A stretch of 64,000 bases of DNA. Origin: Mucilaginibacter defluvii. GTDB taxonomy: Bacteria; Bacteroidota; Bacteroidia; Sphingobacteriales; Sphingobacteriaceae. Shown here piece by piece: positions 1 through 64,000 of this stretch; positions within the stretch are counted from its first letter, which is position 1, and each line of letters starts with the position of its first letter. The notes under the pieces are model-generated. The model searched no databases. It was not told where the DNA came from and worked only from the letters and a program-made list of their open reading frames with translations. Where the stretch lies: assembly GCF_039543225.1 (NCBI RefSeq), contig NZ_BAABJI010000002.1:1550001-1614000 (forward strand), given 5' to 3'. A program made the translations under genes and the position numbers.

Positions 1-638
1 TTCTTTTTCTTTTTCTCTCCTGAGAGCGTTGCTACCTCCTCATTTGATATGCTAAACTCACCTGCCGGTTTTACGTTATTGCCTGCCAAAAGGTTAAACT
101 TATAGCCCGCTGTGATGTTCATTTTTTTGTCAGCTTTGCTGTTTTTAGTGATGATGTAAATGGTAGCCGTGCTTTCATCGGCATACATACCCTCGTACTC
201 GCCTTTAGGCAAAATGTTGCCTATTGTTTTTACCGATGTTACCTTACCCGCTTTTACCTGTGCCAGCGGTAAAATAAATAATACGCCATCACTGCGCAGC
301 ATAATTACCTGCTCGCGGCAAATGGCTATGTCCTCATAATCGCCGGGACCTGCAAATTGGGTTGATGAGATGTTCTTATCCCCTGGTTTAAAAAAATACA
401 CCTTACCGCTTTCATCCTCCTGCGCGTATACTACTGATGGATCGCCTTTGTAAAAGGTATGGCCTGATATTTCCGTCAGGCTGGCAGGCATCACAAACTT
501 TTGAGGTTTGGAAAGATCGTACCCCGGTGGACTTTTCGATGCATCCCTTTTTTGCATGCACGAAAAACTGATGAACACCAGTGATAAAACCAGCAAAAAC
601 GCCGATTGAAACTTGAACTCCTTATATAATTGTTTCAT
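1..638 (-). CDS. SdiA-regulated-like lipoprotein, C-terminus cut by window edge
   Basis: The minus strand is open from an ATG at 638 to base 1, giving at least 212 codons. The N-terminus is a lipoprotein signal: a basic start, a hydrophobic stretch and a lipobox ending in FISFSC at residue 27, so the protein is probably anchored in the periplasm or outer membrane. The body has short beta-rich segments (GDPSVVYAQEDESGKVYFF, GDYEDIAICREQVIMLRSDG, EYEGMYADE). These resemble the SdiA-regulated (YjiK-like) beta-propeller family, whose biochemical role is poorly known. The first 17 bases overlap the end of ppk1, so the gene is the third member of the operon that starts at 3874. The family call is from motif memory only; the rest of the gene lies outside the window. 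Confidence 0.72.
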   Translation of the reverse strand, partial: MKQLYKEFKFQSAFLLVLSLVFISFSCMQKRDASKSPPGYDLSKPQKFVMPASLTEISGHTFYKGDPSVVYAQEDESGKVYFFKPGDKNISSTQFAGPGDYEDIAICREQVIMLRSDGVLFILPLAQVKAGKVTSVKTIGNILPKGEYEGMYADESTATIYIITKNSKADKKMNITAGYKFNLLAGNNVKPAGEFSISNEEVATLSGEKKKK

Positions 639-2670
639 GTTTATCATTCTTCAAAAAATTATAAATGGCATGTTGCGATTGTACCGCCTCACCTTGCCTT
701 GCAACAGGTTTATTACTCATTTCCCGGTCAATATAAACCGCCTGCATGTTATCCTGCCATTGCAGATCGATCAGGTGCAATATCTCCGCTTTAATACCGG
801 CATTATACACCGGGAAACACACCTCAATGCGACGATAAATATTACGGTTCATCCAATCGGCCGAACCCATGTATACCTGTTTATCGCCCCTGTTCTCAAA
901 TATGAATATTCGCCCATGCTCCAGGTAGCGGTCAACAATGCGGCGCACTTCAATATTTTCGCTCATACCTTGCACACCCGGCACTATACAGCATATTCCA
1001 CGAACGATCAGCTGGATCTTTACTCCCGCTCGTGAAGCATCATACAACTTACTGATAAGGACCTTCTCTTCCAGGTTGTTCATCTTTATGGTGATGGACG
1101 CAGGCAGCCCTTGTTGCGCGTTGGCTATTTCATTATCAATCAACTCCAAGAACCGCCTTTGCAAATTAAACTGCGATACCAGCAATTCGCCAAAAGGGAT
1201 CAGATCCGGCGATGATGGTTTTTGCCGCTTCGCCAGGAACAATAATAACAACTCCATTTCCCGTGTCAAAGCCGGGTTGCTCGTCATCAAAATATGGTCA
1301 GTATAAAATGATGCTGTGCTCTCATTAAAATTGCCAGTAGCCAGCAAGCCTGTATATTTTATCCTGTCGCCATCCCTCCTTTTTACTAACGCTACCTTAG
1401 CGTGAACTTTGAGCGCCGTTATACTGTAAATAATGCGCACACCGGCATCTTTCATTTTACGGGCCCATTTAATATTATTTGCTTCATCAAACCGGGCCTT
1501 CAGCTCTATCATCACGGTAACCTTTTTACCGTTTTTAGCCGCGCTGATGAGCGCATTCACAATTTTTGACTCCCTTGCCACGCGGTAAAGCGTAATGTAA
1601 ACTTCCTCTACATCTGGATGCGTGGCTGCCTCATTAAATAAACGTAAAATGCTATGGTACGATTGATACGGAACGTTCAATAAAACGTCGCGCCCGTCCA
1701 GATATTGCAGCAAAGTTGTATCGCGCGGCACATCCGGACAATTTGCCGCCGGCCAGCGATCGTAGCTTAAAGCACTGTTTTTAACCGGGAAGTCGGCAAA
1801 ATCCTTTAAATTATGGTACCTACCCCCTTCAACACTCACGGCATTGGCCAGCCCAAGCTGCTCGGTAGTTAAATTCAGGCTATAAAGCGGAATGCCCGGC
1901 TCAAACAAAAAACGTGTGGCCAAACCCTGATCGCGCTTGTTCAACTGCTTTTCAACCTGCCCGGCAACATCGCTGGTGTATTCGTCCTTCAGGTCAAGCT
2001 CCGCATCCCGGGTTATTTTAAAACTGTAACAGCCCTTTACTATTTTGCCCAAAAAAAGCAATTTCAGGTTAAGCCGCATAATATCGTCCAGAAAAAAAAC
2101 GGCAGTTTCGCCATTTAGTTCAGTGGTATAAAAACGAGGCACTTTGTCCGATGGGATATTCACGATCACCGTTTCCTGTTTACCACCGTTTTCAATTACA
2201 ACCAAAAAGTAAAGCTTATTATTTTCAGGAAAGAAATTAATATCATTCAACCCCACATACACCGGTTGCAAAAAGCCCAGCACGTCGCTATAAAAATAGG
2301 CGGTTAGCAAGGCCTGATATTTATCAGGTATCGCCTCATTATAAAACAGGTGGATCCCGTTTTCACTTAATTCAGGAATGATTTGCGCTACCAACGTTTT
2401 ACCAAACAGTTGCTGCTGCGCCAAGATCGTTTCCCGTGCTTGCTGCAAGTTAGCCGTATCAGCGCCATCGCCATCACTGGTAATTTTCTGGAACGCAGCC
2501 AGTACTGGCATTCGTACCCGGTAAAATTCGTCGAGGTTTGACGAAAAGATGGACAGGAACTTGATGCGCTCCAGCAGCGGAACGGACGGTTTTGCAGCCT
2601 CGGCCAGCACACGCCCGTTGAACGAGAGCCAGCTCAGGTCGCGGTCGTTAAACAGGTTGTTAGTCTCCAT
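622..2670 (-). CDS. ppk1: Polyphosphate kinase 1
   Basis: Polyphosphate kinase transfers the gamma phosphate of ATP onto inorganic polyphosphate chains. The 682-residue product has the usual PPK1 length and order: N-terminal helical domain (starting NDRDLSWLSFNGRVL), head domain, then two phospholipase-D-like catalytic domains. The histidine that becomes phosphorylated is in KVHAKV near residue 423, and the second conserved histidine is in YLEHGRIF near residue 585. I chose the ATG at 2670 because METNNLFNDRDLSWL matches typical PPK1 starts; an upstream ATG at 2709 would add 13 atypical residues. The start overlaps the upstream HD/Pycsar-TM gene by 11 bases and the end overlaps the lipoprotein gene by 17, which points to translational coupling. 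No ppx exopolyphosphatase is adjacent. Confidence 0.96.
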   Translation of the reverse strand: METNNLFNDRDLSWLSFNGRVLAEAAKPSVPLLERIKFLSIFSSNLDEFYRVRMPVLAAFQKITSDGDGADTANLQQARETILAQQQLFGKTLVAQIIPELSENGIHLFYNEAIPDKYQALLTAYFYSDVLGFLQPVYVGLNDINFFPENNKLYFLVVIENGGKQETVIVNIPSDKVPRFYTTELNGETAVFFLDDIMRLNLKLLFLGKIVKGCYSFKITRDAELDLKDEYTSDVAGQVEKQLNKRDQGLATRFLFEPGIPLYSLNLTTEQLGLANAVSVEGGRYHNLKDFADFPVKNSALSYDRWPAANCPDVPRDTTLLQYLDGRDVLLNVPYQSYHSILRLFNEAATHPDVEEVYITLYRVARESKIVNALISAAKNGKKVTVMIELKARFDEANNIKWARKMKDAGVRIIYSITALKVHAKVALVKRRDGDRIKYTGLLATGNFNESTASFYTDHILMTSNPALTREMELLLLFLAKRQKPSSPDLIPFGELLVSQFNLQRRFLELIDNEIANAQQGLPASITIKMNNLEEKVLISKLYDASRAGVKIQLIVRGICCIVPGVQGMSENIEVRRIVDRYLEHGRIFIFENRGDKQVYMGSADWMNRNIYRRIEVCFPVYNAGIKAEILHLIDLQWQDNMQAVYIDREMSNKPVARQGEAVQSQHAIYNFLKNDKHETII

Positions 2671-3874
2671 TAAGTATTGACGCGATGATATAAGCGAATA
2701 CCGACACAATCAACCCAAACATAAATATATTGTAGGATATCCGCAGCAAACGGTATTTTTTGCCTAACACTACCCCTTGCGAAAAGTTATCACGTATCAG
2801 GTTTCCGTACAAAAACTCTTTATCCTCCATCAGCTGGAACATACCGGCGCTGTATTCATCCAGCGACATGCGGTAAAAGTTACCGAAGAACAACAGGTTA
2901 ACGTCCTTATTTTTCAGGTTATCCAGGGTAAACCTGCCATCGGGTATGGATGGGCGCGTAGCGAGGATAGAAAAGGTTATGGTAAGCAAGCTAACCGAAA
3001 TTAGCATAACCGTAGGGATAAGCCAGGTACTGTCCTGATCCAGCTTGCGCAGCACCAAACTGATGATGGCCGACAGGATGATGGAGTTAACCGTGATCAT
3101 AATATGTGCCTTGTTATCGGCCATATCACTCAGTCGCTGGTGGTTTGTTGAGCTGATCCGGAACATGGTTTCAATACCGCGCTCGGGCCGATCCTTTTTC
3201 TTTTTTTCGGGCTCATCATCATTTTTATTGACCTCATGTTGCTTATCAAACACTAAAATATCCTGCTGTTTGGCGTCATTTTTACTTTGCTTTTCCTTCA
3301 GCTCCGCGAGGTTTTTAGCTTTCTGGTCATCCAGCAGCAGGCGGCAGTAATCGGTAAAATACCGGTGATTTTCCATCAGGCTGATGGTCTTTTGCCGCCA
3401 ATCGGCTTTGTTGATATCCATTTTGCAAAACAGCAGCATCTCTTCGCGCAGCTGCCTGCTGCCTTTACGCTGATCAACCGTACCCAGGTGAAAAAGGTCG
3501 GCATCACACATGATCTCCTGAAGCAATCCGTTAGGATTTTGCGGCATTTTGGTGGCCATTATAACGCCCTGAACTTTGGCTATTATTACCGCATCAACGC
3601 CTTTATGCTTTAAGTAATCGGCTGCGATTTGGGCGCTGCTTTCTTCGTGTTTTGAGGCGTCAACCATGTAACCGGTATCGTGAAACCAGGCACCGGCTAT
3701 TACAATAAAATAGTCCTCGTCGTTCAGCTGGTAATGGTTGGCTATCTGCATAGCAGCGCCCACCACATTTTTGGTATGGCTTAAATTATGATATACCAGA
3801 TCGGGGTTATTGTGATCACGAAAATATTTGATGACGTGATCCTTTGCCTCATCCAGCAATTGTTTGTAATTCAT
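2660..3874 (-). CDS. HD phosphohydrolase fused to Pycsar-effector-like membrane domain
   Basis: This 404-residue protein has two parts. Residues 1-180 form an HD-superfamily phosphohydrolase domain: His33 in NLSHTKN, the His65-Asp66 pair in WFHDTGY, a helix with KHEESSAQ and the final aspartates in MCDADLFH (124-126). After a charged linker (about 190-232), residues 233-404 match what I know as the Pycsar effector TM domain (DUF5706): RGIETMFRISSTNHQRLSDM, then membrane helices at about 258-275 and 284-304 and a last one at 382-401. In Pycsar defence, cyclic-pyrimidine-sensing PycTM proteins damage the membrane. No uridylate or cytidylate cyclase is adjacent here, so a defence role is inference; the HD part could be a phosphodiesterase acting on the same signal. 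First gene of the operon, overlapping ppk1. Confidence 0.85.
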   Translation of the reverse strand: MNYKQLLDEAKDHVIKYFRDHNNPDLVYHNLSHTKNVVGAAMQIANHYQLNDEDYFIVIAGAWFHDTGYMVDASKHEESSAQIAADYLKHKGVDAVIIAKVQGVIMATKMPQNPNGLLQEIMCDADLFHLGTVDQRKGSRQLREEMLLFCKMDINKADWRQKTISLMENHRYFTDYCRLLLDDQKAKNLAELKEKQSKNDAKQQDILVFDKQHEVNKNDDEPEKKKKDRPERGIETMFRISSTNHQRLSDMADNKAHIMITVNSIILSAIISLVLRKLDQDSTWLIPTVMLISVSLLTITFSILATRPSIPDGRFTLDNLKNKDVNLLFFGNFYRMSLDEYSAGMFQLMEDKEFLYGNLIRDNFSQGVVLGKKYRLLRISYNIFMFGLIVSVFAYIIASILNGD

Positions 3875-4185
3875 GTGTGTGTTTGGTGTATATAATATAA
3901 ATATCGCTTATTAGTGTGTTTATCCCAAATCAGGACGGCGTATTAACGTATTAAATACGTTTTTATTCTGTAATGGCTAAAACACAAATCTTTACAATTG
4001 CCTATTTACTGTACCTAATCAATCGGGTAGTCATTACATAGATTATTGTCGGTTATGCTTTGCGCCTCCTGTAAACTCCTGAAGTAGTTTGCGGTTTTAT
4101 CTAATTAACGATTTTTATAATTTCATGTTGCACGCATAAAAACGTCCAAACGGTTTAGGTGGGCTGACAGGATGTAATATGATAA
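3875..4185. other. 311-base intergenic region upstream of the HD/ppk1 operon
   Basis: No convincing gene is present; the longest open frames here are about 20 codons. The region must hold the promoter of the minus-strand operon starting at 3874 and the 3' end signals of the DUF4199 gene. No clean TAnnTTTG box is visible for the operon. The only structured element is the perfect 17-base palindrome AACGTATTAAATACGTT at 3945-3961. Confidence 0.6.
3945..3961. repeat. Perfect 17-base palindrome upstream of HD/ppk1 operon
   Basis: AACGTATT and AATACGTT flank a single central A. It lies 71-87 bases upstream of the HD/Pycsar-TM start codon, a plausible place for a regulator site. It is not followed by a long T-run on the minus strand, so it is less likely to be a terminator of the upstream gene. 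Confidence 0.45.
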
Positions 4186-4719
4186 TTATGTTGCAACAAC
4201 TTTTGAAGTATTGCGCTTAAGTATCAACGCGGCTATCAGCGAGATAATTAACCCTACGGGCATAATTTCCATATAAGTAAACAGCACAACAAATAACGGA
4301 TTTTTATACATCTCGCTCATTTTAGTTATTTGGGCAGTTTGGTCTTTTAATTTTGTTGCTGACAGGCCGCTTTCTTTGGCTTGCTGTATAGTATGAGCGG
4401 TGTATTTATCCATAAAATCGGGCACAAAATTATAGAAGTAAATCACCCACACCAACACGTAAATAGTTGATGCCACCAGGGTAATAAATAAGCCTATCCG
4501 GAATGCCTTGCCAAATGAAATGATGCCTGCATTATTTTTATCACGATAGTTTTTTATCGCCACAAAAATAAACGAGAAGGCAATGATCATGGAGCTATAG
4601 CCAATAATCTCGCTGCCATCAAAATCGAGCGAATTGTAACAAGAGGTGATGGAGTAAACCATCATCGCACTTACAATGACACCCGCGATAATGCCGAAAG
4701 TAATTACATATTTTTTCAT
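4186..4719 (-). CDS. DUF4199 family membrane protein
   Basis: A 177-residue protein with four predicted membrane helices: about 7-27, 38-57, 75-97 and a C-terminal one at about 143-166 (VVLFTYMEIMPVGLIISLIAALIL). A soluble stretch of about 40 residues with AKESGLSATKLKDQ lies before the last helix. This arrangement and the lysine-rich KNYRDKNNAGIISFGKAFRIG loop are typical of DUF4199, a Bacteroidota family without a known biochemical function. It lies downstream of a membrane-anchored LuxR-type regulator on the same strand, with about 108 bases between them, a pairing I recall from other Sphingobacteria. The two may form a sensory or regulatory unit; that is inference. Confidence 0.82.
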   Translation of the reverse strand: MKKYVITFGIIAGVIVSAMMVYSITSCYNSLDFDGSEIIGYSSMIIAFSFIFVAIKNYRDKNNAGIISFGKAFRIGLFITLVASTIYVLVWVIYFYNFVPDFMDKYTAHTIQQAKESGLSATKLKDQTAQITKMSEMYKNPLFVVLFTYMEIMPVGLIISLIAALILKRNTSKVVAT

Positions 4720-4827
4720 GTGTTATAAAGTTTTGTGGCGGTAAAAGTGGCTATAACGGCAATATTAGAACTCATACTTTCGGGTGATTTTGTTAAAAGC
4801 GCGCCGTATCATACCAAATAGTGAGCC

Positions 4828-5301
4828 TTATGGAACAAGCCCCAGCTTACGTGCCTTATCAACAGCTTGCGTGCGCCTGCCCGCATCCAGCTTATCGAGT
4901 ATCTTTGAGGTATGCGTTTTAACGGTATTCAGCGAAACAAACAGTTGATCGGCAATTTGCTGGTTACTTAAACCTTGCGCCATCAGTTGTAAAACATCTA
5001 ATTCGCGGGCGCTAAGGCCTGTGGTGTGCAAGGCGTCGGCATTAAAAACAAATGCCGCGGCGTTATCAATAAACACCCGTTTTTCAATCACCAAAGTTTT
5101 AACCTTAGGGCTGGTAAGCTTTACAGCGATCCATATACCCAGGGCGGTGAAAAGTACGGCAATACAGCCAGCATAAATTTCAAACAAATGGTTTATAATG
5201 AGCAATCGTACCTCGAGCCACTTCATCAAAAAAAGCAGCAGAGCCAGTAACACCCCGTACAGCAAGGTTGATCGGTATTTGAGCCAAAAGGCAGTGGTCA
5301 T
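4828..5301 (-). CDS. Membrane-anchored LuxR-type transcriptional regulator
   Basis: The 157-residue protein begins with two membrane helices (about residues 12-28 and 36-58, around a short loop). After a linker (TSPKVKTLVIEKRVFIDN) it ends in a LuxR/GerE helix-turn-helix: GLSARELDVLQLMAQGLSNQ, then IADQLFVSLNTVKTHTSKIL, then LDKLDAGRRTQAVDKARKLG. There is no receiver or kinase domain, so this is a one-component regulator tethered to the inner membrane. I took the ATG at 5301 (MTTAFWLKYRS) rather than the one at 5337, because the extra 12 residues are unlike the family and the later start gives a clean membrane N-terminus. It precedes a DUF4199 gene on the same strand. Confidence 0.85.
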   Translation of the reverse strand: MTTAFWLKYRSTLLYGVLLALLLFLMKWLEVRLLIINHLFEIYAGCIAVLFTALGIWIAVKLTSPKVKTLVIEKRVFIDNAAAFVFNADALHTTGLSARELDVLQLMAQGLSNQQIADQLFVSLNTVKTHTSKILDKLDAGRRTQAVDKARKLGLVP

Positions 5302-5361
5302 GTCATCAAAAATAAAACATTTTGCGGCCTGTGCCACTTATCATCTTACATAAACCAAAAG

Positions 5362-5574
5362 ATGATGAACAGAGTTACCGGAATAATACTGATTATAATA
5401 GGCGCCGCCATGCTGATATGGACAGGTTTTAGTTACACCAAAAAAGAAAAGGTAATAGATGCCGGGCCGATACAAGTTTCGGCAGATAAAGAGAAAACCG
5501 TAAGCTGGCCGCCCTACCTGGGTGGTGTACTGCTAATAGGTGGCATTGTTATAGTAGCCACATCAAAAAAGTAA
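5362..5574 (+). CDS. Small two-helix membrane protein, DUF3185-like
   Basis: A 70-residue protein with an N-terminal helix (TGIILIIIGAAMLIWTGFSY), a polar middle (KKEKVIDAGPIQVSADKEKT) and a second helix (YLGGVLLIGGIVIVATS). The layout resembles DUF3185, a small membrane family of unknown function. It starts with ATGATG, so the start could be 5362 or 5365. It is read away from the LuxR gene and ends 6 bases before a strong bidirectional terminator. It is small, but codon use and helix pattern make it a credible gene. Confidence 0.72.
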   Translation: MMNRVTGIILIIIGAAMLIWTGFSYTKKEKVIDAGPIQVSADKEKTVSWPPYLGGVLLIGGIVIVATSKK

Positions 5575-5579
5575 AAGCA

Positions 5580-5622
5580 CATATGCAGCAAAGGCACCCA
5601 CACGGTGCCTTTGCTGCATATG
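5580..5622. terminator. Bidirectional terminator between DUF3185-like and M28 genes
   Basis: A perfect 19-base inverted repeat (5580-5598 with 5604-5622, containing GCAAAGGCACC) around a 5-base CACAC loop. It lies between two convergent genes, so it can end transcription from both sides, although the flanking T-runs are weak. Confidence 0.8.
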
Positions 5623-5637
5623 TAATAAATTAAAAAT

Positions 5638-7218
5638 TTAATCTAAACCACCTCTGCGGGTTGGCGATGTTTGATCGGGCCATTTAGTTGGCTCGCCTGT
5701 GCGCGGGTTAACCGGCATCACGCTTTTCTCGTTAGATGTTTTAGCCGGATCCTCGCTGGCGAGGTAAGCCAGTATAGCGGCCAGCATGGCATTGTTACGC
5801 AAATCATCAAACACTATTTTATCGTAAGTATCACGATTGGTATGCCAGGTATAATTACCGTACGACCAGCTGTTCGAACTTAGCGAAAATGCAGGCGCAC
5901 CCGCTGCTACGAAAGAAGCAAAATCAGATCCGCCACGGCCAGGAGCACCGGGGAATGATGTTTCGATATGGTTACGGATGCTGTCGGGCACCTTGCTTAA
6001 CCAGCGGCCCAGGTAATCGTAAGCATGTAAAAAGCCCTGGCCACTCAGGTTTACCACGCGGCCGGTGCCGTTATCCTGGTTAAATACAGCCTGAATGTTC
6101 TTTACAATTTCAGGATGATCTTCAACAAAGGCGCGCGAGCCGTTCAGGCCCTGCTCCTCGCTGCCCCAATGGCCTACCAATATGGTACGTTTAGGGTTTG
6201 GATATATCTTTTTAAGGATGCGCATGGCTTCCATCATGGTAAGCGTGCCGGTACCGTTATCGGTAGCGCCGGTGCCGCCATCCCAAGAGTCAAAGTGTGC
6301 CGAAAGAATTACATATTCGTTTGGTTTTTCACTGCCTTTAATTTCGGCAATGGTGTTAAATGTTGGCACCACACCGTTCTCTTTTGATTCGGTTTGCACG
6401 CGGATCTTTGGCTTATGGCCCGACTCGATCAGGCGATACAACAAACCATAATCTTCAAGGGCTACATCTATGGTAGGAACCTTTTTGGTGTAAGCGCCAA
6501 ATATTTTATCAACGCCAAAACCTGCCGACCAGTTATTAATCACTACGCCGGCAGCGCCAGCATTTTCGAGCGCAACAGGAAGCGTTCGGCCATTGTAGCC
6601 TGTTTTACGTATCCGTGCGGCCCAGGCTTCTGTTTGGGCGGTACGCTCCTTTTTCATTTTTTCAAACGATTCGGGCGTAGCAAATTCCTTCCAGTTATAA
6701 TCAGGGCGGCCGGTTGGCTGCATCATGGATATTAAAACAAACTTGCCTTTAACCGCGGGTAGCCATTTTTTAAATGCTACTGAGTCGGCTAAATCCGGAA
6801 TGATCACCAGTTCAGCGGTAACGCTTTTTTTCATGCCGGGGCTCCAGGCCAGTTGAGTAGCCTCAAGGGTGTGCACGCGCGGCGATACCATATCAATATG
6901 TGATATGCCTCGCTGCCAGCCACGCCATTCGCCCCATTTTTCGTTACGGGCGGCAATACCCCAGCTCTTGTATTTTTCAACTGCCCATTTATTCGCCTGC
7001 TCCATCTGCGGCGTACCAACAAGGCGCGGGCCAACAACATCAAGCAGCTCGTGCGCCAGGTTTTTTAGCTGCGAGTTTTGATTGGATTCCTTAACAATGT
7101 TATCAACAATGGCATCCTTTGTTTGGGCGAAGGATACGTAACTGCCCGAAACCGCGGCAAAAACGCCGACGGCGGCCAGGGCTTTGGCCGGTTTAAAGTA
7201 AAGGTCAGTTAATTTCAT
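5638..7218 (-). CDS. Secreted M28 family metallopeptidase (carboxypeptidase Q-like)
   Basis: A 526-residue zinc aminopeptidase or carboxypeptidase of family M28, probably periplasmic: residues 1-31 form a signal peptide ending SYVSFA|Q. A protease-associated (PA) insert follows (about 130-280, with GAAGVVINNW), then the catalytic domain. All metal and catalytic positions are visible: His and Asp in AHFDSWDGGTGATDNGTG, the Glu pair in GSEEQGLNGSRAF, Asp in FNQDNGTG and the final His in YTWHTNRDTYD. The C-terminal tail is a short basic extension (NPRTGEPTKWPDQTSPTRRG). It stands alone, between a terminator and a zinc-ribbon gene, and probably degrades peptides for nutrition. Confidence 0.93.
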   Translation of the reverse strand: MKLTDLYFKPAKALAAVGVFAAVSGSYVSFAQTKDAIVDNIVKESNQNSQLKNLAHELLDVVGPRLVGTPQMEQANKWAVEKYKSWGIAARNEKWGEWRGWQRGISHIDMVSPRVHTLEATQLAWSPGMKKSVTAELVIIPDLADSVAFKKWLPAVKGKFVLISMMQPTGRPDYNWKEFATPESFEKMKKERTAQTEAWAARIRKTGYNGRTLPVALENAGAAGVVINNWSAGFGVDKIFGAYTKKVPTIDVALEDYGLLYRLIESGHKPKIRVQTESKENGVVPTFNTIAEIKGSEKPNEYVILSAHFDSWDGGTGATDNGTGTLTMMEAMRILKKIYPNPKRTILVGHWGSEEQGLNGSRAFVEDHPEIVKNIQAVFNQDNGTGRVVNLSGQGFLHAYDYLGRWLSKVPDSIRNHIETSFPGAPGRGGSDFASFVAAGAPAFSLSSNSWSYGNYTWHTNRDTYDKIVFDDLRNNAMLAAILAYLASEDPAKTSNEKSVMPVNPRTGEPTKWPDQTSPTRRGGLD

Positions 7219-7274
7219 GCTGTTAATTTAATAAAGTTTTAAAAATCATCCCAACGATGCAACAGCTATTTACT

Positions 7275-7304
7275 AAAAAATATGCCCTCCGTTACCGGAG
7301 AGCA
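7275..7304 (-). terminator. Terminator after the zinc-ribbon gene
   Basis: On the minus strand the hairpin TGCTCTCCG-GTAA-CGGAGGGCA has one internal mismatch and is followed by ATATTTTTTAG. This is the classic hairpin plus T-run, placed just downstream of the gene that ends at 7368. Confidence 0.72.
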
Positions 7305-7367
7305 TCACATTAAAACCGCTATAAAGAACGGGTACCTAAGTTTATAAAGATGGTTTAAGGTGAAATT

Positions 7368-7574
7368 TTATTCCTGACCGGATTTGTAAAACTTTTTAAA
7401 GCACTTTGCACATTTGTAATGGCGCATGTTATCGGCAAATAATAGTTTCACAATCTTGCTTCGTGGAATACGGTCACAATTATCGTTATTGCATCGCGGG
7501 CATACAACAATGGCTCTCGGCTTAGGGGATATAACCATACTCGTTAAATTTTGCTCGTCAATTAAAATATTCAT
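7368..7574 (-). CDS. Small zinc-ribbon protein of unknown function
   Basis: A 68-residue basic protein with two cysteine pairs, CPRC near residue 25 and CAKC near residue 58. A loop of about 30 residues (NNDNCDRIPRSKIVKLLFAD) separates them, and the arrangement is like a zinc ribbon of transposase N-termini or RNA-polymerase-associated proteins. A longer frame starts at 7637, but its first 21 residues are unrelated in character. The 7637 start would also overlap the repeated promoter element at 7624-7650, so the ATG at 7574 (MNILIDEQNLTSM) is preferred. It has its own terminator. It could be a small DNA- or RNA-binding regulator; no function is known to me. Confidence 0.7.
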   Translation of the reverse strand: MNILIDEQNLTSMVISPKPRAIVVCPRCNNDNCDRIPRSKIVKLLFADNMRHYKCAKCFKKFYKSGQE

Positions 7575-7623
7575 TCGAATTGAGTTGTTATAGTTTATAC
7601 CCAAATGTGGGTAAATACCTACC

Positions 7624-7696
7624 AACAAAACGGACATTTACGTTAACATAACTGCCATTTTAATTTTTAACAAAACCGACATATTACGTTAACTTA
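7624..7696. repeat. Two near-identical 27/28-base direct repeats upstream of zinc-ribbon gene
   Basis: Copies lie at 7624-7650 and 7669-7696. Both read AACAAAAC, then G or C, then GACAT, then TTACGTTAAC and a final TA; the second copy has one extra A. They are spaced 45 bases apart and each contains the palindrome GTTAAC. The location upstream of the minus-strand zinc-ribbon gene suggests paired regulator sites. Confidence 0.6.
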
Positions 7697-7734
7697 CACT
7701 AAATCAAAGCAAAACAAAACAGACAGTGATAGCG

Positions 7735-10593
7735 CTATAACATATCGTTAACATCGCGCCCGTAATGAGCTTTAAAAAGCTTGGAGAAATAGGCAGGCGT
7801 TTCAAACCCGGCAGCGTACGAAATCTCGGCAACTGTACGGTACTTTCCGCTATCGATGGCTTCACGGGCAATCTGCAAACGGATCACCCGGATATATTTA
7901 TTTGGCGTTAGCCCGGTTATAGCTTTTATACGGCGATTTAACTGCCGCTCGCTGATGTTAAGATCGTAGCTTAGCATGGCAATGTTCAGATCAGCTTTAC
8001 CTACCTGTTTACGTATAAGCTGCTCAACCTGGTTCAACCAGGCCAAATCCGCAGGAGACGTTGCCATGTCCTGAACCTCGTCAGCTTCATCATCATCGGC
8101 AATAACCGGTTGGGCGGTCCGGCTCAGAACATTGCCCAGTAAATTGCTTACCCTAGCCAGTAACTCACTGCTTAAAAAGGGCTTGGTTATGTAATCATCA
8201 ACCCCAATGGTGAGCGCTTTAAGCTTATTAGGCGAATCGGCAAGCGCGGTAAGCATTATAACAGGGATGCGGTGATATTCATCATGTTTTTTAAGGTGCT
8301 CCAGCAACAAAAACCCATCCATCAGGGGCATCATTACATCTGATATGATGAGATCTGGTTTTCGCGTCATTCCCTCAAGCTTGGCGAGCGCCTCAACACC
8401 ATTATTAACGGTTACTACCTGGTAGTCAGACTTCAAAACAGCCGATATATAATGTGCCATTTCGCTGTGATCTTCAACTACCATAACGGTAAACTGCCCT
8501 TGTACCACAGGTGAATCCTCTTCCTCAATTTCAGATACACCGGCATCATCTTGCTTAGGCATTTCATCAACAACCTTTAGAGGAAGGTTTACCTTGAATA
8601 CTACACCCTTACCCCACTCGTTATCTATTTCAATTTTACCACCAAGCAGTTCGGTAAATTCACGCGAGATTGCCAGACCAATGCCTGTACCGCCTTCTGC
8701 CGTAACTTTATTCCCCTGATAATAGCGGTCAAAAATATTCTTTAAGTCATCGGGGTGAATGCCTGTACCGGTGTTAGCCACTGTGAATTCAAACTGCCCT
8801 GCTTTCGCAACGGCATTTACATAGATGGAACCGTTTGCAGGCGTAAATTTTACCGCGTTTGATATGAGGTTATTGATGATCTTCTCCAATTTTTCACGGT
8901 CAATCTCCACCATCATATCCTTATCGATACTGCAGATTATTGAGTAGCGTATTTGCCGATGCTCTGCGGCTGATGCAAATCCCTGGTAAAGCATGCGCAC
9001 AAAAGGGAGCAGTTGCAGTTTTTGCAACCGAATGGGCAAATTACCGGCTTCTATCTTACCCAGATCAAGCAACTCATTAACCATGCCCAGCAACTTTTTA
9101 CTGTTACGCCAAACGGTTTCAAGATGCATCCTTCGCTTTTCTTCATTTAAAATCTGCTGGTTAACCAGCACATCAAGCGGCCCCATAATCAACGTTAACG
9201 GGGTGCGTAACTCATGGCTGATGTTAGCGAAAAAGCTCGTCTTCATAGCATCGAGCCGTGCGAGCTGCTTATGCTCCTTAGCCAACAATTTAGCTTCGCG
9301 TTGCCGTTTAAAATAATACCACCTGTATACTATAACAAACCCGATAACTACGATAAACACTATAATTACGCTAAAGTTACGCTGTTGCCTGGCCAGTTTT
9401 GATTTAGCTTCCTCAAGCAGCAGCCGCTTATCAAGCTTGTATTTTTCGTTCAGTTCGGTTGCCGCATTAGTTAGGCCGAGGCTCGTTATGGTGTCACTTA
9501 TATCTCGATAGAGCTTGTAATACTTTAATGCTTCTTTATAGTTCTTCAAGCCCTCGTATGAGTCGCTCAGCCGGTTATAAATATTGCGCTGCATCAACCT
9601 GCTGGTTTGCTCATCGGTTTGTAGAGCTAACGCACGTTTTGAAAACTCTATGCTTTCCTGGTAGCGGCCCTGATCGTTACGTAAGGTCGCCATCTCGTTT
9701 AAGGCGTGCTTGGCTATGGCCGGATAGTTTTCACGCTCGCAAATATCAATAGCCTCAAGTAAAACTATGCTTGCTTTATCAAACCGCTTCTGCATTTCGT
9801 ACAGGCGCCCCAGGTTGCTCAGGTATCGCGCACGCTCAAAGTTGGTAAGTTTATCAGCATACGGCTTTTTTAATATTAACTCCATATACTCAACCGCCTT
9901 AATAGTGTTGTACCTGGTTTGGAAGTTCCGTTGAGAGTATATGTTTGATAATGTGCTTAGCGCGATAATATACATGGAAGTATCTTTCGAAAGCTTCATA
10001 TCAACGGCGGCCTGCTGCGCATGGTTAAGCGCCTGCGACGGGCGATCCATCGATCGGTAAATATCGGCAATACAAATATGGCAGTCAGCGCCCAGGCGTT
10101 TCCACCTGTTTGCTTCGGCAACCTTAAGCGCCCCGAAAGCTATTTTTAAAGCATCTAACTCGCCATTATGACGGCCAAGCATATAGGCCATCATCGTTGC
10201 AGATTTTATGTAGACGAATGAGTCGCGCGGAGTTACCAGCTTATGGGCTTTGCGGGCAAGATCGAGTGCACCGAGTTCATCACCATTCATGTACAAGCGG
10301 TACGATTTTCCATACAACGCGCGGCCTTCAAGCGACTTATCCTTATTTCGTTTGGCCAGGTTTATCTGCGCGTCGGCGTATGCTAAAGCGGAGTCGGGGT
10401 TTTTAATTGTCTTTATTTTTTTTACCAGGCTATCATTAGCAACTTGTGCCATTGCAAACGACGCGCCAGTAGCCAGCAAGGCCATGGCGGCAAAAAAAAT
10501 TAAAAAGGGGACATAATATTTTTGCACAACTATAAGCGGTACCAAAATACAAATAAAACTGCTGGTTATTTGCAAATTTGGCGTTAATAACAA
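7735..10593 (-). CDS. TPR hybrid two-component sensor with AraC-type output
   Basis: A one-protein two-component system of up to 952 residues. Order: signal peptide (ending ASFAMAQ), periplasmic TPR repeats (about 60-390), a membrane helix (VIIVFIVVIGFVIVYRWYYF), then a HisKA domain with the phospho-accepting His in FFANISHELRTPLTLI. The ATPase domain (NLISNAVKFTP, GTGIHPDD, GGTGIGLAIS), a receiver with the phospho-Asp in DLIISDVMMPLMDG and Lys in DDYITKPF, and a C-terminal AraC helix-turn-helix (NKYIRVIRLQIAREAIDSGK, YAAGFETPAYFSKLFKAHYG) follow. It resembles Bacteroidota HTCS regulators but senses through TPRs rather than a propeller. The start is uncertain: a GTG at 10527 would give a tidier signal peptide. 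No obvious target genes lie next to it. Confidence 0.93.
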   Translation of the reverse strand: MLLTPNLQITSSFICILVPLIVVQKYYVPFLIFFAAMALLATGASFAMAQVANDSLVKKIKTIKNPDSALAYADAQINLAKRNKDKSLEGRALYGKSYRLYMNGDELGALDLARKAHKLVTPRDSFVYIKSATMMAYMLGRHNGELDALKIAFGALKVAEANRWKRLGADCHICIADIYRSMDRPSQALNHAQQAAVDMKLSKDTSMYIIALSTLSNIYSQRNFQTRYNTIKAVEYMELILKKPYADKLTNFERARYLSNLGRLYEMQKRFDKASIVLLEAIDICERENYPAIAKHALNEMATLRNDQGRYQESIEFSKRALALQTDEQTSRLMQRNIYNRLSDSYEGLKNYKEALKYYKLYRDISDTITSLGLTNAATELNEKYKLDKRLLLEEAKSKLARQQRNFSVIIVFIVVIGFVIVYRWYYFKRQREAKLLAKEHKQLARLDAMKTSFFANISHELRTPLTLIMGPLDVLVNQQILNEEKRRMHLETVWRNSKKLLGMVNELLDLGKIEAGNLPIRLQKLQLLPFVRMLYQGFASAAEHRQIRYSIICSIDKDMMVEIDREKLEKIINNLISNAVKFTPANGSIYVNAVAKAGQFEFTVANTGTGIHPDDLKNIFDRYYQGNKVTAEGGTGIGLAISREFTELLGGKIEIDNEWGKGVVFKVNLPLKVVDEMPKQDDAGVSEIEEEDSPVVQGQFTVMVVEDHSEMAHYISAVLKSDYQVVTVNNGVEALAKLEGMTRKPDLIISDVMMPLMDGFLLLEHLKKHDEYHRIPVIMLTALADSPNKLKALTIGVDDYITKPFLSSELLARVSNLLGNVLSRTAQPVIADDDEADEVQDMATSPADLAWLNQVEQLIRKQVGKADLNIAMLSYDLNISERQLNRRIKAITGLTPNKYIRVIRLQIAREAIDSGKYRTVAEISYAAGFETPAYFSKLFKAHYGRDVNDML

Positions 10594-10692
10594 ACTATAT
10601 TTTAAAGATTGATAATTAACGTCCAGTTAACAACTTAAAGCTATAACAATAATATTATCAGCAATTCGCTTACTTTAGTAGCTTTACCCACT

Positions 10693-11499
10693 ATGAGTAA
10701 AGGGAAAACAATAAGTATTTTGGGATGCGGCTGGTATGGCCTTGCCTTGGCCAGGCAACTGGTAAAGGCAGGCTATTCGGTTAAAGGATCAACCACTTCT
10801 ACGGAAAAATTAAAATTGCTACGTGAGCAGGGTATTGAACCTTTTTTAATTGATGCAGGCGATGAACAAAACGCCTTAAACCCTTTATTTTTTGAGAGTA
10901 AAATATTGGTGATAGCGATACCACCAAGGGTGCGGAGCGGCAATGGCGAAAACTATATACCACAGATAAAAAACATAATAAAGGCTGCAAAAGCAAGCGC
11001 GACTGTTGACCATGTGATCTATATCAGTTCGACCGGGGTATATGGCGATAATAACGGCGTGGTTACAGAAATGGATCCGCCAAAACCATCAACCGAATCG
11101 GGCAGGGTACTGCTTGTTGCTGAAGAACTGCTAACAAACGCGTCCGGTTTTACTACAACCATTATTCGCTTTGGGGGATTATTTGGCCCTAGCCGGGATG
11201 CAGGTCGCTTTTTCGCAGGTAAAACTAACATGCCCAATGGCAAAGCACCTATTAACATGATACATTTAGATGATTGCCTGGGTATCACCGAAGCTATTTT
11301 GACAAGAGAGGGCTTTGGCCATATCTATAATGCCGCCTCACCTGAACACCCGGCCAAGAGCAGCTTTTATACCCATGCCGCTGAAAGAGCTGATTTACCC
11401 AGACCTAAGTTTATTGATGAACTGAATGAATGGAAACAGGTTGACAGCGTTAATGTACCGCAATTGCTTAACTACAATTTTAAGCACAGCCTGATATAA
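10693..11499 (+). CDS. NAD(P)-binding extended-SDR protein, YeeZ-like
   Basis: A 268-residue Rossmann-fold protein. The dinucleotide-binding loop is LGCGWYGLALARQLVKAGY at residues 10-28, followed by STTSTEKL. The middle has YISSTGVYGD, where Ser/Tyr fit the extended short-chain (epimerase-like) family, and IRFGGLFGPSRDAGRFFAGK. This matches the YeeZ/NAD-dependent epimerase group often annotated as SDR oxidoreductase; the substrate is unknown. It is divergent from the hybrid sensor kinase, about 99 bases apart, and ends just before a strong terminator, so it is a single-gene unit. Confidence 0.85.
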   Translation: MSKGKTISILGCGWYGLALARQLVKAGYSVKGSTTSTEKLKLLREQGIEPFLIDAGDEQNALNPLFFESKILVIAIPPRVRSGNGENYIPQIKNIIKAAKASATVDHVIYISSTGVYGDNNGVVTEMDPPKPSTESGRVLLVAEELLTNASGFTTTIIRFGGLFGPSRDAGRFFAGKTNMPNGKAPINMIHLDDCLGITEAILTREGFGHIYNAASPEHPAKSSFYTHAAERADLPRPKFIDELNEWKQVDSVNVPQLLNYNFKHSLI

Positions 11500-11504
11500 A
11501 CAAA

Positions 11505-11530
11505 GAGCGGGCTTTCGCCCGCTCCTCTCT
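11505..11530 (+). terminator. Terminator after the SDR gene
   Basis: GAGCGGGC-TTTC-GCCCGCTC, a perfect 8-base stem with a 4-base loop, 5 bases after the stop codon. A CTCTCT tract follows rather than a pure T-run. Confidence 0.78.
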
Positions 11531-11560
11531 CACTAAACATAATCAATCTACCACATCAAA

Positions 11561-11962
11561 TCAACCTTGCACTTTACCAGCTTGTTCGGCTCTCTTCTTC
11601 TGCATCTTATACACCTTATCTGCCTTAAGCTGGTTATATTTTTTAACCTGGTCAGCATTTAACACACCGGTTATCTGCTTGTCGGTTGTTTCCATTATCG
11701 CTTTTATTGCCTTGCGGTTATGGCGCTTGTTATCGGCAGTTTTGTTAGCCGCTTTCAAGCTATCTACGCTGGTAGCCTGTTTCAGCAAAATATCATGCAC
11801 CTTAACAGACTGAGCTTGGCTAAGCGCTAATTCGCTCTGCATTTTTTTGCTTAAAATATCTGCCTTTTGCTGGGCAGTTTTATGTGGCCTAACCTCTGTT
11901 TGCGCATGTGCCGCTAAACCTAAACCGGCTACAATTGCCATCATCAATATCAACTTTTTCAT
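11561..11962 (-). CDS. Small exported helical protein (Spy/CpxP or DUF4890-like)
   Basis: A 133-residue protein with a signal peptide (MKKLILMMAIVAGLGLAAHA|Q). The mature part is almost wholly helical and rich in K, Q and A, with segments such as QKADILSKKMQSELALSQAQ and ITGVLNADQVKKYNQLKADK. The pattern of a helix, an L-x-x-x-Q motif and a second helix before a basic tail recalls periplasmic LTxxQ/Spy-type proteins and DUF4890, which are chaperones or of unknown function. It is a single-gene unit, convergent with the SDR gene across a shared terminator region. The family call is tentative. Confidence 0.7.
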   Translation of the reverse strand: MKKLILMMAIVAGLGLAAHAQTEVRPHKTAQQKADILSKKMQSELALSQAQSVKVHDILLKQATSVDSLKAANKTADNKRHNRKAIKAIMETTDKQITGVLNADQVKKYNQLKADKVYKMQKKRAEQAGKVQG

Positions 11963-12062
11963 TACGTTCTATCGTTGTTTGTATAGTTATGACTGTGTTG
12001 AATACCGATGGTTTAACCCGCCTTTACTATTGATTACGGAATGACAAACGGACGACAAAACA

Positions 12063-12090
12063 AAAGGCCGGTTACTACTAACCGGCCTTT
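12063..12090. terminator. Bidirectional terminator-like hairpin
   Basis: AAAGGCCGGTTA-CTAC-TAACCGGCCTTT: a perfect 12-base stem with A-tract and T-tract edges. It lies 22 bases downstream of the acidic-protein stop on the minus strand, so it most likely ends that transcript. Confidence 0.82.
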
Positions 12091-12111
12091 ATATTAATTG
12101 TTATCGTGTTA

Positions 12112-12735
12112 CTAAATACCTTCGGTACCTGGTTCATGGCCTAACATACGCCCCGTTGTGCGGCCATGCGGACGTGCTTCAAAATCCGTTTTTGCCGGTC
12201 CCTCGGCCGGGAATTCCCTGTGCTCGGGCGGCGTTACATCGTTTTGTTCACTGTACGATGCATCGTTACCTTCCTGCGGCTCGCTGTACTCGCGGCTTGG
12301 CGTGTAACCCGAACCTTCATTTTCCGACTCTTCCTTCTCAGGTATTTCATTTGGATCAGGATCAACCGATTCCGGATTTAAATGCGCTTCAAAATCCTTA
12401 TCCTCGTTAAACTCGCTACCTTCCGAAGCATCGTAGTTACGGTTAAACGCGGCATCATCACTAAGCGTATTGGTGTAACCCGCGGTTAAAGTATCGTCGT
12501 CTTCGTCTTCTTCATCATATAGCGGGTCGGTATCGTCAATCTCATCATCCTCAATTTCCGAATCCAGTTCATCTTCATCCTCGAAAGCTAATTCATCCTC
12601 CTCGTCAAGCTCTTCCTCATCAGGGTCAACAGCGCGACCTGAAGTTGAGTATTCCTGACCGGCATAAGCGCCTTCGTTTTCTCGCCTCAACTGATCATCC
12701 CGATCATTCCAGGCCATATCGTTTGTTGTCATCAT
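12112..12735 (-). CDS. Highly acidic protein of unknown function
   Basis: A 207-residue protein with no signal peptide and no recognisable domain. Residues about 37-85 are almost solid Asp and Glu (DEEELDEEDELAFEDEDELD and onward). The rest is rich in E, D, N, S and P (ESVDPDPNEIPEKEESENEG), and the C-terminus is more neutral and basic (ARPHGRTTGRMLGHEPG). It is probably intrinsically disordered; such proteins can bind cations, basic proteins or surfaces. It is bounded by terminators on both sides, so it is transcribed alone. Two start ATGs are adjacent (12735 and 12732). The codons have normal base composition for the window, which argues for a native gene. Confidence 0.75.
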   Translation of the reverse strand: MMTTNDMAWNDRDDQLRRENEGAYAGQEYSTSGRAVDPDEEELDEEDELAFEDEDELDSEIEDDEIDDTDPLYDEEDEDDDTLTAGYTNTLSDDAAFNRNYDASEGSEFNEDKDFEAHLNPESVDPDPNEIPEKEESENEGSGYTPSREYSEPQEGNDASYSEQNDVTPPEHREFPAEGPAKTDFEARPHGRTTGRMLGHEPGTEGI

Positions 12736-12771
12736 AGGTTATCAATTTTAATTACTAATTAAGTAACCTAT
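12734..12771 (-). repeat. Inverted repeat spanning the start codon of the acidic-protein gene
   Basis: ATAGGTTA at 12734-12741 and TAACCTAT at 12764-12771 form an 8-base stem around a 22-base AT-rich loop. On the minus strand the 3' arm ends in CCTATG, so the first start codon is partly inside the stem. Confidence 0.5.
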
Positions 12772-12814
12772 AAAAAAGGCCGATTGTTTTCTTTATTTAA
12801 GAAATCAACCGGCC
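12772..12814 (-). terminator. Terminator after the cysteine desulfurase
   Basis: On the minus strand GGCCGGTTG and CAATCGGCC pair (one G-U), with a 19-base loop, and TTTTTT follows. It is placed 47 bases after the desulfurase stop codon. Confidence 0.75.
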
Positions 12815-12860
12815 GTTGTATGATTAATCTTTGCAGGATTGTTAATAACCCCGAAACGCT

Positions 12861-13997
12861 TTATGCTTTCACCAGGCAAACATCCTTTAGTTTTGCCACC
12901 GTGTAATCAACTTCGTCCTTTGTGCTGTACTTGGAGAAAGAGAACCTGACCGAAGCGCGTGACGGATTGGCACCGATAGCCCCTAGCACATGCGAACCGA
13001 TATCAGTACCCGAGCTGCAGGCACTACCACCTGATGCGGATATACCGGCAATATCCAGGTTAAATAACAACATATCGGCCATTTCCATTTCAGGGAAAGA
13101 TACATTTAGAACAGTATATAAGCTTTTGTCCGGATCAATCTCTCCGTTAAAACCTATTCCCGGTATCTCTGCTTTCAGTTGCTCTATCATGTAAGTTTTA
13201 ATACCCTGCACATGCGCGCGGTGCTCCTCCATTTCGGCATAAGCCAATTCAAGCGATTTGGCTAAACCTGCAATACCGTAAACATTCTCGGTACCGCCGC
13301 GCATATTACGCTCCTGCGAGCCGCCGTGTATCATGGGCTTTATTTTAATACGATGATTGATATGTAAAAAGCCTACACCCTTTGGCCCATGCAGTTTGTG
13401 CGCCGAACACACCAAAAAGTGTACTTTCAGCTTGCTTAAATCATGCGTAAAATGCCCCATGGTTTGCACGGTATCACTATGAAAAAGAGCATTGTATTGC
13501 TCACACAAGTCGCCAACACGCTCAATATCTGTAAGTGTACCTATCTCATTGTTGGCATGCATCAGCGATACAAAGCTGCGTTCGTTATCCTGTAACAGCT
13601 TTTCCAAGTGGGCATAATCAATATTACCCTTATGGTCGGTATCAACATAACTTAGTTTAATGATGCCTGTTTTCTCCATCGCCTCGAGGGTATGCAACAC
13701 CGCATGGTGCTCCAGCCTGCTGGTAATGGCGTGCTTTAAACCATGATCAACAATGCCGCACTTAATTGCTGTATTATCAGCCTCGGTGCCGCCACTGGTA
13801 AAAAATATTTCGGCGGGTGAGGTGTGCAATAAATTGGCGATAGTTTTCCGCGCGCGTTCGATAAGGGTACGCGCTTCACGGCCATGTGCATGTATGGATG
13901 ACGGGTTGCCAAACTGGCCTTCCATCACCTTGTACATTTCTTTTAATACTTCAGGGTCAAGCGGCGTGGTGGCCGCGTTATCAAAATAAACACGCAT
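12861..13997 (-). CDS. Cysteine desulfurase (NifS/IscS family)
   Basis: A 378-residue PLP enzyme that removes sulfur from cysteine for Fe-S cluster, tRNA thiolation or other sulfur transfer. N-terminus YFDNAATTPLDPEV is the family start. The PLP lysine is Lys201 in SAHKLHGPKG and the catalytic Cys is about residue 327 in the flexible loop ASGGSACSSGTDIGSHVL. The length matches group I desulfurases. No iscU, sufU or mnmA gene is adjacent, so whether it is IscS for Fe-S clusters or a more general desulfurase cannot be read from context. It precedes a terminator and follows glmM on the same strand, about 84 bases apart. Confidence 0.95.
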   Translation of the reverse strand: MRVYFDNAATTPLDPEVLKEMYKVMEGQFGNPSSIHAHGREARTLIERARKTIANLLHTSPAEIFFTSGGTEADNTAIKCGIVDHGLKHAITSRLEHHAVLHTLEAMEKTGIIKLSYVDTDHKGNIDYAHLEKLLQDNERSFVSLMHANNEIGTLTDIERVGDLCEQYNALFHSDTVQTMGHFTHDLSKLKVHFLVCSAHKLHGPKGVGFLHINHRIKIKPMIHGGSQERNMRGGTENVYGIAGLAKSLELAYAEMEEHRAHVQGIKTYMIEQLKAEIPGIGFNGEIDPDKSLYTVLNVSFPEMEMADMLLFNLDIAGISASGGSACSSGTDIGSHVLGAIGANPSRASVRFSFSKYSTKDEVDYTVAKLKDVCLVKA

Positions 13998-14081
13998 TAT
14001 GTTGATCAGTTATGTGTGGGCAGATCGCTCCGCTCACGGTTGTTTACGTCCTTTTACACGGCAAATATACCGTACAATACC

Positions 14082-15470
14082 TTACGATATCTTTAAAATC
14101 GCCTTCATATCAGCAATCAGTCGTTCAGCCAAAGCAGTTGCTGCTGCCTCGCTGGTTGACTCTGAATAAATGCGGATGATCGGCTCGGTGTTCGACCGGC
14201 GCAAATGTACCCATTCTTTACCGAATTCTATCTTCAACCCGTCTATGGTGCTGTAAGGTTGATCCTTGTACTTTTCCTCTACTTGTTTCAGCAATCCGTC
14301 GATATCCATACCTGCCTGTAACTCTATCTTATTTTTGGAGATATAGTATTCCGGGTAGGTTTTCCTGAGTTCAGAGATGGTTTTCTTCTCCTTTGCCAAA
14401 TGCGTCAGAAACAGGGCGATGCCCACCAGTGCATCCCTGCCATAGTGCAATTCCGGATAGATCACTCCGCCATTACCTTCACCGCCGATGATGGCATTGG
14501 TTTCCTTCATCTTGTTCACTACGTTCACTTCGCCTACCGCGGCAGCTGTGTAATTGCCGTTTTGGGTTTCGGTCACATCTCTTAACGCTCTGGTTGATGA
14601 CAGGTTGGATACTGTATTGCCCGGGGTATGTTTTAGTATATAATCGGCCACAGCTACCAGGGTGTATTCTTCACCGAACATGCTGCCGTCCTCATTTACA
14701 AAGCACAGCCTGTCTACATCCGGGTCTACCACAATACCCAGGTCGGCTTTGTTTTCCTTTACTGTTTCGGCTATCGCCGTCAGGTTTTCGGGCAATGGCT
14801 CGGGATTATGGGGAAAGTGTCCGTTAGGTTCGGTATACAGTTCGTAAATGGTTTCTACGCCTAATGCTTTCAGCAGTGCCGGTACATAGATACCGCCTGT
14901 GGAGTTTACGCAGTCTACCGCTATTTTGAAGTTAGCTTGCTTAATGGCTTCTTTGTCTACCAACGGCAGGTTCAGTATCAGGTCAATGTGTTTTTGAAGG
15001 TAGCTGTCGTCCTGCGTTACCTTGCCCAGGCTGTCTACATCGGCATAAATAAAATCGCTGGCTTCGGCGATGTCCAGTACTTCCTTGCCATCAGCATCGC
15101 TGATAAACTCGCCTTTGTCGTTCAGCAGTTTCAGGGCGTTCCATTGTTTGGGGTTGTGGCTCGCGGTCAGGATGATGCCGCCTGCGGCTTTTTCCAGCGG
15201 TACGGCTACTTCTACCGTTGGGGTGGTGCTCAAGCCAAGGTCTATTACGTCGATACCCAGGCCTTGCAGGGTGCCGGTTACCAGGCTGCTCACCATTTCG
15301 CCCGAGATGCGGGCATCACGGCCAATGACGATCTTGTTGATGCCTGATTTTTTTACCGCCCAGCTACCATACGCCGAGGTGAATTTTACGATATCCAACG
15401 GCGTTAGCGCCTCGCCGGCCAATCCACCGATAGTACCTCTGATGCCGCTTATTGATTTGATTAGTGTCAA
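14082..15470 (-). CDS. glmM: Phosphoglucosamine mutase-type phosphohexomutase, probable TTG start
   Basis: The enzyme interconverts glucosamine 6-phosphate and 1-phosphate for peptidoglycan and LPS precursors, or a related phosphosugar pair. The phosphoserine is about residue 104 in ILTASHNPKQWNALK. The metal loop is DPDVDRLCF, the sugar loop GGEGNGGVIYP and the phosphate-binding end LRRSNTEPIIRIYSES. I chose a TTG start at 15470 (TLIKSISGIRGTIGG), because homologues begin just there. The upstream ATG at 15491 lies inside a perfect TAnnTTTG box (15489-15496), so it should not be transcribed. Substrate assignment within the alpha-D-phosphohexomutase family is by overall resemblance; a phosphomannomutase is the main alternative. 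Confidence 0.9.
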   Translation of the reverse strand: MTLIKSISGIRGTIGGLAGEALTPLDIVKFTSAYGSWAVKKSGINKIVIGRDARISGEMVSSLVTGTLQGLGIDVIDLGLSTTPTVEVAVPLEKAAGGIILTASHNPKQWNALKLLNDKGEFISDADGKEVLDIAEASDFIYADVDSLGKVTQDDSYLQKHIDLILNLPLVDKEAIKQANFKIAVDCVNSTGGIYVPALLKALGVETIYELYTEPNGHFPHNPEPLPENLTAIAETVKENKADLGIVVDPDVDRLCFVNEDGSMFGEEYTLVAVADYILKHTPGNTVSNLSSTRALRDVTETQNGNYTAAAVGEVNVVNKMKETNAIIGGEGNGGVIYPELHYGRDALVGIALFLTHLAKEKKTISELRKTYPEYYISKNKIELQAGMDIDGLLKQVEEKYKDQPYSTIDGLKIEFGKEWVHLRRSNTEPIIRIYSESTSEAAATALAERLIADMKAILKIS

Positions 15471-15488
15471 TGCAAATAAAGTTTGGCG

Positions 15489-15496
15489 CAAAAGTA
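15489..15496 (-). promoter_or_regulatory. -7 box TACTTTTG of glmM
   Basis: Minus-strand TACTTTTG matches TAnnTTTG exactly. It predicts a transcript start near 15482 and supports the TTG start at 15470. Confidence 0.65.
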
Positions 15497-15554
15497 ATTA
15501 TATTTAGCTGACACAATGTAATGCCCACGTTGTTTTAACCGACAATTTAATGGC

Positions 15555-15562
15555 TATATTTG
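15555..15562 (+). promoter_or_regulatory. -7 box TATATTTG of the PAP2 gene
   Basis: TATATTTG at 15555-15562, with a GTTGTTTT stretch about 22 bases upstream as a possible -33 element. It lies inside the longer frame that begins at 15550, so the true start must be downstream, at 15595. Confidence 0.65.
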
Positions 15563-15594
15563 CACTCGCAAAAATTGGCGCTAACAACAACCTG

Positions 15595-16158
15595 ATGCCC
15601 GAACAACTTTTACAACTCGACCGGCATTTATTCTACTTTATTAATCACGACCTATCGAACCCTTTTTTCGACTGGCTGATGCCACTTTTGCGTAACGCCC
15701 GTTTCTGGATACCGCTGTACATATTTATTATCGGTTTTTGCATCTATAAATATCGTAAAGTGGGCATAATCATCGTTTTAATGCTGGCAGCAAGCGCCGG
15801 CGTTGCTGATTTTGTGAGCGCGAGCATCATCAAACCCGCTATACAAAGGGTACGCCCCTGCCGCGATCCTGTTACCGCCGAAAAAGATATTCCACGTGTT
15901 CGATGCGGATCCGGCTATAGCTTCCCATCCACCCATGCCAGCGATCATTTTGCTATGGCAGCCTTTATAAGCATGGTTTTTAGTCGCCGCTGGCGATGGA
16001 TATGGTGGGTAAGTATGCTATGGGCGGCAAGCATTTGCTTTGCGCAGGTATATGTAAGCGTCCATTTCCCTATTGATGTAATGGGCGGCGCGCTTTTCGG
16101 CCTAATTGTTGGCTTTGGCATTGCACAACTGTTTAAAAAATTTCAACCCGGCTTCTGA
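15595..16158 (+). CDS. PAP2 family membrane phosphatase
   Basis: A 187-residue integral membrane phosphatase. The three PAP2 motifs are visible: KPAIQRVRPC, then SFPSTHASDHFAMAAF, then VHFPIDVMGGALFG. It has about five membrane helices. Such enzymes dephosphorylate undecaprenyl diphosphate or phosphatidic acid and related lipids on the outer face of the membrane. The exact substrate is not readable. The start at 15595 (MPEQLLQLDRHLFYFINHDL) is chosen because the upstream ATG (15550) sits before the TATATTTG box. The gene precedes a ZIP transporter with an 8-base gap and may be co-transcribed with it. Confidence 0.9.
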   Translation: MPEQLLQLDRHLFYFINHDLSNPFFDWLMPLLRNARFWIPLYIFIIGFCIYKYRKVGIIIVLMLAASAGVADFVSASIIKPAIQRVRPCRDPVTAEKDIPRVRCGSGYSFPSTHASDHFAMAAFISMVFSRRWRWIWWVSMLWAASICFAQVYVSVHFPIDVMGGALFGLIVGFGIAQLFKKFQPGF

Positions 16159-16166
16159 TATCATAA

Positions 16167-16877
16167 ATGAGCAACCTGCAACTTTTACTCCTTTTTTTTA
16201 GTGCCTTTTTAGGCGGCACGGCTGTTTTTTTATTTAAAGGCGGAAATCATAAATTCCTTAAGCTGGTATTGGCCTTTAGCGGCGCTTATTTATTCGGCAT
16301 AACGGTTCTACATTTAATACCCGACGCTTATCACGGCGATGATAACATGGTAGGCGTTTTCATCCTGATCGGCTTTCTGTTCCAGATCATCCTCGAGCAG
16401 TTTTCGGACGGTATTGAACATGGGCACATACATAAACACGCGCACGATCATGCCGCATTTCCTTTCGGTATAATGCTCAGCCTGTGCGTTCACGCGTTTT
16501 TAGAGGGTATGCCTATTGCCGAAGGGCACCAGCATGAATTGGTTTTTGGTATTGCCCTGCACCACATCCCGGCTTCGTTCGCCCTGGGCAGCGTGTTACT
16601 GGCGCACAACCAAAGCAAAAGCCGAATTGTATTTTTTGTGCTGTTATTTGCACTCATGACGCCTGCCGGCTACATATTTAGCAATTCACTGAGCAACGGC
16701 GGTATAGGCAACCTGCAGCAATACTTTAACCGGATCATGGGTTTAGTAATCGGTATATTTTTGCATATATCAACTACTATCCTGTTTGAATCAAGCGCTG
16801 ATCATAAATTTAACCTGCGCAAAATGATAGCCGTATTGTTAGGTATTGGTATAGCTTTAGGCGGATTTTTATTGTAG
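16167..16877 (+). CDS. ZIP family metal transporter
   Basis: A 236-residue membrane protein with eight likely helices, importing Zn2+ or another divalent metal. A histidine-rich cytoplasmic loop follows helix 3 (GIEHGHIHKHAHDHAAFPFG). The helix-4 signature is SLCVHAFLEGMPIAEGHQHE, followed by IALHHIPASFALGSVLLAH; His and Glu in these two helices form the metal path in the ZIP family. The gene is 8 bases downstream of the PAP2 gene on the same strand and convergent with a MarR gene, 5 bases apart. Metal selectivity cannot be assigned from the sequence. Confidence 0.9.
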   Translation: MSNLQLLLLFFSAFLGGTAVFLFKGGNHKFLKLVLAFSGAYLFGITVLHLIPDAYHGDDNMVGVFILIGFLFQIILEQFSDGIEHGHIHKHAHDHAAFPFGIMLSLCVHAFLEGMPIAEGHQHELVFGIALHHIPASFALGSVLLAHNQSKSRIVFFVLLFALMTPAGYIFSNSLSNGGIGNLQQYFNRIMGLVIGIFLHISTTILFESSADHKFNLRKMIAVLLGIGIALGGFLL

Positions 16878-16882
16878 CAGTA

Positions 16883-17332
16883 TTATCCTCTTAACTTATC
16901 CAGCAAATCACTTAACTGGGCGGCCTCTTCCTCGGTAAGATGATCTTTTAAAAGGTCTTTTGATTTAAATTCCACGTCCATTTTAGCCAGTATATCCAAA
17001 CCTTGCTGACTGATCTGGATATCTACCGCGCGCCTGTCCTTTGAGTTAGTACAGCGTGATACCAGTCCTTTTTGCACCAAACGGTCGACTATGCGAGACG
17101 CGTCAGACATCTTGTCGATCATACGTTCTTTCAGCAGGTTGACTGTTGCAGGTTTTGGGTACTGCCCGCGCAAAATACGTAGTATATTAAACTGCTGCGT
17201 AGTGAGATTATACTTTTCAAAATGCGGGCGCGAGTAGTTGCTCAGCCAGCTTTGCGTGTATGCAACATTTATGATTACCTTATGGTAATTATCCTCAAAC
17301 TTAGTACTTTGTATCTCGTCCTCTATTCGCAT
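16883..17332 (-). CDS. MarR family transcriptional regulator
   Basis: A 149-residue winged-helix regulator. The core is YNLTTQQFNILRILRGQYPK, then PATVNLLKERMIDKMSDASR (recognition region) and IVDRLVQKGLVSRCTNSKDR, the wing with the RR-V-D motif, ending in a dimerisation helix. No cysteine pair or obvious ligand site is visible. It is solitary: its 3' neighbour is the convergent ZIP gene, and upstream lies the DUF5522 gene on the same strand. A perfect palindrome TGCCT-AAA-AGGCA just upstream (17345-17357) is a candidate autoregulatory site. Confidence 0.9.
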   Translation of the reverse strand: MRIEDEIQSTKFEDNYHKVIINVAYTQSWLSNYSRPHFEKYNLTTQQFNILRILRGQYPKPATVNLLKERMIDKMSDASRIVDRLVQKGLVSRCTNSKDRRAVDIQISQQGLDILAKMDVEFKSKDLLKDHLTEEEAAQLSDLLDKLRG

Positions 17333-17344
17333 AGTGTATATAAA

Positions 17345-17357
17345 TGCCTAAAAGGCA
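17345..17357. promoter_or_regulatory. Candidate MarR operator, TGCCT-AAA-AGGCA palindrome
   Basis: Perfect 5-base arms with a 3-base centre. It is 13 bases upstream of the MarR start codon, and adjoins CATATTTG on the minus strand (17355-17362), one mismatch from a -7 box. The position suits steric repression. Confidence 0.5.
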
Positions 17358-17367
17358 AATATGTTTA

Positions 17368-17526
17368 TTATTTTTTAATTTGCGTATATTGTTTTTCCGT
17401 CCGATAGTTCCACGGGCAATGTAAACATTGGTTTTTACAGCAATAACCGCGTTTTTGGTGATATTCTTTTGTGAATACCATTAAACCGTCGGCATTAAAA
17501 TAATAATCTAAACCCTCTTTAAGCAT
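17368..17526 (-). CDS. DUF5522 small cysteine-rich protein
   Basis: A 52-residue gene too short for a usual ORF search. The frame MLKEGLDYYFNADGLMVFTK, followed by EYHQKRGYCCKNQCLHCPWN, carries the CC-x3-C-x2-CPW cysteine motif of DUF5522, an abundant but uncharacterised Bacteroidota family; the four cysteines suggest a metal site. Its ATG shares one base with the TAA of the upstream exonuclease gene (TAATG), so it is probably translated by coupling and is the last member of the nusB to coaE operon. The stop (17368) is 36 bases upstream of the MarR start. No biochemical function is known to me. Confidence 0.88.
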   Translation of the reverse strand: MLKEGLDYYFNADGLMVFTKEYHQKRGYCCKNQCLHCPWNYRTEKQYTQIKK

Positions 17527-18467
17527 TAGTTTAAAAGCTTTACAAACAAGGTATCGTTAAAGTGCTCGCGCAGATGTTTACCATCGCCATGCAGGGTCCA
17601 AATCTGGGTTGGCTGCACTTGTTTAATCATCTCCAGTATATCGTTCCAGTCAGCATGATCAGATATGTAAAGGGTATCCTGGCTGTTTACCTGCAGGTTT
17701 TTCCATCCCGATGCAAAAAGGCGTTTTACACCCGTGGCTCTTATATAACTATCAAACGTAAATGGCGGCACAATGTAAACGTACTCCTGCTGATTTTTCA
17801 TCAGTTTTCGGTTGTACAGCTGATATTTCCCCAAGGCATAACCTGCTTTTTCGTAAACCAAGTTGAGCGGCATAATACGGTGGTGTACCAATACTGCTTT
17901 CTGCGGAGCATGATCATTAATTAACCTGATCAATCGTTGGCTTTTACCCAGGCCATAAGCGCCAAGCAGTATATTTATTTTGATGTCATTTAGCTTGCTA
18001 ATTTCCAGCACCGGATCAGGATGCTGCGTTGCCGGGTTGGCAAAGGTGCTCTCGGTAATCAATACATCAGCTTTAACCCATTCTAAAGGCTCACAAGTGG
18101 CATCGGCTTGTAATTTAAAATCACCGGTATACAGGTAAGTGGTGCCTTGGTATTCCATTAACACCTGGGCCGAACCCAGCATGTGGCCGGCCGGTATAAA
18201 AGTGATCGCCACCCCGCATATGTTAAATTGCTGCCGGTATACTGCGACGTTAAAAATCTTAGCCGCGTTTTTAGTATAACGAAACAGCATAAATGCCTGT
18301 GTACCGACAGTACACCATACCTCGCGGTTGCCAGCAACAGCATGGTCGGCATGAGCGTGCGATATTACTGCCTTTTCAACCGGTTGCACCGGGTCAATGT
18401 AAAAACCACCGTACTTACAGTAGAGGCCGTTGGCATCAAACTGCACAAAATCATCCAATATCATCAA
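17526..18467 (-). CDS. Ligase-associated-type MBL-fold exonuclease
   Basis: A 313-residue metallo-beta-lactamase-fold protein. Motif 2 is HAHADHAVAG near residue 37 and later metal ligands lie in GHMLGSAQVLM and YTGDFKLQAD. The C-terminal half (TWTLHGDGKHLREH-like end) fits the DNA-ligase-associated exonuclease group. In other bacteria that group is encoded with an ATP-dependent DNA ligase and a Lhr-type helicase and acts in DNA repair. Neither partner is next to this gene, so the link is to the family, not to context. The start overlaps coaE by 4 bases (ATGA). Alternative: a related mRNA- or tRNA-processing MBL nuclease. Confidence 0.75.
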   Translation of the reverse strand: MMILDDFVQFDANGLYCKYGGFYIDPVQPVEKAVISHAHADHAVAGNREVWCTVGTQAFMLFRYTKNAAKIFNVAVYRQQFNICGVAITFIPAGHMLGSAQVLMEYQGTTYLYTGDFKLQADATCEPLEWVKADVLITESTFANPATQHPDPVLEISKLNDIKINILLGAYGLGKSQRLIRLINDHAPQKAVLVHHRIMPLNLVYEKAGYALGKYQLYNRKLMKNQQEYVYIVPPFTFDSYIRATGVKRLFASGWKNLQVNSQDTLYISDHADWNDILEMIKQVQPTQIWTLHGDGKHLREHFNDTLFVKLLN

Positions 18468-19057
18468 GCTTTTACGGCTAAAAATTGCTGGTGCAGGGCA
18501 AGCACCTGTGGTATTACTAACCGGCTGCCATCATTATTAATAATATGGTTAGCCAGCTTACTTTTTTGTTCTTCGCTCATTTGTCGTGCATCTCGGGTGG
18601 CAGCCTCTACCCTGCTTATACCATCGCGCTGCATCACCCGCTGCAAACGATGCTCAAGCGGGGCAGAAACCAATATGGTTTGATGGCACATTTTATATGA
18701 TCCGCTCTCAAATAATATCGCGGCTTCCTTAATTACATACGCCGCTTTGGTTTGCTGCAACACCCACTCATCAAAAGCCCGAAACACTGCCGGATGTACC
18801 AAGGCGTTTAATCGTGCCAGTTCATCAGCGTTATTAAATACAATATCGGCTATATGTTTACGGTTAAGCGCGCCATCGGCAAAATAGGCTTCGCTCCCGA
18901 AGGCCTGCTTAACACCCTTAATCAGCTCGGCATCACTAACCATTACGCTCTTGGCGGCGGCATCGGCATAAAAAACCGGGATGCCCAATACCTCGAATAC
19001 TTTGGCTACCGTGGTTTTGCCACTGCCTATGTTGCCGGTCAGTCCTATCTTAAGCAT
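18464..19057 (-). CDS. coaE: Dephospho-CoA kinase
   Basis: Phosphorylates the ribose 3'-hydroxyl of dephospho-CoA with ATP, the last step of coenzyme A synthesis. The P-loop is GLTGNIGSGKTTVAK at residues 5-19. The substrate-binding segments VFYADAAAKSVMVSD and the helix HPAVFRAFDEW, then EAAILFESGSYKMCHQTILV and RVMQRDGISRVEAATRDARQ, follow the family order. At 197 residues the length is normal. It directly abuts the YbbR gene upstream (19058) and overlaps the exonuclease gene downstream by 4 bases. Confidence 0.96.
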   Translation of the reverse strand: MLKIGLTGNIGSGKTTVAKVFEVLGIPVFYADAAAKSVMVSDAELIKGVKQAFGSEAYFADGALNRKHIADIVFNNADELARLNALVHPAVFRAFDEWVLQQTKAAYVIKEAAILFESGSYKMCHQTILVSAPLEHRLQRVMQRDGISRVEAATRDARQMSEEQKSKLANHIINNDGSRLVIPQVLALHQQFLAVKA

Positions 19058-20005
19058 TTATTTTTTTATAATGAAATCAACTACAGCCGGTTCTATTTTA
19101 ACAATGCGGCAGTAAGGGGGCGTGCGTTTTATTTTTACGGGAAGGGCATGATACCCCTTCTGCTCCCACAAGCTCAGGTCGGCCGTTGCCTCAAAAAAGG
19201 CATCATCCATATCAGGGTAGTCGGTTAACGAAGTCATGAACGTAACTTTCACTTTTTGCGGCAATACCTTAACGTTATAGTAGTGTGGATTATTGATAAC
19301 CTTAACCGGTATATCGAGTGTTTTTTCGGTAAATTCATCAACCGGTATTTTTACCTGTATGGTTTTAGGGTAAACCGTCATGTTCACTTCTTTTACCGAT
19401 TGCATTTTTAGCTGCTTGCTTACCGGCTCACTCACGTTATCCAACTGCAGGGTATCGGTATTCCAGGATGTTATCCGGCTGATCAGTTCCGACGGCCCGC
19501 TAATCGTTACATAATCGGGTTTTAGCACAATATCTCCTGATTGCGCGAACTGCTTCTTATAATCAATAGAAGTAATTAACTCAACCGGCACTTTTTTCAC
19601 CCTGCGGCTCGAGAAATCGAAATATAACGTATCCGGATCAAAGCCGATGATTTGCCGGTTTTGGGGTTGCGCGGCATTAATGCGGCGCATTTGCGACCCG
19701 AGTACCACATAATCGCGCTGATCAAGCGTATGCAAATCAACTGTCAGTTGACTCTCGTCATCGTTAAAACGCGAAAATAGCATTTGCCAGCCGTTACCCT
19801 GTACGGTTGCATTCACCGTGTCCGACTGTAGCGAGTGAAAAGCCCGGCGCTGCGGTGCATTTTTAAAAACGATAACTTTGGGCACCGTAAAATTATGCGG
19901 AGTTGAAAGCACAGCGAACACCCAGGCAACCACAGCCAGTATAATACAGGTTGTAAATGCCGTAAGCCGTCTGCGTTCTGCCGGTGATAATTTTATAATG
20001 GGCAT
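19058..20005 (-). CDS. YbbR-like domain protein
   Basis: A 315-residue protein with one N-terminal membrane helix (about 15-33, TAFTTCIILAVVAWVFAVLS) and a periplasmic part built of YbbR-type beta repeats, for example the segments around FTVPKVIVFKN, YKKQFAQSGDIVLKPDYVTI and VNMTVYPKTIQVKIPVDEF. In Firmicutes YbbR proteins stimulate cyclic di-AMP synthesis by CdaA. Here there is no cyclase gene adjacent, so the role is unknown. It lies between yajC and coaE in an order common in Bacteroidota, with its stop immediately next to the coaE start. Confidence 0.85.
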   Translation of the reverse strand: MPIIKLSPAERRRLTAFTTCIILAVVAWVFAVLSTPHNFTVPKVIVFKNAPQRRAFHSLQSDTVNATVQGNGWQMLFSRFNDDESQLTVDLHTLDQRDYVVLGSQMRRINAAQPQNRQIIGFDPDTLYFDFSSRRVKKVPVELITSIDYKKQFAQSGDIVLKPDYVTISGPSELISRITSWNTDTLQLDNVSEPVSKQLKMQSVKEVNMTVYPKTIQVKIPVDEFTEKTLDIPVKVINNPHYYNVKVLPQKVKVTFMTSLTDYPDMDDAFFEATADLSLWEQKGYHALPVKIKRTPPYCRIVKIEPAVVDFIIKK

Positions 20006-20071
20006 CGTTATAAATTAAAATGCCGTTCAATTTATTAAAACTGAACGGCACAATAAATTTAACAACTTATT

Positions 20072-20362
20072 TTATGATTTTGTTGCTACCGGTGCGTTAA
20101 GCGCCTTTGAGGCATCAAGCGAGATAGAGGTTTTATCAAAACGGATTTTGGTGCCACCCTCAACTTCAATAAGTATGGTAGTATCAGCCAATTCAATTAT
20201 ACGGCCGTGTATGCCTGCCGTTGTAACTATTTTGTCTCCTTTTTTAAGGTCTTCAACAAATTTTTTCTGGTCTTTTTGTTTTTTGATCTGCGGACGTATC
20301 ATAAAAAAGTAGAACACCAATATGATGAGGCCCATCATAATGAGTTGTTGCGGATTACCCAT
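20072..20362 (-). CDS. yajC: YajC, preprotein translocase subunit
   Basis: A 96-residue membrane protein with one N-terminal helix (MMGLIILVFYFFMIRPQIKK) followed by the YajC signature FMIRPQIKKQKDQKKFVEDL. Then comes the conserved KGDKIVTTAGIHGRIIELAD and an SH3-like beta segment. It associates with SecDF and the Sec translocon. The short C-terminal tail (KALNAPVATKS) is variable in the family. The gene is in the nusB-to-coaE operon, 38 bases downstream of the DUF1573 gene and 66 bases upstream of the YbbR gene. Confidence 0.95.
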   Translation of the reverse strand: MGNPQQLIMMGLIILVFYFFMIRPQIKKQKDQKKFVEDLKKGDKIVTTAGIHGRIIELADTTILIEVEGGTKIRFDKTSISLDASKALNAPVATKS

Positions 20363-20400
20363 AGTTTTGTATTTAAATGTTTAAATTAATATGCGGTTTA

Positions 20401-20850
20401 TTACTTGGCTACCACTTCGCCCACCAGGTGTACTACGGTTTGCGCGGGCACTGTGTTAGCGGTAACGGTTATCAGCTTATCCTGCAAGCCTGATTTGTTG
20501 GCGCTGTCAAACGTAACCTTAATAGCTGCGCTCTCTCCCGGTTTAACCGGTGTTTTTGGCCACTCAGGCACCGTACAGCCGCAGCTTGCAGTTGCATTGG
20601 TAATTACCAACGGAGATTTGCCCGTATTGGTAAACTTGTACTCAAAATTTACTTTTTCGCCTTGTTTTATTTTACCAAAATCATGCGTTTCGTTTTCAAA
20701 CTTAGCAACCGGCGCATTAGCTGAGTCAACCTCCGTTATGGCAGCGCTATTGCTATTGGTATCAATACTTTCCGTATTAGATGAATTACGCTGATTACAA
20801 GCTGTCAAAATGATAGCAGAGACAGCCAGGGTAAAAAATACTTTTTTCAT
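20401..20850 (-). CDS. DUF1573 lipoprotein
   Basis: A 149-residue lipoprotein: signal MKKVFFTLAVSAIILTAC with the lipobox Cys at 18, a short Ser/Asn linker, then a DUF1573 domain (Ig-like fold): FENETHDFGKIKQGEKVNFE, then YKFTNTGKSPLVITNATASC, then GCTVPEWPKTPVKPGESAAI. The ASCGCT motif and the following PxxPGES are the family mark. Such proteins are common and uncharacterised in Bacteroidota. I use the start at 20850 rather than 20874, since the earlier ATG would put eight extra residues before the signal. It is the second gene of the operon, after nusB. Confidence 0.9.
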   Translation of the reverse strand: MKKVFFTLAVSAIILTACNQRNSSNTESIDTNSNSAAITEVDSANAPVAKFENETHDFGKIKQGEKVNFEYKFTNTGKSPLVITNATASCGCTVPEWPKTPVKPGESAAIKVTFDSANKSGLQDKLITVTANTVPAQTVVHLVGEVVAK

Positions 20851-20888
20851 TTTTATAATGTTGGTTAACAGCAATTCAATATTACCAT

Positions 20889-21836
20889 TTATTCAATCAA
20901 TCCTCTACCTGCTTTTTTGATCTTGTTGCCGGCCTTCAATTCAGCCAAAATCTTATCTAAGATGCCGTTGATGAACGAGTTACTTTTTGGTGTACTGAAT
21001 TCCTTTGAAATTTCCAGATACTCGTTAATGGTAACTTTAACCGGTACCGATGAAAAATTCAGGAATTCCGTCAAAGCCATTTTCATCAGCAAAGTGTCCA
21101 TCATGGCGATACGGTCAGGCTCCCAGTTCTGAGTTTTTACAGCAATAAGCTCCTGATATTCCTCGTCATGACGGATACATTGATCAAACAGGTCAATAAT
21201 AAACTCCCTGTCCTCTTCCCAGTTAACAGTAACTTCGGCCAGCTTATTCAGCTCGTAATTATCGTTCGAGAAGTTTTTGAAGGTTTTAGCGATCAACGCC
21301 TGTAACACATCGCGGTCAACCGGCCAGTTGATAAATTTATCCTCAAACACCTGTTCGGCAAGCGATGATTTTAATATCACCTTTTTAAAGATGAACTTAA
21401 TTATATCCTTGTCGCTGTGCAGGCTATCCTCGGTACGGTCAAGGTATTCCTTGTACTCCGGCGCTGCTCTAAGCGTATTAAATAACGATTTGAAAAGCTC
21501 CGGATCAAACGTCCAGTCGATCTTATATTTTTTTACCGCGGCAACATATTCTTTATTAACAGCCAATGAGGCTATAAAACGGTTTTCAAGAATTTTAAGA
21601 TTTGGGTTCAGATCTTCGGCCGTAGGCAGGTGCTTGTTGGCACGCTCTTCAGCATCGTTAGCAGCATAGCCAACCACTTCCTGAATAAGCGAAAGCATCC
21701 AGATGTACATCTCGTACACGGAATCTACACTCTTTAAAAGACCTTTTTGGTGGAGTTTAATGTCGCGGTTGCTTGATTGGTGGTATCCGTATAGCGCCTG
21801 TAATACCTTTACGCGTAAGTGCCTTCTGTTTAACAT
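20889..21836 (-). CDS. nusB: Transcription antitermination factor NusB (long form)
   Basis: NusB with NusE binds the boxA of rRNA leaders to prevent termination. The product starts MLNRRHLRVKVLQALYGYHQ, the NusB start pattern with a long N-terminal half typical of Bacteroidota (315 residues against about 140 in E. coli). The NusB core with the boxA/NusE surface lies at the C-terminus: DRIAMMDTLLMKMALTEFLN, then SVPVKVTINEYLEISKEFST and FINGILDKILAEL. The ATG at 21836 is used; the ORF extends to 21884 but those 16 residues are not conserved in type. A TACTTTTG box lies at 21911-21918, about 75 bases upstream. Confidence 0.95.
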   Translation of the reverse strand: MLNRRHLRVKVLQALYGYHQSSNRDIKLHQKGLLKSVDSVYEMYIWMLSLIQEVVGYAANDAEERANKHLPTAEDLNPNLKILENRFIASLAVNKEYVAAVKKYKIDWTFDPELFKSLFNTLRAAPEYKEYLDRTEDSLHSDKDIIKFIFKKVILKSSLAEQVFEDKFINWPVDRDVLQALIAKTFKNFSNDNYELNKLAEVTVNWEEDREFIIDLFDQCIRHDEEYQELIAVKTQNWEPDRIAMMDTLLMKMALTEFLNFSSVPVKVTINEYLEISKEFSTPKSNSFINGILDKILAELKAGNKIKKAGRGLIE

Positions 21837-21910
21837 TGTGTAAGAACGATCTTTGGGTTGAGCTTGTTTTGTACTTATGAACAATAAATATTACTAAATA
21901 TTGCACGGCG

Positions 21911-21918
21911 CAAAAGTA
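21911..21918 (-). promoter_or_regulatory. -7 box TACTTTTG of the nusB operon
   Basis: Exact TAnnTTTG match on the minus strand, in the same GCGCAAAAGTA context as the glmM box. It would start a leader of about 65-70 bases ahead of nusB. Confidence 0.6.
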
Positions 21919-22033
21919 GGTGTTTTTTTAATACCGGCAAAGCTGTTTTTTAAACACGCATATCTGTACAAAAAGCTGACGGTTTAGTGCCGCCCATGCC
22001 GCCGCATTTTATTTATCTTTACGCCCTCGGCTT

Positions 22034-23818
22034 ATGAAACACCTGGCTTACCTTAATAAATTCTTTATTAAATACCGATGGCGTTTATTGCCGGGTATAC
22101 TTTTCGTCGTGGCATCCAATATTTTTGGTGTACTGCCGGCGCAGGTTATCCGCGTTGCGTTTGACCTGGTTGCCGAGAACATCGATCTTTACCGACTTTA
22201 TGACGGCTTTAACCGCCAGCAGGTAATCTATGATATTTTCGGATCGAGCCTGCTGCTGTTTGGTTTGCTGGTGTTGGCGCTTGCCCTTATCAGGGGCATG
22301 TTCTTGTTTTTTATGCGGCAAACCATCATCCTCATGTCGCGGCATATTGAGTACGATCTGAAGAACGAGATATACAGCCACTATCAGGCATTATCAATGG
22401 CATTTTACCGCCGCCACAACACCGGCGACCTGATGAACCGCGTAACCGAAGATGTAAGCCGTGTGCGCATGTACCTGGGCCCGGGCATTATGTATACCGT
22501 GAATACAGTGGTGTTGTTTATTTTGGTGATATACGCCATGCTTACGGTGAACGTTAAGCTGGCTATTTATTCGGTGCTGCCTATGCCCATACTGGCGGGC
22601 ATCATCTATTATGTAAATAACATCATTAACACCCGGAGCGAGAAGATTCAGGAACGTTTATCATCTCTTTCGGGTTTTGTGCAGGAGACCTTTTCGGGCA
22701 TCCGCGTAGTAAAATCATACGTTCGCGAAGCCTTTATACGCAAAAGCTTTGCCGCAGAGAGCGAGGATTATAAAATCCACTCCATGGAGCTGGCGCGTGT
22801 GCAGGCCCTGTTTTTTCCGCTGATGCTTTTATTGGTTGGTTTAAGCAATGTTATTGTGTTGTATGTTGGCGGCGTTGAGGTGATGAACGGTAACATCACG
22901 CCCGGTAATATAGCGGAGTTTATTGTTTACCTCAGTCAATTAATGTTCCCTGTAATGGCGTTGGGTTGGGTAACGTCATTAATACAACGAGCCGCAGCTT
23001 CGCAAAAGCGCATTAACGAGTTTTTGCACGAGCAACCGGAGATCATTTCCGTAAACGGCATCAAAACTACAGTTAAAGGGCATATTGAATTCAATAAGGT
23101 ATCCTTCACCTATCCCGAAACAGGCATTAAAGCGCTCAATGAGGTATCGTTCAGTATAAAACCGGGGCAAATGCTGGCAATTATCGGGCGTACGGGTTCG
23201 GGCAAATCAACCATTGCTAACCTGCTGATGCGCATGTATGATGCTACCGGAGGCGAAGTATTGATTGACGGTACGCCGATAAATAAGCTCGATCTGGACA
23301 CCTACCGCTCGCAAACCGGATTTGTACCGCAATCCATCTTCCTGTTTTCAGATACCATTGCCCGTAACATAGCCTTTGCTATTGATGTAATGGATATGCC
23401 AAGGGTTGAGCAGGCAGCTAAAGATGCCGCTGTATACAACAACATTATTGAGCTTGAACAGGGCTTTGACACCATGATAGGCGAACGGGGCATCACCCTA
23501 TCCGGCGGGCAAAAGCAGCGCGTGTCCATCGCCCGCGCCATACTGAAACATCCGCAGATCATGGTGTTTGATGATTGCCTTTCGGCTGTTGACACCCGTA
23601 CCGAGGAAGAGATATTGAATAACCTCGGGAAAGTGATGCAGGGCAAAACCAGCATCATTATAGCGCACCGCATTTCAACCATAAAAAATGCCGACCATAT
23701 ATTAGTGCTTGATGAAGGCCGCATTATAGAACAAGGAAATCACCATACGTTAATGGATAAGAAAGGCGCCTACTTTGCTTTGTACGAAAAGCAATTACTC
23801 GAAGAAGAAAATGCCTGA
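22034..23818 (+). CDS. ABC exporter, fused permease and ATPase
   Basis: A 594-residue half-transporter: six membrane helices in residues 1-330, then the ATPase. Walker A is IIGRTGSGKST, the Q-loop follows, the signature is TLSGGQKQR, and Walker B is MVFDDCLSAVD. The residue after the Walker B aspartate is Asp, not the usual catalytic Glu. The switch His is in IAHRIS. It may export lipid (MsbA-like) or drugs (multidrug exporters such as B. subtilis YheI/BmrC). The DD site resembles the degenerate half of heterodimeric exporters, but no second half is adjacent. The gene is divergent from nusB, with 149 bases between them. Confidence 0.93.
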   Translation: MKHLAYLNKFFIKYRWRLLPGILFVVASNIFGVLPAQVIRVAFDLVAENIDLYRLYDGFNRQQVIYDIFGSSLLLFGLLVLALALIRGMFLFFMRQTIILMSRHIEYDLKNEIYSHYQALSMAFYRRHNTGDLMNRVTEDVSRVRMYLGPGIMYTVNTVVLFILVIYAMLTVNVKLAIYSVLPMPILAGIIYYVNNIINTRSEKIQERLSSLSGFVQETFSGIRVVKSYVREAFIRKSFAAESEDYKIHSMELARVQALFFPLMLLLVGLSNVIVLYVGGVEVMNGNITPGNIAEFIVYLSQLMFPVMALGWVTSLIQRAAASQKRINEFLHEQPEIISVNGIKTTVKGHIEFNKVSFTYPETGIKALNEVSFSIKPGQMLAIIGRTGSGKSTIANLLMRMYDATGGEVLIDGTPINKLDLDTYRSQTGFVPQSIFLFSDTIARNIAFAIDVMDMPRVEQAAKDAAVYNNIIELEQGFDTMIGERGITLSGGQKQRVSIARAILKHPQIMVFDDCLSAVDTRTEEEILNNLGKVMQGKTSIIIAHRISTIKNADHILVLDEGRIIEQGNHHTLMDKKGAYFALYEKQLLEEENA

Positions 23819-23949
23819 CCAGGCTAAACCCATACAAAAGTTGATGGCAAAAGTTTGAAATAATTAACAATATTATTATGAAAATAGTTGCTAATTGAAT
23901 TTTTCTTTATATTTATGCCAGTCAATTCTAAAAACAACAATTACTTAAC

Positions 23950-24267
23950 ATGGGAGATTTTGAAAACAGAGAGCGTGAGGAGGTTTTTTCAAAGAAGGTA
24001 AGAGCAGGGAAAAGAACTTATTTTTTTGACGTTAAAGCAACCCGGTCAAACGACTATTATATCACCATAACCGAGAGCAAAAAACGCCTGGAAGACGGTG
24101 CATTTATAAAACACAAGATATTTTTATATAAAGAGGATTTCGAAAAATTTGCTGAAGGACTGAAAGATACGGTAGACTACATTAAAGCCAACCAGGAAGT
24201 TAACGAAAAGCGTTACGAGTTCAACGAAACCGCCAAAGCCGACGAAGATTTTTCATTCGAGATTTAA
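23950..24267 (+). CDS. PUR-like DUF3276 nucleic-acid-binding protein
   Basis: A 105-residue protein with one PUR-alpha-like repeat: EVFSKKVRAGKRTYFFDVKA, then TRSNDYYITITESKKRLEDG, then FIKHKIFLYKEDFEKFAEGL. The family is DUF3276 (related to Borrelia BpuR), which binds single-stranded nucleic acid and probably dimerises. It ends with a short acidic tail. It is transcribed on its own from a region with a TATATTTA sequence (23908-23915, one mismatch to the -7 consensus) and ends in a strong terminator. Confidence 0.93.
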   Translation: MGDFENREREEVFSKKVRAGKRTYFFDVKATRSNDYYITITESKKRLEDGAFIKHKIFLYKEDFEKFAEGLKDTVDYIKANQEVNEKRYEFNETAKADEDFSFEI

Positions 24268-24295
24268 ACAACCCTTGTTAAAATAAACTCATACC

Positions 24296-24321
24296 AAGCC
24301 CCGCAATAGCGGGGCTTTTTT
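24296..24321 (+). terminator. Terminator after the DUF3276 gene
   Basis: AAGCCCCGC-AATA-GCGGGGCTT, a perfect 9-base stem followed by a T-run, 28 bases after the stop codon. Confidence 0.9.
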
Positions 24322-24344
24322 AATATCATATAACTCACCTATAA

Positions 24345-24929
24345 TTACGCAGCTTCACTTTTAGCCGTTTTGTTCAGCCTGAATGCTGCCAACAGGTAGT
24401 AAAAAGCACCAAAGGCGGCATAACCTGCCAGGCTGGTAATGCCTTTGGTTGGATCGTGTGCCAACAGGATGAACGAGGTACCGGCCAGGGTAGATTGTGC
24501 CCCGCTGATGATCATGGGCCATTGGCCGGTTAAATATTTTTTGCGGCGGATGCCTAGTACAAGCTGGATCAATCCAGTACCTATTGCCCAGGTGCCAAAT
24601 ACTATTAAGGTTTCGGGCACGCCTTTTTGCAGGGCGAATATTACGGCAATGGTAGTTATGGTGCTAATTGCCGCATTTACATATTGTGTTGTTTTTGGCG
24701 AACTGCCGTGGTTGGCGCGCATATCTAAAAAAGTACCCACAACGTCCCAGGCGGGGTAAATTATGAGTAGAATTTCAGCTATGTCCGTTCGGGCTTTGCC
24801 AACTACGGCCATCAAAATAACCCACACTATTGAGAATGAGGCACGTGTAAAATAAAGGTTACGCAATGATGTCGAAGTTGCAACAGCGCCTCCTGCTACT
24901 GTTGTGTTAGGTTGTGTACTTGCTGTCAT
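24345..24929 (-). CDS. Polytopic membrane protein, DUF308-like
   Basis: A 194-residue protein with about six membrane helices. Segments such as FTRASFSIVWVILMAVVGKA, then IAEILLIIYPAWDVVGTFLD and WAIGTGLIQLVLGIRRKKYL recur as helix pairs, the look of the DUF308/HdeD-like family, whose function is unknown. The start at 24929 (MTASTQPN) is preferred over 24956. It is divergent from a Crp/Fnr gene. Between them lie two copies of ACTTAAGTTAAAA, so the regulator may control this gene. Confidence 0.7.
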   Translation of the reverse strand: MTASTQPNTTVAGGAVATSTSLRNLYFTRASFSIVWVILMAVVGKARTDIAEILLIIYPAWDVVGTFLDMRANHGSSPKTTQYVNAAISTITTIAVIFALQKGVPETLIVFGTWAIGTGLIQLVLGIRRKKYLTGQWPMIISGAQSTLAGTSFILLAHDPTKGITSLAGYAAFGAFYYLLAAFRLNKTAKSEAA

Positions 24930-24986
24930 GATTCTTAAATGTTTATGTTGGTTCAAAAATCCGCCTTATCACATTACCCGTTTTTC

Positions 24987-25094
24987 ACTTAAGTTAAAAT
25001 ACGCATAAAAGCTGACATTGCAATTGCAGTTACATTCAACGAAAAAAAATTACCTGCTTAACTTTGCACCTGCGTTGATTAACTTAAGTTAAAA
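24987..25094. promoter_or_regulatory. Divergent control region with two ACTTAAGTTAAAA sites
   Basis: The 13-mer ACTTAAGTTAAAA occurs at 24987-24999 and 25082-25094. The second copy extends to a perfect 14-base palindrome TTAACTTAAGTTAA (25079-25092). A -7 box TAACTTTG at 25059-25066 lies just before it. Candidate binding sites of the adjacent Crp/Fnr protein. Confidence 0.55.
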
Positions 25095-25154
25095 GCCAAT
25101 CTATTTTTAGTGCACAACTTTGCAAGCATTCATCCCTAACCAAACACGGTAAAC

Positions 25155-25754
25155 ATGAACGATAAAAACGATACTGTTTTTCAGCAACTGCAAAAATTTG
25201 CCCCGCTGACCGAACAGGACATTGCCGATAGCAGGCACTTATGGAAGGCGAAAAAGATTGCCAAAGGTGACTATTTTAATATGCAGCGCATGGTTTGTAA
25301 AGACCTGGGGCTGGTGGTTAAGGGTATCTTTCGTATATACTACCGTAACCCGGAAAGCAATGAGGAGAAAAACATCTTTTTCTTTTCAGAGAACCAGTTT
25401 GTGGTTTCGTTCCGGAGCTTTATATCACAAACTACCTGCTGGTATTATATAGAAGCGATGGAAGACTCGGAGATCTATTTTATATCGCATACAGACCTTA
25501 ATACGCTTTATGACACCCACCCCAACTGGAGTAAATTCGGCAGGTTACTAGCTGAATCATTCTTTGCGATGGCGCAAACAAGAACTGAAGAATTCATCTT
25601 CTTCTCGCATGAGCAGCGTTACCTTAGGCTGCTTGAAGAGCATCCGCAGATAATTGAACGTATACCCGCTTATCATATATCATCATACCTGGGCATAACC
25701 AATCCATCGCTAAGCCGTATGCGCAAGCGTATCGAGAAAAAGAAGGTTGAGTAA
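25155..25754 (+). CDS. Crp/Fnr family transcriptional regulator
   Basis: A 199-residue regulator. The N-terminal 120 residues are a cyclic-nucleotide-binding-like beta roll (RMVCKDLGLVVKGIFRIYYR, then FFFSENQFVVSFRSFISQTT), but the cAMP-binding Arg/Ser pocket is not evident. The C-terminal helix-turn-helix is YHISSYLGITNPSLSRMRKR. No cysteine cluster for an Fe-S site is visible, so it is not a classical FNR. It is divergent from a membrane protein gene and convergent with mgtE (5 bases apart). Likely ligand and signal are unknown. Confidence 0.88.
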   Translation: MNDKNDTVFQQLQKFAPLTEQDIADSRHLWKAKKIAKGDYFNMQRMVCKDLGLVVKGIFRIYYRNPESNEEKNIFFFSENQFVVSFRSFISQTTCWYYIEAMEDSEIYFISHTDLNTLYDTHPNWSKFGRLLAESFFAMAQTRTEEFIFFSHEQRYLRLLEEHPQIIERIPAYHISSYLGITNPSLSRMRKRIEKKKVE

Positions 25755-25759
25755 AGTCT

Positions 25760-27130
25760 TTAAAGCATTATACCCCGCAGCAGCATTACCGCTATTGAAA
25801 AGTAGATCACCAAGCCGGTAACATCTACCAGTGTAGCCACAAACGGCGCGGACGATGTGGCAGGGTCGGCACCCAGGCGTTTAAGCAGAATAGGTAGCAT
25901 AGAGCCACTTAATGACCCCCATAACACCACCCCTATCAACGTAATACCTACGGTTAGCCCCACTAAAAACCAGTGCGGGCCATATATATCCGAGAATAAA
26001 GACCACGCGTAGATTCTTAAAAAGCCGATACAGCCCAACACCAAACCAAGCATCAGCCCGGCCATGAGTTCGCGACGCATAACCCGCCACCAATCGCTCA
26101 GCGTAACCTCACCCAGTGCCATAGCCTGTATAATCAGCGTTGAAGCCTGCGAGCCGCTATTACCACCACTGGATATAATCAGCGGAATAAACAGGGCCAG
26201 CACCACGGCTTTTTCTATTTCCTTTTCAAAAAAGCCCATCGCGGTAGCGGTAAGCATCTCCCCTAAAAACAATATTACCAGCCAGCCCACACGTTTTTTT
26301 ACTAGTGTAAAAAGCGAAACATCCAAGTAAGGTTCATCCAAGGCTTCGGTACCACCAATTTTTTGAATATCCTCGGTATATTCTTCGTTGGCTATCCAAA
26401 GGATATCGTCCACCGTTACAATACCCAGCAGCACATTATCATCATCAACCACGGGCAGCGCCACACGGTTATTCATTCTGAAGGTATTAATGGCTTCTTC
26501 CTGCGGATCACTGGCACGCAGGGCAATCAGGCGGCCGTCCATCAGGTCGCTCACGCTGGTTTCGGGTTTTACAAGTAATATCTCGCGGATACGTATATCA
26601 TCCAGCAGTACGCGGTTATCATCAACCACATAAATCACATCAATGGTTTCGGAGTTTTTACCAAAGCGGCGGATGTGCGAAAGCACACGGTTAACATCCC
26701 AGTTTTTTTTTACGGCAATATAATCGGGCGTCATCAAACGGCCAACACTGTCCTCCTCATAACCCAAAAGGGATAACGCTTCCCGGCGATCGGCCGGCGG
26801 CAGGTGCAATATCAGCTTGGCTACGGCATCGCCATGCAGCTCACTGAAAAGTGCTGTACGGTCATCCGGCGGCAAGCCGTTAATAATCTCGGCTACCTTA
26901 CCTCCTGAAATTTTTTTGATTATACGCTCCTGTTTGCGAAAGTCCAGTATCCTGAAAACGTTTACCGCACGGTTTACAGAGAGAATTTCGATAAATTTGG
27001 GGCCATGCTCCGGAAGCTCGTCTATCAGCTGTTCAACATCTGATATATTCAGGTTGTTCAGGTACTCCTGTAGCGCCGCATCATCTTCCTGCTCCAGTAT
27101 TAATTCTACCTGTTCAACCATTTCTTCCAT
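25760..27130 (-). CDS. mgtE: MgtE magnesium transporter
   Basis: A 456-residue Mg2+ channel/transporter. The cytoplasmic N-domain has MgtE repeats (EYLNNLNISDVEQLIDELPE, KLILHLPPADRREALSLLGY), then two CBS domains about 135-255 (MTPDYIAVKKNW and VVDDDNVLLGIVTVDDILWI). The membrane domain begins near 285 with five helices, including LIISSGGNSGSQASTLIIQA, the conserved pore motif. It is a normal full-length member. It is convergent with the Crp/Fnr gene, 5 bases apart, so the two transcripts probably overlap. Confidence 0.96.
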   Translation of the reverse strand: MEEMVEQVELILEQEDDAALQEYLNNLNISDVEQLIDELPEHGPKFIEILSVNRAVNVFRILDFRKQERIIKKISGGKVAEIINGLPPDDRTALFSELHGDAVAKLILHLPPADRREALSLLGYEEDSVGRLMTPDYIAVKKNWDVNRVLSHIRRFGKNSETIDVIYVVDDNRVLLDDIRIREILLVKPETSVSDLMDGRLIALRASDPQEEAINTFRMNNRVALPVVDDDNVLLGIVTVDDILWIANEEYTEDIQKIGGTEALDEPYLDVSLFTLVKKRVGWLVILFLGEMLTATAMGFFEKEIEKAVVLALFIPLIISSGGNSGSQASTLIIQAMALGEVTLSDWWRVMRRELMAGLMLGLVLGCIGFLRIYAWSLFSDIYGPHWFLVGLTVGITLIGVVLWGSLSGSMLPILLKRLGADPATSSAPFVATLVDVTGLVIYFSIAVMLLRGIML

Positions 27131-27215
27131 AAGCCCCTCTTTTTACATTTTTATAACCTGATTTTCCGCTGGCAAAAGTCGTTTATTTTTTCAAAATACA
27201 GGAATTTTTTTGTGT

Positions 27216-27223
27216 TATCTTTG
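27216..27223 (+). promoter_or_regulatory. -7 box TATCTTTG of ychF
   Basis: Exact TAnnTTTG match. It predicts a start near 27230 and so a leader of about 95 bases that would contain the long inverted repeat at 27235-27314. Confidence 0.6.
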
Positions 27224-27234
27224 CGGCGTTTTCA

Positions 27235-27314
27235 AGTCCATAGCCCATAGACCATTGTCGATGGCAAAAAGCAACTTAACCAGGCTATGGACCATCGGCT
27301 ATCGACTATGGACT
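27235..27314 (+). repeat. Heptad-repeat inverted repeat in the ychF leader
   Basis: The 27-base arm at 27235-27261 pairs imperfectly with 27288-27314; the loop is 26 bases. The left arm reads as 7-base units TCCATAG, CCCATAG, ACCATTG, TCGATGG, and the right arm on its opposite strand reads TCCATAG, TCGATAG, CCGATGG, TCCATAG. The hairpin would sit in the mRNA leader, 12 bases before the start codon. Confidence 0.75.
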
Positions 27315-27325
27315 GTTAGAAACAA

Positions 27326-28426
27326 ATGGGTTTACAATGTGGTATAGTAGGTTTGCCGAATGTGGGCAAGTCAACACTTTTTAATTGCTTATCAAACGCG
27401 AAGGCGCAGGCTGCCAACTTTCCGTTTTGTACTATTGAGCCCAATGTGGGTGTAATTACCGTTCCGGATGAGCGCCTTACCAAGCTTACCGAACTGGTAA
27501 ATCCAAAAAACGTAGTGCCTAACGTTATCGAGATTGTTGATATTGCGGGCCTGGTAAAAGGTGCAAGCAAGGGCGAAGGTTTGGGCAACCAGTTTTTAGC
27601 CAACATCCGTGCTACCAATGCTATCATCCACGTATTGCGTTGCTTTGATAACGATAACGTAATTCACGTTGACGGCTCGGTTGACCCGATCCGTGATAAG
27701 GAAATTATTGATACCGAATTGCAATTAAAGGACCTTGACTCGATAGAGAAAAAGATCCAAAAGATAGAAAAGGCCGCCAAAGTAGGTAACGATAAGGAAG
27801 CCAAAAAGGCTTTCGAGGTGTTAACCACCTACAAAAACCACCTGCTTTCGGGCAAATCGGCACGTACCGCGCCTGTTGAAGAAGATGATAAGGAACACAT
27901 CGCTGATATATGGCTGCTTACCGCCAAACCGGTAATGTATGTTTGTAATGTTGGCGAAGCCGAAGTAAATACCGGCAATGCTTACGTTGAAGCCGTACGC
28001 GAAGCAGTAAAGGAAGAGAACGCCGAGGTGCTGATCATATCGGCACAGATAGAATCGGAGATCGCTCAACTGGAAACTTACGAAGAACGTGAGATGTTTT
28101 TGGAAGATCTTGGTCTTGCCGAATCGGGCGTTAACAAGCTGATAAAAGCGGCTTACAAACTGCTTAACCTGGCTACCTACTTTACCGCCGGTGTGCAGGA
28201 AGTACGCGCATGGACCATTACCCAAGGCTTTACCGCCCCGCAAGCCGCAGGTGTTATCCACACCGACTTTGAAAAAGGCTTTATTCGCGCCGAGGTAATT
28301 AAGTATAAGGATTTTGTACACTACGGCTCAGAAGCCGCCTGCAAAGAAGCTGGTAAATTATCCGTTGAGGGCAAAACTTATATTGTTGAGGACGGTGATA
28401 TTATGCACTTTAGATTTAATGTGTAA
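27326..28426 (+). CDS. ychF: YchF, redox-regulated ATPase
   Basis: A 366-residue Obg-family P-loop protein that hydrolyses ATP in preference to GTP and associates with ribosomes. G1 is GLPNVGKSTLFNCL at 8-21. The central G3 region is IVDIAGLVKGASKGEGLGNQ, followed by a helical coiled-coil domain (about 130-200). A TGS domain ends the protein (GFIRAEVIKYKDFVHYGSEA, VEDGDIMHFRFNV). This is the normal length and order. It has its own promoter with a structured leader and is followed by a terminator at 28577-28605. Confidence 0.97.
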   Translation: MGLQCGIVGLPNVGKSTLFNCLSNAKAQAANFPFCTIEPNVGVITVPDERLTKLTELVNPKNVVPNVIEIVDIAGLVKGASKGEGLGNQFLANIRATNAIIHVLRCFDNDNVIHVDGSVDPIRDKEIIDTELQLKDLDSIEKKIQKIEKAAKVGNDKEAKKAFEVLTTYKNHLLSGKSARTAPVEEDDKEHIADIWLLTAKPVMYVCNVGEAEVNTGNAYVEAVREAVKEENAEVLIISAQIESEIAQLETYEEREMFLEDLGLAESGVNKLIKAAYKLLNLATYFTAGVQEVRAWTITQGFTAPQAAGVIHTDFEKGFIRAEVIKYKDFVHYGSEAACKEAGKLSVEGKTYIVEDGDIMHFRFNV

Positions 28427-28435
28427 GCCCCCCAG

Positions 28436-28449
28436 CCCCCTGAAGGGGG
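28436..28449. repeat. Short CCCCC-TGAA-GGGGG hairpin after ychF
   Basis: A 5-base GC hairpin 10 bases after the ychF stop codon. Similar C-rich/G-rich pieces are common between genes in Bacteroidota; no T-run follows, so it is a weak terminator candidate. Confidence 0.4.
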
Positions 28450-28469
28450 AGTTAAACTAAATAACTTCT

Positions 28470-28553
28470 TGTCATTCCGAACGGTAGAGAGGAATCTGTC
28501 TGCGTTCATAAATAAGCGGACAGATTTCTCCTCGTACCTCGTGCGAAATGACA
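28470..28553. repeat. Imperfect palindromic intergenic element
   Basis: The left arm (28470-28503) starts TGTCATTCCGAACGGTAGAG and the right arm (28515-28553) ends GTGCGAAATGACACA. The right arm read on the opposite strand is TGTCATTTCGCACGAGG and so on, matching the left arm over most of its length with several mismatches. It resembles the dispersed TGTCATTTCGA-type palindromes of Bacteroidota genomes. Confidence 0.65.
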
Positions 28554-28576
28554 CATAAAATTTATATATAACATAC

Positions 28577-28605
28577 AAAAGCCACCTAACGGTGGCTTTT
28601 TCTTT
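28577..28605 (+). terminator. Terminator of ychF
   Basis: AAAAGCCACC-TAAC-GGTGGCTTTT, a perfect 10-base stem followed by TCTTTTT. Confidence 0.9.
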
Positions 28606-28659
28606 TTGTAACTTATCTTGTAAATCGCCATCTTAACATTAACTGATAAAAACTCATTC

Positions 28660-30432
28660 ATGATAAAACTTTCACACCTATTTACTGCCGCGCTGGCTGT
28701 TTCGCTGCTGCCTGCCGCGGTACAAGCCCAGCACAATAAAAACTGGGTAAAAACATCCGACAAGTACACGCAGATGCTGATCGAGCTGGATAAAAAGTAT
28801 TCACCGGAGTATGGCTCGTCTCAGGGGCTGGCGCAGTATGATACGCTGGTTGCTGTGCCCACCCTGGCTAATGACCTTGCCGAGCGTAAGGAAGAGGAGG
28901 CGCTGGTGAATGCCTACACAAAAGCCCTGCAAACCGAAAAAGAGATACATGTGCAGCAGGATCTGCAAATCCTGATAGATCACCTTAAACTGGGCTTCCG
29001 TCAGCAGGATTTTGATCGTGGCCGCAAGGTGCCTTTCTATAACCCGACTACCTCGGTTTATGGTGGCTTGGAAGCGCTGCTTGACGAGCAAACCGAGGCC
29101 TCGCGACATGCCGCCGCCGTGTCGCGTTTACGCAAGTATGCAGGTTTAGCGAAAGGCTACCGCCCGCTGGTTGATATTTTGAAGGAGCGTGCCCAACGAC
29201 AAATGGCAAAGCCAAACATGATCTACCCATCAAAACAACGTATGGAAACCGATCTGTCGCGCAACGCGAGTGTGGTTGAGGGTATTGCCGAGCTGTGCAA
29301 AAAGTACGAACTAAAGGGCTGGGAAGAACCTTACAACCTGCTTAAAAAGCAACTGTTAGCTTTTGACGAATGGACCAGGGCTACCATACTACCCAAAGCG
29401 CGCACCGATTTCCGCTTACCTGCGGAGGAATATGCCATGGAATTGGAGGGTTATGGTATAGATATCCCCCCCGCCGAGGTTGCTAAACTGGCGCACACCG
29501 CCTTTACGGATATCCAAAACCAGATGAAGGAGATTGCCGTGCAAATCGCTAAGGAGCGCAACCTGCCATCCACTGATTACCGCGATGTGATGCGCGAACT
29601 AAAAAAGGCACAGGTACACGGTGATTCGATAATGCCCTTGTATAAACGCACGCTTGCAGGTGTGGAAGATATCATCCGCAAGGAGCAACTGGTTACGCTG
29701 CCTAACCGCCCGGCCATTATCCGCCTGGCTACAGAGGCCGAAACCGCTCAACGCCCTGCACCGTACATGCAGCCGCCGCCGTTTTTAAATAATACCGGCC
29801 AGCGTGGGGTATTTGTACTGCCGCTTAACATGCCGCCCAAACCGGGCGAGAAAGCCGACAAATATGATGACTTTACCTTCGAAGCCGCATCATGGACGTT
29901 AGTGGCCCACGAGGCGCGCCCCGGCCATGAATTGCAGTTTGATAAGATGGTTGAAGAAGGGGTTTCAACCGCACGGTCACTCTATGCTTTTAACTCTACC
30001 AACGCCGAGGGCTGGGGCTTGTATGCTGAATACATCACAAAACCTTACATGCCGCTGGAAGGGCAACTGGTATCGCTGGATTACCGCCTGTTGCGCGCCG
30101 CCCACGCCTTCCTCGATCCGGAACTGCAAGCTGGCAAGATCACCCAGGAGCAGGCATTGAATGTATTGATGAAGGATGTGGTACAATCACACGCGTTTGC
30201 ACAGCAGGAAGTGGAACGCTATACCAACCGTGCCCCCGGCCAGGCTAACAGCTATTTTTATGGCTTCACCAAAATGATACAATTACGCAAGGATACCGAG
30301 AAAGCATTGGGTAATAAATTCAAGGCGTTGCGTTTCCACGATTTTATTTTGTCGCAGGGATTGCTGCCGCCAAAACTGATACGTCAGGCGGTGATAAATG
30401 AATTTATCCCGATGGAAAATAAGAGCAAATAA
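28660..30432 (+). CDS. Exported DUF885 family protein
   Basis: A 590-residue protein with a signal peptide (KLSHLFTAALAVSLLPAAVQ, cleaved near AVQA|Q). DUF885 covers proteins related to zinc metallopeptidases; the core motif TLVAHEARPGHELQFD carries an HExxxGHE-like triad with the downstream acidic residue in STNAEGWGLYAEYI. The N-terminal half has the long helical domain usual in the family. Role unknown; a peptidase or dipeptidase activity is plausible. It is bounded by terminators on both sides. Confidence 0.87.
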   Translation: MIKLSHLFTAALAVSLLPAAVQAQHNKNWVKTSDKYTQMLIELDKKYSPEYGSSQGLAQYDTLVAVPTLANDLAERKEEEALVNAYTKALQTEKEIHVQQDLQILIDHLKLGFRQQDFDRGRKVPFYNPTTSVYGGLEALLDEQTEASRHAAAVSRLRKYAGLAKGYRPLVDILKERAQRQMAKPNMIYPSKQRMETDLSRNASVVEGIAELCKKYELKGWEEPYNLLKKQLLAFDEWTRATILPKARTDFRLPAEEYAMELEGYGIDIPPAEVAKLAHTAFTDIQNQMKEIAVQIAKERNLPSTDYRDVMRELKKAQVHGDSIMPLYKRTLAGVEDIIRKEQLVTLPNRPAIIRLATEAETAQRPAPYMQPPPFLNNTGQRGVFVLPLNMPPKPGEKADKYDDFTFEAASWTLVAHEARPGHELQFDKMVEEGVSTARSLYAFNSTNAEGWGLYAEYITKPYMPLEGQLVSLDYRLLRAAHAFLDPELQAGKITQEQALNVLMKDVVQSHAFAQQEVERYTNRAPGQANSYFYGFTKMIQLRKDTEKALGNKFKALRFHDFILSQGLLPPKLIRQAVINEFIPMENKSK

Positions 30433-30453
30433 GCTTTGTATTAGTTCCACAAA

Positions 30454-30483
30454 AAAGGCCTGAGTTGTTTAACTCAGGCCTTT
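30454..30483. terminator. Bidirectional terminator after the DUF885 gene
   Basis: AAAGGCCTGAGTT-GTTT-AACTCAGGCCTTT: a perfect 13-base stem ending in A/T tracts, between two convergent genes. Confidence 0.92.
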
Positions 30484-30506
30484 GCTTTTATATCACCCGA
30501 CAGAAA

Positions 30507-33500
30507 TTACTTACTGCCAAAGTTTATCCAATCCACACTGATGAGGTGTTGGTTTGGCTTATCCTTTTTAATGAATACAAAGTACAGATCGTTACGGCCA
30601 CCCGGATCGCTTACCGGGGTGCTTTGCTCTATATACTTATTCCATTCGCCGGTAGGTGTAAAGTTGAGCGTGCTGATCAGTTGCCCTTTGGGCGATCCAA
30701 CGTGTACTTCAATCACCCCTGCCCTATTTAACGAAGCGTAGCGATAGGTTAATTGGCCAATACCTTTCAAATCAACATCTTTCAATACAAAGAACGCCTT
30801 GTTACCTACTTCGCCAATCTTTTTTCCCTGAATACTCATGTTGTAATGCACATCGGCTTCACCGGCATAAACCTTCGCCGGCCTAAAGATCAGGCTTTTA
30901 CCGCCGGTCAACTTAGGGGCATTTGTTGCGCCCTTATCAGTATAAGCTGCTGATAGGATGTAACGGCCTTCATCGGCATTCTTAAGATGCTGATCAAAGG
31001 TTATGCTGCCCTGAGCAGGAAGTATTACATCCTCTTTACGGTTATTCAGCGTCAGGATGTATTTCACAATTTCCTGCGCGTTAGGTTTTGACAGTTGAGG
31101 GTGAGCCGCCATAGAGTGTTCACCCCAAACACCGCCACCACCTTTGATGATCTTATCGGCCAATTTGTCAACAGCGCCTTTGTCGTTAGCATAACGTTTG
31201 GCTACTTCAACAAAAGACGGGCCTACTGATTTAGCATCCACCTGATGACAGGCTTTACAATCGCTATTTGCAATCAGCTCTTTGCCGTAGTTATAAGTCG
31301 GCGTAAGCGCCTGGTGACCAATTAACGCTTTGTTGCTTTGTACCTTGGCAATATAATTCAACACCACACGCACCTGTTTAGGATCGATGGTTTTATCCTC
31401 ATTATCCTTAACATCAACCTTATATTTAATGGTTTGCGTTTGCGGAGTGAAGAAGGTACCATTCTTATCGGTAGTGATGGCTACCTGCGGCGTGGTGTTA
31501 CCCACAATAATCTTAGCGGTATCCATACTGCTTTTACCTGCCTGATCAGTTACTTTAAGTGTTACATTATAAGTACCGTTTTTGGTGAAGGTGTAAGTTG
31601 GGTTTAACTCGGTAGAGCCCACTTTGTCACCGTCAAAACGCCACTCATAACTCAACTTGTCGTCCTCGTCATAATCAAAGCTTTTTTGATTGAAGGCTAC
31701 TTTATATGGCGCAATACCGATGGTATCTTTCGTATCGATCTTGGCGAACGGCGCACGGTTACCTCCATTGTAATCAATACGTACTAAACGAGCATCCACA
31801 TTATCGATACCGTAAACTGATCCATACTCCAGCATGTATATTGAACCATCCGGACCTATCTCCATATCAACCGGGCGACGGAAATCGCCGTTGGTTTCCA
31901 TAAAGCGCTCCATGCGTTTAAAGTTGTGGTTTTCATCCATACGGATAACAAACACCCAGTTACGCATCCAATCGTACACAAACCAGCCCTTGTCAAAATA
32001 CTCAGGCAATTTATTGGCCGATTGAATTTTAGGATCGAAGTGAAAAACAGGACCGCCCATAGCGCAGCGCCCACCCTGGCCCAGCATCGGAAATTCATCA
32101 TAAGCAGCGTAAGGATACCACACCATCGCGCTTGTAGTAGGCGGCAGGTCTTTTAAACCTGTATTATATGGCGATGTGTTTTTAGGCGCTTTCGGATCAA
32201 AGTTGTTACCTATCACTTTGGTCGCGAAATCGTAATCCTTATACGGTTTGCTGTCGCCAACAAAGTATGGCCAGCCATAGTTGCCTGGTTTGCGGGCCTG
32301 GTTAAATTCATCATAACCGCGAGGGCCTTGCTTACCATCGTTACCGGCATCAGGGCCAACCTCACCCCAGTAAACAAATGATGTAGCGGTATCAACCGAC
32401 ATACGGTACGGGTTACGGCAGCCCATTACATAAATTTCGGGGCGGGTGTTTGGTGTACCCTTTTTAAACAGGTTTCCTTCGGGAATAGTGTAAGTACCAT
32501 CCGCTTCGGGGTGTATACGCAAAATTTTTCCGCGCAAGTCATTAGTATTACCCGCCGAACGTTCCGCATCAAAAGTTACTCGGTTAGGGCGCTTATCAAT
32601 TGGCGCGTAACCTTCAGACTCGAAAGGAACAGTATTATCACCTGTTGAAATGAACAGGTTTTTGTTCCTGTCCCAGGCCAATGAACCACCGGTGTGGGCA
32701 CTTACTTCGAGCTCGATCGGTATCTCTATCAATACTTTCTCTGATTTCAAATCGAGCACGTTATCCTTGCTGATGGCGAAGCGTGAAATATGTTGCTTGG
32801 TTTTGCCATCCGCTTGCGCGGTGTTAAAGAAGTACAGGAAGTTGTTGGTAGCGAAATCCGGGTCAATGGTCATGCCCAGCAAGCCGTTCAGATATTCATC
32901 TACCGCCTTAACCGGAAATTTGTATACCAGCGTTGTTTTACCATCTGATGGGGTATACACATAGAAATTACCGGCGCGCTCGATAAAAAACACACGGCCA
33001 TCAGGCGCTACCGCAAGTTCCATCGGCTCGTTCAAATCGTTTGACAGAACGGTTTTGGTAAAGCGGTTATCTTCCGGTTTTTTCTCTGCATACGCTTTGG
33101 TGTAATCAAGCGGGGCATTATTACCCACGGCATATTTAATACCGCCTAACAAGTGCTGCAAAAACAAAGGTTCGCTATAGCTTTCATCCGTATGGCCGCC
33201 GCCGGTGTAAAAAGCACGGCCACCATCGTAATCATGATACCAGGCTATCGGGTGTTCGGCGCCATTGGTACCGCCCTCATAACTATCTTCATCCAAAGTA
33301 GCCAACACCTTTAAATCAGACTGAATGCTTTTATAGTTGTACCACTCGTCGGTACGTTCCCAACGCTTTGGCAAGCCTTTGGTTGAAATATGGGTAGTGT
33401 CAATAACATCAACAGTTGCCGTACGTACATTTGGGTTATTAGGGTGGCTGCTGAAATAAGCGCCTACCAGTTTATTATACCAGGGCCAATCGTACTCGGT

Positions 33501-33890
33501 ATCAGCCGCGGCATGTATACCTACATAACCGCCGCCTGCCTCAATGTAACGCTCAAAAGCCACCTGCTGATCGGCATTAAGCACGTTCATGGTTGTGCTC
33601 AGGAAGATTACTGCGCTGTAGTTCTTTAGGCTATCGTCAACAAAATAGCTGGCGTTTTTAGTGGTATCAACTATCATCCCGTTAGCCTTGCCTAACTGTT
33701 GCAAAGCGGCAATACCTTTCGGTATTGAAGTATGATACCAGCCTTTGGTTTTGCTAAACACCAGTATGCGCGGCGTTTTGTTAGAACCAGATTTTTGCGG
33801 AGATACCGTTTTACAGGCATAAAAAACGGCCGATATACAGCCGGTTATCAGTACTAATGATAATACTTTGTGGTAAACAGATTTAAACAT
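30507..33890 (-). CDS. ThuA / PQQ-type dehydrogenase / PKD / cytochrome c / CBM6 lipoprotein
   Basis: A 1127-residue exported protein. The signal ends in a lipobox (VFYAC at 26, or TGC at 18). A ThuA-like domain follows (about 40-260; GGYVGIHAAADTEYDWPWYN, YTGGGHTDESYS), then a glucose/sorbosone-dehydrogenase-like six-bladed propeller (about 270-705; NEPMELAVAPDGRVFFIERA, PDFATNNFLYFF). Next come a PKD domain (about 710-800; YEWRFDGDKVGSTELNPTYT), a cytochrome c domain with the haem motif CKACH near residue 880 and its Met-bearing loop, and a C-terminal CBM6-like domain (about 960-1126). Domain order suggests periplasmic sugar oxidation feeding electrons to the fused cytochrome, on a bound glycan. 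The likely partner is the epimerase gene upstream (33926-34837). Confidence 0.88.
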   Translation of the reverse strand: MFKSVYHKVLSLVLITGCISAVFYACKTVSPQKSGSNKTPRILVFSKTKGWYHTSIPKGIAALQQLGKANGMIVDTTKNASYFVDDSLKNYSAVIFLSTTMNVLNADQQVAFERYIEAGGGYVGIHAAADTEYDWPWYNKLVGAYFSSHPNNPNVRTATVDVIDTTHISTKGLPKRWERTDEWYNYKSIQSDLKVLATLDEDSYEGGTNGAEHPIAWYHDYDGGRAFYTGGGHTDESYSEPLFLQHLLGGIKYAVGNNAPLDYTKAYAEKKPEDNRFTKTVLSNDLNEPMELAVAPDGRVFFIERAGNFYVYTPSDGKTTLVYKFPVKAVDEYLNGLLGMTIDPDFATNNFLYFFNTAQADGKTKQHISRFAISKDNVLDLKSEKVLIEIPIELEVSAHTGGSLAWDRNKNLFISTGDNTVPFESEGYAPIDKRPNRVTFDAERSAGNTNDLRGKILRIHPEADGTYTIPEGNLFKKGTPNTRPEIYVMGCRNPYRMSVDTATSFVYWGEVGPDAGNDGKQGPRGYDEFNQARKPGNYGWPYFVGDSKPYKDYDFATKVIGNNFDPKAPKNTSPYNTGLKDLPPTTSAMVWYPYAAYDEFPMLGQGGRCAMGGPVFHFDPKIQSANKLPEYFDKGWFVYDWMRNWVFVIRMDENHNFKRMERFMETNGDFRRPVDMEIGPDGSIYMLEYGSVYGIDNVDARLVRIDYNGGNRAPFAKIDTKDTIGIAPYKVAFNQKSFDYDEDDKLSYEWRFDGDKVGSTELNPTYTFTKNGTYNVTLKVTDQAGKSSMDTAKIIVGNTTPQVAITTDKNGTFFTPQTQTIKYKVDVKDNEDKTIDPKQVRVVLNYIAKVQSNKALIGHQALTPTYNYGKELIANSDCKACHQVDAKSVGPSFVEVAKRYANDKGAVDKLADKIIKGGGGVWGEHSMAAHPQLSKPNAQEIVKYILTLNNRKEDVILPAQGSITFDQHLKNADEGRYILSAAYTDKGATNAPKLTGGKSLIFRPAKVYAGEADVHYNMSIQGKKIGEVGNKAFFVLKDVDLKGIGQLTYRYASLNRAGVIEVHVGSPKGQLISTLNFTPTGEWNKYIEQSTPVSDPGGRNDLYFVFIKKDKPNQHLISVDWINFGSK

Positions 33891-33925
33891 ATACCTTGTT
33901 TATTGTAAATAGCAGTTAGCCTAAA

Positions 33926-34837
33926 TTAAACATCACAAATTTGAACACCTTGTTTAAGCGAGGCCAGCTTATCTTTCTTTTTCGGGATGAACTCCTGCGC
34001 TACGTAGCCTTTAAAGCCGGTATCAACAATAGCTTTCATAATAGCCGGATAATATAGTTCCTGGGTTTCGTCAATCTCGTTACGGCCGGGTACACCGCCG
34101 GTATGGTAATGCGAAAAATATTTATTGTACTTACGGATAGTAGCGATCACGTCTCCATCCATAATTTGCATGTGATAGATATCGTACAACAACTTGAAAT
34201 ATTCTGAACCAACAGCATCACATAGCGCAGCACCCCATTTGGTATGATCGCACATATAATCATGATGGTCAACCTTGCTGTTAAGCAGTTCCATCACCAT
34301 TACCACGTTATGCTTCTCCGCTATCGGCATCAGGCGTTTAAGGCCAACGGCGCAGTTTTTCAGTCCTTCGGCATCATCCATGCCATTACGGTTGCCCGAA
34401 AAACAAATGATTTGCTTGAAACCGGCAGCTGCTACTTTCGGAATCACCTCTTCATAGCTTTTAACCAGCTCATCATGCAGCTTAGGATTGTTGAAACCTT
34501 CGCCAATGCCTTTACCGGCACCCTGGGTAAGTGCGCAAACCAAGCCGTATTTCTTTAAAGTAGGCCATTCTTCCGGGCCTGTAAGGTCTATTGATTTGAT
34601 GCCCATTGCTTTGGCTGCCTTGCACAGGTCATCAAGCGAAATATCGCCGTAGCACCAGCGGCATACCGAATGGTTGATACGGCCTTTCATATCATCGCTC
34701 AGTAGGGCCTCTGCAGCTGATACGCGGTTAAATAAACTTTGGCCAACAAAAGCCGCTGCGGAAGTAGCCGCCACTTTTTTGATCATATCTCTTCGGGATG
34801 ATGAGGGTTGATTTTCAATTTTCATTTTTTTAGTCAA
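33926..34837 (-). CDS. Tat-exported TIM-barrel sugar epimerase/isomerase
   Basis: A 303-residue protein of the xylose-isomerase-like TIM barrel (sugar phosphate isomerase/epimerase) family. A twin-arginine signal, SSRRDMIKKVAATSAAAFVG, is visible at 13-32, so it acts in the periplasm. The barrel has the usual acidic residues: NVVMVMELLNSKVDHHDYMC (Glu, His), KLLYDIYHMQIMDGD (Asp, His), SHYHTGGVPGRNEID (His) and AQEFIPKKK (Glu). The family includes hydroxypyruvate isomerases and 3-keto-sugar epimerases. Its stop is only 35 bases from the ThuA/cytochrome gene start on the same strand, so the two probably share a transcript. Confidence 0.85.
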   Translation of the reverse strand: MTKKMKIENQPSSSRRDMIKKVAATSAAAFVGQSLFNRVSAAEALLSDDMKGRINHSVCRWCYGDISLDDLCKAAKAMGIKSIDLTGPEEWPTLKKYGLVCALTQGAGKGIGEGFNNPKLHDELVKSYEEVIPKVAAAGFKQIICFSGNRNGMDDAEGLKNCAVGLKRLMPIAEKHNVVMVMELLNSKVDHHDYMCDHTKWGAALCDAVGSEYFKLLYDIYHMQIMDGDVIATIRKYNKYFSHYHTGGVPGRNEIDETQELYYPAIMKAIVDTGFKGYVAQEFIPKKKDKLASLKQGVQICDV

Positions 34838-34896
34838 GGGTTATAATGACCGGTTTAAATGGATGGATTTAAAAGTACAATAAAAGGAATAAATGT

Positions 34897-34926
34897 CAAA
34901 ACTACTATTTTTAAGCACATATCAAA
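34897..34926 (-). promoter_or_regulatory. Promoter of the epimerase/ThuA unit
   Basis: On the minus strand the -7 box TAGTTTTG (34897-34904) and a -33 TTTG (34923-34926) are 18 bases apart, matching the Bacteroidota promoter. It separates this unit from the arabinan operon upstream. Confidence 0.75.
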
Positions 34927-35019
34927 CAACCGGTTGCAATTCAGTCAATATCCTGTAACAAAAGGTTAATTTGGGCCAAACATGAACTCAAATTTGCTGT
35001 ATTGTAACAGTAAAAATAC

Positions 35020-36030
35020 TTAATCATACACATTGGGCCATCCGTTTTTCCAGGTCAGTTTCAGGATGCGCAGCTTGGGCCTGCCGTTATCGTGCGCATC
35101 GTAACCATGAAACACCAGGTAATCGTTTCCGTTAAAAGTAGCTACCGCATTATGCCCTGCGCCATACCAATTGCTGTCCGGCTGCAATACCGCAGTTCCG
35201 CCGCCGTGTTTTAGGTCAATACCCTGCCCGTCCAGATAAGGACCCTTTATATTTTTTGACCGGCCCACGATCATTTTATAATTACTCGCCGGGCCTTTAC
35301 AGCAATAATCTATTGAAGCAAATAGGTAATAATATTCATCCTTCTTAAAAATGAATGGCGCTTCAATGGCGTTGGCTTCCCGCTCGCCGGTTGTCTTCCT
35401 GCTGGCTATGGTTCGTAAATGATCTATATCCTCTGCAAAACTTAACCTGTCGGTGTTCAACTTCAACATTTTAATACCGCCCCAAAATGAACCAAACACC
35501 AGGTAAGGCACGCCCTTTTCATCCGCGATCAGGTTTGGGTCGATGGCGTTCCAGTTGGTTTTACCGGGACGAGATTGAATAACAAGGCCATGATCCACCC
35601 ACTTAAAATCGGGACTTTCGGGATTAAGCGTTTTATTGGTAGCCATCCCTATGGCTGACGTATTTTTTCCAAACACCGAAACAGAATAATACAGGTAATA
35701 AGTTCCGTTATGAAATGAAATATCCGGCGCCCAGATGTAACCCTTAAAGCCGGGTATCGAGTCGACCGCCCATTTGGGCGCTTGGGCAAAAACAGGCTTT
35801 TCTCGCTTCCAGTTCAGCATATCAATTGACGACCAAACCGAAATACCATTACCCGTGCAGAAGATGTAATACGTACTATCCTGCCTGATGATCACCGGAT
35901 CATGCACGGAGATATCTTTACGCCCTATCTGCGCGCTCGCCTTAAGCCCGATTAAGAGCAGAATAGCTACAGCTAAAACGCCAACCCAGTGGTTTGTCAG
36001 TTTATTTAATGAGCCGTATTTCAAAAACAT
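35020..36030 (-). CDS. GH43 family, probable endo- or exo-arabinanase
   Basis: A 336-residue five-bladed propeller hydrolase with a signal peptide (GVLAVAILLLIGLKASA|Q). The catalytic residues of clan GH-F are in place: the base Asp in SVHDPVIIR, the transition-state Asp in WNAIDPNL and the acid Glu in AIEAPFIFK. The order VHDPVI-GYIWAPDISFHNGTYYLYYS fits GH43 arabinan endo-1,5-alpha-L-arabinosidases. The ATG at 36030 is chosen since the ORF upstream lies in the GH127 gene; the genes overlap by 29 bases, so they are translationally coupled. It is the last gene of the arabinan operon. Endo or exo action is not decided. Confidence 0.87.
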   Translation of the reverse strand: MFLKYGSLNKLTNHWVGVLAVAILLLIGLKASAQIGRKDISVHDPVIIRQDSTYYIFCTGNGISVWSSIDMLNWKREKPVFAQAPKWAVDSIPGFKGYIWAPDISFHNGTYYLYYSVSVFGKNTSAIGMATNKTLNPESPDFKWVDHGLVIQSRPGKTNWNAIDPNLIADEKGVPYLVFGSFWGGIKMLKLNTDRLSFAEDIDHLRTIASRKTTGEREANAIEAPFIFKKDEYYYLFASIDYCCKGPASNYKMIVGRSKNIKGPYLDGQGIDLKHGGGTAVLQPDSNWYGAGHNAVATFNGNDYLVFHGYDAHDNGRPKLRILKLTWKNGWPNVYD

Positions 36031-38353
36031 CTTCAGTTTGTGAACCTTGCTGCGCCCGGAATGTAAGCTCCATATTTTGTTTTTGCTTTGCTGATGCAGG
36101 CACATCAAATTCGGCTGTGTAAAAGCCTTTGCCATCAACATTACTTAACCTTACAGGCGACAGTTTTGTGCCATCCAAGTAAACATCAAAAGCTCGGTTA
36201 TCAGCCTTACGATAAGTAACTAATAAGGTTTGAGCCGAGTTTGACGGATTTTTAAGCGTGTAGGTAAACCAATCCCGTGCCGTGCGGAAATGCTTGTCTT
36301 TATAAGTTCCTGTCCAGGTGTTTTCGCCTTTGTAAGCATGGTCGTTTTCGGGCTGCTGTTCACCGGCGGTTATCCTGTCAACCGTAATGGCATCCAGTTT
36401 CAGTTTGGCTTCTTCCACCCTGCGCATGCTATCCTTCATAGCGGCTAAACCTGCTTTGCTGGTATACGGCCAATACAGCATATAACGGCTGTTATACAGC
36501 GTATAAAAGGGTACCAGCTTCAGGTTTTGATATTTAGGCTGATCAATGGCGTTGAGCTTGAATATCATTTTATTGTTATCCACGGTTTGTACAACAGATG
36601 GCAGTTCTGTCTTTTCAACAACAATCAGCGGGGCATCATTAAGCGGACGAAGCGGCCCACCGGCCACATGCCCCATTCGGCTATCATCAGCAAATAACCC
36701 TTTCTGGTCGGCAGTATCGGTAGCTGCGGCAAGTACAACCGGCCCATGTATAAACGATACCCAGTCAGAGCCATCGGGCAAGGCCTCAACCTTGGTTTGC
36801 ATCGGTAACTTAACTTTAACAATATCGCCCGTTTTCCATTTACGGCTGATGGCTACATAAGTGTTAGCATCTTTAACAACCTTAACTGGTATATTATTCA
36901 CCCAAACCTGCATAGCGCCGTCCTTTACCCAGGCCGGATAGCGAAGATGCAATGCAAAGGTTTGCGGCTGTTTTACTGTAAGCTTGATGATTGATTCATC
37001 GTTGTAAGGCAGTTGGGTTTGCTGCTCCAGTTTCACACCCTTTTCTGCCCAATTTAATGTTGACGGAATAAACAGGTTTACAAAAACATCCTTCGCCGTG
37101 TGTGCATAAATATGTTCGCCATAGCGACCATGATTTTCAAGTCCGCTGCCTACGCAACACCAAAAACTTTGCTGCGGACTTGAGTATACCCGGTAATGCT
37201 GCGGCCTTATCGGCGTAAAATACACAAAACCACCGTTAGGGTTTTGCGATGACAGGATATGGTTGTATAATGTCCGCTCGTAATAATCCATATACGCTGC
37301 CTTCGGCTTAGCCATAAACAAATGGCCGGTAAGCTTAAGCATATTATAGGAATTACAGGTTTCGGGTCCCTCTCGGGTTTCCACCATTCCCGAAAAATCA
37401 TTTACAGGGTTAAAGTGCTCGCTTACGCTGTTGCCGCCAATAGATATTGTTCGGTGTTCTACCACATCGTGCCAAAAATAATCGGCCGCATTGGCCCAAG
37501 CGGTATCATGCGCTAGTTCAGCAACGCGCATGTAGCCAATAACTTTGGGTATTTGCGTATTGGCATGTATACCGGTGAGCGAATCGCGGCGGTGCAGCAG
37601 CGGGTTCAATATTTTTTTGTGCGAGAACTTCCTCGCCAGTTCCAGATACTTTTTATCTCCGCTTATAGCAGCTATATCGGCAAATACCTCATTCATGCCG
37701 CCGTGTTCGCTGGTTAGCATACGTTGTATCTGCGCGTCACTAAGTTTTGAGGTGAGACGGTATGCCCAATCGGAATATTTTAGCAATACCGTTTTGGCTT
37801 GCTGATTACCGCCAACCTGGTAAGCATCTATCAACCCGGCAAATGTTTTATGGATGTTGTACAGCGGTACCCAATGCCTGTTAAGCGAAAAGTTGTCTGC
37901 CTGGATATCGCCCAAACCCACCTGCTTCCACATGGTCTTACCACCCGGAACCCCGCCAATGTAGCCATCGCCGTCCTTTTGCTGGCACAGGGCAAGTTGT
38001 GCCACCATGTAATCCAACCGGTCCTTTATGCGCTTATCGCCGGTTGAGGCGTACATATAAGCCAAAGCCGAAAGGTAATGCCCGCCAATATGCCCGTCCA
38101 GCCCGGTGTTTTCCCAGTTACCGTAGCTTTTAGCTTCCGGCGTTAGTCCCGCCTCACGCAAATAAGGCGCTAACAAACGGTCGGCATCCAGTTCCAGAAT
38201 ATAATTAAGATCAGTTTGCTGGGCTGACCTGAAAGGCCCCGGCAGCAGGCGCACCTGCGATACGCGGAACTGCTGCACTTGCTGTGCCTTTACGCCAGTT
38301 AAACTTATCCCCAAAACAACCGCTGCCATCACCAGCCCGCTCAATACCTTCAT
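36002..38353 (-). CDS. GH127 beta-L-arabinofuranosidase
   Basis: A 783-residue exported enzyme. Signal peptide VMAAVVLGISLTGVKA|Q. The zinc-thiolate active site seen in Bifidobacterium HypBA1 (Glu338, Cys340, Cys417, Cys418) is all there: Glu331 and Cys333 in REGPETCNSYNML, and Cys399-Cys400 in QSFWCCVGSGLEN. This strongly supports retaining beta-L-arabinofuranosidase chemistry with a Cys nucleophile. The toroid (alpha/alpha)6 domain is followed by beta domains and a C-terminal carbohydrate-binding-like part (about 640-783, NTWTGTYKDKHFRTARDWFT). It follows a GH43 gene by 8 bases and overlaps the next GH43 gene. Confidence 0.94.
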   Translation of the reverse strand: MKVLSGLVMAAVVLGISLTGVKAQQVQQFRVSQVRLLPGPFRSAQQTDLNYILELDADRLLAPYLREAGLTPEAKSYGNWENTGLDGHIGGHYLSALAYMYASTGDKRIKDRLDYMVAQLALCQQKDGDGYIGGVPGGKTMWKQVGLGDIQADNFSLNRHWVPLYNIHKTFAGLIDAYQVGGNQQAKTVLLKYSDWAYRLTSKLSDAQIQRMLTSEHGGMNEVFADIAAISGDKKYLELARKFSHKKILNPLLHRRDSLTGIHANTQIPKVIGYMRVAELAHDTAWANAADYFWHDVVEHRTISIGGNSVSEHFNPVNDFSGMVETREGPETCNSYNMLKLTGHLFMAKPKAAYMDYYERTLYNHILSSQNPNGGFVYFTPIRPQHYRVYSSPQQSFWCCVGSGLENHGRYGEHIYAHTAKDVFVNLFIPSTLNWAEKGVKLEQQTQLPYNDESIIKLTVKQPQTFALHLRYPAWVKDGAMQVWVNNIPVKVVKDANTYVAISRKWKTGDIVKVKLPMQTKVEALPDGSDWVSFIHGPVVLAAATDTADQKGLFADDSRMGHVAGGPLRPLNDAPLIVVEKTELPSVVQTVDNNKMIFKLNAIDQPKYQNLKLVPFYTLYNSRYMLYWPYTSKAGLAAMKDSMRRVEEAKLKLDAITVDRITAGEQQPENDHAYKGENTWTGTYKDKHFRTARDWFTYTLKNPSNSAQTLLVTYRKADNRAFDVYLDGTKLSPVRLSNVDGKGFYTAEFDVPASAKQKQNMELTFRAQQGSQTEDVFEIRLIK

Positions 38354-38361
38354 TACGAAAA

Positions 38362-39354
38362 TTATTTTGCAGGTTTAATCCCCTGCGTGCTCATCTGAAT
38401 TTTCTTTATAGTTCCGTCGGCATTGTAATACAAGTAATCAATACAAACCGACCGCCTGTAGCTGCCGCCATTGGTTGGTAAAGCCCCGTTGTGATAAATA
38501 AAATACGATTTATCTTTAAAATCAATTATCGACTGGTGATTGGTGTTGGAGTTACCCGCCACCTCGTTGATAATTCCCTTAAATACCCAGGGGCCGTTAA
38601 TATTTTTACTCATGGCATAGGCAATTTTCTCGGGGAACTGATAGGCATAAGACAGGTAATACCAGCCCTTACGCTTATGTATCCATGGCGCTTCGGTAAA
38701 GTTAGGTAAGCCGGTTATCGCTTTTATCGGCCCGTCGAGCTCGGTCATGTTGGGTTTAAGCTTGGCATAATAACAAGCCGTATTACCCCAAAACAGGTAA
38801 GCCTGCCCGTCGTCATCAATAATTACCGATGGGTCAATATCATCCCAGGTGATGCCGGTCTGCTTGGTCATGTCATTAGTAATCAGCGCTGATCCGCGTG
38901 CATCCCTGAACGGACCGGTGGGTTTATCAGCAACCGCAACGCCAATGGCTTTCCCGTTAACGGTTCCATGTTCAACGGCTACATACCAGTAAAATTTACC
39001 GTTGCGCTCAATTACCTGCGACGCCCAGGCATCAGCCTTGGCCCATTTAAAGGCCTTTACGTTTAATGGCGATGGATGCTCTTTCCAGTTCACCATATCA
39101 GCCGACGAGTAGCAAAGCCACTCGCTCATGTAATAATAATCCTTGCCGGTTGGCGGCTCATCGTGCCCGGTGTACAGGTAAACGCTGTCCTTATAAACAA
39201 AAGCGGCAGGGTCGGCCGTAAATTTATTTTTGATTATAGGGTTACGTGCCAACGTATCGGGCATGTTATCTTTTTTAGCAGATTGACCAAATACCATTAG
39301 CTGCCCAAAGGCCAAAGCCACCAATACAGATACCTTTAAAAATTTGATATTCAT
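38362..39354 (-). CDS. GH43 family, probable alpha-L-arabinofuranosidase
   Basis: A 330-residue five-bladed propeller hydrolase with a signal peptide (VSVLVALAFGQLMVFG|Q). Catalytic residues: the base Asp in FTADPAAFVYKDSVYLYTGH, the Asp in DDIDPSVIIDDDGQAYLFWG and the acid Glu in NFTEAPWIHKRKGWYYLSYA. The sequence differs clearly from the other GH43 enzyme in the operon, so the two likely have different linkage preferences (arabinan side chain against backbone, or xylan decorations). It is 8 bases upstream of the GH127 gene and 15 bases downstream of the GH29 gene. Confidence 0.9.
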   Translation of the reverse strand: MNIKFLKVSVLVALAFGQLMVFGQSAKKDNMPDTLARNPIIKNKFTADPAAFVYKDSVYLYTGHDEPPTGKDYYYMSEWLCYSSADMVNWKEHPSPLNVKAFKWAKADAWASQVIERNGKFYWYVAVEHGTVNGKAIGVAVADKPTGPFRDARGSALITNDMTKQTGITWDDIDPSVIIDDDGQAYLFWGNTACYYAKLKPNMTELDGPIKAITGLPNFTEAPWIHKRKGWYYLSYAYQFPEKIAYAMSKNINGPWVFKGIINEVAGNSNTNHQSIIDFKDKSYFIYHNGALPTNGGSYRRSVCIDYLYYNADGTIKKIQMSTQGIKPAK

Positions 39355-39369
39355 TAATTTATATCCTTA

Positions 39370-41001
39370 TTAAACAGCGCCGGTTATTTTTAAAACATAC
39401 GCATCATTGCATGGCCTTTCGGCAGGCATATCAACGCTAAGCCCATCCGCACTTTGCTGAAAGGCTAGCTTGGCGTTACTGCCCAGCAGTTGCACGTTGG
39501 TAATTTTACCCGCATTGCCCATTACTTTAATGATGCTTTTATTATTTGCAGGCCAATCCAGCAATGTTGCGTAAACTACATCTCCTTTTGTAGTAAAACG
39601 CATATCCTCAGCGGTATAAGGTTTATTTTTACCTTCGTTAAAGCCCTGTGCGCTAAGCGGCGCGGCCGATGCCATGGCAGGCCCTTCGCCGTATACTTTC
39701 CAAGGGCGCGTTCCGTAAATACATTCGCTGTTCACCTTCATCCAGGCGGTAATGCCGTCAACTACCGCGCGCTCTTTCTCATCCATGCTGCCATCACCCC
39801 TCAGTGGAACGTTTAGCAAAAAGTTCCCGTTCTTGCTTACTACATCAACCAGGGTATGCACAACTGTTTTTGGCGTTTTGTAACCATTATCGTTATACAC
39901 CCGCCTGTCATAATGCCACTGGCCAATACAGGTATCGGTTTGCCACGGGAACGATTCGATCTTATTGCTTTGCCCGCGCTCGATATCCCATATCATGCAT
40001 TTGCGCTGTTGTTCGTCCAGTATCTTACCAAACACAGCCGCCCTGTTTTTACCATATTTTTTGATGCTCTTGTTGTATAAGTAAGCGGTTACCTTCAGAC
40101 CAACATCACTTACAGGCCATAGCGGCAACGCGGTATCATCAAAATACATTAGTTCCGGATCATAATGATCTATCAGGTCGATCATCCGGTTATAAAAATT
40201 ATCGCAATAAGCCTTCGTTGGCGGATAGGCTCCATTTTCCCAACCCCATTGCCCATGTATGGCGCCAGAGTTCTGGCTATCTTTGCTTAAGGGGTGATTT
40301 TGCGCGTAAAGCTCCTGCGGATCTAAACCATCCCACCACTTGCCTTTGCCATCGGTCTTAGTTAACTTTCCATCATAAGGCACACCTGCATATGGGCCGC
40401 TCTTATCTGATAGTTGCGAACTTTCATACCAACGCCAGGCATGCGCGGAGTGTACGCTAACACCAAACGGCAGGCCTTGCCTTTTTGCGGCAGCAGCCCA
40501 ACCCTTTAATATATCTTTTTTAGGGCCTACCTTAGTTGAATTCCAGCGCTGGTGTTTGCTGTTAAACAGGTCAAGGTTGTCATGGTGATTGGCAAGCGCC
40601 ATGAAATACTTAGCTCCGGCATTTTTGTATAGCTCTACTGTTTCTTCAGGATTCCAGCGCTCGGCTTTCCACTCGTTTATTACATCTTTGAAACCAAATT
40701 TGGATGGATGACCATATTTTTCGCAATGAAATTTATACTGATCGCTGCCTTCTTCATACATGCCGCGGGCATACCAATCGCCATGTTCAGGCTGGCATTG
40801 CGGGCCCCAGTGTGCCCATATGCCAAATTTGGCATCGCGAAACCAGTCGGGCACCTCGTAATTTGCGAGCGAAGCCCACGTAGGTTGAAAAGGCCCTTTA
40901 ACATCACCGGCTAAATTTAGCAAACCGCCAGCTTTTGATTTAGAAAGGTACAGCGCCGATAAGCCGGTCAGTCCTGTTTTCAATAACGATCTTCTGTCCA
41001 T
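39370..41001 (-). CDS. GH29 alpha-L-fucosidase
   Basis: A 543-residue GH29 enzyme with an N-terminal signal that looks twin-arginine-like (MDRRSLLKTGLTGLSALYLS). The catalytic barrel starts at PDWFRDAKFGIWAHWGPQCQ; the nucleophile Asp is in PELMYFDDTALPLW near residue 287, after HWHDNLDLF-type segments (NHHDNLDLF). The C-terminal beta domain is present. It releases terminal alpha-L-fucose, which occurs on xyloglucan and arabinogalactan-protein side chains. Its place inside an arabinan operon suggests a complex plant glycan target, but the specificity is not readable. Confidence 0.92.
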   Translation of the reverse strand: MDRRSLLKTGLTGLSALYLSKSKAGGLLNLAGDVKGPFQPTWASLANYEVPDWFRDAKFGIWAHWGPQCQPEHGDWYARGMYEEGSDQYKFHCEKYGHPSKFGFKDVINEWKAERWNPEETVELYKNAGAKYFMALANHHDNLDLFNSKHQRWNSTKVGPKKDILKGWAAAAKRQGLPFGVSVHSAHAWRWYESSQLSDKSGPYAGVPYDGKLTKTDGKGKWWDGLDPQELYAQNHPLSKDSQNSGAIHGQWGWENGAYPPTKAYCDNFYNRMIDLIDHYDPELMYFDDTALPLWPVSDVGLKVTAYLYNKSIKKYGKNRAAVFGKILDEQQRKCMIWDIERGQSNKIESFPWQTDTCIGQWHYDRRVYNDNGYKTPKTVVHTLVDVVSKNGNFLLNVPLRGDGSMDEKERAVVDGITAWMKVNSECIYGTRPWKVYGEGPAMASAAPLSAQGFNEGKNKPYTAEDMRFTTKGDVVYATLLDWPANNKSIIKVMGNAGKITNVQLLGSNAKLAFQQSADGLSVDMPAERPCNDAYVLKITGAV

Positions 41002-41043
41002 CAGTACTTTTTAAGATTTACCTGCATTGAGGGGGGCAAATGT

Positions 41044-43017
41044 TTATTTAAGTTTTAATTTAATTACTTTGAATGAGTATGGCTCGGCAGCTATTGTAAG
41101 TTTAGCTCCTAATATACTTACCTGGCTATCAATCGGTGAGACAAACTGCGGCTCGGCTAATGAATTAACCGCATCAGGTTTAGCGCTCTTAAGTGTGGTA
41201 ATCCGTGCTGTTTGCTGATATTTCGCCAGATCCTTAATATTCAGATCGGCATTTTGATTATTACCGGATACATTCACCAGCTTTATCAGCAACTCACCTG
41301 TTTTACTGTTGATGGCGGCGTTGGCGTATATACCAGCCTGCCCCGCTATGGGCTGGCCATTAAGCAGCATCGGCACCACGTTTGTACCTTTATTTAGTGA
41401 GTATAACTTTTGTACGTAATAGTTTGGCGTACCGTAATGCTTCAGGTTATCAAACCAGATCAGATCGGGCGCCCACTGCCAGGCATCCACATGGGCAAAT
41501 AATGGCGCGTACGACGCCATGTTTACCACATCGGCATTACGCTCGAGGCCGGTCATGAAGGCTGCTTCAGCCAATGCGGCCTCCAGGTTATTCTTTTTTA
41601 AAGCATCATCAACGCCCGGTACATGCGCGGCATATTCGCCCGCGAATATTTTAGGGCCGTTACGGTCGTAACTGTCATAACGCCTCGCATTATCCCTGAA
41701 CCATTGCGGCGGGCGGTAATAGTGCTCGTCCAAAATATCAGCGTGAAGTTTACGGAAGGCCGTATTCAGGGTATCAAACCTTGCACCATCAGGATCAGTG
41801 CCGGTGCTGGTTACAATTTTTACCTGCGGATATTTCTTCTTGATAGCATCGCGGAAAAGTGTCCAGCGTTCAACATAGTTTGGGCCCCAGTTCTCGTTAC
41901 CAACCCCCAGCATTTTAAGGTTGAATTTTGCCGGGTGACCCAGGCTGATACGCAGCTTACCCCATTTGGTGCTGGCATCGCCATTGGCAAACTCGATCAG
42001 GTCGAGTGCGTCCTGCACGTAAGGGTCAATCTGATCAACCGGAACCAGTTCGCCGCTGTTAAACTGGCAGGCCATACCGCAGTTCAGTATCGGTAAAGGC
42101 TCCGCGCCAATATCTTCGGCCAGCATAAAATACTCCATAAACCCTAAACCAAACGACTGGAAATAATCAGGCGTTGAGCGGTGTTTGAACTCAGTATTCC
42201 AGCGGTTGATAATAGTTTCGCGCTTGTCAACATCGCCGATGGTTTTTTTCCACTGATAACGGTTTACCAGGTAACGGCCTTCAACAATACATCCGCCGGG
42301 GAAGCGGATAAAGCCGGGTTTCATATCGGCGAGCATTTGTACCAGGTCGGCACGCAGGCCGTTCTCACGGTTTTTCCAGGTACGCTGCGGGAACAAAGAT
42401 ATCATATCCAGATCAATCGTTCCCTTACCCTGCACAGTAACTGCCAAGCTACCTTTAGCAGCCTGCGCTGATGCCGGAATGCTCACTTTAAACTTTTTCC
42501 ACACAGCAGATTTTGGCTGTAATGATGCCGTACCGATAACTTTGCCGTTTTCATCACGCAGTTGTAACTGTAATTTAACGTTACTACCGGCAGGCTGCCG
42601 GGCTATTATCGAAAAGTAATAACCTTCGCCTTTGCGTATGCCCATGCCGCGATACCCCTCATTTTGCAGCGTAATACCCTGCGCTGACGCGGCTACATTA
42701 ATATAATGCGGATTATCCGGGCGTTCGGCTTTACGGTCAATCACTTTTACGGCAGTACTATCACCTGTAATCGTCCAACCCATTAAATTGCGGTCAAACT
42801 CGAAGGACCGGTTTTTTACCAGTTCGGCATACAAACCGCCGTCGGCACCCATGTTAATATCTTCGAAAAATACGCCATACATAGTAGGCTGTACCGTTGC
42901 CTTTAACTGCGTAGGATCAATGGTATAAACGGCATTGGTTTGGGTAAAAGCCGCCGTTGATAAGCACATGGCACCAAGTGCCATTGCCATTTTACCTGAT
43001 TTAATTTTTATCATCAA
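41044..43017 (-). CDS. GH51 alpha-L-arabinofuranosidase with N-terminal CBM
   Basis: A 657-residue exported enzyme (signal AMALGAMCLSTAAFT|Q). An N-terminal beta-sandwich of CBM4/9 type (about 55-215) precedes the GH51 barrel: AELVKNRSFEFDRNL, GFIRFPGGCIVEGRYLVNRY. The acid/base Glu is in MLGVGNENWGPNYVERWTLF and the nucleophile Glu in PKIFAGEYAAHVPGV. A C-terminal beta domain ends it (about 540-657). It removes alpha-L-arabinofuranosyl residues from arabinan, arabinoxylan or arabinogalactan. It is larger and more divergent than the second GH51 gene in the operon, 26 bases downstream of it. Confidence 0.95.
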   Translation of the reverse strand: MMIKIKSGKMAMALGAMCLSTAAFTQTNAVYTIDPTQLKATVQPTMYGVFFEDINMGADGGLYAELVKNRSFEFDRNLMGWTITGDSTAVKVIDRKAERPDNPHYINVAASAQGITLQNEGYRGMGIRKGEGYYFSIIARQPAGSNVKLQLQLRDENGKVIGTASLQPKSAVWKKFKVSIPASAQAAKGSLAVTVQGKGTIDLDMISLFPQRTWKNRENGLRADLVQMLADMKPGFIRFPGGCIVEGRYLVNRYQWKKTIGDVDKRETIINRWNTEFKHRSTPDYFQSFGLGFMEYFMLAEDIGAEPLPILNCGMACQFNSGELVPVDQIDPYVQDALDLIEFANGDASTKWGKLRISLGHPAKFNLKMLGVGNENWGPNYVERWTLFRDAIKKKYPQVKIVTSTGTDPDGARFDTLNTAFRKLHADILDEHYYRPPQWFRDNARRYDSYDRNGPKIFAGEYAAHVPGVDDALKKNNLEAALAEAAFMTGLERNADVVNMASYAPLFAHVDAWQWAPDLIWFDNLKHYGTPNYYVQKLYSLNKGTNVVPMLLNGQPIAGQAGIYANAAINSKTGELLIKLVNVSGNNQNADLNIKDLAKYQQTARITTLKSAKPDAVNSLAEPQFVSPIDSQVSILGAKLTIAAEPYSFKVIKLKLK

Positions 43018-43043
43018 AACGTTATACTTTGTTCAAACAAAAC

Positions 43044-44591
43044 TTATTTCTTAAGCTCTAATACGACTACGGATATCGGCGGCAGTTTAACCTTTAATTT
43101 ACCACCTTTAAGTGATGCTTCCTTAAATGCCACAGATTTCAACTTATCAGGCGTACTAAAGCTGTTATAATCCTGCAATGTTTTTGAGGTTAAAATACGG
43201 CCTGTTAAGTTTTTATAAGCCGAAGTGTCCAGTGTAATCTCTATTTCCTGTGCATTCTTTGGGTCGATATTGGTAAGGGTGATGTGTGTCACGCCTGCCT
43301 TATCAGCCGATGCAGATACCGATACCGCCGGAAGTTTTTCGTTACCGAAAACGTAGTCCTTGGTAGTTAATTCAACCGGCAACAGGGTCGCATCCTGATG
43401 AACGTTGTACATTTCGAGCACGTGGTAGGTTGGCGTAAGTATCATTTTTTCCTTATCAGTTAAAATAACAGCCTGCAATACGTTGATTGCTTGCGCCAGA
43501 TTGGCCATACGCACCCTATCGGCATGGTTGTTAAATATGTTCAGCGTTACACCGGCAATAAGCGCGTCGCGCATGGTATTTTGTTGAAACAGGAATCCCG
43601 GGTTGGTACCTTCTTCCACATCGTACCAGCCGCCCCATTCATCAACCACCAGCGCTATTTTTTTCTGCGGATCGTATTTATCCATAATAGCCGAGTGCTT
43701 GGTTACCAGCTCTTCCATAAACAGCGCGCTTTTCATGGTGCGGAAATACTGGTCTTCAGTATATTTTACCGCCGGGCCTTTTTTATTCCAGTCGATAACC
43801 GAGTAGTGGTGCAATGCAACGCCTTCCACCAGGTGTGAGGGGATGATTTTCATCAGCGTTTCTGTCCAATGGTAATCGGCAGAATTAGCACCCGACGCAA
43901 TACGGAATAGTTTATCACCGGTCATGAAGGTGGCATATTTCTTAAACTCGTTGGCGTAATATTCCGGTGTCATGTTACCGCCGCAGCCCCAGGCTTCGTT
44001 ACCTACCCCCCAAAAGCGTACATCCCATGGCTTGTCGCGCCCGTTCTCTCGGCGCAGGTTCGACATAGGATTCTTATTGTCCGAACTTACATATTGTACC
44101 CAGTCGGCCAGTTCCTGCACGGTGCCGCTGCCAATGTTACCTGCCAGGTATGGGTCGGTATTTAACAGTTCACACATATTTAAAAAATCGTGCGTACCAA
44201 AGCTATTATCCTCTGTAACACCACCCCACCATTTATTAACGATGGATGGGCGCTTATCCTTAGGGCCGATACCGTCTTTCCAGTGGTAAGTATCGGCAAA
44301 GCAACCGCCCGGCCAGCGCAACGATGGAATTTTCATCTTTTTAAGCGCGGCAACAATATCATTACGTACACCTGCGGTGTTTGGTATCTTTGAAGTATCG
44401 CCCACATAAAATCCGCCATAAATGCAACGGCCCAAATGCTCGGCAAAATGGCTGTAAATATATTTGCTGATAACCGTTTTATTTTGCCCGGCGCGTATTA
44501 CAGCCGTGTTTTGCTGCGCGTTAGCACCAAAGGCCAGCAGCAGCATAACCGAAGCTATTTTAGCGGATTTACCAAATAAATTCATAATCAA
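43044..44591 (-). CDS. GH51 alpha-L-arabinofuranosidase
   Basis: A 515-residue compact GH51 enzyme, with signal peptide (VMLLLAFGANA|Q) and the barrel starting YSHFAEHLGRCIYGGFYVGD. The acid/base Glu is in FWGVGNEAWGCGGNM and the nucleophile Glu in LVVDEWGGWYDV. This follows the AbfA type that acts on short arabino-oligosaccharides, in contrast to the large CBM-bearing GH51 next to it. The C-terminal beta domain closes the protein (TLDTSAYKNLTGRILTSKTL). It follows the mutarotase gene, 32 bases apart. Confidence 0.96.
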   Translation of the reverse strand: MIMNLFGKSAKIASVMLLLAFGANAQQNTAVIRAGQNKTVISKYIYSHFAEHLGRCIYGGFYVGDTSKIPNTAGVRNDIVAALKKMKIPSLRWPGGCFADTYHWKDGIGPKDKRPSIVNKWWGGVTEDNSFGTHDFLNMCELLNTDPYLAGNIGSGTVQELADWVQYVSSDNKNPMSNLRRENGRDKPWDVRFWGVGNEAWGCGGNMTPEYYANEFKKYATFMTGDKLFRIASGANSADYHWTETLMKIIPSHLVEGVALHHYSVIDWNKKGPAVKYTEDQYFRTMKSALFMEELVTKHSAIMDKYDPQKKIALVVDEWGGWYDVEEGTNPGFLFQQNTMRDALIAGVTLNIFNNHADRVRMANLAQAINVLQAVILTDKEKMILTPTYHVLEMYNVHQDATLLPVELTTKDYVFGNEKLPAVSVSASADKAGVTHITLTNIDPKNAQEIEITLDTSAYKNLTGRILTSKTLQDYNSFSTPDKLKSVAFKEASLKGGKLKVKLPPISVVVLELKK

Positions 44592-44623
44592 GGTTTATTG
44601 AGGTTTTATTGTTGGTTACTGAA

Positions 44624-45787
44624 TTATTTAGCTATCGAAAATTTATAGGTAGTGGTAGTTTTATACTCCTGCCCCTGTTTTAATACGGTTGACGGGAAAG
44701 ATGGCTCATTAGGTGAATCAGGGAAATGCTGGGTTTCGAGGCACAATGCGGAGCGGTGCGGGTAAGCTACGCCACCTTTTCCATCCTTGTCGGCGCCGGT
44801 TAAAAAGTTGCCGCTGTAAAATTGTAATCCCGGTTCGGTGGTATAAACATCCATGCTGATGCCGGTTACCGGGCTTGATACGGTAGCTACCGGTTTATCG
44901 GCAGCGGTTTTATTCAATACAAAGTTATGATCGTAACCCTTGCCAAACTTTAGTTGCTCGTTATCAGCCTCTATATCTTTACCGATGGCTTTAGCCGTAG
45001 TAAAATCAAACGGAGTTCCTTTCACCGCATCCAACTCACCTGTCGGGATCAAGGTATTATCTACCGGCGTAAACTTATCAGCATTAATATATAGCTGATG
45101 ATTGGTTATAGCCGCGCCGGTATGCCCGTTCAGGTTAAAATAAGCATGGTTGGTCAAATTTACAACCGTCGCCTTATCCGTAGTAGCTTTGTAAGCTATT
45201 TTAAGTTCGTTATCATCGGTTAGTTCATAGGCAACATCAACGGTAAGCGTACCCGGGTAGCCACCCTCGCCATCTTTTGAAATATAGCTTAGCTCAAGTG
45301 TTTTATCATCGGCCTTTTTAACGTCCCAAACCTGGCAAAAAAAGCCTTTGAAACCACCATGCAGGGTATTAACACCATCGTTAATATCCAGTTGATACTG
45401 CTTGCCATCCAAGGTAAATTTACCTTTGGCTATTCGGTTGCCATAACGGCCTATCAACGCGCCGAAATAAGGCTCACCTTTTTTCTGATAGCTTTTAAGC
45501 GAATCGTAACCCAAAACAACATCGGTAAGCTTACCATCTTTGTCGGGCACATTCAGGCTCACCACCCGGCCGCCATAATTTGTAATAACTACGCTTACGC
45601 CCTTGCTATTTTTTAGGGTATACAGGCTAACCTCTTTGCCATCAACGGTACCTTTAATGTTAGTTGTTGCACTATCCGCAGCAATGGTATCGGTGTTTTC
45701 AGCGGTTTGCTTTGAGGGTCCGCCGCAGGCGGTGATGGCTGTGGCTATTACTAAGCTCATAATTATCTGTACAGATTTATTTTTCAT
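44624..45787 (-). CDS. Aldose 1-epimerase (mutarotase) lipoprotein
   Basis: A 387-residue exported mutarotase. The start at 45787 (MKNKSVQIIMSLVIATAITAC) gives a lipobox at Cys21; the long ORF to 45901 has no signal-like features before this. The GalM core has NYGGRVVSLNVPDKDGKLTD, then YFGALIGRYGNRIAKGKFTL and LTNHAYFNLNGHTG, which contains the catalytic His; the Glu sits in PHRSALCLETQHFPDSPNEP. It interconverts anomers of released sugars such as arabinose or galactose. It is the first gene of the arabinan operon, divergent from araR. Confidence 0.93.
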   Translation of the reverse strand: MKNKSVQIIMSLVIATAITACGGPSKQTAENTDTIAADSATTNIKGTVDGKEVSLYTLKNSKGVSVVITNYGGRVVSLNVPDKDGKLTDVVLGYDSLKSYQKKGEPYFGALIGRYGNRIAKGKFTLDGKQYQLDINDGVNTLHGGFKGFFCQVWDVKKADDKTLELSYISKDGEGGYPGTLTVDVAYELTDDNELKIAYKATTDKATVVNLTNHAYFNLNGHTGAAITNHQLYINADKFTPVDNTLIPTGELDAVKGTPFDFTTAKAIGKDIEADNEQLKFGKGYDHNFVLNKTAADKPVATVSSPVTGISMDVYTTEPGLQFYSGNFLTGADKDGKGGVAYPHRSALCLETQHFPDSPNEPSFPSTVLKQGQEYKTTTTYKFSIAK

Positions 45788-45833
45788 AAAACGAATATTA
45801 ACAGGTTTAAAGATTATAATTGGCTCGACATGG

Positions 45834-45855
45834 ACAGGGTGGTTTTTTGCCCTGT
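45834..45855 (-). repeat. Small hairpin in the arabinan operon leader
   Basis: ACAGGG and CCCTGT around a 10-base loop, 47 bases upstream of the mutarotase start. TACTTTCG (45863-45870, minus strand) upstream is one mismatch from a -7 box, so the hairpin would be near the 5' end of the transcript. Confidence 0.4.
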
Positions 45856-45896
45856 AGTGCTCCGAAAGTATAAAATAAAAATTTAATTGTGATAAA

Positions 45897-45976
45897 AACA
45901 CTTAAAAAAATTACACTTTTGTTCTTAACGGGCTAATAAGTCAACGCAAACAATATTGCTAAATCGAGCTTATTAG
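45897..45976. promoter_or_regulatory. Divergent arabinan operon/araR control region
   Basis: Candidate sites: AACACTTAAA at 45897-45906, whose reverse complement TTTAAGTGTT recurs ahead of araB at 46867-46876, and an inverted pair CTAATAAG (45933-45940) and CTTATTAG (45969-45976), 28 bases apart. Either could be an AraR operator. Confidence 0.4.
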
Positions 45977-46024
45977 TACCAAACCAGGTATAATTAACAT
46001 ATTTACTTTTTTAAGCTGAATAAT

Positions 46025-46032
46025 TACATTTG
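46025..46032 (+). promoter_or_regulatory. -7 box TACATTTG of araR
   Basis: Exact TAnnTTTG match, 33 bases upstream of the araR start codon. Confidence 0.65.
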
Positions 46033-46065
46033 CAGTTACGCAACAGCCTTTATTACAAATAAAAA

Positions 46066-46776
46066 ATGCAGAAATACTCCAAACAAACCCGTTTATTACT
46101 TGCAGTTGATTGTATTGTGTTTGGTTTTGACGGTGAAGCTTTGAAGATTTTGCTGATTAAAAGAGGCTTTCAGCCCGAAAAAGGGAACTGGAGTTTAATG
46201 GGCGGCTTTGTGCAGCCCGACGAAAGTTTAGATCAGGCATCAAACCGCATACTTAAAGAACTTACCGGACTTGAGGGCGTTTACCTGGAGCAGCTCCATA
46301 CTTTTGGCGATCCGCAGCGCGACCCAATTGAGCGCACAGTATCAGTAGCTTATTTCGCGCTTATTGATATTAACAAGTATAAAAAGCAGATAAGCGACGA
46401 CTATCACGCCGAGTGGTTCACGCTAAAGCGCACGCCTAAAGTAATATTCGATCAGCAGGAAATGGTGGAGCTGGCTAAAAAGCGCATTCGGTATAAAGCG
46501 GCCATGCACCCAATATTATTTGAGTTGCTGCCATCAAAGTTCACCATACCGCAATTGCAAAACCTTTACGAAAACGTTTTTAATACGGCTATTGATAAAC
46601 GCAACTTTAGCAAGCGCGTGCTGGCCACAGGTTTATTAATTAAACTGAACGAAAAAGATAAAGCAGGCTCAAAACGCGGCGCATATTATTACCAGTTAAA
46701 TATGCACAACTACTATTCAAAGTTCCAGGCGTTTATGAACTTCATACCTAACCCAGACAGTATTTCGGCATCCTGA
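46066..46776 (+). CDS. araR: AraR, Nudix-fold transcriptional regulator of arabinose use
   Basis: A 236-residue regulator of the Nudix-related (NrtR-like) type that Bacteroidota use for L-arabinose control. The N-terminal Nudix fold (about 10-140) has a degenerate Nudix box in GGFVQPDESLDQASNRILKE: the catalytic RE-x-x-EE positions read RI and EL, so hydrolase activity is unlikely. The C-terminal winged-helix domain is about 150-236 (FTIPQLQNLYENVFNTAIDK, RNFSKRVLATGLLIKLNEKD). In characterised AraR proteins L-arabinose releases the repressor from DNA. It lies exactly between the arabinan operon and araB, as expected. Confidence 0.9.
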   Translation: MQKYSKQTRLLLAVDCIVFGFDGEALKILLIKRGFQPEKGNWSLMGGFVQPDESLDQASNRILKELTGLEGVYLEQLHTFGDPQRDPIERTVSVAYFALIDINKYKKQISDDYHAEWFTLKRTPKVIFDQQEMVELAKKRIRYKAAMHPILFELLPSKFTIPQLQNLYENVFNTAIDKRNFSKRVLATGLLIKLNEKDKAGSKRGAYYYQLNMHNYYSKFQAFMNFIPNPDSISAS

Positions 46777-46866
46777 TATAATTCGCCTACCGCAGGCATC
46801 GTATCATTTTAAAAGCACACGTATTTTTTTTCAAAAAAAAGCGCTTAAAATTTTTATTTATCAAAA

Positions 46867-46887
46867 TTTAAGTGTTAATTCGACACT
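46867..46887. promoter_or_regulatory. Candidate AraR operator upstream of araB
   Basis: TTTAAGTGTT at 46867-46876 recurs in reverse in the divergent region (45897-45906). Within it starts a palindrome AGTGT-TAATTCG-ACACT (46871-46887). It lies 17-37 bases before the araB start codon. Confidence 0.45.
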
Positions 46888-46903
46888 CATTATAAATCTA
46901 ATC

Positions 46904-48604
46904 ATGACCAATAAAGCATATGTGATCGGCGTCGACTACGGGTCAGACTCCGTGCGCTCGGTTATTGTTGACGCTGCCAACGGGCAGGAAATAGCCTCAT
47001 CAGTATACAATTATCCACGCTGGCAAAAGGGCCTTTACTGCAATGCAGCCGAGAACCAGTTCCGTCAGCATCCGCTCGATTATATCGAAGGTTTGGAAAC
47101 TACCATAAAAGATTGTTTAAGCCAGGCTGGCGCTGATGTTGCCGCGCTGGTTAAAGGTATAGCCGTTGATACAACCGGCTCTACCCCTGTTGCGGTTGAC
47201 GCGACAGGCCATCCGCTGGCGCTGCGCCCCGACTTTAAGGAGAACCCTAACGCCATGTTTGTTTTATGGAAAGACCATACCGCCGTTGATGAGGCAGCCG
47301 AGATAAACGAACATGCCACGAAGTTTGATACCAACTACCTTAAATATGTAGGCGGCATCTATTCGTCCGAATGGTTTTGGGCAAAATTGCTGCACATTAT
47401 CCGCATGGATGAAGAAGTGAACAACGCCCTGCACTCGTGGGTAGAGCATTGCGACTGGATACCTTTTTTGCTTACCGGCGGTACCGATGTTAAGCAAATT
47501 AAACGCAGCCGTTGCGCTGCCGGCCATAAAGCCCTTTGGGCCGAAGAATTTGACGGCTTACCGCCGGATGAGTTCTTTTCATCATTAGACCCGTTGCTGA
47601 CTGGCATTACCGGTAAACTTTTTAAAGACACTTATACCTCTGATGTTCCGGCAGGGAACATCAGCCAGGAGTGGGCCGATAAATTAGGCTTACCTGCCGA
47701 TGTGGTTGTAGGTGTTGGCGCGTTTGATGCGCACATGGGCGCCGTAGGCGGCCAGATTGAGCCTTATTACCTGAGCAAGGTAATGGGTACCTCAACCTGC
47801 GATATGATGGTGGTTCCGGCTGAGGATATTGAAGGTAAAACCGTACGCGGTATCTGCGGACAGGTTAATGGCTCTGTTATACCAGGCATGATCGGTTTAG
47901 AAGCCGGTCAGTCAGCCTTCGGCGATACTTATGCCTGGTTTAAAAACCTGGTAAGCTGGCCAATTAACAATTTGCTAAGCCAATCAAAACTGATAGATGA
48001 AGCTACCGCCGAAAAACTAAAAGAGGAAATAGCCGAGCAGATCATCCCTGAACTAAGCCGCCAGGCCGCTTTATTACCGATTGAAAGTGATAATGAACTG
48101 GCTATCGACTGGTTCAACGGCCGCCGCACGCCGGATGCTAACCAGCTGCTTACCGGCGCAATTGCCGGCTTAAACCTTGGCAGCGATGCGCCGCGTGTTT
48201 TCCGTGCGTTAGCTGAGGCTACCTGCTTTGGCGCCAAAAGTATTGTTGATCGTTTTATTGACGAAGGCATTCCGGTTAAGGGCATCATCGGCATTGGCGG
48301 CGTTGCCAAAAAATCGCCGTTTGTAATGCAAATGATGGCTGACGTACTAGGCATGCCTATCCGCATTCACCAGTTTAAACATACCTGCGCGCTTGGTGCA
48401 GCCATGTTCGCCACAGTGGCGTCGGGCGTATACTCATCAACAGAAGAAGCGATGGAAGCGATGGGCCGTGGTTTTGATGTGGAGTACATTCCTAATGCGG
48501 ATAACGCTGCAATCTACGCCAACCGATACCAGCAATACAAAGCCTTGGGCGCCGATATTGCTAAACAAATTACCGCTAACCAGGCAAATACTGTTACAGC
48601 ATGA
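46904..48604 (+). CDS. araB: Ribulokinase
   Basis: A 566-residue FGGY-family sugar kinase that phosphorylates L-ribulose to L-ribulose 5-phosphate. The N-terminal phosphate-1 loop is VIGVDYGSDSVRSVIVDA, and DTTGSTPVAVDATGHPLALR and FVLWKDHTAVDEAAEI are AraB-type substrate segments. The adenosine motif is GIIGIGGVAKKSPFVMQMMA. The length (566) matches ribulokinase, longer than xylulokinases. It ends in ATGA overlap with araD, so the genes are translationally coupled in the arabinose operon under AraR. Confidence 0.96.
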   Translation: MTNKAYVIGVDYGSDSVRSVIVDAANGQEIASSVYNYPRWQKGLYCNAAENQFRQHPLDYIEGLETTIKDCLSQAGADVAALVKGIAVDTTGSTPVAVDATGHPLALRPDFKENPNAMFVLWKDHTAVDEAAEINEHATKFDTNYLKYVGGIYSSEWFWAKLLHIIRMDEEVNNALHSWVEHCDWIPFLLTGGTDVKQIKRSRCAAGHKALWAEEFDGLPPDEFFSSLDPLLTGITGKLFKDTYTSDVPAGNISQEWADKLGLPADVVVGVGAFDAHMGAVGGQIEPYYLSKVMGTSTCDMMVVPAEDIEGKTVRGICGQVNGSVIPGMIGLEAGQSAFGDTYAWFKNLVSWPINNLLSQSKLIDEATAEKLKEEIAEQIIPELSRQAALLPIESDNELAIDWFNGRRTPDANQLLTGAIAGLNLGSDAPRVFRALAEATCFGAKSIVDRFIDEGIPVKGIIGIGGVAKKSPFVMQMMADVLGMPIRIHQFKHTCALGAAMFATVASGVYSSTEEAMEAMGRGFDVEYIPNADNAAIYANRYQQYKALGADIAKQITANQANTVTA

Positions 48605-49302
48605 GCAAAAAATATCATGATATAAGAGAGAGCGCTTACGAAGCCAACATGCAGCTACCTAAATTGGGCTTAGTGCTGTTTACTTTCGGTAACGTTAGCG
48701 CTGCCGACCGTGAGGAACGCGTATTTGCTATCAAGCCAAGCGGCGTACCTTACGAGAAGCTATCACCAAAGAAAATGGTGATTGTTGATTTTGACGGCAA
48801 TATTGTTGACGGCGATCTACGCCCATCATCGGACACCAAAACACATGCTGTTTTATACACGCATTGGGAAAACATCAACGGCATTGTACACACACATTCC
48901 ACTTACGCTACAGCATGGGCGCAAACACAGCGCGATATACCTATTTTCGGCACCACACATGCCGATCACCTTACGGTTGATGTACCCTGTGCCCCGCCTA
49001 TGGATGACGAGATGATCAAGGGAGATTATGAGCATGAAACCGGTTTCCAGATCATGAACTGCTTTAAGGAGAAAGGCCTTAGCTATGAGGATGTGGAAAT
49101 GATACTGGTAGGCAACCACGCCCCTTTTACCTGGGGAAAAACTGCCGACAAGGCCGTATACAACAGCGCCGTTTTAGAGAGCGTTGCACAAATGGCTTAC
49201 CTTACCGAGCAAATAAAGCCTATGGCGCCGCGCCTTAAGGATGCCCTGATAAAAAAGCACTTTGAACGTAAACATGGCCCTAACTCTTATTACGGCCAAT
49301 AA
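48601..49302 (+). CDS. araD: L-ribulose-5-phosphate 4-epimerase
   Basis: A 233-residue class II aldolase-fold epimerase converting L-ribulose 5-phosphate to D-xylulose 5-phosphate, which feeds the pentose phosphate pathway. The metal-binding histidines lie in GIVHTHSTYATAWAQT (two His), GTTHADHLTVD and VGNHAPFTWGK. The length and order match AraD. The ATG overlaps the araB stop by 4 bases. The GH97 gene starts 13 bases downstream, part of the same transcript. Confidence 0.96.
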   Translation: MSKKYHDIRESAYEANMQLPKLGLVLFTFGNVSAADREERVFAIKPSGVPYEKLSPKKMVIVDFDGNIVDGDLRPSSDTKTHAVLYTHWENINGIVHTHSTYATAWAQTQRDIPIFGTTHADHLTVDVPCAPPMDDEMIKGDYEHETGFQIMNCFKEKGLSYEDVEMILVGNHAPFTWGKTADKAVYNSAVLESVAQMAYLTEQIKPMAPRLKDALIKKHFERKHGPNSYYGQ

Positions 49303-49315
49303 ATAAGCCCCCTAT

Positions 49316-51220
49316 ATGTACAAATATATTTTTTTAGTGTGTGCGGGCATGTTAGCGGTTTGCGCGAAAGCGCAAACTGTTAGCAGTCCGGACAAAAGCA
49401 TTACAGTATCGTTTAACATTAACGCAGGCAAACCCGTTTATTCGGTAACCCGCAAGGGAACGCCGGTTATTGCGGCATCCGCTTTAGGTATTGATCAGAG
49501 CAACGGGAACTTTTACAGCGGCTTAAAGCTCAAATCATCAAAAAGCAGTATGGGCGGCCAGCTTTACACCATGGTGAACGCCAAAAAGCACCACATTAAC
49601 TATAAGTACAGTGAGCGTGTTTATAGTTTGCTTAACGCCGCCGGTAAGCAAATGAATGTGATCTTCCGGGTGTCAGATGACGGTGTAGCCTTTCGCTATC
49701 ATTTCCCGGACGGCGGCAAGAATGACGCGGTCATCAACAAAGAAGTTACCGAGTATCACTTCGCCCCGTCAACAAAAACCTGGCTGCAACCTAAAGCCGA
49801 AGCCAAAAGCGGTTGGGAACATACTAACCCGTCTTACGAAGAAAATTACGATCAGGATGTTACCGCAGGTAAATCCGCTAAAAACGGCTGGATATATCCT
49901 GCACTCTTTAAAACCGGTAATAATTGGGCTTTGATAACCGAAGCAGGTATGGACGGAAGCTATTGCGGCACCACGCTAAAAAATGACCAGGGAAACAGTA
50001 ATTATAAGATCAGCTTTCCTGACGCACGTGAAATTTATACCGGCAGAGATCTGCTGCCTAAAAACGTAACCTATACGCCTTGGCGTGTAATTACCATAGG
50101 CAGTTTGAAAACTATTGTAGAATCTACTTTGGGTACAGATGTTGCACCACCGGCTATTTTGCTTAAGGACGAATCCATAGTAAAGCCCGGTAAAGCGGCC
50201 TGGAGCTGGATCATGAGTAAGGACGATTCCATCACCTATACTGAGCAAATACGCTACGTTGACCTGGCCCATAAAATGAACTGGCAATACTGCCTGGTTG
50301 ATGCCGCCTGGGATCAAAAGATTGGTTACGACAAAATAAAACAACTGGCCGATTACGCCAAAACCAAAAATGTAGGCATACTATTGTGGTACAATTCCGC
50401 AGGCCCATGGAATACCGTAAAATACACTCCAAAAGATAAACTACTTACGCACGAGGATCGCGAAAAGGAATTTACCCGCTTGAACGAAATGGGTATAAAG
50501 GGCGTAAAGATTGACTTTTTTGGTGGCGATGGCCGCTCAATGATCCAGTATTACGTTGATATTTTGAAGGATGCTGCCGCGCATGGCCTGTTAGTAAATT
50601 TTCATGGCGCTACTTTACCACGCGGATGGGCACGCACTTACCCCAACCTGATGACTACCGAGGCTGTAAAAGGTTTTGAGATGGTTACGTTTGATCAAGG
50701 CAATGCTGATAACCAGGCGAACCATTGCGCCATGCTGCCATATACCCGCAACGCGTTCGATCCGATGGATTTTACGCCCATGAACTTGTACAAAATACCT
50801 ACGCAGGTAACACGTAAAACTACCAGCGGCTTTGAGCTGGCTACCAGCGTAGTGTTCCTGTCGGGCATACAGCATTACGCGGAGTCGCCTGATGGCATGT
50901 CGCGTCAGCCCGAATATGTAGTATCGTTCCTGCAAAATCTGCCTAACTATTGGGATGATGTACGCTTTGTTGACGGCTATCCGGGTAAATACGCGGTTAT
51001 CGCGCGTAAAAGCGGTAACAAATGGTACGTAGCAGGTATAAACGGCGAAAATGAAGGCAAAGAAGTTACCATCAACCTGAAAGATTTCAAAGCCACCAAA
51101 GCTAAACTAATTACAGATGGCGCGGAACCACTAACCTTTACGCAAAGCAACGTACCTACCAACAACCCGGCAAAGATTACTATGAAAGGCAACGGTGGCT
51201 TTGTGCTCGTACTGGAATAA
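49316..51220 (+). CDS. GH97 retaining glycosidase
   Basis: A 634-residue exported GH97 enzyme (signal [15 protein letters not shown]). The N-terminal beta-sandwich is followed by the barrel, with [19 protein letters not shown] in which Asp is the nucleophile of the retaining branch (the inverting SusB branch uses Glu instead). [20 protein letters not shown], then [20 protein letters not shown] follows; its Glu is the likely acid/base. Retaining GH97 enzymes are alpha-galactosidases and, in Bacteroides PULs for arabinose-rich glycans, beta-L-arabinopyranosidases. The position between araD and araA makes an arabinopyranosidase plausible. Confidence 0.9.
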
Positions 51221-51255
51221 AACTTGAAACAACTTATTTAATACTGAATATTAAC

Positions 51256-52746
51256 ATGATCGATTTAAAAACACTTGAGGTTTGGTTTTTAACCGGAAGC
51301 CAGCATTTATATGGCGAGGAAACACTGAACCAGGTTGCCGAACACTCTAAGCAATTAGCTGCCGCGCTTGACAGTGCCGGCCAGATACCCGTGCGCGTGG
51401 TTTACAAACCTACTGTTAAAACTACTGAAGAAATTTACGCAACCATACAGGAAGCCAATATTGCGGAAAATGTTATTGGCATTATTACCTGGATGCACAC
51501 TTTTTCGCCTGCTAAAATGTGGATTCGTGGCCTGAGCATTCTTAAAAAACCGATGCTGCACCTGCATACGCAATTTAATCGCGATATTCCGTGGAGTTCA
51601 ATTGATATGGACTTTATGAACCTTAATCAAAGCGCACACGGTGACAGGGAATTCGGCTTTATGGTATCGCGTATGCGCAAAAACCGTAAGGTTGTGGTTG
51701 GACACTGGCAGGATGAAGAAGTATTGACCCAGATAGGGTCGTGGACACGCGCCGCCGCCGGCTGGCACGATTGGCAGGGCGCAAAATTTGCCCGCTTTGG
51801 TGATAACATGCGCTATGTGGCCGTAACCGACGGCGATAAAGTTGAGGCCGAGTTAAAATTCGGGTTCGCGGTAAACAGCTATGGCATTGGCGACCTTGTG
51901 GCACTGATTGACAGCGTTACACCGGAAGCGGTTGATCAATTGCTTAACGAATATGAAAGCACTTATACTCTTGCCGATGATTTGAAACGTGGCGGCGCGC
52001 AACATTCGTCAGTTTACGAAGCAGCTAAGATTGAGCTTGGCCTGCGCAAGTTTTTAGAAGATGGTAACTTTAAAGGCTTTACCGATACCTTTGAGGATTT
52101 GCATGGCATGGTACAATTGCCGGGCCTTGCCGTACAACGCTTGTTAGCTGATGGCTATGGATTTGCCGGCGAGGGCGACTGGAAAACCGTTGCGCTGGTA
52201 CGTGCCTTTAAGGTTATGGGTAGCGGCCTGCCGGGCGGCAATGCCTTTATGGAAGATTACACTTATCACTTCGACCCGAACAATGCGCTGGTATTAGGCT
52301 CGCACATGCTGGAAGTTGATGCTTCATTGGCAAGTGGCAAAGCAAGTTTAGAAGTACATCCGCTGGGCATCGGCGGCAAAGCCGACCCTGCAAGGCTGGT
52401 ATTTAACGTAGCCGGTGGCGCCGCGTTAAATGCATCGTTGATTGATATGGGCAACCGTTTCCGTTTGTTGGTGAATGAGGTTGAGGCTGTTGAACCGCAA
52501 AATGACCTCCCGAACCTGCCTGTTGCCCGTGTATTATGGAAACCACTGCCTGATATGAAGACCGGCTGTGCCGCATGGATTTACGCCGGCGGCGCACACC
52601 ACACCGCCTACAGCCAAAACCTTACTGCCGAAATGATTCAGGATTTTGCCGACATGGCCGATATTGAGTATTTACGCATAGGCAAAGACACTACTATCGA
52701 AAGCTTCCGTAACGAACTTCGCTGGAACGAAGTAGCTTACAAATAA
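51256..52746 (+). CDS. araA: L-arabinose isomerase
   Basis: A 496-residue enzyme that converts L-arabinose to L-ribulose using Mn2+. The start [20 protein letters not shown] is the AraA signature, and the metal site residues lie in [20 protein letters not shown] (Glu, His) and [33 protein letters not shown] and [13 protein letters not shown] are typical. It follows GH97 with 35 bases between, in the arabinose operon; a hairpin terminator or attenuator follows at 52757-52797 before the transporter. Confidence 0.97.
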
Positions 52747-52756
52747 TTATATTAGC

Positions 52757-52797
52757 AGGCCGGCATTTCAGGATGGGATTTTGAGTGCCGGCCTTTT
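52757..52797 (+). terminator. Terminator or attenuator between araA and symporter
   Basis: AGGCCGGCA and TGCCGGCCT form a perfect 9-base stem around a 20-base loop, followed by TTTT, 10 bases after the araA stop. Since the symporter starts only 25 bases later, it probably limits rather than blocks its expression. Confidence 0.7.
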
Positions 52798-52821
52798 AAC
52801 CAATTTTAACCCTAATTTTTT

Positions 52822-54522
52822 ATGAGTAAATTCTCAACTATTGATATCGTTGTGTTCGTTATCTACTTTGTGTTGGTAACGGGCTACGGTATATGGGTAT
52901 ACCGCCTTAAACGAAATAAGGGCGTATCCGATTCAAAAGACTTTTTCCTGGCCGAGGGATCGCTCACCTGGTGGGCTATCGGCGCATCACTTATCGCTTC
53001 CAACATCTCAGCCGAGCAATTCATCGGCATGAGTGGTAACGGCTTTGTGGTAGGTATTGCCGTTGCGGCTTACGAATGGGTGGCGGCCATCGCGCTCATC
53101 ATCGTGGCTGTATGGTTTATACCGGTGTATCTTAAAAATAAGATATTTACCATGCCGCAATTCCTGCAAACCCGGTACAACGAAACCGTGAGTTTGATCA
53201 TGGCTATCTTTTGGCTGTTTTTATATGTGTTTGTAAACCTTACCTCTATCCTGTACCTGGGCGCCCTTGCTATTGATAATATTGCCGGCGGCGGCTACTT
53301 TCACCTCATCATCATCGTGATGGCCATTTTCGCGTTGGTTATTACACTTGGTGGTATGAAGGTTATCGGCTTTACCGATGTTATTCAGGTATTGGTATTA
53401 ATTATCGGAGGTTTGGCAACAACCTACATTGCGTTAACTCTGGTAAGCGAGCAATTTGGCTTGGGTAAAGATGTATGGGGTGGTTTTACAGCCATGATGA
53501 AAGACGCGCCGGACCACTTTAAAATGATCATCGAAAAACCAAAACCTGGCGCCTCGCAAAGCGATATAAACAAATACCTGATGCTGCCGGGCATCGCCAT
53601 GTATTTTGCCGGCCAGTGGATAGTGAACCTGAACTATTGGGGCTGCAACCAGTACATTACCCAACGCGCTTTAGGCGCCAATTTACAAACGGCGCGTACC
53701 GGTATTTTATTCGCAGGCTTTTTGAAACTGGGTATGCCGGTTATTGTAATGCTGCCGGGTATTGCTGCATATGTACTTTACAAAAATGGTGGTATACAGG
53801 CTGAAATGGCACCTGGCGGCCACTTCAATGCAGACAACGCTTATTCGGCCATTTTAGGTTTTTTACCTACCGGATTAAAAGGCCTTTCACTGGCTGCATT
53901 AACCGCGGCTATTGTGGCCTCATTAGCGGGTAAAGCTAACAGTATCTCAACTATTTTTACGCTGGATATCTACAAGAAATATATCAACCGTGAAGCAGGC
54001 GAAAAGAAACTGGTTATAGTTGGCCGTATCACCATAGCTGCTGCCATGGCGCTATCTATATTACTTACCTGGAAAGACTTGTTAGGCATTGGGGGTGAGG
54101 GTGGTTTTACCTTCATCCAAAAATATACAGGCTTTATTAGTCCGGGTATATTTGCCATGTTCCTGCTGGGTATGTTCTGGAAACGTACTACCGGCGCGGC
54201 GGCTATCGCGGGTATCCTTACCGGTTTTGGCATGTCGGTACTGTTCAACAACTATGCCCCTAAGCTGTTTGGTAACGAAACCTTTTTGTACACCGCTTAC
54301 CCTAAAGGTGATGGTACTTATGAAATACCGTTCCTGATTTGTATGGGCTTATCCTTCCTGTTCACCATGATCGTGATGGTACTGATCAGTCTTCGCGGCC
54401 CTAAGGTGAACCCGAAAGCTTTCGTGCTGGATACATCCATGTTCAAGGTTGCCCCTTCAACACTGGCCCTTATTGTTTTAACGCTATTAATGATCACAGC
54501 GCTTTACGTGCGCTTCTGGTAA
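52822..54522 (+). CDS. Sodium:solute symporter, probable arabinose transporter
   Basis: A 566-residue SSS-family transporter with about 14 membrane helices. The family signature is present in IGASLIASNISAEQFIGMSG and GAYEWVAAIALIIVAVWFIP-type helices; the loop NLNYWGCNQYITQRALGANL and LSLAALTAAIVASLAGKANS (SxxS sodium site region) are typical of SGLT-like sugar symporters. Last gene of the arabinose operon, so L-arabinose is the likely substrate; the family also carries galactose, xylose and inositol. Confidence 0.9.
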   Translation: MSKFSTIDIVVFVIYFVLVTGYGIWVYRLKRNKGVSDSKDFFLAEGSLTWWAIGASLIASNISAEQFIGMSGNGFVVGIAVAAYEWVAAIALIIVAVWFIPVYLKNKIFTMPQFLQTRYNETVSLIMAIFWLFLYVFVNLTSILYLGALAIDNIAGGGYFHLIIIVMAIFALVITLGGMKVIGFTDVIQVLVLIIGGLATTYIALTLVSEQFGLGKDVWGGFTAMMKDAPDHFKMIIEKPKPGASQSDINKYLMLPGIAMYFAGQWIVNLNYWGCNQYITQRALGANLQTARTGILFAGFLKLGMPVIVMLPGIAAYVLYKNGGIQAEMAPGGHFNADNAYSAILGFLPTGLKGLSLAALTAAIVASLAGKANSISTIFTLDIYKKYINREAGEKKLVIVGRITIAAAMALSILLTWKDLLGIGGEGGFTFIQKYTGFISPGIFAMFLLGMFWKRTTGAAAIAGILTGFGMSVLFNNYAPKLFGNETFLYTAYPKGDGTYEIPFLICMGLSFLFTMIVMVLISLRGPKVNPKAFVLDTSMFKVAPSTLALIVLTLLMITALYVRFW

Positions 54523-54547
54523 AATTTTGTTCCGTTCAATAATCGAG

Positions 54548-54578
54548 AGGCAGTTCCTGTATATCAGGGCTGCCTTTC
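54548..54578. terminator. Terminator after the symporter gene
   Basis: Nested hairpin: AGGCAG pairs with CTGCCT and, inside it, CCTG pairs with CAGG around TATAT, followed by TT. It ends the arabinose operon and lies against the convergent 474-residue gene's stop at 54577. Confidence 0.75.
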
Positions 54579-56001
54579 AATTTGCGCCGGGTTTGTTCCA
54601 GGTTTGCGGCGGAATAACCGGGTTGATGCGGAAATTTGAATACTGTGTAGATAATTGCTGCTTACCGGCGGTATTCAATTCGGCATAAGGCATTAATATA
54701 CCATCCGTTTGCCTGAAGTCGGAATAAACGGTAGTCAAAGGCACCTTGGTCGCCAGGTCACCCGAGGCCGACATTTGTCCTTTATCATTTATAATGAACG
54801 CGTACCGCTTACCATTCTGCATACAAACTATCGCGGTACCTGCCTTGCCTGTTTTAACACTCTCTATGGTTAAAGCCTCAATCTCTGATTTGCGCAAGCC
54901 TAAAATACCGGTGTAAAATGATGTACGCATTTCATTTATACGCGTGGTAGTTAGCGGAGCTGTTCGTCCGCCCTGCCACTCCCAGCCGCTGCCGCCTTCC
55001 AGTTGTTGCACCTGTAATAGTTTGCCGCCTTTGCTCATCTCCAGGCGCAGGCGCTCTCCGGTTACAGCAACATAACCTGTAACGGATATACCTTGTACGG
55101 TTGCCTCGAAAGTGATCGTCTTCACGTTATCAAGTTTGGTGCCGCCGTGGGTAGCATTGGCTTTAAGCAGCATTGCTTTTGCATCAGCTATATTACCAGA
55201 TGCTCCGGTGTTTGCGTTACTATTGTTGGCAGATAAACGCCTCTTACTTTTAGCAGACGAAGAGGCTGACCGCTCTGCCGCCATTTCCTTTTCATCCTTC
55301 ATAAAATAAATATCGCCATCAATAACCGCCATCACTGGTTTTTCCGCCGGGCGATAATAGAAGGAGTGTGTTTGTGTTTTACCGTCATCAAAACTAAGCG
55401 TAAGTACACCCTTGTTTATTTTGTAGGCACCCACCCCCTCTTTTTTATTGGTACCGCCACCGCCTATACCATCACCGGCTATAACGGATGTATTTTCGCT
55501 ATTGGTACTAAAACGGCCTTTACCATCAAAATACAATCCACGGGTAGATGATGTGCCCACGAAGGTAGTTCCGGTGCCCATGCCACCCATACTGCTCAAT
55601 TTTTTAAATTCCAGAAAACCTTTAGGCACGCTGCTATCCATGGGTTGCCTGAACAGGATGAAGCTGCCCGCATCTATCTTATCAGCGCTTTGTATCTCAT
55701 AGTCAGAAACATCGCCATCCTTACTGAATTTCAAGGTCAGCTTTTTACCGGAAATAGTATAGCGCCCGGTGGTGCGCTTTTGCCAGTCGGGTTTATCAAG
55801 CTCATCATTAAATGTTCCATCGGGCCTAAAGAGGTACACCTCGTCAATACGGTTCATGCCACCTCCCGGCGTTACCGAGGGCATCAGTTTTACACCGGCG
55901 TAAACGCCATTTAATGTTTTTGTTTGGCCATTTACAACATCGGCAAAAAGCAGGGTGCACCACACCATCATGGCCAACCGGAGTATCCGCATATATGTCA
56001 T
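54577..56001 (-). CDS. Exported two-part protein of unknown function
   Basis: A 474-residue protein with a signal peptide (AMMVWCTLLFADVVNG|Q). Residues about 25-240 are a beta-rich lipocalin-like part (GRYTISGKKLTLKFSKDGDV, YFDGKGRFSTNSENTS). A low-complexity Ser/Lys/Asn linker follows (about 243-270, SASSSAKSKRRLSANNSNAN). The C-terminal half (about 275-470) looks like an outer-membrane lipoprotein carrier (LolA-like) fold: VQGISVTGYVAVTGERLRLE, and LQVQQLEGGSGWEWQGG. The combination is unusual in my experience; function unknown. Convergent with the symporter. Confidence 0.75.
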   Translation of the reverse strand: MTYMRILRLAMMVWCTLLFADVVNGQTKTLNGVYAGVKLMPSVTPGGGMNRIDEVYLFRPDGTFNDELDKPDWQKRTTGRYTISGKKLTLKFSKDGDVSDYEIQSADKIDAGSFILFRQPMDSSVPKGFLEFKKLSSMGGMGTGTTFVGTSSTRGLYFDGKGRFSTNSENTSVIAGDGIGGGGTNKKEGVGAYKINKGVLTLSFDDGKTQTHSFYYRPAEKPVMAVIDGDIYFMKDEKEMAAERSASSSAKSKRRLSANNSNANTGASGNIADAKAMLLKANATHGGTKLDNVKTITFEATVQGISVTGYVAVTGERLRLEMSKGGKLLQVQQLEGGSGWEWQGGRTAPLTTTRINEMRTSFYTGILGLRKSEIEALTIESVKTGKAGTAIVCMQNGKRYAFIINDKGQMSASGDLATKVPLTTVYSDFRQTDGILMPYAELNTAGKQQLSTQYSNFRINPVIPPQTWNKPGAN

Positions 56002-56083
56002 AACCGTTTTAACAACAACATTTAAAACCTTGTTTAAGCAAATAAATTAATTAACATGGCAGCTACATTTTCTCATAACCTAT

Positions 56084-56091
56084 TAAATTTG
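56084..56091 (+). promoter_or_regulatory. -7 box TAAATTTG of the HPP gene
   Basis: Exact TAnnTTTG match 10 bases before the start codon. If used, the leader is only about 4 bases. Confidence 0.45.
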
Positions 56092-56101
56092 CAATGTTTT
56101 T

Positions 56102-56683
56102 ATGAGAAGAATAATTCAGCATCACGCAAAAAGAGCCAAATACATCATCTACAAAGAAACACTTATTGATTTCAGGGAGCATTTATGGACGTTCATCGGC
56201 TCGTTCTTGGGCATCGGTATCATCGGCTTTTTAAACAGCAAATACTTCACCGCTTATGACAATCTTTTCCTGATCGGCTCGTTCGGTGCATCATCCGTGT
56301 TAATTTACGGGGCCATTAATAGTCCGCTGGCGCAACCGCGAAATTTAATCGGCGGGCATGTGGTTTGCGCCATTATCGGGGTAACCATTCATAAACTCAT
56401 TCCGGGCGAGCTTTGGCTTAGCTGCGCGTTATCGGTATCATGCTCCATTGTTGCCATGCAGATCACTAAAACATTACATCCGCCGGGTGGCGCTACGGCA
56501 CTGATCGCCAACATCGGCTCTGCTAAAATACACGCGTTAGGTTACTTTTATGTTTTTTGCCCGGTATTTTTAGGTGTAGTGATATTGTTTATAGTAGCGG
56601 TAATTTGCAATAACGCCACCTCGCACCGCAGTTATCCGCGAAATAAGCATTGGTATAAAATATGGTTGCGCGAGTATAAGTAA
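56102..56683 (+). CDS. HPP family membrane protein
   Basis: A 193-residue integral membrane protein of the HPP family with four to five helices: FIGSFLGIGIIGFLNSKYFT, IGSFGASSVLIYGAINSPLA, the family motif LAQPRNLIGGHVV and KTLHPPGGATALIANIGSA with the His-Pro-Pro core, then FYVFCPVFLGVVILFIVAVI. Some plant members transport nitrite, but bacterial function is not established. It has a putative promoter very close to the start and is divergent from the 474-residue gene, about 100 bases apart. Confidence 0.92.
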   Translation: MRRIIQHHAKRAKYIIYKETLIDFREHLWTFIGSFLGIGIIGFLNSKYFTAYDNLFLIGSFGASSVLIYGAINSPLAQPRNLIGGHVVCAIIGVTIHKLIPGELWLSCALSVSCSIVAMQITKTLHPPGGATALIANIGSAKIHALGYFYVFCPVFLGVVILFIVAVICNNATSHRSYPRNKHWYKIWLREYK

Positions 56684-56751
56684 AAAGATGATGAGCTTTT
56701 TAACAAAGCAAACTTGAGCCACTCAACAAAACGCGTAGCTTAATAACGCCA

Positions 56752-56759
56752 TACTTTTG
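56752..56759 (+). promoter_or_regulatory. -7 box TACTTTTG of the SDR gene
   Basis: Exact TAnnTTTG match 24 bases before the start codon, on the plus strand. Confidence 0.6.
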
Positions 56760-56783
56760 TGTTGTACTTAAATAAAACAGACA

Positions 56784-57668
56784 ATGACAAAAATATGGTT
56801 TATAACAGGCAGCTCCCGCGGATTAGGGCGCAGCCTGACCGAAGCAGTTTTAAAAAGCGGCGATAAAGTTGCCGCTACAGCACGTAACGCCAGTCAGTTG
56901 GATGATCTGGTAAAACAATATGGCGAACAGCTATTACCGGTACAGTTAGACGTTACCGATTATAAACAGGTTTACCAGGCCGTAGCTGATACTGTTAAAC
57001 ATTTTGGCCGGATTGATGTGTTGGTGAATAATGCGGGTTTCGGAATTATTGGCGCGGCCGAAGCTTATACCAATGAACAGGTACGCAGCCAATTAGAAAC
57101 CAACCTTTATGCGCCTATTGAGATTACCCGCGCGGTATTGCCTTACATGCGGCGGCAAGGCAGCGGGCGCATATTGCAGATCAGCTCTATTGGCGGGCGT
57201 GTAGGCAACCCGGGGCTAACCATGTACCAGGCTGCCAAATTTGGTTTAGGTGGTTTTACCGAAGCACTGGCCAAAGAGGTGGCCCCGCTGGGTATTTACG
57301 TAACGAGTGTTGAGCCCGGCGGTTTCCGTACAGACTGGGCCGGCGCATCCATGACCTATGCGCCCGAAATAGCCGGTTACGATACTGTTAAACAGCGTAC
57401 CGACTTTTTCAAAAGCGGAGATTTCATCCCCGTTGGTGATCCCGATAAGGCGGCAAAGGCTATGGTCGACCTGGCTATACACCCTAACCCACCCGTACAT
57501 TTAATACTGGGCAGCGAGGCCATCGGCATCCTGAAAAACGCCAATGAAACACGCGACGCCGAGATGGAGGCATGGCTGCCGGTAAGCCTGTCAACCGACC
57601 ATGATGATGCAGCTGACTTTTTAGATACCCCGCAGGGGCAGTGGTATACTAAAAACAACAAAAAGTAA
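56784..57668 (+). CDS. Short-chain dehydrogenase
   Basis: A 294-residue classical SDR. The cofactor motif is TGSSRGLGRSL (residues 8-18, TGxxxGxG), then VLVNNAGFGIIGA (NAG), and the catalytic residues Ser in LQISSIGGRVG with Tyr and Lys in MYQAAKFGLGG. The substrate is unknown. It is followed by a hairpin terminator and an AraC regulator, 68 bases later; such SDR/AraC pairs are common in Bacteroidota, with the regulator probably controlling the dehydrogenase. Confidence 0.92.
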   Translation: MTKIWFITGSSRGLGRSLTEAVLKSGDKVAATARNASQLDDLVKQYGEQLLPVQLDVTDYKQVYQAVADTVKHFGRIDVLVNNAGFGIIGAAEAYTNEQVRSQLETNLYAPIEITRAVLPYMRRQGSGRILQISSIGGRVGNPGLTMYQAAKFGLGGFTEALAKEVAPLGIYVTSVEPGGFRTDWAGASMTYAPEIAGYDTVKQRTDFFKSGDFIPVGDPDKAAKAMVDLAIHPNPPVHLILGSEAIGILKNANETRDAEMEAWLPVSLSTDHDDAADFLDTPQGQWYTKNNKK

Positions 57669-57687
57669 TTCTGATATTTGTATAGTG

Positions 57688-57725
57688 GGCATGCGGTACC
57701 TTACCGCGTGCCGACTGCTTTTTTA
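57688..57725 (+). terminator. Terminator after the SDR gene
   Basis: GGCATGCGGTA-CCT-TACCGCGTGCC, an 11-base stem with one G-U pair, followed by GACTGCTTTTTTA. Confidence 0.8.
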
Positions 57726-57736
57726 TAATTTTGATA

Positions 57737-58540
57737 ATGGCCGATACGAGATCACCCATAACCTACTCCTGCTATTACAGCTGCAACCGCTCAGGCGAGC
57801 AGTTTGTACCTGAGCATGTGCTGAGCTACCAGATATCGGGCACGCTTACCGTAAATAACGGCGATAAGGATTTTATATTCAATGAGGGCGATTTCCGCTT
57901 TGTCAGGCGCAATCAGTTACTCAAATTTATTAAACAGCCACCGCCTGACGGTGTATTTAAATCCGTATCGATATACCTTGACCAGGTTGCGCTGCAAAAC
58001 TTTAGCCGCAAATACGGGCAGAACGCCGGGCATAGCAAAACCACAATAGCTGATCCGGTTATACAATTAAGCGGCGATTCGTTTTTGAAGGCGTTTATGG
58101 ACTCGCTGATACCTTACATTGAGGGCGATCAGCCTGCTGACACACAACTTGAAATACTTAAACAATGTGAAGCGATTATGCTGTTGATGCGCGCACACCC
58201 TGAACTGAAGGATATTTTGTTTGATTTTAGCGAGCCCGGCAAAATAGACCTCGAGGCTTTTATGAATAAAAACTTTCACTTTAACGTTCACCTTAATCGC
58301 TTTGCTTACCTTACCGGGCGTAGCCTGGCTACATTTAAACGCGATTTTGAACATATATTTCACACCTCGCCAAGCCGCTGGCTGCAACAACGCAGGTTAC
58401 AGGAAGCCTATTTTATGCTGAAGGAACAAGGCAAAACCGCATCAGATGTATACCTTGATGTAGGGTTTGAGGATCTGTCACATTTTTCTTTCGCTTTTAA
58501 AAAAGCTTATGGCGTGCCGCCTTCAAAAATTGCGGGATAA
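57737..58540 (+). CDS. AraC family transcriptional regulator
   Basis: A 267-residue regulator. The first half (about 1-150) is a ligand-sensing beta barrel of the AraC_N type (VLSYQISGTLTVNNGDKDFI, FRFVRRNQLLKFIKQPPPDG). The C-terminal part has the two AraC helix-turn-helices: FAYLTGRSLATFKRDFEHIF, and DVYLDVGFEDLSHFSFAFKK. The ATG at 57737 is used; the reading frame opens six bases earlier with TTG. Probably controls the upstream SDR gene or itself; no operator is recognisable. Confidence 0.9.
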   Translation: MADTRSPITYSCYYSCNRSGEQFVPEHVLSYQISGTLTVNNGDKDFIFNEGDFRFVRRNQLLKFIKQPPPDGVFKSVSIYLDQVALQNFSRKYGQNAGHSKTTIADPVIQLSGDSFLKAFMDSLIPYIEGDQPADTQLEILKQCEAIMLLMRAHPELKDILFDFSEPGKIDLEAFMNKNFHFNVHLNRFAYLTGRSLATFKRDFEHIFHTSPSRWLQQRRLQEAYFMLKEQGKTASDVYLDVGFEDLSHFSFAFKKAYGVPPSKIAG

Positions 58541-58585
58541 TAACAATCAGGTGTTTTTATTATCACAACGGAAAAGAAATAAATT

Positions 58586-58593
58586 TATATTTG
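58586..58593 (+). promoter_or_regulatory. -7 box TATATTTG of the tRNA-Arg gene
   Basis: Exact TAnnTTTG match ending 8 bases before the tRNA 5' end. Confidence 0.7.
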
Positions 58594-58600
58594 CGCCACT

Positions 58601-58672
58601 GTTCCCGTAGTTCAATGGATAGAATGTCAGATTCCGGTTCTGATGATATGAGTTCGAATCTCGTCGGGAACA
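58601..58672 (+). tRNA. tRNA-Arg (anticodon CCG)
   Basis: Full cloverleaf by eye: acceptor GTTCCCG/CGGGAAC, D-arm GTTC/GAAT, anticodon stem TCAGA/TCTGA with loop TTCCGGT giving anticodon CCG (34-36), variable loop TGAT, T-arm ATGAG-TTCGAAT-CTCGT, discriminator A. CCA is not encoded, as in most Bacteroidota. Reads CGG codons. A hairpin terminator follows directly. Confidence 0.95.
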
Positions 58673-58680
58673 CTGGGTAT

Positions 58681-58712
58681 AAGCCTCTCTTTTAAAAGGA
58701 GAGGCTTTTTAT
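58681..58712 (+). terminator. Terminator after tRNA-Arg
   Basis: AAGCCTCTC and GAGAGGCTT form a perfect 9-base stem around TTTTAAAAG, followed by a T-run. Confidence 0.88.
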
Positions 58713-58771
58713 TTTATTTTGTGTTAAACCCAAACAGCGTTTTATAATCCTATCCATATATCAACCGAACC

Positions 58772-59413
58772 ATGACCACGATAGTTATACGCTCCTGCCT
58801 TTTATCATTATTATTCATTTTAATTACCTGCGGTTTCAGCAAAGCAGAAAACAATATTAAGATAGATGCCGATTTATCTCGCGGTGCCGTCCGCATCAAA
58901 TCTGTTTATCTGATAGATGCGGGAATAACGGTTTATATTGACAACCTTGGCCGCTTGCGCGATGTTTATGCAGATAATACCGACAGTTATTACGACCCCA
59001 TACATACCGAAGATACCTTCAGCTTCGGCGAGGTTGAATATTACCCGCATGACTATATTTTTGATGAATTAAGCGACCGCTTAAAGCGAATAGGCAATTT
59101 AAACATTACTTATTATGACCGTTTCAGTTGGGATGAGCTGCGGGGTAAAATCAAATCCATTGGCAACGTAAACTTTACTTATTATGACCGTTTTGGTTGG
59201 GACGAAACCAAAGGGCTGATCAAATCAATCGGCAATGTGAACATTACTTATTATGATCGCTTTGGCTGCGATGAGGATAAGGGAAAGATTAAAAGCATAG
59301 GCAACACAACATTTACTTATATGGGACGGGCTGTTCAGGTTAACGGCTACGACAAAAACGGGGTGCTAAATCTTCGCCGTTCGGACGCAAGACAATCAGC
59401 CTTTGTTGATTGA
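58772..59413 (+). CDS. Exported protein with 23-residue tandem repeats
   Basis: A 213-residue protein with a signal peptide (SCLLSLLFILITCGFSKA|E). After an N-terminal part of about 75 residues come three and a half tandem 23-residue repeats: residues 102-124, 125-147, 148-170 and a degenerate 171-194. The unit is G-x-I-K-S-I-G-N-V-N-x-T-Y-Y-D-R-F-G-W-D-E-x-K. The aromatic/Asp pattern YYDRF suggests a repeating beta-strand surface, perhaps calcium- or glycan-binding; that is inference. Relatives with the same SIGN-x-x-x-YY motif occur in Sphingobacteria as uncharacterised proteins, to my memory. It follows the tRNA terminator and stands alone. Confidence 0.75.
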   Translation: MTTIVIRSCLLSLLFILITCGFSKAENNIKIDADLSRGAVRIKSVYLIDAGITVYIDNLGRLRDVYADNTDSYYDPIHTEDTFSFGEVEYYPHDYIFDELSDRLKRIGNLNITYYDRFSWDELRGKIKSIGNVNFTYYDRFGWDETKGLIKSIGNVNITYYDRFGCDEDKGKIKSIGNTTFTYMGRAVQVNGYDKNGVLNLRRSDARQSAFVD

Positions 59414-59497
59414 CCTTTATCCGGCTGCTAACATATGTTATTGAATTTTATAGAAATACTTAGACCTTTTTGTAATTTAGCAAAAACTTTACCTGTC

Positions 59498-60055
59498 ATG
59501 TTAAAAAAATATTCTCTTCGTGCCATTACCTTATTGATCCTGGTATTCACTTTTGCATCATGCAAAAAAGAAACCGTTATTATACGGGAAGTAGTAAAAG
59601 AGGAAGAACCTGAGCCAGAGGAAAAACAAATTACCGCTTATAAGGACGTTGTAGAAAAACTCTTAGGCCGCTGGAAAGTAGACGAGATATTTTTTGATTA
59701 TAAAGACGAAAACGATAAGGTTGTTTTTAAATCATCCACAATCGGCTGGGGATACTTAACGTTTTATGATAACGGAAAAGTTTTTATGGTATCTGACCGA
59801 CTTAATACAGGCGGTTACACTACTGAGGACTATGGTTTAAAAAAACCGGCGGACAAGTATATTTTAAGTATACGAAATTTCAAAGTGATGACTGGGGTTG
59901 GTTCGACAAATGCCTCATTACAAATAGAAAGTTTTACAGAAAACAGGATTTCATTTACTGACAAGTACGCCGATGTATATTATTATGATCAAAATAACGT
60001 GCTTAAAACGGCTAAAACTGTAGCTATTCATTTCACGGTTAATCGTGTTTATTAG
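59498..60055 (+). CDS. Lipocalin-like lipoprotein
   Basis: A 185-residue lipoprotein. Starting at the ATG 59498 (MLKKYSLRAITLLILVFTF, then ASCKKE) gives a lipobox Cys at about 22. A short Glu/Val-rich spacer (VVKEEEPEPEEKQ) precedes a domain with LLGRWKVDEIFFDYKDENDK, FYDNGKVFMVSDRLNTGG and LQIESFTENRISFTDKYADV, like the lipocalin-like (DUF4923/DUF5004) proteins of Bacteroidota. The upstream frame to 59435 has no signal features. Function unknown. It lies 84 bases after the repeat-protein gene and may share its transcript. Confidence 0.8.
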   Translation: MLKKYSLRAITLLILVFTFASCKKETVIIREVVKEEEPEPEEKQITAYKDVVEKLLGRWKVDEIFFDYKDENDKVVFKSSTIGWGYLTFYDNGKVFMVSDRLNTGGYTTEDYGLKKPADKYILSIRNFKVMTGVGSTNASLQIESFTENRISFTDKYADVYYYDQNNVLKTAKTVAIHFTVNRVY

Positions 60056-60134
60056 TATTGTGCTGCAATTATCAACACCAGCCAATCAACAGCGAACCCA
60101 AAAAGTCAAATGATTTTTTAATAGTTTCGCCCCC

Positions 60135-60821
60135 ATGATCGATGTTCTTGAAAACCCGGCTTGGCATGCGCTGTTAACCGGTAATTCGCTACTTGCGCTC
60201 GGCAGCGACCAAGTAAAGTTTTTTGATGAAGAGGTATCGCCGTTTGTTGGCTTGGAAAACAATACCACTGATAATTTTACCGAATTAGCCAACCTACTGC
60301 CTAATGAGCGTGTTTGCGTTTTTATTGACCCTGCACAAATCAGCGTTCCCGCCCCATGGTCACTTTTAAATTGTGTAGAGTGTTACCAAATGGTTTTTAA
60401 CGGCAAGGCTGTTGAACATACAGGTGAAATTAAGGTAGTTGATTTAACCGATGAACATGTTCCGCAAATGTTAGCGCTTACACAAGCAACCAATCCGGGG
60501 CCATTCTCCCAGCAAACCATACGGTTCGGACATTATAAAGGAATTTTTGACGGTGATAAACTGGTGGCCATGGCCGGCCAAAGGCTTACGCCGTCGCCAT
60601 ACGCCGAACTTAGCGCGGTTTGCACGCACCCGGATTATTTGGGTAAAGGCTATGCCAAACTATTGTTAATGAGTCAGGTTGAGCGGTTGTTGAAATCAGG
60701 CGGTGTACCCTATCTGCATGTAAGGCATGACAATGAACGGGCCATCAGTGTTTATAAAAGTTTAGGGTTTGAAGTAACCCGCAAACTGTTTTTCCATGTG
60801 ATAAAAAAAGCTAAAACGTAG
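60135..60821 (+). CDS. GNAT family N-acetyltransferase
   Basis: A 228-residue protein. The C-terminal half (about 105-225) is a GNAT fold: LSAVCTHPDYLGKGYAKLLL (the acetyl-CoA pyrophosphate loop Q/R-x-x-G-x-G/A as Y-L-G-K-G-Y-A), then VERLLKSGGVPYLHVRHDNE and AISVYKSLGFEV, which resembles the FR47/GNAT subfamily. The N-terminal 100 residues are a divergent second domain, as in other two-domain GNATs (MIDVLENPAWHALLTGN). The acceptor substrate is unknown; no neighbouring gene hints at it. Confidence 0.88.
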   Translation: MIDVLENPAWHALLTGNSLLALGSDQVKFFDEEVSPFVGLENNTTDNFTELANLLPNERVCVFIDPAQISVPAPWSLLNCVECYQMVFNGKAVEHTGEIKVVDLTDEHVPQMLALTQATNPGPFSQQTIRFGHYKGIFDGDKLVAMAGQRLTPSPYAELSAVCTHPDYLGKGYAKLLLMSQVERLLKSGGVPYLHVRHDNERAISVYKSLGFEVTRKLFFHVIKKAKT

Positions 60822-60839
60822 TCAGCATCGGGCACTTAC

Positions 60840-60847
60840 TAAATTTG
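60840..60847 (+). promoter_or_regulatory. -7 box TAAATTTG upstream of the phospho-sugar mutase
   Basis: Exact TAnnTTTG match. It would give a leader of about 145 bases, so it may be one of several promoters. Confidence 0.4.
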
Positions 60848-61000
60848 TAAAAACTTTCTTTTACCATCACAAAAACTTAATGCAAAAGGTGATTGTTAAG
60901 GCTTTCAAAAGCTAAAAAAACTCGCCATATTAGCACTTCTGCTGGCTTTGTAGCTTAATTGAACATTGCTTATAGTTTAATAATCCAAAAACATCACCAT

Positions 61001-62737
61001 ATGCAGGAAATTGATCCTATCATCCTACAAAAAGTTAACACCTGGCTCGAGGGAAATTACGACGAGCAGGTAAAACAGGATATCCAGAAATTGCTTGACG
61101 ATAAAGCCTACACCGAGCTTACCGACTCGTTTTATAAAGATCTTGAATTTGGCACCGGCGGTTTACGTGGTGTTATGGGTCCGGGTTCAAACCGTATTAA
61201 TAAATACACCATAGGCTCTGCCACACAGGGCCTGGCCAACTACCTGAAGAAAACTTACCCTAACGAGCAGGTTAAGGTAGCCATTGCGCACGATAGTCGT
61301 AACAACTCCGATCTGTTCGCGCGTATTACCGCCGAAGTGTTTTCGGCCAACGGCATTTACGTTTACTTTTTTGAGGCGCTGCGCCCAACGCCCGAGCTAT
61401 CATTCGCCATCCGCACACTCGGCTGTAAAAGCGGTGTGATGCTTACCGCGTCTCACAACCCTAAGGAGTACAACGGTTATAAAGCTTACGGCGAAGATGG
61501 CGGACAATTTGTATCACCAGCCGATAAGGCCGTGATGGACGAAGTTGCCGCGATCAAAAGCATCGACGAAGTTAAGTTCGAGCGCGTTGACAGCAACATC
61601 GAACTAATCAGCACCGCTATTGACGAGCAATACCTGCAAAAGATAGTTACCCTGTCGGTATCTCCGGAGGCTATTAAACGTCAAAAAGACCTGAAGATTG
61701 TTTTCTCGCCCATACATGGCACAGGCATTACCTTGGTGCCAAAAGCGCTGGAGTTATTTGGCTTTGAAAACGTGGTGCTGGTTGAGGAACAATCAACTCC
61801 TGATGGTAATTTCCCTACGGTGGTTTACCCTAACCCCGAAGAAAAAGAAGCCCTTACCCTCGCTCTTAAAAAAGCGCAGGAAGTGGATGCCGACCTCGTG
61901 CTGGCAACTGACCCTGATGCTGACCGGGTAGGTATCGCTGTAAAAAACACTGATAATGAGTTCATCCTGCTAAACGGTAACCAAACCGGTAGTATGTTGA
62001 TCAATTATTTGTTAACCGCCTGGCAGGAAAGCGCTAAGCTAACCGGTAACGAATACATCGTTAAAACCATTGTTACCTCAAACCTGATTGAAGCTATCGC
62101 CCGCGAAAAAGGCGTTACCTACTATAACACCTTAACCGGCTTTAAATACATTGGTGAGCTGATGACTAAGTTTGAAGGCAAACAAACCTTTATTGGTGGC
62201 GGTGAGGAAAGCTATGGTTACCTGGTAGGCGAGTTTGTACGCGATAAAGACGCCGTTGTTTCCGCAGCGTTTATTGCCGAAATGACCGCCTATTATAAAG
62301 ATAAAGGCAGCAGCTTGTTTGAGGCATTGCTGGATACTTATATTAAATACGGCTTCTATAAAGAAAAGCTGATATCGATCACCAAAAAAGGTAAAACCGG
62401 TGCCGAGGAGATTAAGGCCTTGATGGAAAAATTCCGTAATAATCCGCCTGCTACGTTGGGTGGCTCAAAAGTTATTACGCTGAAAGATTACGAACTGCGC
62501 GTTGAAACCGACCTGACCAGCAATACAACTACACCTATTGAATTGCCAAAGTCGGACGTGTTACAATTTATTACCGAGGATGGCAGCATCATTTCAGCAC
62601 GCCCGTCAGGTACCGAGCCTAAAATTAAATTTTATTGCAGCGTAAACGGTAAGCTTGAAAGTAAAGAAGCCTTTAAGCAAACCGACGAAAAGCTGGAAGC
62701 TAAGATTGACGCTATCATGCATGATCTGGGCGTATAA
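61001..62737 (+). CDS. Phospho-sugar mutase (phosphoglucomutase/phosphomannomutase)
   Basis: A 578-residue alpha-D-phosphohexomutase, larger than the GlmM-type enzyme at 14082. The phosphoserine is about residue 151 in VMLTASHNPKEYNGYKAYGE. The metal loop is ATDPDADRVGIAV, the sugar loop GGGEESYGYLVGEFV and the phosphate end ARPSGTEPKIKFYCSV. This size is typical of bacterial PgcA/PgmB-type phosphoglucomutases. The ATG at 61001 gives the common MQEIDPIILQKVNTWL start; the frame upstream is unlike the family. Ends in a strong terminator. Confidence 0.95.
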   Translation: MQEIDPIILQKVNTWLEGNYDEQVKQDIQKLLDDKAYTELTDSFYKDLEFGTGGLRGVMGPGSNRINKYTIGSATQGLANYLKKTYPNEQVKVAIAHDSRNNSDLFARITAEVFSANGIYVYFFEALRPTPELSFAIRTLGCKSGVMLTASHNPKEYNGYKAYGEDGGQFVSPADKAVMDEVAAIKSIDEVKFERVDSNIELISTAIDEQYLQKIVTLSVSPEAIKRQKDLKIVFSPIHGTGITLVPKALELFGFENVVLVEEQSTPDGNFPTVVYPNPEEKEALTLALKKAQEVDADLVLATDPDADRVGIAVKNTDNEFILLNGNQTGSMLINYLLTAWQESAKLTGNEYIVKTIVTSNLIEAIAREKGVTYYNTLTGFKYIGELMTKFEGKQTFIGGGEESYGYLVGEFVRDKDAVVSAAFIAEMTAYYKDKGSSLFEALLDTYIKYGFYKEKLISITKKGKTGAEEIKALMEKFRNNPPATLGGSKVITLKDYELRVETDLTSNTTTPIELPKSDVLQFITEDGSIISARPSGTEPKIKFYCSVNGKLESKEAFKQTDEKLEAKIDAIMHDLGV

Positions 62738-62754
62738 GTAGATAAGGCGATAGA

Positions 62755-62792
62755 AATAAGGCATTTGCTTAATTGCAGATGCCTTATTTTTT
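62755..62792 (+). terminator. Terminator after the phospho-sugar mutase
   Basis: AATAAGGCATTTGC and GCAGATGCCTTATT pair over 14 bases with one mismatch (loop TTAATT), then TTTT. Confidence 0.88.
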
Positions 62793-62852
62793 AAAAAGAA
62801 ATATTTTATATTTACACACAACACCAATTTCAGATTTTCTTTTTCGCCACAC

Positions 62853-64000
62853 ATGATAGAGATGGATGGAGCAGTTAACACCGGGAATCCGGCAGCGGCC
62901 TTGATTAACGGTTTGCCCGTAGCTGTTTACATATGCGATAATGAAGGGTTTATAACTACTTACAACGAGTTTGCAAAACAACTCTGGGGAAGCAAACCTG
63001 TTAACGGCGAAACCCGCTGGTTGGGTAACGTCAAAACTTACACGCTTGATGGAATGCTGGTATCGCCTTGTCAAAGTCTGTCAGCGCACAGCTTATCTGC
63101 ACAAACAGATGCCCTTGAAAAGAAATTCATACTTGAACGCGCTGACGGCAGCCGTAAATACATCAACCATCATACATCGCTCATACGTGATAATGAGGGA
63201 TTAATTTCCGGTGTTATTAATACCCTGATTGACATTACTGCGCAAAAAGAGGATGAAGGTAAACAGGCCATGCTGGCAGCCATTGTTACCTCGTCTGATG
63301 ATGCCATTATTAGTAAAACCCTTGATGGAATTATCACCAGCTGGAACCATGCCGCCGAGAAACTTTTTGGCTATACCGAACAGGAAGCCATAGGCCGATC
63401 TATCACCATGCTGATACCTGACGATAGATTGAGCGAGGAAGAACATATTATAAACCAGGTAAGCAGCAGCCAGATTGTTGACCATTTTGAAACGCTGAGA
63501 CAGCATAAAACCGGCAGGCTTATACCACTTTCGCTAACCATATCTCCGGTTAAAGATACCAGCGGTAACATTATCGGCGCATCAAAAATAGCGCGCGACA
63601 TCAGCAAGCAAAAGCAGGCAGAGCAACAGTTGCAGCATTACGCCCGAAACTTGGAAATACTGAATTCTTTCGGAAAATCCGTGGCTGAAAACCTTGATGT
63701 ACAAACCATATTGCAAAAGGTTACCGATGCCACTACGCAATTAACCGGAGCAGAGTATGGCGCGTTCTTTTACAACAAGCTGAACGAGAACGGCGAGGCG
63801 TATATGCTGTATACGCTATCAGGCGCACCCAAAGAAGCATTTGAAAAACTGGGCATGCCACGCAATACGGATGTATTTAAAACTACGTTCAGGGGCGAGG
63901 GTATTATCCGCGTTGATGATATAACTAAAGACCAAAGATACGGAAAATACGCCCCGCACCACGGTATGCCGAAAGGGCATTTACCTGTTACGAGTTACCT
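62853..64000 (+). CDS. PAS-PAS-GAF sensor protein, C-terminus beyond the window
   Basis: Open from an ATG at 62853 to the last base (at least 382 codons). No membrane helix is seen at the N-terminus, so it is likely cytoplasmic. A first PAS domain (about 15-120; LPVAVYICDNEGFITTYNEF, LIDITAQKED), a second PAS domain (about 130-250; DDAIISKTLDGIITSWNHAA, EKLFGYTEQEAIGRSI, LIPLSLTISPVKD) and the start of a GAF domain (about 265-382; ATTQLTGAEYGAFFYNKLNE) are visible. The GAF region matches the type common in hybrid sensor kinases; the kinase or output domain is expected downstream, outside the window. Confidence 0.85.
   Translation, partial: MIEMDGAVNTGNPAAALINGLPVAVYICDNEGFITTYNEFAKQLWGSKPVNGETRWLGNVKTYTLDGMLVSPCQSLSAHSLSAQTDALEKKFILERADGSRKYINHHTSLIRDNEGLISGVINTLIDITAQKEDEGKQAMLAAIVTSSDDAIISKTLDGIITSWNHAAEKLFGYTEQEAIGRSITMLIPDDRLSEEEHIINQVSSSQIVDHFETLRQHKTGRLIPLSLTISPVKDTSGNIIGASKIARDISKQKQAEQQLQHYARNLEILNSFGKSVAENLDVQTILQKVTDATTQLTGAEYGAFFYNKLNENGEAYMLYTLSGAPKEAFEKLGMPRNTDVFKTTFRGEGIIRVDDITKDQRYGKYAPHHGMPKGHLPVTSY

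Follow-up and report, generated by a model that had tools for sequence, protein, structure and literature searches.

In this study, we analysed a 64,000-nucleotide stretch of the Mucilaginibacter defluvii genome (the window), in which the gene ychF is preceded by a promoter box, an imperfect hairpin built of 7-base units and an A-rich stretch, with a divergent transporter gene upstream of them (Table 1). An earlier sequence-only reading had reported such a hairpin behind a clear -7 box, and both the structure and the box are real. That reading gave the pairing as 27 positions; measured over the two 31-nt arms, 24 of 31 positions (77%) are complementary. It had also placed the end of the hairpin 12 bases before the start; 11 bases lie between the last arm base and the ychF ATG at 27326. 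Its unit patterns NCCATAG and NCGATGG are borne out as heptads, but the general unit is wider, consisting of a core CNATNG and one spacer base, with four units per arm. Among the best 80 named genomes matched, the ychF of Mucilaginibacter roseus shows 98% identity.

Table 1. Features of the ychF leader and its neighbouring genes (window coordinates).
Feature	Position	Strand	Basis
-7 promoter box of ychF, TATCTTTG	27216-27223	+	Sequence; TAnnTTTG box 5' of ychF in 89 of 89 genus leaders examined
5' arm; four heptads in register at 27238-27264 (CCATAG, CCATAG, CCATTG, CGATGG)	27235-27265	+	Arm pairing and unit scan
Loop, 18 nt	27266-27283	+	Arm pairing
3' arm; four heptads at 27285-27311 (CTATGG, CCATCG, CTATCG, CTATGG)	27284-27314	+	Arm pairing and unit scan
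A-rich stretch next to the start codon, left unpaired by the RNA fold	27315-27325	+	Sequence and predicted fold
ychF, 366 aa, YchF-GTPase_C (PF06071) and MMR_HSR1 (PF01926)	27326-28426	+	ORF and Pfam
MgtE-type divalent cation transporter, divergent neighbour of ychF	25760-27130	-	ORF and Pfam

The predicted RNA fold of the leader hairpin has an energy of -29 kcal/mol (z -3.4), and an equally stable fold was obtained in 1 of 200 shuffles. Folded as DNA, the same strand is weaker (-13.5 kcal/mol, z -2.2). Period 7 in this leader exceeds its shuffles (0 of 100 as high), and the pattern of at least two CNATNG units in register has six matches in the 64-kb window, all inside the two arms. A chance origin of the hairpin was rejected on the basis of the shuffled folds, the uniqueness within the window and the genome matches against a control described below.

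Hairpins are frequent in the same leader across the genus. The leader set comprises 89 ychF leaders from 89 of 100 genus genomes, including that of M. defluvii; in the other 11 genomes, the ychF match was not full or the leader was not fetched. The predicted fold has z < -2 in 70 of the 89 leaders (mean z -3.84) and z ≥ -2 in 19, and in 65 leaders at most 1 of 100 shuffles was equally stable. Significant periodicity (no more than 5 of 100 shuffles reaching the value) was detected in 62 leaders, with period 7 in 42, period 9 in 14 and period 8 in 6. The geometry was measured in 62 leaders with clear arms: the arms are about 30 nt long, begin a median of 13.5 nt past the box and end 14 nt before the ATG.

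We compared 67 ychF spacers (a number set by length limits) with 538 other spacers, all from the ychF neighbourhood, in one pipeline with 40 shuffles. The mean z was -2.87 for the ychF spacers versus -1.11 for the others, z < -2 occurred in 44 of 67 (66%) versus 25%, and periodicity in 58% versus 12%. The ychF spacers are thus occupied far more often than their neighbours, and purely random scatter is not a sufficient explanation. Unstructured spacers do exist nearby, such as that before DUF3276 (mean z -0.26, n = 49), and the spacer before ybbR is stronger than that of ychF (mean z -4.18; 24 of 27 with z < -2 and 13 of 27 with period 7). Judged by eye, a plain terminator-like hairpin in this spacer alternates with heptad hairpins of yet other units, similar to AAAGGCG or AAAGCTT, and the heptad type stands in most of the 27 ybbR spacers listed. 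The M. defluvii copy of this spacer (window 19980-20460, minus strand) has a terminator-like hairpin (TGCCGTTCAG...TTGAACGGCATTTT) between ybbR and a short ORF that looks yajC-like by eye. Among the relatives' leaders of an ABC transporter gene (window 22034-23818), several carry 8-nt repeats such as ACTTTCGG/ACTTACCG between promoter and ATG; a strong hairpin is mostly missing, with 8 of 36 leaders reaching z < -2.

The letters of the ychF leader often differ entirely even between close relatives. Leaders were labelled by pattern according to their unit vocabulary; 18 of 89 were "other" in the tree analysis and 35 of 89 were unassigned in the copy-number test described below. Two leaders (L116 and L122) match two vocabularies and were filed in the first, and by eye they are closer to TTNATNG; five TTNATNG-labelled leaders also match the TTGATT pattern. 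On the ychF gene tree, in which 36 of 86 inner branches are starred and many branches are weakly supported, the label (seven classes) requires at least 49 changes over 89 tips, compared with a shuffled mean of 56.7 (0 of 200 as low). The label differs in 13 of 30 pairs of near relatives (coding distance ≤ 0.12). Twelve of these 13 pairs, which come from four groups of relatives, score 19 or less in the leader, approximately the shuffle level, and 8 of the 12 are not above the best of 30 shuffles, with promoters 89-100% identical; same-label pairs score at least 29. The leaders of the thirteenth pair (L129/L132) are clearly homologous. In alignments of near relatives, the promoter is almost constant through TTTGC and is followed immediately by unrelated sequence.

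Replacement judged by window score was found in 13 of 20 pair comparisons for ychF and in 46 of 102 for other spacers. Exchange is therefore not special to ychF, whereas the frequent hairpin is, and spacers turn over rapidly in this genus in general. The 19 weak leaders (z ≥ -2) require 17 changes on the ychF tree, indicating that they are scattered rather than derived from one old loss, and that hairpins are lost or regained as well as exchanged. Neither a transposase nor a target duplication nor a clean pre-insertion site in a sister species was found.

The unit of the M. defluvii hairpin is dispersed. Three CNATNG units in register give 30 exact matches in its own genome, at 14 places, versus 3 matches in the reversed control. 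Across the genus, one or more CNATNG matches occur in 85 of 100 genomes, M. defluvii among them; the counts run from 0 to 189 per genome, and genomes with one to five are near the control level. Three further vocabularies were first noticed in the ychF leaders of relatives and then found dispersed genome-wide, with at least one match in 91 (CAAGANN), 90 (TTNATNG) and 41 (GTTGATTNN) of the 100 genomes; the controls for the vocabularies mostly gave 0-3 matches, with exceptions of up to 18 (G077, CNATNG), 9 (G103, CAAGANN) and 8 (G078, TTNATNG). The sequence-only reading had tied a mobile repeat to many copies elsewhere together with close relatives lacking the hairpin before ychF. The copies elsewhere are present, but most relatives still have a hairpin there, and many have a different one.

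We fetched 53 copies: the 13 other CNATNG places and one TTNATNG place of M. defluvii, and 39 from six relatives, which were picked from among the matches listed, the TTNATNG and CAAGANN ones being selected for having both arms. Gene calls around them were mechanical. Flanking genes could be called for 51 copies, of which 41 lie between co-directional, 7 between convergent and 3 between divergent genes, compared with 317, 135 and 144 background spacers, respectively (co-directional versus divergent, p = 4e-4). For the 41 co-directional copies, the median distance is 8 nt to the preceding stop and 16 nt to the called start that follows; with small overlaps counted, 27 lie no more than 30 nt from each of the two. 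Overlap with a called ORF was seen for three of the 53: one M. defluvii copy (L017) and one from a relative (L269), each overlapping a long ORF, and a long two-array span (L293).

Other families of the taxonomic class have their own heptad flavours, such as the long CAATGGG/CAATAGA array of L031 (G058:C16:56546-56642), CAATAGC in G051 and CAATGGA in G037. Directly 3' of ychF (window 28426-28560), a C-run/G-run pair (AGCCCCCTGAAGGGGGAG) resembles a hairpin type labelled in seven of the genus ychF leaders and is followed by an inverted pair (GTCATTCCGAAC...GAAATGACA); both resemble further dispersed repeats. A tandem repeat of period 69 with 3.1 copies is located at window 59090-59304; its period is a multiple of 3, and it is perhaps coding.

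Outside the genus, the ychF leader is more often short than long. In 40 genomes representing 21 further genera of the family, 18 leaders are shorter than 55 nt, 12 are longer and 10 have no recognisable box in reach, so that 18 of the 30 with a recognisable box are below 55 nt. The best 80 named ychF loci, five of them from Mucilaginibacter, include 35 leaders shorter than 55 nt and 22 without a box. A short leader is therefore the commoner state outside the genus, in agreement with Flavobacterium johnsoniae, for which the accessible part of one study reports leaders averaging 33 nt and structure near the start that tunes translation, in a phylum described there as being without Shine-Dalgarno sequences (PMC6847099). 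Of the 12 longer leaders, five reach z < -2 and five are significantly 7-periodic, (GGTGAAA)n and (CTGATGG)n being two examples. Periodicity was seen in all six leaders from named Pedobacter, with period 7 in five and period 8 in one; they are mostly tandem arrays, and one has z < -2. Long near-perfect arrays of (GGTGAAA)n and (GATGTGA)n were seen in the ychF leaders L168, L197 and L199, from two named Pedobacter and one relative. Heptad arrays thus seem to have arrived in the ychF leader on more than one occasion.

Three tests, on mismatch type, on the variable letters and on repeat load, argue against selection for an exact RNA fold. In the 62 leaders with clear arms, arm mismatches comprise 82 G.U and 91 A.C (p = 0.54). 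In 53 hairpins, the variable letters of the units were paired with the own arm or with the arm of other elements. The pairing was 0.537 with the own arm versus 0.622 with another element's arm for CNATNG, 0.495 versus 0.476 for CAAGANN (p = 0.36) and 0.65 versus 0.566 for TTNATNG (n = 10, p = 0.065). Against units shuffled within arms, CAAGANN pairs better (p = 0.022) and TTNATNG nearly so (p = 0.053). With no G.U excess and with variable letters paired not significantly better than by another element's arm, no selection on the exact RNA fold is visible. The hairpin z correlates with the total repeat load of the genome (Spearman -0.39, p = 2e-4, kinship ignored), and z < -2 was found in 6 of 13 low-load versus 64 of 76 higher-load genomes. 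The vocabulary of the leader is associated with the copy number of that vocabulary in the genome (p = 0.0135, 0.0065, 3e-4 and 5e-6, kinship ignored). Shared 7-mers amount to 0.096 for the same locus, 0.172 for the same genome and 0.016 for neither, where some divergent spacers may have been counted twice, and we base no conclusion on these values. Taken together, the fold tests, the repeat load and the vocabulary associations favour a DNA-level dispersed repeat.

We propose that the ychF hairpin is probably one copy of a class of dispersed heptad-repeat hairpins, and that this leader acquires or retains such elements repeatedly. A member of the class has a short loop flanked by convergent (inverted) arrays, each with about four degenerate 7-base units. 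The elements lie mostly in co-directional spacers, often near both the stop and the next start, or between promoter and start as at ychF, where the site is filled in most genus species examined and one vocabulary has repeatedly been traded for another. The promoter box suggests transcription; the ychF mRNA would then be predicted to carry an imperfect stem-loop close to its 5' end, with the A-rich start region left free. At the DNA level, the hairpin presumably either spreads or is renewed. It may be mainly tolerated, as in the mostly transcribed, promoter-free spacers that the class would occupy elsewhere, and any influence on mRNA stability or translation would be mild at most.

The chief rival is an element of structure alone, in which ychF would gain from any stem-loop between promoter and start, through mRNA stability or an open start region, so that hairpins are swapped and soon regained if lost. 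The high frequency of strong folds at the site (70 of 89, mean z -3.84) favours it, as do the numerous vocabulary changes on the tree, the like geometry of the clear-arm leaders and the lack of structure in several nearby spacers, such as that before DUF3276. We nevertheless consider it unlikely. The weak leaders are scattered (17 changes for 19 leaders) rather than the product of a single old loss, and some belong to low-repeat genomes (e.g., G003 and G098); many other genera have no hairpin, and the Pedobacter leaders are mostly tandem arrays. The absence of a G.U excess and of significantly better pairing than with the arms of other elements also speaks against it. The sequence-only reading had offered a regulatory RNA of ychF as one of two options. 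The frequency of the hairpin favours something at the site, but the sequence is often swapped wholesale, the variable letters of the arms pair not significantly better than with the arms of other elements, and hairpin strength tracks repeat load. A transcription attenuator or terminator, or a ligand-binding riboswitch, is hardly credible: the leader position and the stable predicted stem are compatible with it, as is the alternation of terminator-like and heptad hairpins before ybbR, but no shared loop or sequence core is visible among the leaders. Our terminator scan covers loops of 3-8 nt, and the 18-nt loop is outside its range. On reading, GTTAGAAACAAATG rather than a T run comes after the 3' arm, and a terminator was rejected on that ground; an Rfam family was likewise rejected, as covariance models gave 0 matches up to E = 1 at 26900-27500.

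The constancy of four letters in CNATNG while the rest vary, together with variable letters that pair no better than draws from other elements, could also reflect an array of degenerate heptads read by a DNA- or RNA-binding protein, which would conserve the unit letters rather than the stem; comparable degenerate heptads (GGGANTN) occur in Xanthomonas. This appears improbable, as the vocabulary differs among close relatives and several coexist per genome, and a single protein could hardly recognise all of them. The other option of the sequence-only reading, a dispersed REP-like element, holds as far as dispersion is concerned. In the strict sense of a REP/REPIN-type hairpin moved by a RAYT (Y1 HuH transposase), it would also fit short dispersed palindromes in intergenic spacers, and Y1_Tnp (PF01797) has matches in four of six genus genomes searched. 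We regard this form as very unlikely: M. defluvii (G000) and G083 have 0 Y1_Tnp matches, while both carry the ychF hairpin and have 30 and 66 CNATNG matches, respectively, and by reading neither of the tags GTAG and CGTC occurs in 27230-27320. The lack of a Y1_Tnp match in the M. defluvii genome led us to reject the RAYT/REP reading.

A more speculative possibility, which we hold with considerable doubt, is that the ychF leader is a "hairpin slot", in which selection or site-specific writing keeps placing a repeat-built stem-loop behind the near-invariant promoter. The sequence would have been swapped perhaps dozens of times in the genus, so that the letters would be irrelevant and the architecture inherited, and the heptad vocabularies would be the replacement pool, written by an activity that makes degenerate 7-nt units. 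The genus provides a replicated natural experiment, with one orthologous leader in 89 species and repeated hairpin exchange behind a near-constant promoter. One can thereby test whether hairpins in leaders have a function or are just tolerated in a phylum without Shine-Dalgarno sequences, and why 7-nt units are so common. It also advises caution, as a strong fold z-score of a single leader in such a genome need not imply a regulator.

Degenerate heptads also form part of a stem in the Nostoc tRNA-Leu(UAA) intron, a single intron rather than dispersed leaders. Our literature search, with most subscription journals outside its reach, found no report of such hairpins or of heptamer or tandem repeats in Mucilaginibacter, and a search on dispersed or inverted repeats in Bacteroidetes gave, judged by title, no relevant paper except that on TAACTGA. 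The accessible part of that paper describes TAACTGA direct repeats in Beggiatoaceae, Cyanobacteria and five Bacteroidetes; in the main genome (169 direct sets and one indirect) most of them directly precede start codons, and a translational role is proposed (PMC4679880). Heptamer arrays in Bacteroidetes, some with relatives that lack them, are common to both systems, but TAACTGA is a single unit sequence, and in the part of the source seen no orthologous site is traced across a genus. REP and REPIN elements share with the ychF hairpin that they are short, dispersed, gene-adjacent and in many cases plausibly transcribed (PMC3733652, PMC3116915, both in part). They differ in their tags, GTAG or CGTC, with GTAG repeats tied to RAYT transposases, and 7-nt periodicity is unmentioned in the accessible text of PMC3733652, which does allow for lost REPtrons and transposase-less CGTC repeats.

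Heptamer repeats are over-represented in many bacterial genomes and have been little studied, according to the available portion of a survey that describes the GGGAATC heptamers of Xanthomonas and Nostoc as dispersed intergenic arrays of a degenerate 7-nt unit, mostly of four units (PMC4692102). Two Xanthomonas genomes have 70 and 75 convergent pairs that are capable of forming stem-loops, the majority between co-directional ORFs, and these pairs are the nearest described counterpart of the ychF hairpin. Both systems have a 7-nt periodic degenerate unit, many mostly intergenic copies and convergent pairs. The unit sequence is not shared (GGGANTN versus CNATNGN), and as far as that source goes, Xanthomonas has one G-rich unit with quadruplex potential, whereas Mucilaginibacter has several vocabularies per genus and per genome. 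The Xanthomonas repeats are reported there to be closer, on average, to the ORF upstream (28 versus 160 nt), whereas the Mucilaginibacter copies are often near both neighbours. Unlike the GGGAATC repeats as described in that portion of the survey, the Mucilaginibacter hairpins fill one orthologous leader in most of the species examined.
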